25,712 bases of DNA from a virus. Shown in pieces: positions 1-25,712 of this stretch (positions are counted from its first letter, which is position 1; every line of letters starts with the position of its first letter). Below the pieces are notes generated by a model. That model was not told where the DNA came from and did not search any database. It worked only from the letters and a program-made list of their open reading frames with translations. The stretch lies in the IMG/VR virus record IMGVR_UViG_3300042564_002147, positions 1 through 25,712 of that record; one strand, written 5' to 3'. The translations under genes and the position numbers were made by a program.

Positions 1-1
1 A

Positions 2-64
2 CAATGTAAGATTCAAGCAAGTCATGTGAAAGCATTGCATTTCAATTCAACGGAGACAATATGA
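2..64 (+). CDS. C-terminal end of an upstream gene (partial)
   Basis: A reading frame is open from the left edge to a TGA at 62-64 and would encode about 20 C-terminal residues ending in STETI. The TGA overlaps an ATG at 61 and lies just before the GTG start at 66, which matches the overlapping gene ends seen throughout this operon. The other two forward frames have stops at 7-9 and 27-29. The piece is too short to identify, and it may be chance. Confidence 0.3.
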   Translation, partial: QCKIQASHVKALHFNSTETI

Positions 65-65
65 A

Positions 66-452
66 GTGAACAAGGTACTAGAGCACAAGCATCTGATCGT
101 TAGAGCAGAACTAAACGACGCACCATACAATGCCACTGATATCAAATTGTGGATGCACAGTCTTGTCGATAAGATCGGCATGAATATCCTTATGGGTCCA
201 TATGCGGTTTACTCTGATATGGAAGGCAATGCCGGTTTAACTGCTGTGACTATTATCGAGACCAGTCATATTGCTCTTCATGTATGGGATGAAGTAACCC
301 CAGCATTGATGCAACTGGATGTGTATACTTGCAGCACTCTAGATATCAACGATGTGTTCGAAGCCATTAAAGAATGGGAACCAACAAAGATCGAGTATAA
401 GTATATTGATAGAGAACACGATCTAACTTTGATTGAAACCAAAGTATTGTAA
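66..452 (+). CDS. speD: S-adenosylmethionine decarboxylase proenzyme, SpeD/SpeH type
   Basis: Decarboxylates S-adenosylmethionine to supply the aminopropyl donor for spermidine synthesis. The 128-residue length fits the short prokaryotic class. The key residues are visible: Ser67 in the segment ETSHIALHVW is the expected self-cleavage site that becomes the pyruvoyl group, His72 matches the processing histidine and Cys89 in LDVYTC the catalytic cysteine. Thr66 replaces the usual Glu before the serine. The start is a GTG at 66 behind GGAG at 52-55; an ATG at 61 gives only a two-codon frame. It overlaps the next gene as TAATG. Related enzymes occur in cyanophages, where a role in polyamine supply for DNA packing has been suggested. 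The family assignment is firm; the role in infection is inferred. Confidence 0.85.
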   Translation: MNKVLEHKHLIVRAELNDAPYNATDIKLWMHSLVDKIGMNILMGPYAVYSDMEGNAGLTAVTIIETSHIALHVWDEVTPALMQLDVYTCSTLDINDVFEAIKEWEPTKIEYKYIDREHDLTLIETKVL

Positions 453-802
453 TGCCATTTAAAAGAACGACTCGTAGTGGAAAAGGTGGTACACGTACCA
501 CTTACACGCAGGCGTTCAAGGGACCGAACAAATCATCTAAGATTTCTACAAGCAGTGGATCTAAATACTCTAGAGTTACTACAACCACCAATCTGAATAC
601 TGGTGAAAGAAAGTCATATCTTACACAACGTACTGCAGATGGTTGGGTTTCTAGAAAGAGTCTTAGTGCTCCTAAACAAAAAGTTTCCAAACCAAAAAAG
701 CTTAAAAAAGTTAAGACACGTAAATCTAAACCAATAAAGTTTAGTACTATCTTAATAATTTTGTGTACATTATATCTGTTTGGTGTTATAAGTAATCTAT
801 AA
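452..802 (+). CDS. Small basic protein with C-terminal membrane helix, unknown function
   Basis: A 116-residue protein of unrecognised family. Residues 1-65 are rich in Ser, Thr, Gly, Lys and Arg. Residues 75-93 form a strongly basic KPKKLKKVKTRKSKP-type stretch, and residues about 95-115 form one hydrophobic helix (FSTILIILCTLYLFGV). This suggests a tail-anchored protein with a long basic, probably disordered, cytoplasmic part that could bind nucleic acid; that is inference. Its ATG overlaps the stop of the speD-like gene. Its last codons contain the repeated phage promoter that serves the next gene. Confidence 0.6.
   Translation: MPFKRTTRSGKGGTRTTYTQAFKGPNKSSKISTSSGSKYSRVTTTTNLNTGERKSYLTQRTADGWVSRKSLSAPKQKVSKPKKLKKVKTRKSKPIKFSTILIILCTLYLFGVISNL
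764..792 (+). promoter_or_regulatory. Repeated phage promoter, copy 1
   Basis: TGTACA at 764-769, a 17-base spacer, then TATAAG at 787-792. It fits the promoter family seen at 4388, 9072, 9528, 10173, 10388, 13018 and 15038. It lies inside the end of the preceding gene, 33 bases before the ATG at 825. Confidence 0.5.
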
Positions 803-824
803 TAAGTAAAAAGTGAGGTAGATA

Positions 825-1094
825 ATGGGTAAAAAGAGAACACGCAAGTCTGTTACTTCGAAGGGTCAGCGTCGTAACGTTGTCGCTGGGGTAAAAGAAG
901 TGCGTCAGGATAAGCCAGAGTTTGAAAAGGCTCTGAATAAAATTGAAGCATGGCGCAAGGGTAAAAATCCTTGGATTACAGTCCCAGGCCCAAGTAGCAA
1001 CAAAGCATTTATTAGAGTGCGTGCCAACAGCGTGTATGGCGATCACAAGAAAAGCAATGCAAATCTATTCGGTGGTAAAGCAGATGCCCAATAG
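825..1094 (+). CDS. Small basic protein, unknown function
   Basis: An 89-residue basic protein with an Arg/Lys-rich N-terminus (GKKRTRKSVTSKGQRR) followed by a short predicted helix around residues 28-45 and a C-terminus rich in polar residues. No recognised domain. The ATG at 825 follows a GAGGTAGATA ribosome-binding segment, and a promoter-like element lies at 764-792. The 3' end overlaps the glutaredoxin start at 1084 by 11 bases. The charge suggests nucleic-acid binding, which is only inference. Confidence 0.6.
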   Translation: MGKKRTRKSVTSKGQRRNVVAGVKEVRQDKPEFEKALNKIEAWRKGKNPWITVPGPSSNKAFIRVRANSVYGDHKKSNANLFGGKADAQ

Positions 1095-1341
1095 AGTTAT
1101 CATATACACAAAGGAACAATGTCCCTATTGTGTAAGAGCAAAGAGTCTTCTAAGCTCAAAAAACAAACAATATCAAGAAATGAAGATTGGCGAGGATATT
1201 ACTCGCGATGAATTTTTTAGTATTTTTCCTAACGTAAGAACAGTACCTTATATTATTATTAATGGAGATGAAATTGGTGGATTCGATAAACTTACAGAAT
1301 GGCTCGACACAGACGCAGGACGAAACTTCCTGGCGGAATGA
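1084..1341 (+). CDS. grx: Glutaredoxin
   Basis: A small thiol-disulfide oxidoreductase of 85 residues. The active site is CPYC at residues 13-16, directly after the first beta strand (VIIYTKEQ). The cis-proline motif TVPYI and the GG-containing glutathione-site segment IGGFDKL follow in the usual places. Length and motif order match classical dithiol glutaredoxins such as T4 NrdC-type proteins, which reduce ribonucleotide reductase. An in-frame ATG at 943 exists, but the domain starts exactly at 1084, so the later start is chosen; it overlaps the preceding gene by 11 bases. No reductase gene is visible here to confirm the partner. Confidence 0.9.
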   Translation: MPNRVIIYTKEQCPYCVRAKSLLSSKNKQYQEMKIGEDITRDEFFSIFPNVRTVPYIIINGDEIGGFDKLTEWLDTDAGRNFLAE

Positions 1342-1591
1342 GTATCTTAAAACAACACTAAAGGCTTCAGTTTTGCGTGTTGTCTTTGTAAAGAAAGATG
1401 GTACCGAGCGTACTATGGTTTGCACATTGAATGCAAATTTACTTCCAGCTCAGACGGACCTTGAAGAGGCTGTACAAAAGAAGACTCCAAATCCAGATGT
1501 GCTAGCCGTGTGGGATCTTGAAGCACATGGATGGCGGTCATTCCGCTACGACTCTATCATCGGGTTCTCTGAAAGAGAATGGGTAGCATGA
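1262..1591 (+). CDS. WYL_2/DUF2693 family protein
   Basis: Residues about 27-105 match the small Sm-like beta-barrel domain common in T4-like phages (DUF2693/WYL_2). The signature strand is VVFVKKDGTERTMVCTL, followed later by VWDLEAHGWRSFRYDSI. The function of the family is not established. The start is uncertain: ATG 1262, ATG 1268 and GTG 1277 are in frame, and GGAG at 1264-1267 is best spaced for GTG 1277. All of these overlap the glutaredoxin end by 65-80 bases in another frame. The 3' end overlaps the HAD gene as ATGA. Confidence 0.75.
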   Translation: MEMKLVDSINLQNGSTQTQDETSWRNEYLKTTLKASVLRVVFVKKDGTERTMVCTLNANLLPAQTDLEEAVQKKTPNPDVLAVWDLEAHGWRSFRYDSIIGFSEREWVA

Positions 1592-1923
1592 TAGCTATTG
1601 TCGATATCGATCAGACGATCTGTACCACACCATACATAAATGGTAAACACGAATATGAGCAATCAGCTCCTATTGCACATCGTATTGAAGTTATAAATAA
1701 GCTATACGACCAAGGCTATACCATTATCTATTGGACAGCTAGAGGATCAGGATCCGGTATTGACTGGACCGATCTCACCACACAACAACTAAATGAATGG
1801 GGTTGCAAGTTTCATGACGTGCGTCTAGGAAAGCCTTCCTATGACATATGGATTGATGACAAGGCCATGAATGATAAGCAATTCTTTTATGACGCAGACC
1901 GTTCAGATCCATGGAGTGATTGA
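1588..1923 (+). CDS. HAD-family phosphatase of the capsule/sugar-phosphate type
   Basis: A 111-residue HAD-fold hydrolase without a large cap domain. Motif I is DIDQT (Asp6 and Asp8, nucleophile and acid/base), motif II is the threonine in YWTARG, and motifs III and IV are the lysine in LGKPSYD and the acidic pair in WIDDKAMN. The segment SGIDWTDLTTQQLNEWG is typical of HAD proteins in capsule and heptose-type sugar clusters. In this cassette it is the obvious candidate for removing a phosphate from a sugar bisphosphate, as GmhB does, although it is much shorter than GmhB. ATG 1588 (ATGA overlap, AGAG at 1574-1577) is preferred to ATG 1579. Substrate is inferred from context. Confidence 0.8.
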   Translation: MIAIVDIDQTICTTPYINGKHEYEQSAPIAHRIEVINKLYDQGYTIIYWTARGSGSGIDWTDLTTQQLNEWGCKFHDVRLGKPSYDIWIDDKAMNDKQFFYDADRSDPWSD

Positions 1924-2906
1924 TGAATAATCAAGACTTAATTGAATTGAATGAACTAAACAAGGAGTCGAATGGTGGGACTGAACTTACCACTCGTGGA
2001 CTTTTCGACCGTCTCGGACGAGACGAACTACAAGGTGTCCAAATCATTACTGCCCGAGTACGGGACCTTGACCCAGACCGAATTAGAATCTATCATTTGC
2101 ACGACCTCGCAGGAGATCCTGAGGCTTCGCACCTTAGAGATGAAGCTTCTAGACAGCGTTTTGACAAGCTTGTCTTTAGTTCCAATTGGCAGTACCAACA
2201 GTATCGTGACTATCTTGGCGTTCCATATAGCCATCATTCGTGTGTCATTGAAACAGGAGTTGAGCCAATTCCTCTCGTTGATAAACCGAAAGACAAGATA
2301 CGGCTTATTTACACCTCTACACCCCATCGTGGCCTCGAGATCCTAGTCCCAGTCTTTATTGCTCTGGCTAACAAGTATCCAAACATTGAGCTCGATGTGT
2401 TCAGTTCGTTTGGTATCTATGGTCCTGGTTGGGAACAGCGTGATGAGCAATACGAGCCACTGTTCGAAGCATGCCGTAACCATCCACAAATCAACTATCA
2501 TGGTTGGGCAGATCAGGAGACAGTACGTGCCGCATATCAAAAGGCTCACATCTTTGCGTATCCATGTATCTGGCCAGAAACGTCGTGCCGTTCTCTCATT
2601 GAAGCTATGTCGGCTGGTTGTCTTGCGGTACATCCTAACTTCTCTGCTCTGGCTGACACGTCGGGTGGGTTAACGGTACAGTATGACGGTGACCATGAAG
2701 ATCAAAACCTACATGCTAACATCTTTGCTCATACTCTGATGTATGCCATTGAGAATGTGCAGAACAACGACTTGACAAACCTACTCACATTCGTTAAGGC
2801 ATATGCTGATACCCGATTCTCTTGGGAATCAATCATGCCGAAGTGGAAGGGTCTGATTGCATCATTGAAGGAACAACAACGTGATTCTGGCAAAAGCGCC
2901 TCTTAG
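1923..2906 (+). CDS. GT-B (GT4-like) glycosyltransferase
   Basis: A 327-residue glycosyltransferase that should move a sugar from a nucleotide donor to an unidentified acceptor. The N-terminal domain includes NGGTELTTRGLFDRL, and the C-terminal domain begins near residue 125 (IRLIYTSTPHRGLEIL). The donor-site EX7E motif is Glu219 and Glu227 in PETSCRSLIEAMSAG. ATG 1923 overlaps the upstream stop and has GGAG at 1913-1916; a TTG at 1920 is also in frame. It overlaps the kinase gene by 26 bases. Acceptor candidates are modified phage DNA bases, or lipopolysaccharide or another surface glycan; the sequence does not decide between them. Confidence 0.85.
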   Translation: MNNQDLIELNELNKESNGGTELTTRGLFDRLGRDELQGVQIITARVRDLDPDRIRIYHLHDLAGDPEASHLRDEASRQRFDKLVFSSNWQYQQYRDYLGVPYSHHSCVIETGVEPIPLVDKPKDKIRLIYTSTPHRGLEILVPVFIALANKYPNIELDVFSSFGIYGPGWEQRDEQYEPLFEACRNHPQINYHGWADQETVRAAYQKAHIFAYPCIWPETSCRSLIEAMSAGCLAVHPNFSALADTSGGLTVQYDGDHEDQNLHANIFAHTLMYAIENVQNNDLTNLLTFVKAYADTRFSWESIMPKWKGLIASLKEQQRDSGKSAS

Positions 2907-3834
2907 AGTATCGTTCTTCGGTGGGGGTAGTGATATCCCCACCCACTTTGCTACGTGGGGTGGAGCCACTATCTCCACTGCTATCGACAAGTATGTCTAC
3001 GTAGCAGTCATGCATACTCCTCATAACCATATCAAGGTTTCCTATTCAAAACTTGAGTGTGTCACCGACATAGAAGACATTCAGAATGAAATAGTTCGGA
3101 ATGCTCTTAAGTTCTTCGGTATCAAATCCAACATCGAGATCACATCATTCGCAGACATCCCTACGATCGGCAACGGTCTTGGTGGATCGTCTGCTTTTAC
3201 TTGTGCTCTTGTCAAGGCATTATCTGCCTATCTTGGTTATGAATACGTCAATCCATATACTATTGCTAAGACTGCTTGTCATATCGAGATCGACCTATGT
3301 GGTTGGAAGATCGGCATGCAAGATCAGTTTGCATCTGCATTCGGTGGCATGAACTACATTAAATATTCTAACCGGTTTGGGACTAGTGATATTGATGTGA
3401 AGCGTCTTGATACAATGGGAATCGAGAACTACATGATCTTGATTCCAACTAACATCGAACATCACGCAGCAAAGATCCTCGACAATATTAACTTTGATGC
3501 AAAGACATTTGTAATTAATGAACTTGCTCGTATGGCAGATATGCAAAGCACTCAACTTGTAAATCCATTCGACTATGGTAGATTGTTGAACTCTGCATGG
3601 ATGTTAAAGAAACAGATGAGCGAAGGCATCTCTTCAGAAGATATAGATAGTATGTACGATCGATGCCAATCAGCAGGTGCGCTTGGAGCTAAGTTGCTCG
3701 GTGCAGGTGGCGGCGGTTATATGCTGGCACTTGTAGATTCAAAGAGTGCAATGCGCCAAGAATTCTCAGATCGTACCTGCTTAGACGTAGGAATCGCACA
3801 TGAAGGAGCAAGAGTTGTCTACAGAGATCTATAA
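2881..3834 (+). CDS. GHMP-family sugar kinase, D-glycero-D-manno-heptose 7-phosphate kinase (HddA)-like
   Basis: A 317-residue GHMP kinase that phosphorylates a sugar, probably at the anomeric position. Visible motifs are KAPLRVSFFGGGSD at residues 5-18, the glycine-rich ATP loop TIGNGLGGSSA at 95-105, the catalytic-type GMQDQFASAFGG near 145-156, and the third motif LLGAGGGGYML near 268-278. These fit the HddA / fucose-kinase-like branch. Start is GTG 2881 with AAGGA about 10 bases upstream, inside the glycosyltransferase end. With the following isomerase and the HAD phosphatase it forms three consecutive steps of a nucleotide-heptose-like route. The exact sugar is not determined. Confidence 0.85.
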   Translation: MILAKAPLRVSFFGGGSDIPTHFATWGGATISTAIDKYVYVAVMHTPHNHIKVSYSKLECVTDIEDIQNEIVRNALKFFGIKSNIEITSFADIPTIGNGLGGSSAFTCALVKALSAYLGYEYVNPYTIAKTACHIEIDLCGWKIGMQDQFASAFGGMNYIKYSNRFGTSDIDVKRLDTMGIENYMILIPTNIEHHAAKILDNINFDAKTFVINELARMADMQSTQLVNPFDYGRLLNSAWMLKKQMSEGISSEDIDSMYDRCQSAGALGAKLLGAGGGGYMLALVDSKSAMRQEFSDRTCLDVGIAHEGARVVYRDL

Positions 3835-4384
3835 TATATTTTGGCAACATCGCCATACCATCGAGGATGGGTTTGACTCTATCAACATGGATGTTTTGAT
3901 AAACGCTGCAAATGCAATCCTGGCTGCAGTTGAACAAGGCAAAACCATATATACTGCTGGTAATGGTGCATCTGCGGCTATTGCTCAACACTGGGCATGT
4001 GACTATACCAAAGGTTGTTCAGATCTTGAATCCGGATTTAAACCAAAGGTCATTTCGCTGTCTGCTAACATCCCTTTGATGACGGCGATCTCAAATGATA
4101 TTTCTTATGACGAAGTATATAGTTACCAACTCGAACGTCTTGCCAATCATGGCGATGTCTTTATCAGCATTAGTAGCTCTGGCAATTCCCCATCGGTGGT
4201 ACGAGCGTGTGAAGTTGCTGATGCTAAAGGTATGGACATCATTGCGCTGACAGGTTTCACCGGCGGTAGAACAAGAGAGTTGGCACATTATCCTATTCAT
4301 GTCAATGTTCAAGAGTACGAAGCGGTAGAAGATGTCCATCAGGCGATCATGCATATGATTGCAAAATACCTTCGCGCAAAATAG
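3800..4384 (+). CDS. SIS-domain phosphosugar isomerase, phosphoheptose isomerase (GmhA)-like
   Basis: A 194-residue SIS-domain isomerase, the expected first step of the cassette (sedoheptulose 7-phosphate to a heptose 7-phosphate, or a similar aldose-ketose pair). Phosphate-binding motifs are AGNGASAAIAQH at residues 53-64 and SISSSGNSPSVV at 123-134. The C-terminal EDVHQAIMH carries His180, matching the catalytic histidine of GmhA. Where E. coli GmhA has its catalytic Glu (HFAEEL) this protein has HWACDY with Asp68, as in SIS proteins of polysaccharide clusters, so substrate may differ. ATG 3800 has AGGA at 3789-3792 and overlaps the kinase by 35 bases. Confidence 0.85.
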   Translation: MKEQELSTEIYNIFWQHRHTIEDGFDSINMDVLINAANAILAAVEQGKTIYTAGNGASAAIAQHWACDYTKGCSDLESGFKPKVISLSANIPLMTAISNDISYDEVYSYQLERLANHGDVFISISSSGNSPSVVRACEVADAKGMDIIALTGFTGGRTRELAHYPIHVNVQEYEAVEDVHQAIMHMIAKYLRAK

Positions 4385-4387
4385 TTG

Positions 4388-4416
4388 TGTACAAATTATG
4401 AAAAGTATGGTAGGTT
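4388..4416 (+). promoter_or_regulatory. Repeated phage promoter, copy 2
   Basis: TGTACA at 4388-4393, a 17-base spacer containing AAAA, then TAGGTT at 4411-4416. The preceding bases AAAATAGT are shared with the copies at 9528 and 13018. The element starts right after the isomerase stop and 28 bases before the gene at 4445, so it begins a new transcription unit. Confidence 0.6.
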
Positions 4417-4444
4417 GAGAATATCAACTGCTAAGGAATAACAC

Positions 4445-5533
4445 ATGGCTATCAAGGTTAAAGCTAAACCAAAACAAATATCCCGCACGGCTATCAAGTC
4501 TATCGATGATAAGGCTTATGGGTCAGAACCTGTTCAGATCACCAAGCTCGGTGATGCCTTGAACTGGTACAACTACATGGCGACTGACGATCATTCGCGT
4601 GAGTGGTTCTTCACCTATGTAAAGAAGAACTACACCAAGACTGAGGTTGCTGCTCTTCGTAAACTTCCTAAGTGGAAGATCTCCAAGACACTTGGCAATG
4701 TGGCTCGTATCCTGCTCAACGGCAATAAGCTTCCACAGAAGAACATGGACTACTTTGACAATAGCGTCAAGGACCTTGTAAAGGTGTCAGCTGTTGTTCG
4801 TGAAGAAGTCGAAGAAGCACCGAAGACAACCATTGATATCCAGGCACGTATCCGTGCACGTGCGAATAGCCTTATCACTATGGTCGAAGAAGAAATTGAC
4901 AGTGTGATGGATGGCGGCACCTTAGACGTGTATAGCTTCCTTCAAAAGCATGAGGTTACACCTCAGGTTGCTGGTTATATCCGTGACTACTATCTGCCTA
5001 CAAAGGAAGAACTTGAACTTGATGATGAACAAGTCAAGGAAGCCTATGGCAAGAAGCTCAAGTTCTGGCGCACTTTTTATTGTACTCTTATTACAGACTG
5101 TGATAGATTCATAAATAATAAGAAGGCAGTCAAGATCCGCAAGCCACGTGAGAAGAAAGTCAAGTCGGCTGTAGATGTTGTCAAGAATATCAAGTATCAG
5201 AAACAAGAACCTTCGTTGAAGATTGTCTCGGTCCATCCGACTGAGATTGTAGGATGCAGTCAACTATGGGTATACAATACCAAGTACAAGAAGCTGACTC
5301 AGTATATCTCAATGAGTCCAAACGGCTTGCAGGTCAAGGGTACTACTCTGATTGGATACGACCCCGAACTGAGCATCTCGAAGTCCCTTCGGAAACCAGA
5401 GATTACGACTGCCGAACTCTTGAAAGCAGGCAAGGTAGCCATCAGGACTTTCATGGCAGATCTTAAGACAACCCCATCCGCACCGAATGGTCGGATAAAC
5501 GAACAAACAATTCTATTAAGGGTTATTAAGTGA
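4445..5533 (+). CDS. Conserved phage protein of unknown function
   Basis: A 362-residue protein with no recognised catalytic motif. The N-terminal half is helical and basic (residues 1-110), the middle is charged and rich in Glu, Lys and Arg (EEVEEAPKTT, then two helices), a Lys-rich linker KIRKPREKKVKS lies around residue 235, and the C-terminal part is beta-rich (HPTEIVGCSQLWVYNTKYKK). The start has AAGGA seven bases upstream and its own promoter at 4388-4416. The position ahead of rnh suggests a replication-region gene, but no function is claimed. The stop overlaps the next gene's GTG start (AAGTGA). Confidence 0.7.
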   Translation: MAIKVKAKPKQISRTAIKSIDDKAYGSEPVQITKLGDALNWYNYMATDDHSREWFFTYVKKNYTKTEVAALRKLPKWKISKTLGNVARILLNGNKLPQKNMDYFDNSVKDLVKVSAVVREEVEEAPKTTIDIQARIRARANSLITMVEEEIDSVMDGGTLDVYSFLQKHEVTPQVAGYIRDYYLPTKEELELDDEQVKEAYGKKLKFWRTFYCTLITDCDRFINNKKAVKIRKPREKKVKSAVDVVKNIKYQKQEPSLKIVSVHPTEIVGCSQLWVYNTKYKKLTQYISMSPNGLQVKGTTLIGYDPELSISKSLRKPEITTAELLKAGKVAIRTFMADLKTTPSAPNGRINEQTILLRVIK

Positions 5534-5886
5534 CAGACAACGTAATCCTCTTTCCAAAAGAAAAAATGAATACTCCACCGCAGTCGCTTGATGATATGAT
5601 AGCTGACATGGAGCGACTGCGGCTTGAACATGCAGATGAGATTGCATCTAGTATGATTCCACAGTTGATTGGTTTGTTTATGGCCAATGGCATTGACGTG
5701 GACCAACATGAGTATATAAAAGACGTCTCGATGATTGTAGAATCGGCCAAGTCTCTTCTATATAAATACATGAATATAGATCATCCCTTTCATGATATGA
5801 TTGAAAGTGTTTTTGAGTTTAATTATAATGATGATGATACGGTAGCATATTCCTATTCGCTGCCAACTGAAACGGAGGAAGAGTGA
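5530..5886 (+). CDS. Small acidic phage protein, unknown function
   Basis: A 118-residue acidic protein starting with MTDNVILFPKEK, a form common among small T4-like phage proteins, followed by a helical region (residues 19-50) and an acidic C-terminus ending in ETEEE. No domain recognised. The start is GTG at 5530, overlapping the upstream TGA, which implies translational coupling. A TATAAATA octamer at 5761-5768 lies inside the gene ahead of rnh. Confidence 0.65.
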   Translation: MTDNVILFPKEKMNTPPQSLDDMIADMERLRLEHADEIASSMIPQLIGLFMANGIDVDQHEYIKDVSMIVESAKSLLYKYMNIDHPFHDMIESVFEFNYNDDDTVAYSYSLPTETEEE

Positions 5887-5903
5887 GAACTCTTTAATTT
5901 GAT

Positions 5904-6755
5904 ATGATAATTGTTGACCTTTCACAAGTAATGATTTCTAATTTAATGATGCAAATTGGAAACCACACAAATACCGAAATCGAAGAAGATCTTCTTCGCC
6001 ATATGATTCTTAACTCTATTCGTTCCTATAACATGAAGTTCAAGGATGAGTACGGTGAGATGATTATTGCATGTGACGACCGCAATTTCTGGCGTCGTAA
6101 CATATTCCCCTATTACAAAGCAAACCGTCGTAAGTCACGGGAGAAGTCTGAATTGAATTGGACTCAGATCTTTGATGCACTGCACAAGATTCGTGACGAG
6201 CTCAAAGCGTTCTTCCCATATCGTGTTGTCCAGGTCGATGGCGCAGAGGCTGATGATATCATCGGTTCGCTGGTTATGGCCAATGGTGATACCAATGAGA
6301 AGATCCTCATCCTCTCAGGCGACAAAGACTTTGTTCAGCTGCAGCGTTACAACAACGTGAAGCAATACGACCCTGTCCAGAAGAAGTACCGTACGACTAA
6401 TGATCCTGACCGGTTCATCAAAGAACACATCATGCGTGGTGACGTAGGTGACGGTATTCCTAACTTCCTGTCATCTGATAACTGTTTTGTTGTCGGTGAA
6501 CGTCAGAAGCCAATTCTTAGCAAGAATCTGGAAAAGTGGGTTAATCAAAAACCAGAAGAATTTTGTGACGAACGCATGCTACGTGGATATCGTCGCAATC
6601 AACAGCTTGTAGACCTGTCCTTCATTCCTGATGATATTCAAGCGAACGTCATTACCGAGTATGCAGCACAGTCTGGCAAGGACCGTAAAAACCTGTTCAA
6701 CTACTTCATTGAGAAGAAGCTGAAGAACCTAATCGAAAGCATTAATGAGTTTTAA
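5904..6755 (+). CDS. rnh: RNase H (T4 Rnh-type 5'-3' exonuclease)
   Basis: A 283-residue FEN/PIN-like nuclease that removes RNA primers from lagging-strand fragments during phage DNA replication. Metal-binding acidic residues are in place: Asp5 in IIVDLSQ, the Asp58-Asp59 pair in ACDDRNFWRR, EADD at 115-118, SGDKDF at 139-143, and GDVGDGIPN at 179-187, the helix-hairpin-helix entry. Order and spacing match T4 Rnh (305 residues). The ribosome-binding site is weak: the nearest purine-rich run is about 20 bases before ATG 5904. In T4 rnh lies near genes 33, 59 and 32; here they are separated from it by about 7.5 kb of accessory genes. Confidence 0.9.
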   Translation: MIIVDLSQVMISNLMMQIGNHTNTEIEEDLLRHMILNSIRSYNMKFKDEYGEMIIACDDRNFWRRNIFPYYKANRRKSREKSELNWTQIFDALHKIRDELKAFFPYRVVQVDGAEADDIIGSLVMANGDTNEKILILSGDKDFVQLQRYNNVKQYDPVQKKYRTTNDPDRFIKEHIMRGDVGDGIPNFLSSDNCFVVGERQKPILSKNLEKWVNQKPEEFCDERMLRGYRRNQQLVDLSFIPDDIQANVITEYAAQSGKDRKNLFNYFIEKKLKNLIESINEF

Positions 6756-6756
6756 T

Positions 6757-7170
6757 ATGGCAACACTAGCTATTTCACAAATCATCGAAAACGCAGGCAA
6801 GCTTGCAACTCCAGAGGAGAAGGCACAGTACTTGCGTGACCATGACAGCGATACGCTTCGCTACATCCTAGAGCTTGCATTCTATCCAGGTGTCAAGTGG
6901 GAACTGCCTGAAGGCGCTCCTCCGTACAAGCCTACATCCTATCTGGACCAAGAAGGCCGGTTGTATCAGGAATCACGTACTTTGTCAATGTATCTCCTTG
7001 GCAACAATCCTGAACTTGGCAAGGTCAAGCGCGAGATGTTGTTCATCGGTCTGCTTGAGTCACTGTTCCCTAAGGATGCACAACTGCTCATTGCAGTCAA
7101 GGATCGTACGGTTACAGGCATCGATGCAGATGTTATCAACCTCGCATTTCCAGGATTGATCCCAGGATGA
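6757..7170 (+). CDS. DUF6433 family phage protein
   Basis: A 137-residue protein resembling a family of T4-like phage and cyanophage proteins of unknown function (DUF6433). Shared features are an N-terminal helix with TPEEKAQYLRDH, a central FYPGVKWELPEGAPPYKP, then VKREMLFIGLLESLFPKDA and a C-terminal LLIAVKDRTV...LAFPGL. Two starts are possible, ATG 6745 overlapping the rnh end and ATG 6757 just after it; 6757 is chosen because its product starts where relatives usually do. Neither has a strong ribosome-binding site. The stop overlaps the next start as ATGA. Confidence 0.75.
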   Translation: MATLAISQIIENAGKLATPEEKAQYLRDHDSDTLRYILELAFYPGVKWELPEGAPPYKPTSYLDQEGRLYQESRTLSMYLLGNNPELGKVKREMLFIGLLESLFPKDAQLLIAVKDRTVTGIDADVINLAFPGLIPG

Positions 7171-7328
7171 GCAAGTCGGTTAAACGCAATAATAAGTATT
7201 ATGGCGAAGAATACGAGTCTTACGAAGCACAAGAGCATCGCAATCATCTCAAAGAAAAAAGATTGCGTGCTGCGTTGACATCCAAAAACTGGAATACACT
7301 GCAGCGAATAACCGAAGAAGAATATTAA
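7167..7328 (+). CDS. Very small charged protein, unknown function
   Basis: A 53-codon gene. The product begins MSKSVKRNNKYYGEEYE, is rich in Lys, Arg, Glu and Tyr, and should form a mostly helical chain. Its ATG overlaps the upstream stop (ATGA) with AGGA just before it, and its TAA overlaps the next ATG at 7328 (TAATG). The tight overlaps at both ends are the main evidence that it is real. Confidence 0.65.
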   Translation: MSKSVKRNNKYYGEEYESYEAQEHRNHLKEKRLRAALTSKNWNTLQRITEEEY

Positions 7329-7621
7329 TGCCGTTATACGAATTTGTAAATACAGAGACCGGAGAAAAGTGGGACGACTACATGTCTTATGAGTCGTACA
7401 AGGCATATCTTGCTGAGAACCCACATATTAATCCGGTCTATTCTATTTCTATCATCGGTGGATCTGGTGATCGAATCAAAACGGACAGTGGGTTCAATGA
7501 TGTACTAGGCAGAATCGCCCAGGCAAACCCCCACTCTCCACTAGCCCAGACACACGGGGACAAAGGTACTAAAGCATCCAAAACTCGTGAGGTCGTAAAT
7601 AAACATAAAAGCAAGGGATAA
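7328..7621 (+). CDS. FmdB-like phage protein without zinc-ribbon cysteines
   Basis: A 97-residue protein. Its N-terminal MPLYEFVNTETGEKWDDYMS resembles the start of FmdB-type zinc-ribbon proteins and of a cyanophage family. The middle has LAENPHINPV, and the tail is basic (KASKTREVVNKHKSKG). It has no cysteine at all, so the zinc ribbon of bacterial FmdB proteins cannot form. Function is unknown. It starts on the stop of the preceding small gene and is followed four bases later by phoH. Confidence 0.65.
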   Translation: MPLYEFVNTETGEKWDDYMSYESYKAYLAENPHINPVYSISIIGGSGDRIKTDSGFNDVLGRIAQANPHSPLAQTHGDKGTKASKTREVVNKHKSKG

Positions 7622-7624
7622 CTT

Positions 7625-8377
7625 GTGGAACATAGCCAACCTCGTTTAACTAAGAGAGAAAAAAGAATCGCCAGACAGAATGGTGATGCATCTGAAGGAC
7701 TGACATTCAAAACTCAGAACTTCAATCTTAAACACATCAACCCTCTCACAGATAATCAACGCATTGCGTTTGATGCATTTGATGATGGAAAACATTTGAT
7801 GTTACATGGTATGGCTGGCACCGGCAAAACCTTTATCGCCTTGGGGAAAGCCCTTGAAGCGTTGATGGAAAATAAAGGTGTACAAAAAAAGATTTACATT
7901 GTAAGATCGGTAGTACCAACACGTGATATGGGATTCCTTCCGGGCAACCAGAAGGAGAAGATGAAGGTCTACGAGGCACCGTACTATGCCATCTGTACTG
8001 AACTATTTGGTCGGTCAGATGCATACGAAGTGCTTAAGCAGAAGAATGCCATTGAGTTTATCTCAACCTCATTTGTTCGTGGTATCACTATGAACGACTG
8101 CTATGTGATTGTGGATGAGGTCAACAACATGACCTTCCATGAACTGGATTCTGTGATTACACGTATTGGTAAAGGTTGTAGAGTATTGTTCTGTGGCGAC
8201 TTCCGTCAATCAGATCTTACGAAGGACCAAGAACGCAACGGACTGAAGGACTTCATGAGAGTCTTAGGTCGGTTGAATGATTTTGTACATGTTGACTTCC
8301 TCGAACAAGATATTGTTCGCTCGAAGCTAGTGAAGGAATATATAATTGCTCGTCAAAAACTCGGTCTCCAACCCTAA
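7625..8377 (+). CDS. phoH: PhoH-like ATPase
   Basis: A 250-residue P-loop ATPase of the PhoH family, common in T4-like marine and rhizobial phages. Walker A is GMAGTGKT at residues 62-69, Walker B is VIVDE at 161-165, and the later segments LFCGDFRQSD and FLEQDIVRSKLVKEYI fit the family's ordered C-terminal motifs. PhoH proteins are related to RNA helicase domains; a role in phosphate stress is often assumed, but the phage role is not proven. The start is GTG 7625 behind AAGGGA. The gene overlaps the next by 32 bases. Confidence 0.9.
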   Translation: MEHSQPRLTKREKRIARQNGDASEGLTFKTQNFNLKHINPLTDNQRIAFDAFDDGKHLMLHGMAGTGKTFIALGKALEALMENKGVQKKIYIVRSVVPTRDMGFLPGNQKEKMKVYEAPYYAICTELFGRSDAYEVLKQKNAIEFISTSFVRGITMNDCYVIVDEVNNMTFHELDSVITRIGKGCRVLFCGDFRQSDLTKDQERNGLKDFMRVLGRLNDFVHVDFLEQDIVRSKLVKEYIIARQKLGLQP

Positions 8378-9032
8378 AGAATTCAATTGGTGGTATCAGG
8401 ATGGGTTCGATCACTTCCCACGGGAGGAGATCAATGGTATCCGTCACTATGTAACTCCTAATGGTAGTTATCCATCTGTCACCACAGTTCTCGGTGCGAT
8501 GCTGGATAAGTCCGGTCTTGATGAATGGCGCAAGCGTGTAGGTGATGAAGAGGCTGACCGCGTTAGCCGTCTGGCCGCCACACGTGGTACTAACATCCAT
8601 AATATGTGCGAGAGCTATGTTCGCGGTGAGGATGTGGATGTTAGTATGCCATTCAATACGATGATGTTCAATCAGATCAAGAAGGTTCTAGATGAACACG
8701 TTGATGACATCGTAGGGTGTGAGTTGACACTGGCATCAGACGAACTAAAGATTGCTGGTTCATGTGACCTGATTGCGTTGTATGATGGCAAGCTATCCAT
8801 CATCGACTACAAGACATCGACCAAGAACAAGATGAAGGACTGGATTGAATCCTACTTTCTACAGACCGTTCTCTATGCGTACATGCTGTGGGAGATGACT
8901 GGCATGATGGCCAAACAATGTGTCATCATCATTGCTGTTGAGGAGGAACAGTTTCCTCAGGTCTTTATCGTCAAGCCTCGAGAGTACCTTGATAAAGCAG
9001 CGGCTCTCTGTCGAGCCTATCACCACCAATAA
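8346..9032 (+). CDS. PD-(D/E)XK exonuclease, RecB/Cas4-like
   Basis: A 228-residue nuclease of the RecB-like PD-(D/E)XK class, similar to exonucleases of cyanophages and T4-like phages. Evidence is TRGTNIHNMCESY with His85, GSCDLIALYDGK with Asp141, and the catalytic IIDYKTST with Asp154 and Lys156, followed by the helix FLQTVLYAYM. There is no cluster of four cysteines, so the iron-sulfur centre of true Cas4 is absent. Start is TTG 8346 with AAGGA upstream, inside the phoH 3' end. It probably works in DNA recombination or host DNA breakdown (inference). A terminator follows directly. Confidence 0.85.
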   Translation: MLVKNSVSNPKEFNWWYQDGFDHFPREEINGIRHYVTPNGSYPSVTTVLGAMLDKSGLDEWRKRVGDEEADRVSRLAATRGTNIHNMCESYVRGEDVDVSMPFNTMMFNQIKKVLDEHVDDIVGCELTLASDELKIAGSCDLIALYDGKLSIIDYKTSTKNKMKDWIESYFLQTVLYAYMLWEMTGMMAKQCVIIIAVEEEQFPQVFIVKPREYLDKAAALCRAYHHQ

Positions 9033-9034
9033 GA

Positions 9035-9061
9035 AAATGCGGTTTCGGCCGCATTTTTTTT
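9035..9061 (+). terminator. Rho-independent terminator
   Basis: AAATGCGG at 9035-9042 pairs with CCGCATTT at 9049-9056 around a six-base loop, followed by a run of T. It lies three bases after the exonuclease stop and closes the 4445-9032 unit. Confidence 0.9.
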
Positions 9062-9071
9062 CACTTTTTTA

Positions 9072-9100
9072 TGTACATTATTTCGAAAAGATAGTAGGTT
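9072..9100 (+). promoter_or_regulatory. Repeated phage promoter, copy 3
   Basis: TGTACA at 9072-9077, a 17-base spacer containing GAAAAG, then TAGGTT at 9095-9100, the same -10-like hexamer as the copy at 4388. It sits between the terminator and the small gene starting at 9127. Confidence 0.6.
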
Positions 9101-9126
9101 GGTATAGTAAGATAAGGAGAAAAACA

Positions 9127-9312
9127 TTGACTAACACTATCACATTCGATTTCGATTATAACCACAACATCTTCGAAACCCTCACACCATACTATCCACA
9201 CATCACTAACATTAACTATAACACTAATACCCCATCCGGAAATCCCGAAATTTCCATCACTTTCACCACTCCCGAAATCCTCAACCAATTCAAAACCGAA
9301 AACTACCTCTAA
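9127..9312 (+). CDS. Small G-poor gene, unknown product
   Basis: A 61-residue product starting with TTG at 9127 behind AAGGAG at 9115-9120. It is rich in Asn, Thr, Pro, Ile and Phe (MTNTITFDFDYNHN at the start) and has no Ala, Val, Arg or Trp. The coding strand holds only 9 G in 186 bases, most of them in CG steps, which is unlike its neighbours. No homologue is recognised. The good start site and its own promoter support a real gene; the base bias suggests selection on the RNA or DNA itself. Confidence 0.55.
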   Translation: MTNTITFDFDYNHNIFETLTPYYPHITNINYNTNTPSGNPEISITFTTPEILNQFKTENYL

Positions 9313-9332
9313 TAACAACTAGGAATTATATT

Positions 9333-9524
9333 ATGACTGACGAACAATTTGACGAACTCTTTGAAACCCATGATAACATGTACGAACAGTATATGGTATA
9401 CATCACTGAGAATGCCGACGACGAATGGCCAATCTGCAACGGTGATGATGTCATCGAAGCAGCCGAATGTTTCTACCTCTTTGAAGAGTTTCGTGACCAC
9501 TGGATTGCTACCAACGCAAAATAG
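9333..9524 (+). CDS. Small acidic protein, unknown function
   Basis: A 63-residue acidic protein (MTDEQFDELFETHDN at the start) with many Asp, Glu, Tyr and Trp residues. ATG 9333 follows AGGA at 9321-9324. It ends directly before the next promoter copy. Small acidic proteins in such arrays are often host-takeover proteins or DNA mimics, but nothing specific is recognised. Confidence 0.6.
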   Translation: MTDEQFDELFETHDNMYEQYMVYITENADDEWPICNGDDVIEAAECFYLFEEFRDHWIATNAK

Positions 9525-9527
9525 TTG

Positions 9528-9555
9528 TGTACATTAATCCAAAACTGTATATAAT
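9528..9555 (+). promoter_or_regulatory. Repeated phage promoter, copy 4
   Basis: TGTACA at 9528-9533, a 16-base spacer with CAAAAC, then a perfect TATAAT at 9550-9555. It has the same leading AAAATAGTTG as the copies at 4388 and 13018. The next gene starts at 9586. Confidence 0.65.
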
Positions 9556-9585
9556 GGTAATACCAAATGTGAATAGGATTATATA

Positions 9586-9768
9586 ATGAATATCTTCAGA
9601 TACAAACTACGTTACTCCCGCAGTACAACTTGGGTTATGGCAAAAGATGACGGATCTGTATGGGATACGTATCGCAGCCTCAAGTCAGCCAAAGCTGATG
9701 CTATCCGGAACCGGTTCAAAGCAACACGGCGTATCGATATGGACTTTAAAACCGCTATTAAGTTTTAA
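9586..9768 (+). CDS. Small basic protein, unknown function
   Basis: A 60-residue basic protein (MNIFRYKLRYSRSTTWVMAK at the start), ending in FKTAIKF. The central part looks like a beta-beta-helix unit (WVMAKDDGSVWDTY then SLKSAKADAIRNRF), a pattern seen in small phage domains, but no family is claimed. A GGAT-containing site precedes the ATG and promoter copy 4 lies just upstream. Confidence 0.6.
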   Translation: MNIFRYKLRYSRSTTWVMAKDDGSVWDTYRSLKSAKADAIRNRFKATRRIDMDFKTAIKF

Positions 9769-9788
9769 TTGTAATAAGGAATTAGATT

Positions 9789-10157
9789 ATGACGAACACT
9801 TACTGGAACAGCAACGGCACCTATCAGAACCTGGCTGAACAACTACGTCCACTGGTCCCGGTTATGGGTGAAGTTAAGGGCAAACAGAATAAGGCTCTTG
9901 ATAAATTCCGTAAGGCTTCTAATGCCTATTACGATATCTTCAACAACGGTGGTTGCAATCGTGCAGCTGAAATCCGTGGTATCTTTAAATTTGGTATGAC
10001 TTCCATGCGTCTCGGCAAACGGTTTAACTGGAATGCTATCCACGAGAAGGTAGAACCTATCATGGACCAGATCATCCTGGCCGCAGCTGCCGAACAAGGT
10101 ATCCGTGACTGGAATGCCGAAGCTGACCGTAACGACTACGAAAAACAATTTGCATAA
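9789..10157 (+). CDS. Phage protein of unknown function
   Basis: A 122-residue, mostly helical protein. The segment RPLVPVMGEVKGKQNKALDK is followed by KASNAYYDIFNNGGCNRAAE and a C-terminal helix EPIMDQIILAAAAEQG. No domain recognised. The ATG has AAGGA 9 bases upstream, and it is probably co-transcribed with the gene at 9586. It ends just before promoter copy 5. Confidence 0.6.
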   Translation: MTNTYWNSNGTYQNLAEQLRPLVPVMGEVKGKQNKALDKFRKASNAYYDIFNNGGCNRAAEIRGIFKFGMTSMRLGKRFNWNAIHEKVEPIMDQIILAAAAEQGIRDWNAEADRNDYEKQFA

Positions 10158-10172
10158 TTTTGAAAATAACTG

Positions 10173-10201
10173 TGTACATTATTTCTAAAATATCGTAGTA
10201 T
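10173..10201 (+). promoter_or_regulatory. Repeated phage promoter, copy 5
   Basis: TGTACA at 10173-10178, a 17-base spacer with CTAAAA, then TAGTAT at 10196-10201, followed by GAATAATAA. The sequence from AAAATAAC to GAATAATAA is nearly the same as copy 6 at 10388, and the next gene begins 24 bases downstream. Confidence 0.7.
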
Positions 10202-10225
10202 GAATAATAACGAATGGAGATTATT

Positions 10226-10372
10226 ATGCCTTACGCTCTTATGATTGCTGGTCTGATTACAATGTGTGTTCCTGAAGAAGCTGGTTTGCTTCGCACGATC
10301 TTGCAGGCAGGTTTCGGCCTCGGCATGTTCGGTCTCGGTACGCTCATGGTTCTTGATGAAAATAATGCATAA
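10226..10372 (+). CDS. Very small hydrophobic membrane protein
   Basis: A 48-residue product (MPYALMIAGLITMCVPEEAG at the start). It has two hydrophobic stretches, residues 3-15 and 24-43, joined by a short EEAGLLR segment, so it is probably a membrane peptide. The ATG follows a TGGAGATTATT site and has its own promoter (copy 5). Candidate roles such as host-membrane modulation or superinfection exclusion are inference only. Confidence 0.6.
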   Translation: MPYALMIAGLITMCVPEEAGLLRTILQAGFGLGMFGLGTLMVLDENNA

Positions 10373-10387
10373 TTTTTAAAATAACTG

Positions 10388-10416
10388 TGTACAAATTATC
10401 AAAACTTTGGTAGTAT
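10388..10416 (+). promoter_or_regulatory. Repeated phage promoter, copy 6
   Basis: TGTACA at 10388-10393, a 17-base spacer with CAAAAC, then TAGTAT at 10411-10416 and GAATAATAA. The next ATG at 10441 follows AAGGAG with good spacing. Confidence 0.7.
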
Positions 10417-10440
10417 GAATAATAAGCTAAGGAGATTGTT

Positions 10441-10605
10441 ATGAACATTTACACACGTGAGATTGCTAAGATCCTTGAAATCAGCCTTGATGATGCACTC
10501 CGCATTCAAGACGAAATGGAATGCAACGGTTTTGATTTCAGCGAAGCAACTACTAATCAGTTTATGCGTGAAATCAAGTATCAACGTACAGCTTTGTCTA
10601 TCTAA
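10441..10605 (+). CDS. Very small protein, possibly helix-turn-helix
   Basis: A 54-residue product. Residues 3-27 (YTREIAKILEISLDDALRIQ) have the length and spacing of a small helix-turn-helix unit: a first helix REIAKIL, a turn EISL and a second helix DDALRIQDEM. This is a shape-based guess, not a family match. AAGGAG precedes the ATG and promoter copy 6 lies immediately upstream. Confidence 0.6.
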   Translation: MNIYTREIAKILEISLDDALRIQDEMECNGFDFSEATTNQFMREIKYQRTALSI

Positions 10606-10634
10606 TCTAATTTGAAACTGAAGGAATATATATT

Positions 10635-11582
10635 ATGGCACATATGATTGAAATGATTGACGGTCAGGCTTCGATGGCTTGGGCAGGTGACCTTCCTTGG
10701 CACGGTCTTGGCACGAAGGTCTCGAATGACCTGACTCCTGACCAGATGCTCAAGGCTGCAAACCTTGACTGGAAGGTTACTCCGGTTCCTGCATTTGCTA
10801 CGATTGACGGCAAGCAGGTCGACATCGGTCGTTCGGCTCTGGTCCGTGACCGTGACAATAGCGTACTTGATGTCATCACGAATGACTGGGTACCTAATCA
10901 GAACTCTGATGCTTTCGAGTTCTTCAACGACTTCATCGCTGCTGGTGAAATGGAAATGCACACTGCCGGTTCACTTCGTGACGGCCAGATTGTATGGGCT
11001 CTGGCTAAGATCAAGGATTCCTTTGAACTCTTCAAAGGCGATCAGGTTGATTCCTACCTGCTCTTCACGAACCCTCATAAGTATGGTTCGTCAATCGATG
11101 TTCGGTTCACTCCGATCCGCGTTGTGTGCAACAACACACTGACTCTGTCGCTCTCGCAGAACTCCAGTCAGGTTGTCAAGGTATCTCACCGCAACCAGTT
11201 CGACGGTGATGCTGTCAAGGAAACTCTTGGCATCGCCAAAGAAAAGCTCCAGTCCTACAAGGAAATGGCAGCTTACCTCGGTTCGAAGCGTTTCAACGAT
11301 GAGAACGTTGTTGATTACTTCAAGCGTGTCTTCCCTGTGTCTGGTGCCAAGAAGGAAATCAGCAAGAATGCTGAGATCGCTCTCAACATCATCGACCAAC
11401 AGCCTGGTGCAGAGTATGCCGAAGGTACCTGGTGGCAGGCATTCAACGCCGTCACCTTCATGACTGACCACGTCATCGGCCGCAGCGCTGATACGCGCCT
11501 CCAGTCAGCCTGGTACGGCTACAACAAGGGTCTCAAGACTCGTGCATTGGAAACCGCTGTTGAGTTTGCAGACGCAGCATGA
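10635..11582 (+). CDS. DUF932 / phage-plasmid-like protein
   Basis: A 315-residue protein matching the DUF932 family, often annotated phage/plasmid-like protein (TIGR03299 type). Typical pieces are WHGLGTKV at residues 22-29, DYFKRVFPV, VRFTPIRVVCNNTLTLSL near residues 155-173, and a C-terminal TWWQAFNAVTFMTDH with GYNKGLKTRALETA. The molecular function is unknown. AAGGA lies upstream of the ATG. The base composition is higher in G and C than the small genes before it. The stop overlaps the next start (ATGA). Confidence 0.85.
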   Translation: MAHMIEMIDGQASMAWAGDLPWHGLGTKVSNDLTPDQMLKAANLDWKVTPVPAFATIDGKQVDIGRSALVRDRDNSVLDVITNDWVPNQNSDAFEFFNDFIAAGEMEMHTAGSLRDGQIVWALAKIKDSFELFKGDQVDSYLLFTNPHKYGSSIDVRFTPIRVVCNNTLTLSLSQNSSQVVKVSHRNQFDGDAVKETLGIAKEKLQSYKEMAAYLGSKRFNDENVVDYFKRVFPVSGAKKEISKNAEIALNIIDQQPGAEYAEGTWWQAFNAVTFMTDHVIGRSADTRLQSAWYGYNKGLKTRALETAVEFADAA

Positions 11583-11806
11583 TCGTAACGTATCTGCCAT
11601 GGCTCATGTCGTGTGTCACCATATGGATGACGTTGCTCGCAGGCAATAACAACCAGTCTGCATGGCTGGTTGGCCTCGGCAATCAAGTCCTGTGGGTGAC
11701 ATGGATTATTGCTAGCCAAACTTGGGGATTGATTCCGATGAGCATTGCACTTGCTATCGTCTATGCTCGCAATCATTTTAAATGGAATACAGTAGAGGAG
11801 AAGTAA
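11579..11806 (+). CDS. Small membrane protein, unknown function
   Basis: A 75-residue protein with three hydrophobic segments, about residues 3-20, 27-45 and 50-64, separated by AGNNNQ and QTWG turns, and a charged tail (RNHFKWNTVEEK). The pattern recalls small phage membrane proteins with a GNNxxxxWxxGLxNQxLW signature, which loosely resembles PnuC-like half proteins; this is not a firm assignment. It overlaps the DUF932 stop as ATGA and is followed two bases later by another membrane protein. Confidence 0.6.
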   Translation: MIVTYLPWLMSCVTIWMTLLAGNNNQSAWLVGLGNQVLWVTWIIASQTWGLIPMSIALAIVYARNHFKWNTVEEK

Positions 11807-11807
11807 T

Positions 11808-12050
11808 ATGTTTTGGTTATGGTTAATTTTTGCTCTTTTGTTTATTGCAATTGGTTCGTATGTAAGCGGTAGACTCGATATCGATGTCGATGAAAAGCTT
11901 GGTATATTTTGGATGGTCTTTATAGGATCTCTGCTGTGGCCGCTCGTACTCACTGCCGTAATTATCATCGGACCGTTCTTTGGTCTCTTCTGGCTCGGTG
12001 ATCGCAAGCGTGAGAAGCTCAAGAAGGAAAAATCTGCCGAGAATAAATAA
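11808..12050 (+). CDS. Small membrane protein, unknown function
   Basis: An 80-residue protein with two hydrophobic segments, residues 1-20 (FWLWLIFALLFIAIGSYV) and about 32-62, and a basic cytoplasmic tail GDRKREKLKKEK. AGGAG lies just before the ATG. It was probably acquired with the envelope-targeted genes that follow. Confidence 0.6.
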   Translation: MFWLWLIFALLFIAIGSYVSGRLDIDVDEKLGIFWMVFIGSLLWPLVLTAVIIIGPFFGLFWLGDRKREKLKKEKSAENK

Positions 12051-12054
12051 GTTT

Positions 12055-12237
12055 ATGGTAGAAGAAAACGGTACTTACTTTGTAGGAATGTCTTTAGAAA
12101 CTGAGGATGATGAAATCATCTTTCCGGTAAGATTTCATACAAAGAATTATAAAGAAGCTCTTATATTAACTCGCTGCATCACATCAGGTGATCCGCGCAA
12201 GCGAGTCATGTTTGCTGATATTGGTGGGGAGTTCTAA
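12055..12237 (+). CDS. Small protein, unknown function
   Basis: A 60-residue protein, MVEENGTYFVGMSLETEDDE at the start, with a beta-rich first half and a helix KNYKEALILTRCI. The chosen ATG at 12055 lies five bases after the upstream stop. A longer frame opens at 11980 but overlaps the membrane-protein gene. No family recognised and no strong ribosome-binding site. Confidence 0.5.
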   Translation: MVEENGTYFVGMSLETEDDEIIFPVRFHTKNYKEALILTRCITSGDPRKRVMFADIGGEF

Positions 12238-12238
12238 T

Positions 12239-12565
12239 ATGAAAAAGTTTATTGCATCTGCTCTTGTTACTAGCATGTTGATTACAACACCGGCTTTTGC
12301 CGAACACCGCAAACGAGATAGAGATCACAGTCAACAGGAACGCCGTAAAAGCGGTTGTGGTTGGCTTTGTGGTGCAATCATTGGCGGTGTTGTTGTAGGT
12401 GTTCTTTCCTCTGAGCGCAAAGAACGCAGAGAACAAGATCAAGAGTATGACAACCGTTACTATCCACCAGATCACCGTATCGACAAACGATATTGTGTTC
12501 GCGAACAAATTGTAGAATGGCATCGTGGTGAGCGATACGTCTACTGGCAAACTACCTGTAATTAA
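12239..12565 (+). CDS. Secreted basic protein with signal peptide
   Basis: A 108-residue precursor. Residues 1-21 form a classical signal peptide (MKKFIASALVTSMLITTPAFA) with an AFA cleavage site. The mature part starts with a highly charged EHRKRDRDHSQQERRK, has a glycine-rich hydrophobic stretch (CGAIIGGVVVGVLS, residues about 44-57), another charged stretch and a cysteine-containing C-terminus (RYCVREQIVEW...YWQTTCN). It resembles short alphaproteobacterial exported proteins more than phage core proteins. ATG 12239 has GGGGAG upstream. Its first ten codons resemble those of the next gene, also exported. Confidence 0.7.
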   Translation: MKKFIASALVTSMLITTPAFAEHRKRDRDHSQQERRKSGCGWLCGAIIGGVVVGVLSSERKERREQDQEYDNRYYPPDHRIDKRYCVREQIVEWHRGERYVYWQTTCN

Positions 12566-12574
12566 GGAAAACAT

Positions 12575-13009
12575 ATGAAGAATTTTATTGCATTAGCACT
12601 CGTAATGCTGGCTACTCCAGCTATTGCTCAGAAGACACCAGTCGGTGTTACCTATGACACGACTATTGTCCGTGCCGTTGACGGTGATACAATTGTTGTT
12701 GCTGCACCATATCTTCCAGCTCCGCTAAAGCCTGAACTTGGTGTTAGAATCTTTGGTGTTGACACTCCAGAAAAAGGTTTCCGTGGCAAGTGTGAGAGTG
12801 AGAAGGTCCGTGGTGAACAGGCTTCTGTCTTTACAAAAGACGTAATTAAGGCTACGAAAAAGCATCAGGTTGTTCTATATGATTGGGACAAGTTTGGTGG
12901 CCGTGTTCTTGGAGATATCCTTCTTGACGGCATGAGCCTTCGTGCTTTGCTCATCAAGAATGGTTTTGCACGTGAATACTTTGGTGATGCAAAACAATCT
13001 TGGTGCTAA
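12575..13009 (+). CDS. Secreted thermonuclease-like nuclease (SNase family)
   Basis: A 144-residue precursor with signal peptide MKNFIALALVMLATPAIA, then an SNase-type OB-fold domain. Catalytic positions of staphylococcal nuclease can be followed: Asp36 and Asp38 in AVDGDT, Arg58 in VRIFG, Asp63 and Glu66 in VDTPE, and Arg110 in DKFGGRVLG. The family cleaves DNA and RNA with calcium. The signal peptide places it in the periplasm or outside the cell, which is odd for a nuclease of phage replication. Roles in superinfection exclusion or nucleotide scavenging are inference. AAGGA precedes the ATG; the promoter for the tmRNA follows the stop. Confidence 0.88.
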   Translation: MKNFIALALVMLATPAIAQKTPVGVTYDTTIVRAVDGDTIVVAAPYLPAPLKPELGVRIFGVDTPEKGFRGKCESEKVRGEQASVFTKDVIKATKKHQVVLYDWDKFGGRVLGDILLDGMSLRALLIKNGFAREYFGDAKQSWC

Positions 13010-13017
13010 AATAGTTG

Positions 13018-13046
13018 TGTACAATTAAGTCAAAACATTGTATATA
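13018..13046 (+). promoter_or_regulatory. Repeated phage promoter, copy 7, upstream of tmRNA
   Basis: TGTACA at 13018-13023, a 17-base spacer with CAAAAC, then TATATA at 13041-13046, led by AAAATAGTTG as in copies 2 and 4. The predicted start, about 13053, coincides with the 5' end of the tmRNA precursor judged from base pairing. Confidence 0.7.
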
Positions 13047-13054
13047 TAGTATAT

Positions 13055-13117
13055 CAGTTGTTGACAATCAACAATAAAGGCGGAAAGACCGGGGTTCGAC
13101 TCCCCGCACCTCCACCA
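13055..13117 (+). ncRNA. tmRNA acceptor piece
   Basis: The mature 3' half: a helix segment, then GAC, a five-pair T stem with loop TTCGACT, the acceptor 3' strand CACCTCC, discriminator A and CCA at 13115-13117. The layout GAC-stem-TTCRACT-stem-CASCTCC-ACCA is the same as at the 3' end of E. coli tmRNA. The exact 5' end is estimated from the promoter and from pairing with 13447-13453. Confidence 0.88.
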
Positions 13118-13239
13118 TAGATACTCTGGGCCGAATACACACCGGCTAATAAAAGTTTCGATTACTATTGCTGAAATCCGGGCAATAGAATAGGCAGAGT
13201 TTGGAATCGCAGGTACTCTCTAGCCAGAGTGTCTATGAT
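13118..13239 (+). other. tmRNA internal spacer removed on processing
   Basis: The 122 bases between the CCA and the coding-piece 5' end. TAGATACTCTGG at 13118-13129 pairs with CCAGAGTGTCTA at 13224-13235 (one G-T pair), extending the acceptor helix into a hairpin. This is the expected shape of the pre-tmRNA before the 5' end of the coding piece and the CCA end are freed. Confidence 0.8.
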
Positions 13240-13453
13240 GGGGGTGACCATGGAATTCGATTTTCGTGTAATAGGGCGGTTCGAGACTGATTGCTTGGCA
13301 AAGTGCCATTAAACATAAATGCTAACGATAACGATAGCTTTGCAGATATCCGCCTAGCGGCATGATCTACACGGGTATGGCTCCACCTTGGAACAGAACG
13401 GGCCAATTTGCTACCAGTTGCACTGCCGGTGCTACGGGTTGATATGACAACTG
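13240..13453 (+). ncRNA. tmRNA coding piece
   Basis: Begins with GGGGGTGACCATGGAATTCG (acceptor 5' strand and D-loop-like region), runs through a pseudoknot-sized segment to the resume codon at 13321, and continues past the tag stop into a structured tail including GCAC-TGCCG-GTGC. The 3' end is estimated from the pairing of ACAACTG at 13447-13453 with the precursor start. Confidence 0.85.
13321..13365 (+). other. tmRNA tag reading frame, ANDNDSFADIRLAA
   Basis: GCT at 13321 is the resume codon. The frame reads fourteen residues, ANDNDSFADIRLAA, and ends with TGA at 13363-13365. It is preceded by AAACATAAAT, similar to the resume context of other tmRNAs. ANDN at the start and LAA at the end are standard for alphaproteobacterial tags; the DSFADI middle is longer than in rhizobial tags. 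Confidence 0.9.
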
Positions 13454-13719
13454 GTATAAATATTAGTATGCGGAGGTTGAAATCCTCCATTGACTCTTAC
13501 AAAACTTCAAGTCTTAGATGGCTAGAAAGCGGCATCATCCGGATGCCACCGACGAAAACAACTAATGATTTTGCATTTCCAGTAAGAGGGAAATGGATGG
13601 AAGATACACCTTCGTTATTTCATTTTGTATCTTCTAATAGCATTGATGACGATAAAGGGTTGAGACACTCTGGTAGCTTCGTCTTCATTGTCAAAGTCAT
13701 TTGACAAAAAGAGGATTAA
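13454..13719 (+). other. Unassigned stretch between tmRNA and endolysin
   Basis: No confident gene. It contains a TATAAATA octamer, a hairpin GGAGG-TTGAAAT-CCTCC at about 13471-13487 and a second hairpin GGCATC/GATGCC at about 13528-13545. A reading frame open from ATG 13468 to 13704 (78 codons) has no ribosome-binding site. A shorter version from ATG 13597 (35 codons) has AGAGGG eight bases upstream. The stretch may be the leader of the lysin transcript, a small RNA or a short gene. Confidence 0.4.
13455..13462 (+). promoter_or_regulatory. Possible T4-type late promoter ahead of the endolysin
   Basis: TATAAATA, the T4 late -10 octamer, directly after the inferred tmRNA 3' end. The next clear gene is the endolysin at 13720, a product expected late in infection. 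A single octamer in AT-rich DNA is weak evidence by itself. Confidence 0.45.
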
Positions 13720-14298
13720 ATGAAACTTTTCGAAAATAGAAAAGATTTCCCGTACCTTCGCTGGGCTGAAGGATTCTGTCTTGGACTTGCTCTTGCTACA
13801 ACAGCAGCAGTTGCAATGCCAACCAAGGTTCCTGAAGTCAAGATCATCAAGGTACCTGAAGTCAAGGTAATCGAAAAAGAAAAGATCGTAAACAAGCCAG
13901 TTTATCTGAGCGCATACGACAAAAAACAAATCCAATGCATGGCCGAGAATACATACTTCGAAGCAGGTCATGAACCCTACAAAGGTAGGATTGCGGTCAA
14001 CAATGTTGTGTTGAACCGTGCGAAAGATAAAAGATTCCCTAGCACACCATGTGGAGTTATCAATCAGAGAACTGCGCGCGTATGCCAATTTTCATGGAAA
14101 TGTGAGGGAGGAAAGCGAATCGCCGATATGTCAGCATATCGCAAAGCCAAGCAAATCGCAGAAAACGTTTACATAGGTAACTATGGCGACGTAACTAAAG
14201 GAGCGAAGTTCTACCACGCTGACTACGTAAGTCCGTCATGGGGTAGAGTATTTGATCGCACCACCAAAATCGGTGCACATATTTTTTATAGAGGATGA
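13720..14298 (+). CDS. Endolysin, SleB-type cell-wall hydrolase with N-terminal membrane anchor
   Basis: A 192-residue wall hydrolase. Residues about 15-33 (AEGFCLGLALATTAAVAM) form a membrane or signal-anchor helix. A stalk follows with a short repeat, VPEVKIIK then VPEVKVIE (residues 38-53). The catalytic domain (Hydrolase_2/SleB) starts at residue 66: AENTYFEAGHEPYKGRIAV with the likely catalytic Glu81, VVLNRAKDKRFPSTPCGVI, QFSWKCEG, and AKFYHADYVSPSW near the end. SleB-type enzymes cut glycan strands. The anchor suggests export by the host Sec system, as for signal-anchor-release lysins. GAGGA precedes the ATG. Placement next to gp33 fits late expression. Confidence 0.85.
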   Translation: MKLFENRKDFPYLRWAEGFCLGLALATTAAVAMPTKVPEVKIIKVPEVKVIEKEKIVNKPVYLSAYDKKQIQCMAENTYFEAGHEPYKGRIAVNNVVLNRAKDKRFPSTPCGVINQRTARVCQFSWKCEGGKRIADMSAYRKAKQIAENVYIGNYGDVTKGAKFYHADYVSPSWGRVFDRTTKIGAHIFYRG

Positions 14299-14301
14299 AT
14301 T

Positions 14302-14547
14302 ATGGTGGACGACGTTATCTTTGAGAAAGCCTTGACGACTGAGAAGTTTATCAAGGACATTGAATCTCTTGTTACTAGAGGAAATATAGATTATTTAGAT
14401 GCCGTCGTCCATTATTGTGAGACGAACAACGTTGAGATTGAAGCAGCGGCTATGATTATCCGTAATAACATACGTATCAAGTCGAAGCTTCAATCTGAAT
14501 GTGAGGATCTTAACTTCCTTCCTAAGCGGGCACATCTGCCAATATGA
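14302..14547 (+). CDS. 33: gp33-like late-transcription accessory protein
   Basis: An 81-residue helical protein. The segment NIDYLDAVVHYCETNNVEIE, then AAAMIIRNNIRIKSKLQSEC and NFLP, follows the pattern of T4 gp33 (YLEA, ENSIPE, then a helix with KIQSEA and NLL). T4 gp33 links the sliding clamp and sigma-like gp55 to RNA polymerase at late promoters. It is a little shorter than T4 gp33 (112 residues), lacking the N-terminal extension. Its place just upstream of gp59 and gp32 is the T4 order (33, 59, 32), which strengthens the call. Confidence 0.78.
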   Translation: MVDDVIFEKALTTEKFIKDIESLVTRGNIDYLDAVVHYCETNNVEIEAAAMIIRNNIRIKSKLQSECEDLNFLPKRAHLPI

Positions 14548-14729
14548 GTGAAGATCCATATATGAAAATGGTGGAAACATCATTAAAGTTCGTGGGTGAA
14601 CTTGGTGATCAGGCAGATCAACTTGCGTATGCAATCTATGGATTGCTTGAAGGCAATGGCCCTGAGGAAGCAGCTGCACTGCTTCAAAAATTCGGTTATA
14701 CCGATGAAGATGGATTCTGGACCGAATGA
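14544..14729 (+). CDS. Small acidic protein between gp33 and gp59, unknown function
   Basis: A 61-residue acidic helical protein (MSEDPYMKMVETSLKFVGEL at the start) with LEGNGPEEAAALLQKFGYTDEDG near the end. It overlaps the genes on both sides as ATGA, so it is translationally coupled within the gp33-gp59 unit. T4 has no obvious counterpart in this place. Confidence 0.6.
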   Translation: MSEDPYMKMVETSLKFVGELGDQADQLAYAIYGLLEGNGPEEAAALLQKFGYTDEDGFWTE

Positions 14730-15304
14730 CACCATTTGAGAGCTATAAGACTTTCATGGCAGTCAAAAGTCATTTCACCACATCATACGACTATATCAAG
14801 TACAACGGCAAAGTCAATGCATCTCAACAGTCGTTTGAGACTCGCAAAGATAAGTACCAGTACTACAAACTCTCCAAACATAAAGATCCTTTACAGTACT
14901 TGGTTGCCAACTTTGTTGATGGTGATCTTAAGTGGGTAGGAGATCTATTTAATGATGACTCTGAAAAGGTCTATGCAAGTTGGCTGAAACGCCAACAATC
15001 ACTTACATATATATTTGAGCAAGACCTAAATAAACTGTGTACAAAATTCGATGATAATGTTATAGTAAAAAATGGGCAGCATCCCTACCTTCTTAAACAA
15101 TATCTGCGCCGTGAAATAAGTATCGAGACAATAATCATCCTGAATGATTTGCTCGGCTTCTTCAATCATTGGAATAAAAAGGTTGAAGACGGTGTTCTGT
15201 GGCCTACGATATATAAGAAGTGCATGAAGTACAAGCCTTTCTTCCACTATGATATGTTCAAGTGTAGGAAGATCCTGAAAGATAAATTTATGGGTGATGA
15301 ATGA
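14726..15304 (+). CDS. 59: gp59-like helicase loader
   Basis: A 192-residue helical protein that, in T4, loads the gp41 helicase onto gp32-covered forks. N-terminal PFESYKTFMAVKSHFTTSYD, YIKYNGKV and RKDKYQYYKLSKH align with the T4 gp59 start (KYDVIKYN, KRRDKYFFQKLSEK). VANFVDGDLKWVGDLFND matches the region of VANQDAWIGD in T4. Length is close to T4 gp59 (217). ATGA overlap upstream and downstream. A copy of the repeated promoter lies inside the gene at 15038. Confidence 0.88.
   Translation: MTPFESYKTFMAVKSHFTTSYDYIKYNGKVNASQQSFETRKDKYQYYKLSKHKDPLQYLVANFVDGDLKWVGDLFNDDSEKVYASWLKRQQSLTYIFEQDLNKLCTKFDDNVIVKNGQHPYLLKQYLRREISIETIIILNDLLGFFNHWNKKVEDGVLWPTIYKKCMKYKPFFHYDMFKCRKILKDKFMGDE
15038..15066 (+). 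promoter_or_regulatory. Repeated phage promoter inside gp59, copy 8
   Basis: TGTACA at 15038-15043, a 17-base spacer without the central AAAA, then TATAGT at 15061-15066, with AAACTG before TGTACA as in copies 5 and 6. It could give separate transcription of the methyltransferase and gp32. Being in coding sequence, it is less certain than the intergenic copies. Confidence 0.45.
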
Positions 15305-16191
15305 GTGAGTTTTTTACATATAGTTCCCTTCCAAAACAGGAAGATCCTCGCATGACCATGCAGGCACCGATTGCCTGCACCAAGGAAAACCATGATAAGA
15401 TGATCCGCGCCAAGCAGATCAACGATGGTAACTACTGGTCGACAATGTGTGAGGTATTTGCTACAGATATTGAACACCTTCCTATGGAACGTTTCAAGGT
15501 CTGGGCATCAACGATGTCAGTTCCTTTCATGACTCGTGCTCGCTTCACAGACTACATCGGTCCGGTACTCTTGGCTGCTAAGGCCAGTGAGACTGTTCGT
15601 GAAGCACTCCGTGAAGTCATGATCGGTTATAATGGCGATGCAGACTTCCAACACTTTAGCATGTTCGAAGACTTCCCTACAACGATGAACCGTATCCAGC
15701 ATATGGCTCACCTGATCCTGAACGGATGGGGACCTGAAGAACTTAGCAAACTAGATACTATCGTTGAACTGGGTGGCGGAATCGGTGATATGGCCGATAT
15801 CGTTTATAAGCTTGGTTTCAAGGGTAAGTACATTATCTACGACTTTAAAGAAGTCGGTCAGATTCAGAAGTGGTATCACGACCAGTTGGGTCATACCAAT
15901 ATCGTGCACACCTCTGATGTGAATGACCTTGTAGATGCTGATCTTATGATCGGTACATGGTCATTCACCGAAATGCCTCTTGATCTCCGTGATGAAATCA
16001 TGGGGCGCATTGGCAACACAAAAAATTGGTTAATTGCATATTCTAACCACATCTTTGGTGTTGACAATGATAAATACATCACCGAGACATTTGTTCCTCT
16101 GTTCACTGAGCATGATATCGAATATATGGATATTCCTTTCATGCCATGGGATGGTGGTGCATTGTACCTCTCGGTAAAACACAAATCGTAA
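15301..16191 (+). CDS. SAM-dependent methyltransferase, putative sugar O-methyltransferase type
   Basis: A 296-residue class I methyltransferase. The SAM loop is IVELGGGIGDMADI at residues 154-167, followed by an acidic strand end KYIIYDFKE (176-184) and DLMIGTWSFTEMP (214-226). The form GGGIGD, a D-x-K-E strand and WSxxEMP is like that of phage and bacterial putative sugar O-methyltransferases. The N-terminal 140 residues are helical and unrecognised. It sits between gp59 and gp32, which are adjacent in T4, so it is an insertion in a conserved block. A link to the sugar cassette at 1588-4384 is possible but unproven; DNA or protein are alternative substrates. Confidence 0.75.
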   Translation: MSEFFTYSSLPKQEDPRMTMQAPIACTKENHDKMIRAKQINDGNYWSTMCEVFATDIEHLPMERFKVWASTMSVPFMTRARFTDYIGPVLLAAKASETVREALREVMIGYNGDADFQHFSMFEDFPTTMNRIQHMAHLILNGWGPEELSKLDTIVELGGGIGDMADIVYKLGFKGKYIIYDFKEVGQIQKWYHDQLGHTNIVHTSDVNDLVDADLMIGTWSFTEMPLDLRDEIMGRIGNTKNWLIAYSNHIFGVDNDKYITETFVPLFTEHDIEYMDIPFMPWDGGALYLSVKHKS

Positions 16192-16227
16192 AATAACGTA
16201 ATACAACGACATACTAGGAGAAAATAT

Positions 16228-17127
16228 ATGTCATTCGCAGACCTCAAGCGTTCCTCGACTTCGTCTTTCGACAAGCTCACTAAGGAACTTGCCAAGCAGA
16301 ATACCACATTCGACCGTACCGGAGACGACAAACTCTGGAAGTGTGCCACAGATAAGGCAGGCAACGGTTACGCAGTTATTCGCTTTCTCCCCGCACCTGA
16401 AGGTGAAGACCTTCCATTCGTCAAGATCTGGGACCATGGTTTCCAGGGACCAACTGGCCTATGGTACATTGAGAAGTCACTCACGACTCTCGGTAAGGAC
16501 GATCCTGTAGGTGAAATGAACAGCACCCTCTGGAATACTGGTCTTGATTCCGACAAGGAAATTGCACGTAAACAAAAGCGCCGTCTGGCGTATTACAGCA
16601 ACATTCTTGTTGTCAAGGATCCAGCTAATCCTGAAAACGAAGGTAAGGTCTTCCTGTACAAGTACGGTAAGAAGATCTTTGATAAGCTGAACGATCTGAT
16701 GAACCCATCGTTCGCAGACGAACAGCCAACGAATCCCTTCGATCTTTGGTCGGGTGCAAACTTCAAGCTTAAGATTCGTAAGGTTGAGGGCTATCCCAAC
16801 TACGATAAGTCAGAATTCGACTCTCCCGCACCACTGTTCGATGATGACGACAAGCTTGAAGCTATTTGGAAGCAGGAGCATTCTCTTCAGGAGCTCGTGG
16901 ATCCGAAGCACTTCAAGTCATATGACGAACTAAAGACCCGTCTCAACAATGTTCTGGTCCTGAATGCTCCGGCTAAGGTCCGTGGTGTTGAACTTGACGA
17001 GGAAGAGTACAAGGCTCCGGCCCCAGTCTTCCAGGCTGCAGCTGCTCCAGCTGTTGCCGCTGCTACGGCAGTCGATGATGATGACGATGATCTTGCGTTC
17101 TTCAGTAAGCTTGCTTCCGAAGATTGA
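16228..17127 (+). CDS. 32: gp32-like single-stranded DNA-binding protein
   Basis: A 299-residue homologue of T4 gp32, which coats single-stranded DNA at forks and in recombination. The N-terminus has basic LKRSS near residues 6-10, the OB-fold contains [20 protein letters not shown] (nearly the same as T4 [20 protein letters not shown]), and the C-terminus is an acidic tail ([13 protein letters not shown]) that in T4 contacts partners. There is only one cysteine (Cys39), so the T4 zinc site (His64, Cys77, Cys87, Cys90) is absent. AGGAG lies before the ATG. T4 gp32 represses its own mRNA; the AT-rich leader 16192-16227 could serve this, but no clear operator is visible. Confidence 0.95.
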   Translation: [299 protein letters not shown]

Positions 17128-17134
17128 TTGGAGG

Positions 17135-17170
17135 GAAGAGGGGGATCGCAAGGTTCCCCTCTTCTTTTTT
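17135..17170 (+). terminator. Rho-independent terminator after gp32
   Basis: GAAGAGGGG at 17135-17143 pairs with CCCCTCTTC at 17156-17164, two further pairs close an eight-base loop, and a run of T follows. It separates the rightward replication block from the leftward late block, whose last stop codon is at 17169-17171. Confidence 0.92.
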
Positions 17171-19043
17171 ATACAGTTACAGCCGGTTTAACCGGTGTAC
17201 TTAGCTCCTGAAATCCAAAGCGTCTTAGATAATAATAGACACCATCTTTGTCTGCAGTCGTAGCAGCATTTTGTGTTGCCCCTGTACCAGACTTATTAAT
17301 ATTTGCCGGCTTAGGTGCTGATAACTTTGGCAATGGCTTCGGTGTTTTGGCTACAGCAGTCTCTGTATTTGTTTGTACAGCAGCTGCCGTGATTGCCTTT
17401 GAATAGTCTTCCTTATCTCTTGGAACACCTGGCTTGATAATAGCCGAACCAAGCATACCAAACAATTCACCCAACTTACCGGCGCCTGCATTTGCAGTGT
17501 CGGCTGCTACTTGCATAAACGTGTGTGAATCACCCATTGATGAACCGCCACCGCCTTCTGGCCCGCCCGTGGACACGTGCATGTGGGTATAATGTCCTGG
17601 CTTTCTCCAAATAGTATTATATCCGGCCGCTCGTAGTTGTGGTTCTAATGCATCAAGTTTAACTGCTTCATCAGGACCTGAGAAGTTAACATCGATTGCC
17701 ATGTTACGGTAGTGTCTAGAGTTCTTACTATGCTCACCTACAGGACCAAATGCAGAGTGTTGCATTTTGCTTCTATCTGCACCTTTGGCTATTAAGTAAT
17801 TTCCAAGAGCTACGATATTGTTCTTAGGAATTTCGCCGGTTGCAGCAGGTTGTGCATCCTTGGTTTCTGCCTTTGCATCTGGTGCAGAACCGACTGGAGC
17901 AGACTGTGTCGCTTGTGAAACTGCAGTAGGCGCAGAACCGCCTGAAGCAACCGGTGCCGCTTGTGGAGTTGCACTGCTAGAACTGCTTGATGATCCGCCG
18001 GAAGATACATGTTTAACAGCAGCTATTGCGCCACCTACTACAGCACCGGCAACCATACCGACTCTTGGAACAACAGCACCAACAACGGCTCCAGTGGCTG
18101 CACCTGCAGAGACTGCTGCCGTGAAAGATGGCTTTTCTTCTGACGTAACTGGTTCTGCATCAGCAGTTGTTTCCGCCATGCCACTCTCAGGCGCAGGTGT
18201 GACGCCTGATTGCGGTTGTGGTGTTGCACTAGGTTGTGATTCTATGGCAGTAGGATCTGTTCCTACACTGCTGAACAAGAATGTGAATGCTTTGTTTATA
18301 GTTGACACAACGCCGGTAATAAATTTGCCGGTCTCTACAACACCGCTGACAATACTCTTTATGGCTTCCTGTACAGGATCCAGCGTTAGTAAAAGCAATC
18401 CGCCAATTGCAAGTGCACCGGCTGCCGAACCATTTACTTTTTCAGCATCTGGTTTGATGGTTTGTAATTGTGTTGCTTGGCTGCCGCCTTCTATTTGAGA
18501 TTCACGAGCAGACAGTAAGTCATTCTGAGCAATAAACTTTTGATTATCCAGCCGCTGCTTTAACAGCATATCCATAGATGCCAGAGTGCCTATCATTTTT
18601 ACCATAGGCTTATTAATATTAGTATATACTAATGTTCCACTACCAGTTTTTTGTCTTGGTGTCTTTGTTTTAGTTTGTTGCAAACCGGCAGTGCCGGCAA
18701 TTCCAAATCCAGCTGTGAGGTCAATATCGCTACTGTCATTTGTGCCAAATCGTGGAACTAAATTACTCAAAGTACGTTGAAGACTTGGCGGTACTGGTAT
18801 CTTTGTTTTCTCGTCAATCCATCCTTGGTTGACATCGTAAACAAACTTCTGACCGCCAAACGATATTGGTTCTACATTTCTATCAATTTTAGAACGCAGT
18901 CTTTTTAAGGCCGGTTCATTGACGACCAAACTATCTAACAGCCGGATAAGACCTTTGTCTGCCGGCTGTTTTGTTTTAGAATCAATCCATCCCTTATCAG
19001 AATCTTTGATAAACTTCTGATCGCCGATTGTTACTGGGGTCAT
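17169..19043 (-). CDS. Hub-type virion protein with M15 peptidase domain
   Basis: A 624-residue virion protein, probably of the baseplate hub or tail tip. Residues 4-40 and 59-96 are a tandem repeat (QKF..D...GWID.KTK.P). A helical part and a hydrophobic, Ala/Gly/Ser/Pro-rich middle follow (residues about 190-395). The M15-type zinc peptidase domain spans about 410-495: SRHYRNMAIDVNF gives His444 and Asp451, and HYTHMHV gives His487 and His489, the expected metal ligands. Such enzymes cut the peptide cross-links of the wall. At about 516-541 is a module shared with the upstream gene (GAGKLGELFGMLGSAIIKPG). ATGA overlap with the upstream gene. The structural role is inferred from position. Confidence 0.8.
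   Translation of the reverse strand: MTPVTIGDQKFIKDSDKGWIDSKTKQPADKGLIRLLDSLVVNEPALKRLRSKIDRNVEPISFGGQKFVYDVNQGWIDEKTKIPVPPSLQRTLSNLVPRFGTNDSSDIDLTAGFGIAGTAGLQQTKTKTPRQKTGSGTLVYTNINKPMVKMIGTLASMDMLLKQRLDNQKFIAQNDLLSARESQIEGGSQATQLQTIKPDAEKVNGSAAGALAIGGLLLLTLDPVQEAIKSIVSGVVETGKFITGVVSTINKAFTFLFSSVGTDPTAIESQPSATPQPQSGVTPAPESGMAETTADAEPVTSEEKPSFTAAVSAGAATGAVVGAVVPRVGMVAGAVVGGAIAAVKHVSSGGSSSSSSSATPQAAPVASGGSAPTAVSQATQSAPVGSAPDAKAETKDAQPAATGEIPKNNIVALGNYLIAKGADRSKMQHSAFGPVGEHSKNSRHYRNMAIDVNFSGPDEAVKLDALEPQLRAAGYNTIWRKPGHYTHMHVSTGGPEGGGGSSMGDSHTFMQVAADTANAGAGKLGELFGMLGSAIIKPGVPRDKEDYSKAITAAAVQTNTETAVAKTPKPLPKLSAPKPANINKSGTGATQNAATTADKDGVYYYLRRFGFQELSTPVKPAVTV
17440..17488 (-). repeat. Block duplicated from the neighbouring hub gene (copy A)
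   Basis: About 46 bases match 19308-19356 with roughly six differences. They encode the shared GAGKxGExFGMLGSAI module of the two hub proteins. The conservation at DNA level points to duplication or gene conversion. Confidence 0.7.
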
Positions 19044-21181
19044 TCTGCTAGCCTAAAATGAGATAGGTATTTTGACAGCACATTGATGTTGCCATAGTTA
19101 GGATCCATACTAGACACAGATTTTACAAGACTCACACCGCGTGGAGTGCCTGCAGAAATTGCTGGCATAGTGATATTGTCTTTTCTCTTTTCTTTCTTGA
19201 TACCAAATGTGATATCATTTTGAAGTTTAGTCGACTCATTGTTAATACGTTCTGATGTATTTGGTGTACTAGGAGTAAACGTATCACGTTTAATACCCGG
19301 TCTAACTATAGCCGACCCAAGCATGCCAAACATTTCGCCCATCTTACCGGCTCCGGCTGCAGCCATTCCAGCTATACTACTAGTATCTGCTGATGTACTT
19401 GAACTATAACCAGAAGCACCACCGGTTGATAGTTTACCATAATCTCCGGCCATTATAGCATTTGCATTTGAAATGCGTTCGGACAAATGTAAACCGGCAG
19501 ATCGCTCATATTTTTTATCTACAATAGCTGCAGCTTGATCTGCGGTTGTAGCTTCTCTGAGCGCGTTGCCAGCAGCTTTCTCAGAATTGTTTAATTCCCA
19601 ATTAACAAACTCTAATTGTTCAGCAAAAGACGATTGGCGAATATCTTTACCATAAACTTGTTGGAATTTAGCCTGTCGATCAGGATGCCACTGAGCAATA
19701 CCATATGCTTGGCCGCCGTCGCCTATAGCATCTGTTTTAAGACGAGATTCTACAACCAGGTTACCTACGATTCCGGCCGCCTGCTCTTTTGTCCATCCTT
19801 TGTTTTCAAAGAATGCTTGAGCTTCTTCAGGTCTACCAGTTTCGGATTTACTAATAGCCGTTGATGCCAATGAAGCCGCTGTTACCTTAGTAGCATCCGG
19901 CGCGTTAATTTCTTTTGCTATTTCAGCATCACCGACGCCGGCCTTATCGGCTGCATCGCTTGCAGTAAATTGTTGCCAAAGTTGATACACTTCATACATC
20001 AAATACAAACTAAATCCAAGATTCAATAAGAATCCGATTGCGCCAAATGCAGCACCAACGCCAGTTGCAGCCAATGCACCTGTTGCTAAACTAATAGCTA
20101 TCCGTTGTTGTATTTTTCTAACTAGTTCTTTTTTGCCACGTGCTATAAGGAATGCTAAGAACCGTTTCCACATCGGTCCTTTAAGGAATGCTAATCCAGT
20201 TTTTGCAGAATCTGCAGCTACAGTACGAACCGCAGCACGTCTGGCGGCAAAACTACCACTTGCTTGCATCCCTGCCCTAGCGCTGCCAATAGCAGATACA
20301 CTTCGTGAAAGACCGATGCCTGCTTTAACACCTCGATAACCAAGATATCCCATGCCGCCAAGTGCCGCAGCATTTATGGCAGTGTTATCTCCAGTACCGC
20401 CTTCGCCAGTTGTTTTATTAAATATGCTTGTTGCTACAGCTTCAGCAAGAATGCCGACTAGACCACCTATCAGTCTTCCCTTGAGACCTTTACCTCCAAA
20501 CAAGAATCCTAAGATTCCGCCTGCTGGGATCATAGATCCAAGTTCACCTAACCAACCAAATGTCTTCTTGAACTGGTCTACGTTTTCTTTTAATGCATCA
20601 AGTTCTTTCTGATCCATTGCATTGGCAATAAGAGCAGCAGCACCGCCAAGAATTAAAGCAAACTTAGCAATTGTAGCTGCTGTACTTACATTGTCCTTAA
20701 CATCAGACTTCAAGCCGGATAACCGATTTTTGATATCACTAAATGTAACCGTTGGTTTACTTTCAATGATTGCTTCACGTTCGGCTTGTGTCTGCTCCTG
20801 CAAAGCACGTCTATCAAATTCAATCTGTGATTTGAGTGTTTTATCGATCGATGTTAGATACTTTAGTACCGTATCTAATAGTTCCTTGGTTGGCATCTTT
20901 GCAGATACCTGAGGTTTAGCTGCGGCTTTGGGTGCCGGTAATGTACCACTGCCGGTAACTCTCTGCCGGCCGGCAGATCCAGCCATTCCAAAGTTACCGA
21001 CAATTACATTAGAAGGTTGCGTATCTTGTTTTGAATCGCCGTCTGATGCGCCAGCAAGGGCTTTACCGGCCATGCCGAATGCCTGACCGGTTTTAGCTAC
21101 AGCACCTGCAGCACCATATAAAGCGCTTCCAGCCGCTCCTACGGCTTTCAATCCTAACTTAGCTGCAACCTGTCCAAGCAT
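19040..21181 (-). CDS. Hub or tape-measure-like virion protein with phage tail lysozyme domain
   Basis: A 713-residue virion protein. The N-terminus is Ala/Gly-rich, residues 98-165 are helical and charged, and hydrophobic stretches lie at about 167-189, 217-255 and 362-400, as in tape-measure proteins. A phage tail lysozyme domain (Phage_lysozyme2 type) spans about 452-575: AQAFFENKGWTKEQAAGIVG, NLVVESRL with likely catalytic Glu478, and QAYGIAQWHPDR. The GAGKMGEMFGMLGSAIVRPG module at about 609-629 recurs in the downstream gene. Position after the gp26 and gp51-like chaperones is where tape-measure genes usually lie, so it may combine tape-measure and wall-cutting roles. It starts on the upstream stop (TAATG). 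Confidence 0.78.
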   Translation of the reverse strand: MLGQVAAKLGLKAVGAAGSALYGAAGAVAKTGQAFGMAGKALAGASDGDSKQDTQPSNVIVGNFGMAGSAGRQRVTGSGTLPAPKAAAKPQVSAKMPTKELLDTVLKYLTSIDKTLKSQIEFDRRALQEQTQAEREAIIESKPTVTFSDIKNRLSGLKSDVKDNVSTAATIAKFALILGGAAALIANAMDQKELDALKENVDQFKKTFGWLGELGSMIPAGGILGFLFGGKGLKGRLIGGLVGILAEAVATSIFNKTTGEGGTGDNTAINAAALGGMGYLGYRGVKAGIGLSRSVSAIGSARAGMQASGSFAARRAAVRTVAADSAKTGLAFLKGPMWKRFLAFLIARGKKELVRKIQQRIAISLATGALAATGVGAAFGAIGFLLNLGFSLYLMYEVYQLWQQFTASDAADKAGVGDAEIAKEINAPDATKVTAASLASTAISKSETGRPEEAQAFFENKGWTKEQAAGIVGNLVVESRLKTDAIGDGGQAYGIAQWHPDRQAKFQQVYGKDIRQSSFAEQLEFVNWELNNSEKAAGNALREATTADQAAAIVDKKYERSAGLHLSERISNANAIMAGDYGKLSTGGASGYSSSTSADTSSIAGMAAAGAGKMGEMFGMLGSAIVRPGIKRDTFTPSTPNTSERINNESTKLQNDITFGIKKEKRKDNITMPAISAGTPRGVSLVKSVSSMDPNYGNINVLSKYLSHFRLAE
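19308..19356 (-). repeat. Block duplicated in the neighbouring hub gene (copy B)
   Basis: Partner of 17440-17488, about 87 percent identical by eye over 46 bases, in the same reading frame and orientation. Confidence 0.7.
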
Positions 21182-21363
21182 TACGTTCTTCTACTCTCTA
21201 TCTCTTGCTTCTGTTGTTCTAAGAACTCCAATAACATATCAACATAGAGATCTCTCTCATATGGTATCAAACCTTCGATTTCATTCATTGAATATTTATG
21301 GTGCTGAGCCAAAGAAAATACCATTGAATAGTATCTTGCTAAAGTGGTGTGACTCAGCCCCAC
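21181..21363 (-). CDS. 51: gp51-like tail-assembly chaperone, probably made as a -1 frameshift extension of gp26
   Basis: A 60-codon frame starting at a GTG inside the gp26 end. The product is helical: LARYYSMVFSLAQHHKYSMN, EIEGLIPYERDLYVDMLLEF, then EQQKQEIES. The HHxYSxxEIEGLxPxERDxYxxML pattern resembles the C-terminal part of phage tail chaperones (the T of lambda G/GT) and T4-like gp51-type proteins. T4 gp51 is far longer (249), so a free 60-residue protein would be unusual. The frame is open nine codons upstream of the GTG, across a U UUU UUU slip site, which suggests the main product is a gp26-gp51 fusion. The family call is moderate. Confidence 0.65.
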   Translation of the reverse strand: MGLSHTTLARYYSMVFSLAQHHKYSMNEIEGLIPYERDLYVDMLLEFLEQQKQEIESRRT

Positions 21364-22061
21364 ATAAAAAAATCTTTGAGACTCGTCAGTTCAATTGATC
21401 GCTGACTGCCAACCTTGTTTTTGTATTCAATCTTGTGATACAAACGTGGTACGTTCTCAAAGAACTCACGAATCTTTTCGAATGTTTTAACATCAAGTCC
21501 ATCCAAGAACTCTGAGATCTCTTCTTCACTGAATTCATATGCTATATAAACATTGTCTTCATCATAGATCGTATCGATACAGTTGATGATAAAGAATGTC
21601 ATTAAGTCGACTTCGTTATCAAAATCGCCCATGCTATCGGTAATCGATGCAGATGGGTACTTCATTGTCATGCCTACATCTTCAGTGATTTCAATCTTTG
21701 AATTGATTCCTTTTGGCATCTCAATCTCGATAGTATCAAGATCTAGGTCAAAGTTGTACACTTCATCGTCTTCAGTATCACGATAAGCAAGTTTTACAAC
21801 ATTGTTTACAGACTTTGCACGCAACTTAAGGAAGGCGTATTCCAGATCAAAGATAGCTAATGTATCTAGATCCAGATCGTCTTGGATACAGTTGTTCAAG
21901 ATCTGTTTAATAGCTCTGATAATTTCACTATCATTGCCACTCTGTTGTGCAATTAGAAGGATCTTCTCTTCTTTGACAAGGAAGGGTCTGAATGTAATCT
22001 TCTTCCCTGATGAAGGGATAACCATATCAAATAACGGCTGATCAATTTTTGGTAAAGGCAT
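21354..22061 (-). CDS. 26: gp26-like baseplate hub assembly protein
   Basis: A 235-residue protein matching the T4 baseplate protein family that contains gp26: MPLPKIDQPLFDMVIPSSGK, FRPFLVKEEKILLIAQQSG, then an acidic middle (DLDLDTIEIEMP), DFDNEVDLMTFFIINCIDTI and FEKIREFFENVPRLYHKIEY. In T4, gp26 helps assemble the central hub and is not a major virion part. GGAG lies eight bases before the ATG. The last codons, GAT TTT TTT ATG, carry a slip site leading into the gp51-like frame. Confidence 0.85.
   Translation of the reverse strand: MPLPKIDQPLFDMVIPSSGKKITFRPFLVKEEKILLIAQQSGNDSEIIRAIKQILNNCIQDDLDLDTLAIFDLEYAFLKLRAKSVNNVVKLAYRDTEDDEVYNFDLDLDTIEIEMPKGINSKIEITEDVGMTMKYPSASITDSMGDFDNEVDLMTFFIINCIDTIYDEDNVYIAYEFSEEEISEFLDGLDVKTFEKIREFFENVPRLYHKIEYKNKVGSQRSIELTSLKDFFMWG
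21366..21372 (-). promoter_or_regulatory. Candidate -1 ribosomal frameshift site (U UUU UUU)
   Basis: Seven T on the minus strand, placed in the gp26 frame as T TTT TTT, the ideal layout for a -1 slip. After the slip, reading continues as TAT GTG GGG CTG into the gp51-like frame. The zero-frame stop TGA follows at 21354-21356, three codons later. No clear downstream pseudoknot was worked out. Confidence 0.65.
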
Positions 22062-22078
22062 TATAATACTCCATTATG

Positions 22079-23404
22079 TTAAGGACCAAGAACTCTATTC
22101 TGTGGTGAATTAGGTGATACAACTACACCAGTAGGTGCAGTCTGTTTAGATTCTGTTGCATTTGGTTTTGACGCATTTGCGGTAGATTGCAATGATTCGC
22201 CGGTTGGTGAACCTGTGGCATCCGCGGCTGCAGCACCACCCTTATCGGTTGGCTGTCTTCTTTCTTCATATGGACTGAGTAAGGCTTCAAGGTTATCATA
22301 CTTGGCCGGATCTTTTACTATACGAGGAGCCGACACTCTCATGTTTGTGTACGCAAAATTGACAGTTAGCTTCTGAAGCTGGTTCTCGTCTGACCATGCA
22401 AGATTCATTGATTGGATATTCATTGGGAATACATCAAACATCTCATATTCTGTCACTGTTTGTTGTTGTCTGTTGTACACATAAACCCTGACAATAGGAT
22501 TGGTATATCCATCTTTATATCCGACTTCAAATGGCCTATAGTTATTAAGATTATCACGTTTTTGTGATGTCTGCGCCATATTTGCACCAGGCGAATCATG
22601 CATGACAATTGTATTCATCCACTGGTGCATGAAGTCAATAATCTCTGAGTTGCTATCAACCAACCATGTCATTGCAACATCGCTGAATTGGACTCCGTAA
22701 GGAATCTTTTCAACTGGCCCATATCCGTATCTACGAATGTTTTCTTCTTCTAACAATGATGGTGTAGGAAGAATGATGCTTTCGCATCTCATAATAAGAT
22801 TGCTTCTCTTATTTGTTACAAACTTAGTTAGTGGTTTGTTTTCATCGTAACCATCTCTAAATGGAGCAAACGTTACAAGATACGAGTGAGACGGTAATAC
22901 GTCGTTATTAATAACTTCTGTAAGAAAGCTATTGATGTTAAAAACTTGTGTCTGTGCAGTACCAGTTGTTTCGATCCTGTTTTCTTTGTTTGTAATACCT
23001 GCATTGCTAGGTTCAAGTTCTTTGTTGCTCGGTTCAGGAAACTTAGTTTGTGGTATTGGCGTACCAGATGTTTTGCTTTGCGCACGCTTACCAGTTCCGG
23101 AAGTTGCCGGTTTATTACTATCTTGTTTGAATCTCTCGTTTTTATAAGTTTCTTCAAACGTAGATCTTAAATTAGATGCTGCTTTGGCTTGTAACGATGC
23201 CTGGTTGAATCGGCGGCCACCACTGATTCTTTGAGCTTCATCTGCAATGGCTGCACGCCCTTTATCAGACCTTGCCCATTTAACAAATTCTTTTGAGGCT
23301 GCGTCACCATACTTCTCAGTTTTGTATGTGTCTATTGTTTTGGCCGGATTGAATTGCTTTGTTTTCAAAATCTCTTCGTTTGAATTTGTGCCGCGCAGTG
23401 CCAT
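22079..23404 (-). CDS. 54: gp54-like baseplate tail-tube initiator (tail-tube fold)
   Basis: A 441-residue protein. The central part (about residues 150-365) has the tail-tube fold of gp19/gp54 proteins: SHSYLVTFAPFRDGYDENKP, IMRCESIILPTPSLLEEENI, RRYGYGPVEKIPYGVQFSDV, AMTWLVDSNSEIIDFMHQWM, and DVFPMNIQSMNLAWSDENQL followed by FAYTNM. N-terminal (1-145) and C-terminal (370-441) parts are polar and probably disordered. In T4, gp54 sits on the baseplate with gp48 and starts tube growth; gp48 lies about 1.1 kb upstream on the other strand. A tail-tube paralogue is the alternative. Starts on the upstream stop (TAATG). Confidence 0.75.
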   Translation of the reverse strand: MALRGTNSNEEILKTKQFNPAKTIDTYKTEKYGDAASKEFVKWARSDKGRAAIADEAQRISGGRRFNQASLQAKAASNLRSTFEETYKNERFKQDSNKPATSGTGKRAQSKTSGTPIPQTKFPEPSNKELEPSNAGITNKENRIETTGTAQTQVFNINSFLTEVINNDVLPSHSYLVTFAPFRDGYDENKPLTKFVTNKRSNLIMRCESIILPTPSLLEEENIRRYGYGPVEKIPYGVQFSDVAMTWLVDSNSEIIDFMHQWMNTIVMHDSPGANMAQTSQKRDNLNNYRPFEVGYKDGYTNPIVRVYVYNRQQQTVTEYEMFDVFPMNIQSMNLAWSDENQLQKLTVNFAYTNMRVSAPRIVKDPAKYDNLEALLSPYEERRQPTDKGGAAAADATGSPTGESLQSTANASKPNATESKQTAPTGVVVSPNSPQNRVLGP

Positions 23405-24003
23405 TACTTTCTAACCCCTAACATCTTCTTTGATTGACTCCATACCTGAGTCTTGGTCTGTTTGACAAAGCGTTCCGTTGGCAAGAACAAAGCAACGTCC
23501 CATTCAGACGGGTAAACATACATGAACCTAGAACGTACATGGTCATCAAGATAATGCTTTACGCATGGTTCAAAGAACTTTAACTTCGATACCGATTGCA
23601 GCAACGAATAGTTCATCTTAATCTTGGTAGACTCGTCATAACGTGTATTGTTTGCATAATCGTATAGACCATCCATCAGTCTTGCACGAAGCTGTGGCGG
23701 AAGGTAGTGTAGGTTCAAACCATAGAATCCACCTGGCACTTTACGAAACGGAAAGACCAATGGAAACCGGTCATAATATGCAAGCTCGTCTTTCCATTTA
23801 GGATCATAGTAGAACATGTACATCTGGCCGATGATTAGTCTTGACTGCAGTCTTGACTGATCGCCTCTCATAAGTTCACGTTCGTTTATACGTGAGATTT
23901 TTTGCGCAGTGTCACGAAACCAATCACGTGCTTCCTGCGTACGGGCAGGTATCTGTCCGGAGCGAACACCTTGTGTAATGATGGTATCAAACACTGTTGC
24001 CAT
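23404..24003 (-). CDS. Conserved virion-type protein, identity uncertain
   Basis: A 199-residue protein rich in aromatic and basic residues: IIGQMYMFYYDPKWKDELAY, YDRFPLVFPFRKVPGGFYGL, NLHYLPPQLRARLMDGLYDY, and a C-terminal FMYVYPSEWDVALFLPTERF. Similar proteins occur beside head-completion and baseplate genes in T4-like phages. T4 has gp53 (196 residues) after gp4, but no sequence resemblance to gp53 is seen, so the number is not assigned. Coupled to gp4 upstream and gp54 downstream by TAATG overlaps. Confidence 0.7.
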   Translation of the reverse strand: MATVFDTIITQGVRSGQIPARTQEARDWFRDTAQKISRINERELMRGDQSRLQSRLIIGQMYMFYYDPKWKDELAYYDRFPLVFPFRKVPGGFYGLNLHYLPPQLRARLMDGLYDYANNTRYDESTKIKMNYSLLQSVSKLKFFEPCVKHYLDDHVRSRFMYVYPSEWDVALFLPTERFVKQTKTQVWSQSKKMLGVRK

Positions 24004-24446
24004 TAAAACGTGATTCCTAATTCAATTTCTGTTAAGATCTCGAACTTCCATCCTCGATCTTTGCAATAGTTAGTTGCAGCTTCCCATTTGCTACTATTTA
24101 TCCCCCACGTGGCGACCTCATTGATATACCTTTTATTCGGTTTGCCGCTCTGAACCGTCGGAGGTTTGGTCTGGGCCTTTGGTTTAATCTCTATAATAAC
24201 GGTGTCTATCTTGCCATCAGGTGTTTTCTTCTTGACAGTAAAGTCAGGGAAGTATCTATGGATTCTGCCGTCAATAGGAGACCTATAGGGAATGATTAGT
24301 TCTTCACTTCCCCATTGCACTACACCAGGATGACTATCTAACCACCCCATGAATTTTAGTTCCCACCTACTTCTGTAGATAATATTTGTCGGATCACCAA
24401 GATACTTTTGAGGGTTTCTCGGTTGAAACTTTCCTTTATATGCCAT
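24003..24446 (-). CDS. 4: gp4-like head completion nuclease-fold protein
   Basis: A 147-residue homologue of T4 gp4, needed to complete DNA-filled heads before tail joining. Close matches to T4 include GKFQPRNPQKYLGDPTNIIY, WGSEELIIPYRSPIDGRIHR and EVATWGINSSKWEAATNYC. A PD-(D/E)XK-type arrangement is visible: Glu29 in RSRWELKF, Asp68 in YFPDF, Glu86 and Lys88 in IIEIKP. Length equals T4 gp4 (about 150). A late promoter on this strand ends only four bases before the ATG, so its transcript would have almost no leader, and no ribosome-binding site is visible. Confidence 0.92.
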   Translation of the reverse strand: MAYKGKFQPRNPQKYLGDPTNIIYRSRWELKFMGWLDSHPGVVQWGSEELIIPYRSPIDGRIHRYFPDFTVKKKTPDGKIDTVIIEIKPKAQTKPPTVQSGKPNKRYINEVATWGINSSKWEAATNYCKDRGWKFEILTEIELGITF

Positions 24447-24450
24447 TTTC

Positions 24451-24462
24451 TATTTATAAATA
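24451..24462. promoter_or_regulatory. Divergent T4-type late promoters in one palindrome
   Basis: TATTTATAAATA is a perfect palindrome. It contains TATAAATA on the + strand (24455-24462) and on the - strand (24458 back to 24451). The + copy would start about 22 bases before the gp48 ATG. The - copy would start at about the gp4 ATG itself. The octamer equals the T4 late promoter consensus recognised by gp55 with gp33. Confidence 0.72.
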
Positions 24463-24490
24463 GAAATGAACATTCAGTAAAGAGAAGCCA

Positions 24491-25712
24491 ATGGCCCTTA
24501 TTAATCTTAACATTAAAAGTTTCAAAAAAGATCTTGGCGGTATCGGTAATCGGTTGATTGATAATGTAGTCAACAAGGTCGAGCAAAAACTTGAGAACGC
24601 CGTAGAAGATGCTTTTGCAAAAGGCTTAAAGAAAGTTGGTCTTTCTGATGCTATTGCAGGTCAGTTGTCTGCTAGATTCGGTGATGCGTTCTCGAATGGT
24701 AGATCTGATGATTTCTTCAAGACCGCTACGTCAGAACAAAACCGTGCATCTCCTAAAGAGATTGAAAACCGTCTTCTTGCAGGTGAAGCTGAAACCACTC
24801 TAGATGCCGTACAAAAAATTAACAGCACAGATATTACACAATCATTGGTAATGCAGTTCCCAGATCAAATGGGCCATTACTATATGTCCATGGACTTTCA
24901 AAGCTATGAGCGTCCAAGTCCTCAGATGCAAGCACTCTTCAAAAGATTCAGGACTATTCAACTTCCGATTCCACGTGATCTTAAAGAAAACTTTGATCTT
25001 GATGTTAACCAAAAAGCTCAGGGCGGTCTTGCAGGCGGTTTAGCAGATCTTGGCACAGATCTGCTTAGAGGTGCCGGCGAGAGCGCAGGCGGTGAATTTG
25101 CTATTTTGTATGCTACATTAGCACAGAAGTTTGAAGGTAGCGCCGCTGATGCACTCGGCCAATCATTAGGCGCAGTTCCAAACCCACACTTACAAGCAAT
25201 CTTTTCTGGTGTCGATCTGAGAACCCACACATTCCAATGGACGTTTGCTCCACGAAATGTGCAAGAAAGCAAAAATCTTAAAGCAATCATTAACGAGATT
25301 AAAAAGAATTCGTTGCCATCGTATAGTACTACCGGTACTGCAGCACTTCAATATCCTCCTATGGTAGATATCAAACTGATGCCATGGGGAGATGGTCTTA
25401 TCAAATTTAAAAAGTGTCTGATTAAGAGTGTATCAGTTAACTATGCTCCTGCCGGGTTGCCATCGTTCTTTGCTAGCCAACCCGGTGATACTGAAAAGTA
25501 TCCGACGATGATTCAACTAGAACTGCAGATGCTTGAAACTGAAATTCAGACAGCCAAGGATTATGGTCTTGCGCCTGGAGAACGCGGCGATAAGCTTGAG
25601 CAGTTTAAAGATGCTATTGAAAGTGGTGCAGATAAACTTGGCGCAGGTGCGGCTATAAAAGCTGGTAAAGATATCGTGAAAGAATTTAAACAAGGCGTCT
25701 CAAAGGGCATCG
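24491..25712 (+). CDS. 48: gp48-like baseplate tail-tube cap protein (partial, runs off the window)
   Basis: The first 407 residues of a protein whose 3' end is outside the window. Matches to T4-like gp48: LVMQFPDQMGHYYMSMDFQS, RTIQLPIPRDLKENFDLDV, an Ala/Gly-rich segment (GGLAGGLADLGTDLL), NPHLQAIFSGVDLRTHTFQW, TFAPRNVQESKNLKAIINEI and IKSVSVNYAPAGLPSFF. gp48 and gp54 together form the base of the tail tube. The first 50 residues are a basic helical N-terminus (MALINLNIKSFKKDLGGIGN). AGAGAAG precedes the ATG, and a late promoter lies 29 bases upstream. No stop codon occurs before the edge. Confidence 0.82.
   Translation, partial: MALINLNIKSFKKDLGGIGNRLIDNVVNKVEQKLENAVEDAFAKGLKKVGLSDAIAGQLSARFGDAFSNGRSDDFFKTATSEQNRASPKEIENRLLAGEAETTLDAVQKINSTDITQSLVMQFPDQMGHYYMSMDFQSYERPSPQMQALFKRFRTIQLPIPRDLKENFDLDVNQKAQGGLAGGLADLGTDLLRGAGESAGGEFAILYATLAQKFEGSAADALGQSLGAVPNPHLQAIFSGVDLRTHTFQWTFAPRNVQESKNLKAIINEIKKNSLPSYSTTGTAALQYPPMVDIKLMPWGDGLIKFKKCLIKSVSVNYAPAGLPSFFASQPGDTEKYPTMIQLELQMLETEIQTAKDYGLAPGERGDKLEQFKDAIESGADKLGAGAAIKAGKDIVKEFKQGVSKGI

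Follow-up and report, generated by a model that had tools for sequence, protein, structure and literature searches.

What do four overlapping sugar-metabolism genes contribute to a freshwater T4-like myophage, and to what is the sugar attached? The virus record that we analysed comprises 25,712 b, all of which constitutes the window (the whole stretch of DNA under analysis), and encodes RNase H, PhoH, gp59, gp32, a gp33-like coactivator and T4-type baseplate proteins. An earlier note, made from the letters alone, described a cassette of an isomerase, a GHMP kinase, a HAD phosphatase and a glycosyltransferase (GT), and our analysis confirmed four overlapping genes at 1579/1588-4384 on the plus strand in the order HAD-GT-kinase-SIS:

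1579-1923 (the start may be ATG 1588), plus strand: HAD phosphatase, small C0-type, 111-114 aa, predicted sugar-bisphosphate phosphatase
1920 (TTG) or 1923 (ATG)-2906, plus strand: GT4-type retaining glycosyltransferase, GT-B fold, ~327 aa
2881-3834, plus strand: GHMP kinase, HddA-like, GTG start, PF00288 and PF08544
3800-4384, plus strand: SIS-domain isomerase, GmhA-like, predicted sedoheptulose 7-phosphate isomerase

The HAD and GT genes overlap by 1 nt (HAD stop TGA 1921-1923, GT ATG 1923), the GT and kinase genes by 26 nt and the kinase and SIS genes by 35 nt.

A conserved gene set in the replication module

The wider gene order runs SpeD, glutaredoxin, a WYL_2 protein, HAD, GT, kinase, SIS, a phrog_11903 protein, RNase H and PhoH. 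The GT gene is surrounded by a nucleotide and replication block, with NrdA, NrdB, glutaredoxin, RNase H, gp59 and gp32 nearby. When the kinase and the isomerase were used to scan viral contigs, 118 loci emerged, 65 of which had enough flank for comparison. All 65 carry the HAD, GT, kinase and SIS genes, 59 of them in the order found here, and six additionally carry a nucleotide-sugar epimerase gene. Together with the family matches, this co-occurrence bears out the four-gene cassette of the earlier note. The dN/dS ratio against six relatives is ~0.05-0.3 for all four genes where computable, which indicates purifying selection. Given this conservation and the low dN/dS values, the genes are kept for a function; the set is genuine and widely distributed, and its co-occurrence is not a product of chance. 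The human-gut record MT835644 was set aside despite good matches, as its DNA is high in GC and looks bacterial. Many relatives contain an extra gene of 251 aa between SIS and the next gene, which was considered as a nucleotidyltransferase (NTase) and proved to encode a Methyltransf_24-like protein.

Predicted route to an activated heptose

The isomerase belongs to the SIS_2 family (PF13580, 1.6e-23), and its best NCBIfam match is GmhA (3.9e-32, below the equivalog cut-off); KdsD is not among the NCBIfam matches listed. Its best PDB relatives are likewise GmhA proteins (9.4e-26). The kinase matches PF00288 (1.4e-12) and PF08544, and HddA is its best NCBIfam match (1.5e-33, again below the equivalog cut-off). 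The PDB entries 4usm/4usk and 3k85 match the kinase at about 1e-28 to 1e-30, the best of these matches being heptose kinases, and the GHMP motifs GLGGSSA, QDQ and GAGGGG are conserved in the alignment. Because the SIS protein and the kinase both score under curated cut-offs, we infer their substrate. Bacterial homologues of the two enzymes are located in heptose-type operons of alphaproteobacteria (Sphingomonas, Sphingobium, Brevundimonas and others), which are arranged as epimerase, a fusion of NTase and GmhB-like HAD, kinase and SIS. The kinase-SIS order is common to these operons and the phage, and the overlapping phage pair therefore resembles a fragment of an operon of this kind.

Could the heptose names be mere family labels for enzymes that act on another sugar phosphate, such as a hexose or pentose phosphate? 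The scores, all of which lie under the curated equivalog cut-offs, would allow this reading. The metal site of the SIS protein, which consists of H, D, E and H, also differs from that of better studied GmhA enzymes, with Asp for Glu and Glu for Gln. However, an identical set of residues occurs in sphingomonad GmhA-like proteins encoded within heptose-type operons, the kinase finds its best matches among heptose kinases in both NCBIfam and PDB, and the NTase of relatives best matches a heptose 1-phosphate adenylyltransferase domain. We thus consider a different sugar improbable.

The HAD protein retains its DxDxT (DIDQT), TARG and K...DD motifs and matches phrog_1238 (5e-29), with weak matches to TIGR01689 EcbF/BcbF (4e-4) and PF25109. 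Comparison with PDB structures relates it to 9iqw, a 'capsule biosynthesis protein' (1.9e-11), and the 114-aa protein has no match to the GmhB family in the PHROG, NCBIfam or PDB comparison. The assignment to the HAD phosphatases in the earlier note is hence retained in a narrower form, as a small capsule-phosphatase-like enzyme and not a GmhB orthologue. The PHROG name of phrog_1238, 'phosphoheptose isomerase', was not accepted, as the matching protein is a HAD protein.

Where is the NTase that such a route would need? No NTase or epimerase profile, including PF01467, has a match within the 25,712-b window. The expectation that this step is missing here and encoded elsewhere was borne out in relatives: a 128.8-kb relative contains a 137-aa PF01467 protein of the HldC/TagD-like type (G001:5117-5530), ~39 kb upstream of its cassette. 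Its best NCBIfam match is rfaE_dom_II (3.8e-18, under the cut-off), closely followed by glycerol-3-phosphate cytidylyltransferase (9e-16). In phage Cr30, gp178 is a PF01467 protein that is 51% identical to this enzyme and annotated as heptose 1-phosphate adenylyltransferase; reading the record across its ends places its gene ~5 kb from the Cr30 cassette. RmlA-like enzymes (PF00483, PF12804) and CTP_transf_3 enzymes (PF02348) were also considered as the missing step and rejected, being absent from the cassette clade, including the 128.8-kb relative, and from the complete Cr30 genome. Two gene fusions tie the PF01467 enzyme to the cassette pathway, one with the kinase type and one with the HAD type. 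In jumbo phage LR756511, GHMP kinase and NTase share one 463-aa frame adjoining an epimerase gene, and SynMITS9220M01_206 joins HAD and PF01467 NTase inside a cluster of GT, kinase, SIS, HAD.NTase and epimerase. Contrary to expectation, the NTase did not co-occur exclusively with the cassette: the PF01467 enzyme is also common among phages of a second aquatic T4-like lineage, where SIS_2 and GHMP families were not detected. The NTase therefore serves elsewhere too and is not exclusive to this pathway.

Family, motif, PDB, operon and relative evidence thus agree with the earlier proposal of three successive nucleotide-heptose-like steps followed by a transferase, and the assignment of the cassette to nucleotide-heptose donor synthesis plus transfer is well supported at the level of homology. 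In the proposed route, a common host sugar phosphate would be converted to an activated seven-carbon sugar and attached to an acceptor in the infected cell. After isomerization by the SIS protein, the GHMP kinase would phosphorylate C1, and the small HAD phosphatase would remove the C7 phosphate. Homology, motifs and conservation point to these three steps and to the presence of a transferase. The HldC/TagD-like NTase, encoded elsewhere in the genome, would then generate NDP-heptose, a step suggested by the relatives and the gene fusions. Finally, the GT4 enzyme would transfer the heptose to its acceptor with retention. Because an NTase and a conserved transferase go with the cassette, it is less likely that the route ends in a heptose metabolite, a possibility that the earlier note had also entertained.

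The transferase and its probable acceptor

The GT matches PF00534 (5.7e-9), PF13692 and phrog_2170 (3.5e-42), and the EX7E motif of retaining GT4 enzymes is intact (E220/E228). Its AlphaFold model (pLDDT 89.3, pTM 0.88) best resembles the folds of HepE (Z 27.2), SenB, MshA, BshA and PimA in the PDB (Z ~24-27 over ~285 residues). T4 AGT/BGT were not among the best 50 structural matches shown, which GT4 folds lead, although such a ranking does not speak against other folds. In Pfam, the GT has no match to the AGT/BGT families. Homologues of the GT occupy the corresponding region of Cr30, phiM12, RHph_I1_18 and OspM_OC, and in the latter three the gene lies upstream of RNase H. No SIS_2 or GHMP genes were found in phiM12, RHph_I1_18 or OspM_OC. 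The GT consequently appears to have occupied this locus before the donor genes, which may have been added to supply a sugar that the host lacks. The absence of kinase and SIS genes from the phiM12-like phages also means that the donor in those phages need not be heptose.

We propose that the four genes provide the phage with activated heptose and with the enzyme that uses it, and that a host envelope glycan is the likeliest acceptor, a reading to which we assign a probability of about 0.55. The acceptor would be an envelope glycan or a lipid-linked precursor, whose alteration during infection could block superinfection or change a receptor. The gene set combines nucleotide-sugar synthesis genes (with the NTase in relatives) and a polysaccharide-type GT4, as do the LPS and capsule clusters of phages. 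Sugar genes of cyanophages and pelagimyophages have been interpreted as LPS or capsule modification genes (PMC7378029, PMC7824862, PMC7029224). Our preference for the surface follows from such published readings and from the kinship with bacterial heptose operons, and it favors the alternative of a changed host surface glycan in the earlier note over a modified DNA base. The location argues against a surface role, since it is unusual for a surface-modification set to lie in a replication and nucleotide module, away from the tail fibres; LPS genes of phages have usually been described from the variable tail-fibre region. About half of the weight that we give to the possible acceptors rests on the surface, and a protein or small molecule, a different sugar and DNA share the rest.

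The same location would suit an intracellular target. The GT may place heptose on a phage or host protein or on a small molecule, for example in virion glycosylation or the takeover of a host factor, and its predicted fold is common to the GT4 enzymes BshA, MshA, SenB, SdgB and GtfA, which act on small molecules or protein Ser. However, fold likeness does not show the acceptor, and no candidate acceptor protein was found, so that this role seems doubtful. Another intracellular target would be the phage DNA, in which the GT might attach heptose or a related sugar to a base, either while the DNA is being replicated or afterwards, as a protection against restriction. In favor of this idea, the GT is a fixed gene of the replication and nucleotide module, and phiM12-like phages also have it in the equivalent region. 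Moreover, the DNA of the T4-like Agrobacterium phage Atu_ph04, which has a GT1 gene, is resistant to nine restriction enzymes (PMC6630229), and phage Thanatos reportedly carries a deoxypentose on cytosine in the absence of a hydroxymethyl bridge (PMC12838424). Yet Atu_ph04 is not among the listed records with a homologue of the window GT, and the SIS protein is GmhA-like rather than KdsD-like. As the window is a genome fragment, the hydroxymethylase was sought in relatives. No PF00303 protein was found in eight IMG/VR relatives, among them the 128.8-kb contig, and Cr30, phiM12 and RHph each contain a single one that has the Asn of thymidylate synthase. The single ThyA-like protein of the complete Cr30 genome is an ordinary thymidylate synthase, and a dCMP hydroxymethylase (PF00303 with Asp, gene 42) was found neither in these eight relatives nor in Cr30. 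C5 cytosine methyltransferase (PF00145) was likewise not found in the relatives. The search of related phage DNA suggested in the earlier note yielded the NTase and no hydroxymethylase, and the evidence does not support the idea in that note of a new modification of DNA bases. We regard transfer to DNA as unlikely. Its most specific form, in which the GT adds a heptose made by the phage through the GHMP kinase and the HldC-type NTase to its own DNA, independently of hydroxymethylcytosine, is more improbable still; to our knowledge, heptose modification of a DNA base by such a hybrid route has not been described.

Comparison with known phage and bacterial systems

The arabinosyl-hydroxymethylcytosine pathway of RB69, which the earlier note had drawn as a parallel, resembles the cassette in that a phage SIS-family protein is proposed to act in donor synthesis. 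The parallel does not extend further: the RB69 protein is described as similar to KdsD/GutQ (arabinose 5-phosphate isomerase) and its base is hydroxymethylcytosine (PMC6024577), whereas the window SIS is GmhA-like and no hydroxymethylase was found in relatives of the window. The cassette also resembles the cyanophage sugar clusters of the SynMITS9220M01, Bellamy and P-SSM2 type, for which a part in modifying LPS or capsule has been proposed (PMC7378029, PMC7824862). SynMITS9220M01 unites GHMP kinase, SIS, a HAD.NTase fusion, epimerase and GT in one cluster. However, these clusters are larger and contain many GTs and epimerases, whereas the window set is minimal and lies in the replication module. 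The GTs of SynMITS9220M01 and the window show no clear relationship (19% in the alignment).

Compared with bacterial pathways, the cassette seems to join halves of two textbook heptose routes. Like the GDP-heptose pathway (e.g. Cj1423-1425 of Campylobacter jejuni), it has a GmhA-like isomerase and an HddA-like GHMP kinase, but its HAD protein is small and BcbF-like instead of GmhB, and the NTase of its relatives is HldC/TagD-like (PF01467) instead of RmlA-like HddC. The ADP-heptose pathway (HldE type) shares the HldC-type NTase, in relatives of the window only; its kinase is the PfkB-type N-domain of HldE, and the kinase within the cassette itself is of the GHMP type. Phage sugar-nucleotide cassettes are known, and what appears to be new, judged by homology, is that a GHMP kinase is paired with an NTase of the HldC type instead of the HddC type, the two being fused in one jumbo phage. 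The gene set is of an ordinary kind for phages and unusual in its form, which is compact, strictly conserved and embedded in a replication module. A large aquatic T4-like clade thus carries a compact predicted nucleotide-heptose route at a fixed site in that module.

A close counterpart is found in Caulobacter phage Cr30 (gp005-gp012, NC_025422), whose cassette includes a SIS gene in synteny (47% across the aligned portion), an HddA-like kinase (37% in the alignment) and a GT (46%), adjoins glutaredoxin and is complemented by the PF01467 NTase gp178. Cr30 differs by a GalE/heptose-epimerase-like SDR gene at the position of the window HAD, and no HAD profile match was found in its 1-20 kb and 140-156 kb stretches. 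Cr30 is a transducing phage used in the laboratory. Because it carries the syntenic set, the sugar, the acceptor and the question of DNA modification are directly testable in Cr30.

Uneven divergence of the cassette and its flanking genes

The cassette is flanked in the window by the following genes.

66-452, S-adenosylmethionine decarboxylase (SpeD) gene
4445-5533, gene for the phrog_11903 protein, of unknown function

In nearly all relatives, SpeD is likewise kept immediately 5' to the cassette. The phrog_11903 protein, for which Pfam gives no match, adjoins RNase H in phages of the cassette clade as well as in those of the second aquatic T4-like lineage, whose counterpart exhibits ~25% identity. 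The corresponding place is taken by gp005 in Caulobacter phage Cr30 and by a gene of similar size in phage phiM12.

The glycosyltransferase and GHMP kinase genes (window 1923-3834) display 85-91% identity to many relatives, whereas SIS isomerase and phrog_11903 (window 3800-5533) and SpeD mostly show ~57-75%. Moreover, the kinase often has fewer synonymous differences from the relatives. The pattern looks as if glycosyltransferase and kinase had been swapped between lineages as one unit.

Methyltransferase and other genes of relatives

Many relatives carry an additional gene that is missing in the window.

L003 (a related locus):5420-6175, Methyltransf_24-like gene (251 aa), between SIS and phrog_11903

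Its product possibly methylates the cassette sugar. The 128.8-kb relative contains a FabF-like beta-ketoacyl-ACP synthase gene (L137:18656-19765). PHROG labels phrog_1238 'phosphoheptose isomerase', a name carried by many cyanophage annotations, yet the family consists of small HAD proteins.

A permuted tmRNA gene

13022-13456, + strand, permuted (two-piece) tmRNA gene (Rfam RF04321, match 13056-13365, 90 bits)

The encoded tag, ANDNDSFADIRLAA, begins with AND, a start that is like those of alphaproteobacterial tags and that provides a hint to the host of the window phage.

Nucleotidyltransferase arrangements in other phages

L293:7980-8420 (one example from L264-L310), nucleotidyltransferase immediately 3' of RNase H in the second aquatic T4-like lineage
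L319:4977-5750, Acinetobacter phage vB_AbaM_3098, nucleotidyltransferase followed by a cupin-like domain (recognized by eye) in one frame
L318:4785-6173, jumbo phage LR756511.1, GHMP kinase and PF01467 nucleotidyltransferase in one 463-aa open frame

The second lineage includes one 171.6 kb record, and SIS_2 and GHMP genes were not found among its tested records. The vB_AbaM_3098 nucleotidyltransferase is the same enzyme as the PF01467 type of the relatives. The LR756511.1 fusion resembles HldE in architecture, but its kinase is unrelated to that of HldE.

What the first reader, a model, noticed from the sequence alone, without database searches (positions are those of the whole stretch)
12239..13009. 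Two exported proteins, one a nuclease, with similar signal peptides
MKKFIASALV and MKNFIALALV start two adjacent genes. A phage rarely needs to send an SNase-type nuclease out of the cytoplasm. It could destroy incoming DNA of competing phages in the periplasm, degrade extracellular DNA or salvage nucleotides. The neighbouring basic protein and two small membrane proteins may be its partners.
Basis: partly seen in the sequence, partly recalled or inferred. Interest (0 to 1): 0.58.

Follow-up and report, generated by a model that had tools for sequence, protein, structure and literature searches.

The report
Swappable exported nucleases in T4-like phages
A T4-like water phage carries a DNA-cutting enzyme with an export tag next to a second exported protein, and its relatives keep swapping this enzyme for an unrelated exported nuclease in the same spot, so the phages seem to need a nuclease outside the cytoplasm, perhaps to destroy the DNA of rival phages.

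Summary
Window 12239-12565 and 12575-13009 encode two proteins with Sec-type signal peptides; the second is a staphylococcal-nuclease (SNase) homologue with all catalytic positions. The window belongs to a T4-like phage. The exported basic protein is a true neighbour: SNase follows 8-15 bp later in 76 of 80 relatives. The two small membrane genes are not conserved (11 and 13 of 51 loci).

The main new result is non-orthologous replacement. In two contigs of this lineage the SNase is replaced, right after the same partner gene, by an unrelated exported nuclease (PF01223). At a second site, between DNA polymerase gp43 and uvsX, SNase (36), exported PF01223 nuclease (9) and nothing (17) alternate among 62 loci, down to 99.5% identical polymerases. 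None of 58 records held both families. Selection thus seems to favour an exported non-specific nuclease as such.

What it does is not shown. Best guess: it destroys foreign DNA, mainly of superinfecting phages, in the periplasm (confidence 0.45). Gene placement (the interval of T4 imm; coupling to gp43) and no endonuclease I in 76 sampled alphaproteobacteria fit. A late-type promoter and the neighbouring endolysin also allow a role at lysis; phosphorus scavenging stays open.

The parts
10635..11582 (+). DUF932 protein (PF06067), flanking anchor gene of slot A
   Evidence: used as nuclease-blind anchor
11579..11806 (+). small membrane protein, 75 aa (phrog_2421); not a conserved partner
   Evidence: in 11 of 51 loci
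11808..12050 (+). small membrane protein, 80 aa; not a conserved partner
   Evidence: in 13 of 51 loci
12042..12049 (+). late-promoter-like octamer AATAAATA, one mismatch from TATAAATA, 13 bp before the 60-aa ORF
   Evidence: exact TATAAATA in 20 and one mismatch in 31 of 51 usable relatives, always 10-13 bp before that ORF
12055..12237 (+). 60-aa protein of unknown function, first gene of the conserved trio 60aa-exported protein-nuclease
   Evidence: in 50 of 51 loci
12239..12565 (+). exported basic 108-aa protein: signal peptide (12239-12301), Arg/Asp-rich linkers, Gly-rich hydrophobic segment GCGWLCGAIIGGVVVG, C-terminal hairpin with C86 and C107 at its ends
12575..13009 (+). exported SNase-family nuclease, 144 aa; signal peptide 12575-12628
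13022..13456 (+). permuted tmRNA gene, tag ANDNDSFADIRLAA (Rfam core 13056-13365)
   Evidence: ARAGORN finds a tmRNA in 62 of 69 relatives with at least 500 bp beyond SNase
13455..13462 (+). late promoter core TATAAATA
   Evidence: in 47 of 48 relatives between SNase and endolysin, one copy about 252-279 bp before the endolysin
13463..13657 (+). conserved structured leader RNA candidate before the endolysin gene
   Evidence: no Rfam match
13720..14298 (+). cell wall hydrolase, probable endolysin (PF07486)
14302..14547 (+). T4-type late transcription coactivator (PF16805)
14726..15304 (+). gp59 helicase loader, marks the phage as T4-like

Best explanation
The pair is a phage-encoded exported nuclease with an exported partner encoded just before it. 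The SNase is carried by Sec to the periplasm (strongly supported by sequence; not shown by experiment). There it cuts DNA, and probably RNA, without sequence specificity (inferred from the family and the intact catalytic residues). Selection acts on the activity 'a non-specific nuclease outside the cytoplasm' rather than on this one protein, because unrelated exported nucleases repeatedly take its place (shown by comparison). The most likely benefit is that nucleic acid entering the envelope of an already infected cell, above all the DNA of secondarily adsorbing phages, is destroyed, while the resident phage's replicating DNA is safe in the cytoplasm (inferred). In T4 the exclusion protein Imm leaves such DNA in the periplasm; I propose that these phages supply the degrading enzyme themselves. 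The 108-aa protein may hold the nuclease or its substrate at the envelope (guess); it is not needed at the second site.
For: Export: signal rule 83/83, 39/39, 80/80 versus 30/835 controls; exactly two cysteines in the mature SNase in 82/82 and an even number in 39/39 partner proteins. Catalysis: D36, D38, R58, D63, E66 and R110 are invariant in 23 aligned sequences and align with solved SNases. Coupling with the partner: SNase 8-15 bp downstream in 76 of 80. Replacement at slot A: PF01223 nuclease with signal peptide right after the partner gene in two contigs (L135, the same contig as L211, and L212). Replacement at slot B (gp43-uvsX): SNase 36, NS 9, none 17 of 62; start codon overlaps the gp43 stop as ATGA in 37 of 39 SNase and 7 of 10 NS loci; polymerases 99.5% identical carry different nucleases; on a quick tree at least 10 state changes are needed. 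Mutual exclusion: PF01223 and PF00565 together in 0 of 42 records, and in 0 of 19 in a second set of which 3 repeat. Context: T4 keeps imm and imm.1 between 43 and uvsX, and its record says Imm leaves superinfecting DNA in the periplasm to be degraded; endonuclease I family above cut-off in 0 of 76 sampled alphaproteobacteria. Precedent: Campylobacter prophage DNases block natural transformation (PMC3995785, passages).
Against: No experiment. At slot A the trio sits behind a late-type promoter and next to the endolysin, whereas the T4 exclusion protein Spackle is an early product (PMC7677548, passages). No Imm family member was found in 42 records, so why superinfecting DNA would be exposed in the periplasm is open. 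Some relatives do without: 17 of 62 have an empty gp43-uvsX site; L346 has neither nuclease at slot A; named relative C48C1 has none in its slot and is in neither tblastn list. In L392 (163 kb) the SNase next to the endolysin has no signal peptide, so export is not universal in the wider group. L099 has a cytosolic-looking phosphoesterase in place of the SNase. The host is unknown, so the missing endonuclease I may not apply.
Confidence: 0.45

Rival explanations
1. Salvage: the exported nuclease breaks down extracellular or periplasmic DNA and RNA to supply phosphate and nucleosides for phage DNA synthesis in nutrient-poor water, as an auxiliary metabolic gene.
For: Translational coupling to gp43 at slot B; ribonucleotide reductase genes lie near SNase in other phages (L080 small subunit; Rhizobium phage RHph_TM21B). 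Both nuclease families are sugar-non-specific (recalled), which suits salvage.
Against: No exported nucleotidase, phosphatase or nucleoside uptake gene was seen to travel with it among the few neighbouring genes that I annotated; the conserved partner has no known family. Large DNA does not cross an intact outer membrane (established knowledge).
Confidence: 0.22
2. Lysis aid: the nuclease accumulates in the periplasm late, is set free together with the endolysin and cuts released chromosomal and unpackaged DNA, so that virions spread and adsorb better.
For: Slot A lies just before the endolysin, with a late-type promoter ahead of the trio (51 of 51 usable loci within one mismatch) and T4 late-promoter cores downstream in 47 of 48. 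A cell wall hydrolase is next to SNase in other settings too (L037 and L043; L488).
Against: At slot B the nucleases sit in the replication operon and overlap gp43. Among nuclease loci mostly outside SNase slot A an exact late core lies within 60 bp upstream in only 1 of 51 NS and 1 of 30 SNase unique loci. T4-like phages usually degrade the host chromosome in the cytoplasm already (recalled).
Confidence: 0.22
3. Lysis timing: the nuclease removes periplasmic DNA, a suspected signal for T4-type lysis inhibition, and so prevents or ends lysis delay after secondary adsorption.
For: A review proposes periplasmic DNA of secondary phages as a possible lysis-inhibition signal (PMC6832632, passages); slot A is beside the endolysin.
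Against: No r genes or antiholin were looked for in these phages; lysis inhibition is known for T-even phages and N4 (N4: abstract start), not for this group.
Confidence: 0.07
4. Neutral hitchhiker or chance: genes of bacterial origin that happen to sit in variable sites.
For: Bacterial relatives exist at about 40% identity; such intervals are often variable in T4-like phages (recalled).
Against: Reading frame, catalytic residues and signal peptide are kept in the relatives examined; 50 of 51 loci keep a nuclease; repeated replacement by another nuclease family.
Confidence: 0.04

Closest known systems
Campylobacter jejuni prophage and element DNases CJIE1, CJIE2, CJIE4 (CJE1441 nucA)
   Same: Exported or periplasmic non-specific nuclease encoded by a phage element; CJE1441 is annotated as a DNA/RNA non-specific endonuclease, the family that replaces SNase here; such DNases inhibit natural transformation (PMC3995785, passages).
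   Different: Temperate phages of Campylobacter, prophage-expressed; in the passages that I read no SNase, no partner protein and no replacement of one family by another.
T4 superinfection exclusion: Imm and Spackle with host endonuclease I
   Same: Phage products acting at the envelope against secondary phages; imm lies in the gp43-uvsX interval where slot B nucleases lie; Spackle is an exported, disulfide-bonded phage protein (PMC7677548, passages).
   Different: Imm and Spackle are not nucleases; the role of host endonuclease I is recalled, not read here; no Imm family member in 42 relatives.
Streptococcus pyogenes prophage extracellular DNase Spd-3
   Same: Phage-encoded extracellular DNase (PMC3629212, abstract).
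   Different: Temperate phage of a Gram-positive host; treated there as a virulence-associated prophage factor.
SNase-like protein of Rhizobium phage RHph_TM21B and relatives
   Same: 43.5% identical, signal-peptide-like N-terminus, replication neighbourhood.
   Different: Next to ribonucleotide reductase; no 108-aa partner and no tmRNA found in the fetched stretch.
Two-piece tmRNA of Methylophilales phage Melnitz
   Same: Permuted tmRNA in a T4-like aquatic phage, upstream of the late transcription coactivator (PMC9004378, passages).
   Different: Melnitz is in neither tblastn list for the two nucleases.

Membership tests
Staphylococcal nuclease family (PF00565) | profile match above the curated cut-off | tested here: met
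   38 bits against 21, E 2.4e-9
Staphylococcal nuclease family (PF00565) | catalytic and Ca-binding positions (D21, R35, D40, E43, R87 in SNase; numbering recalled) | tested here: met
   D38, R58, D63, E66, R110 invariant in 23 sequences and aligned with solved SNases; one extra Gly stands before R110
Staphylococcal nuclease family (PF00565) | nuclease activity | not testable with these tools
   needs an assay
Sec-exported proteins | n-region, hydrophobic h-region, A-x-A type cleavage site | tested here: met
   rule-based test with controls; kept through sequence divergence
DNA/RNA non-specific endonuclease (PF01223), the replacement at slots A and B | profile match above cut-off and D-[RK]-G-H motif | tested here: met
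   113-122 bits against 23 for three L135-type members; motif in printed sequences; the slot B subfamilies were recognised by tblastn similarity and motif only
T4 Imm superinfection immunity (PF14373) | Imm profile match in the phage | tested here: not met
   0 of 42 records, T4 as positive control
Superinfection exclusion system | loss of the gene lets secondary phages through | not testable with these tools
   needs infection experiments
Permuted (two-piece) tmRNA, RF04321 | covariance model above gathering score | tested here: met
   90.4 bits against 47; ARAGORN tmRNA* with tag
Known Pfam family for the 108-aa protein | profile match above cut-off | tested here: not met
   best E among 21 members 0.0071; the window's own best hit is 13 bits against a cut-off of 21

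The most novel reading that the evidence does not exclude
A large group of uncultivated T4-like phages maintains a self-made 'nuclease moat' in the envelope of the infected cell: an exported non-specific nuclease, taken again and again from unrelated enzyme families and slotted either into the replication operon at the interval of T4 imm or before the tmRNA-endolysin genes, that destroys the DNA of rival phages arriving later and may also erase the periplasmic DNA signal that would delay lysis.
Probability: 0.4. Interest if true: 0.8.

Novelty: new variant of a known kind. Interest (0 to 1): 0.62.

Why it matters
Phage-encoded exported nucleases are known from prophages, but repeated replacement of one exported nuclease by an unrelated one, at two fixed sites in T4-like aquatic phages, indicates that the exported activity itself is selected. 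It gives a testable handle on how virulent phages of uncultivated bacteria compete inside one cell, and it offers a natural experiment, since near-identical phages differ in nuclease type.

Tried and rejected
Shared origin of the two signal peptides (recombination within the pair): rejected, since within-locus similarity equals between-locus similarity. Small membrane proteins as partners: rejected. Late expression as a general rule: holds at slot A only. T4 Imm homologue elsewhere in the phage: none in 42 records. Structure of the 108-aa protein: low confidence, mean pLDDT 54, only the C-terminal hairpin 86-107 is reliable, so no fold search was made. Resemblance of that protein to alphaproteobacterial 17-kDa surface antigens was recalled and not borne out by Pfam. 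Host by tmRNA similarity: in 142 alphaproteobacterial genomes only two matches, of 28-29 bases; host not established. A sigma-70 scan found no more promoter-like sites than shuffles. Paper searches listed no paper whose title or shown abstract describes exported nucleases in T4-like phages; only open-licence papers are held, only the top rows were seen, and one search returned none. Slot A promoter count: L156 was dropped, since its upstream stretch was cut wrongly by my script, leaving 51 of 52 rows. The polymerase tree is the quick one; the careful search did not finish. (second polymerase scan) and most loci were fetched but not analysed.

Full report
What was claimed and what is there. The finding names two adjacent genes with signal peptides, one a nuclease. 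Both are present: a 108-aa protein at 12239-12565 and a 144-aa protein at 12575-13009, 9 bp apart, both on the + strand. Pfam puts the second in the staphylococcal nuclease family (PF00565, E 2.4e-9, above the gathering score) and PHROGs with phage endonucleases (phrog_452, 3.9e-16). The phage is T4-like: a late transcription coactivator (PF16805) and a gp59 helicase loader lie downstream. The closest named DNA matches, over 4-5% of the query, are Phage C48C1 and the Melnitz phages, both filed under Kyanoviridae. The window is a 25.7-kb virus record.

Export. A scan of viral contigs gave 580 relatives of the SNase, of which the best 80 were kept. With the window's own copy and two named phages this makes 83 SNases. 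All 83, all 39 complete 108-aa relatives and all 80 relatives of the replacement nuclease pass a simple Sec-signal rule, against 30 of 835 other mechanical ORFs. In 21 sequences the signal region is 42% identical on average and the mature part 76%, which is how signal peptides behave. The mature SNase has exactly two cysteines in 82 of 82; the 108-aa protein has four in 38 and two in 1 of 39; the replacement nuclease has two in 66, four in 11 and one in 2 of 79. The likeness of the two signal peptides in the window is not specific to the pair.

Nuclease. D36-G-D-T, R58, D63-T-P-E66 and D105-K-x-G-G-R110 are invariant in 23 aligned sequences, including a Rhizobium phage and a spring-water phage protein at 44-48% identity. 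They align with the active-site segments of solved staphylococcal nucleases (residue roles recalled).

The neighbours. The 108-aa protein is a real companion: of 80 kept relatives (of 90 confirmed), 76 have a SNase start 8-15 bp downstream, one has a SNase with an odd gap, one ends at the contig edge and two have something else there. A nuclease-blind test, anchored on the DUF932 gene upstream, gave 80 loci (of 282 relatives); 51 reach the genes beyond the slot, and of these 50 have the 108-aa protein, 49 a SNase, one the replacement nuclease and one neither. The 60-aa gene is in 50 of 51, but the two small membrane genes are in 11 and 13 of 51. The 108-aa protein matches no Pfam family convincingly, and its model is unreliable apart from a C-terminal hairpin with cysteines 86 and 107 at its ends.

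Replacement at slot A. In L135 the ORF right after the 108-aa gene (9 bp between stop and start) is a 214-aa DNA/RNA non-specific endonuclease (PF01223, E 2e-32) with its own signal peptide. A scan for its relatives gave 99, 80 kept; a second contig, L212, has the same arrangement. The other replacement, L099, is a calcineurin-like phosphoesterase without a signal peptide, and this goes against a strict need for a nuclease.

Replacement at slot B. In another set of T4-like phages the exported SNase lies directly behind DNA polymerase gp43 and before uvsX and a gp41-like helicase. A nuclease-blind scan anchored on that polymerase kept 80 of 598 relatives. Where uvsX is reached (62 loci) the interval holds a SNase in 36, an exported PF01223-like nuclease of other subfamilies in 9, and nothing in 17 (31, 9 and 14 after removing near-identical polymerase ends). 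The nuclease start overlaps the gp43 stop as ATGA in 37 of 39 SNase and 7 of 10 NS loci. Polymerases up to 99.5% identical carry different nucleases, and on a quick maximum-likelihood tree of 46 polymerases at least 10 changes of state are needed. The L135-type nuclease is often found near gp43 too: 62 of 80 of its loci have a gp43 match, some 60 bp downstream in most of those printed. Searched with both family profiles, 25 of 42 records had only SNase, 17 only PF01223 and none both (the records were chosen for having one of them). A further set of 19 records, 3 of them repeated from the first, had 10 with SNase, 1 with PF01223 and none with both. Many records are fragments, which limits the strength of this.

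Results against a simple story. L392, a 163-kb record with an empty slot B, has a SNase beside its endolysin, but this one is short and has no signal peptide. L418 (159 kb) shows neither family; its slot lies at the contig end. Phage C48C1 (156 kb) has other genes and no tmRNA in the slot and is absent from both tblastn lists.

Timing. At slot A an octamer within one mismatch of the T4 late promoter core TATAAATA (consensus recalled, and named in PMC9004378, passages, as TATAAAT) stands 10-13 bp before the 60-aa gene in 51 of 51 usable loci (exact in 20); the genes behind it have none at that level in their own 60 bp upstream (exported protein 0 of 53, SNase 0 of 53, endolysin 0 of 45), whereas the DUF932 gene has one in 24 of 47. 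The window itself has the one-mismatch form. Exact cores occur between SNase and endolysin in 47 of 48 loci, including a copy 30 bp after the SNase stop in 26 (counted from the printed list) and a conserved one about 260 bp before the endolysin. Among nuclease loci mostly outside SNase slot A an exact core within 60 bp upstream is rare (1 of 51 NS and 1 of 30 SNase unique loci), and coupling to gp43 at slot B implies expression with replication genes. The two slots together point to activity from mid-infection to lysis.

Function. T4 has imm and imm.1 in the same gp43-uvsX interval, and its record says that Imm leaves superinfecting DNA in the periplasm to be degraded. The degrading enzyme in E. 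coli is endonuclease I (recalled). That family was above its cut-off in 0 of 76 sampled alphaproteobacteria, with E. coli positive, and in 2 of 10 bacterial genomes or bins that carry a SNase relative. If the hosts are alphaproteobacteria, as the permuted tmRNA suggests but does not prove, such phages would have to bring the enzyme. Campylobacter prophage DNases inhibit natural transformation (PMC3995785, passages), so a phage-borne exported nuclease that destroys incoming DNA has a precedent. Salvage and lysis help remain possible, and a role in lysis timing is worth a test because periplasmic DNA is a suspected lysis-inhibition signal in T4 (PMC6832632, passages).

Just downstream. A permuted tmRNA (90.4 bits to RF04321) follows the SNase, and ARAGORN finds a tmRNA in 62 of 69 relatives with enough sequence. 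Such a tmRNA upstream of the coactivator is known from Melnitz (PMC9004378, passages). Between it and the endolysin lies a conserved leader of about 195 nt with one hairpin whose six pairs all show changes on both sides (columns 79-84 with 108-113, 23 sequences), not in Rfam.

Verdict. The strange and valuable point is the repeated swapping of unrelated exported nucleases at fixed sites.

Noticed in passing
window 13022-13456: Permuted (two-piece) tmRNA gene directly after the SNase, tag ANDNDSFADIRLAA; several tag variants among relatives.
   Followed up: partly
window 13463-13657: Leader RNA candidate between a T4-type late promoter core and the endolysin gene: strongly conserved, one hairpin with compensatory changes in all six pairs, and a possible pseudoknot (CTCTTAC with GTAAGAG in a hairpin loop, nearly invariant, seen by eye). 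No Rfam match.
   Followed up: partly
L002:2864-3207 (Ruegeria phage RpAliso OR257569.1): ARAGORN finds a permuted tmRNA with tag ANENFAPVEMAVAA that is not annotated in the record.
   Followed up: no
L099:2704-3459: Calcineurin-like phosphoesterase in place of the SNase; relatives at 72-77% identity lie about 3.4-3.9 kb upstream of gp43 in L376, L377, L404 and L416.
   Followed up: no
L488:2055-2959: In a 163-kb T4-like record a SNase without signal peptide sits directly beside the cell wall hydrolase, coactivator and gp59 genes (gene names judged by eye from the translations).
   Followed up: partly
L157 and L158: Bacterial bins (Sphingobacteriales, Armatimonadetes MAGs) hold contigs with SNases 75% and 58% identical to the window's; they may be phage contigs binned by mistake.
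   Followed up: no
L060:4958-5662, L074:3699-4217: Fatty acid desaturase and ferritin-like genes near the exported SNase in other phage contigs.
   Followed up: no
L041:2406-2852: The signal region reads LFSC before the usual A-x-A site, so this SNase might be a lipoprotein; lipobox judged by eye.
   Followed up: no
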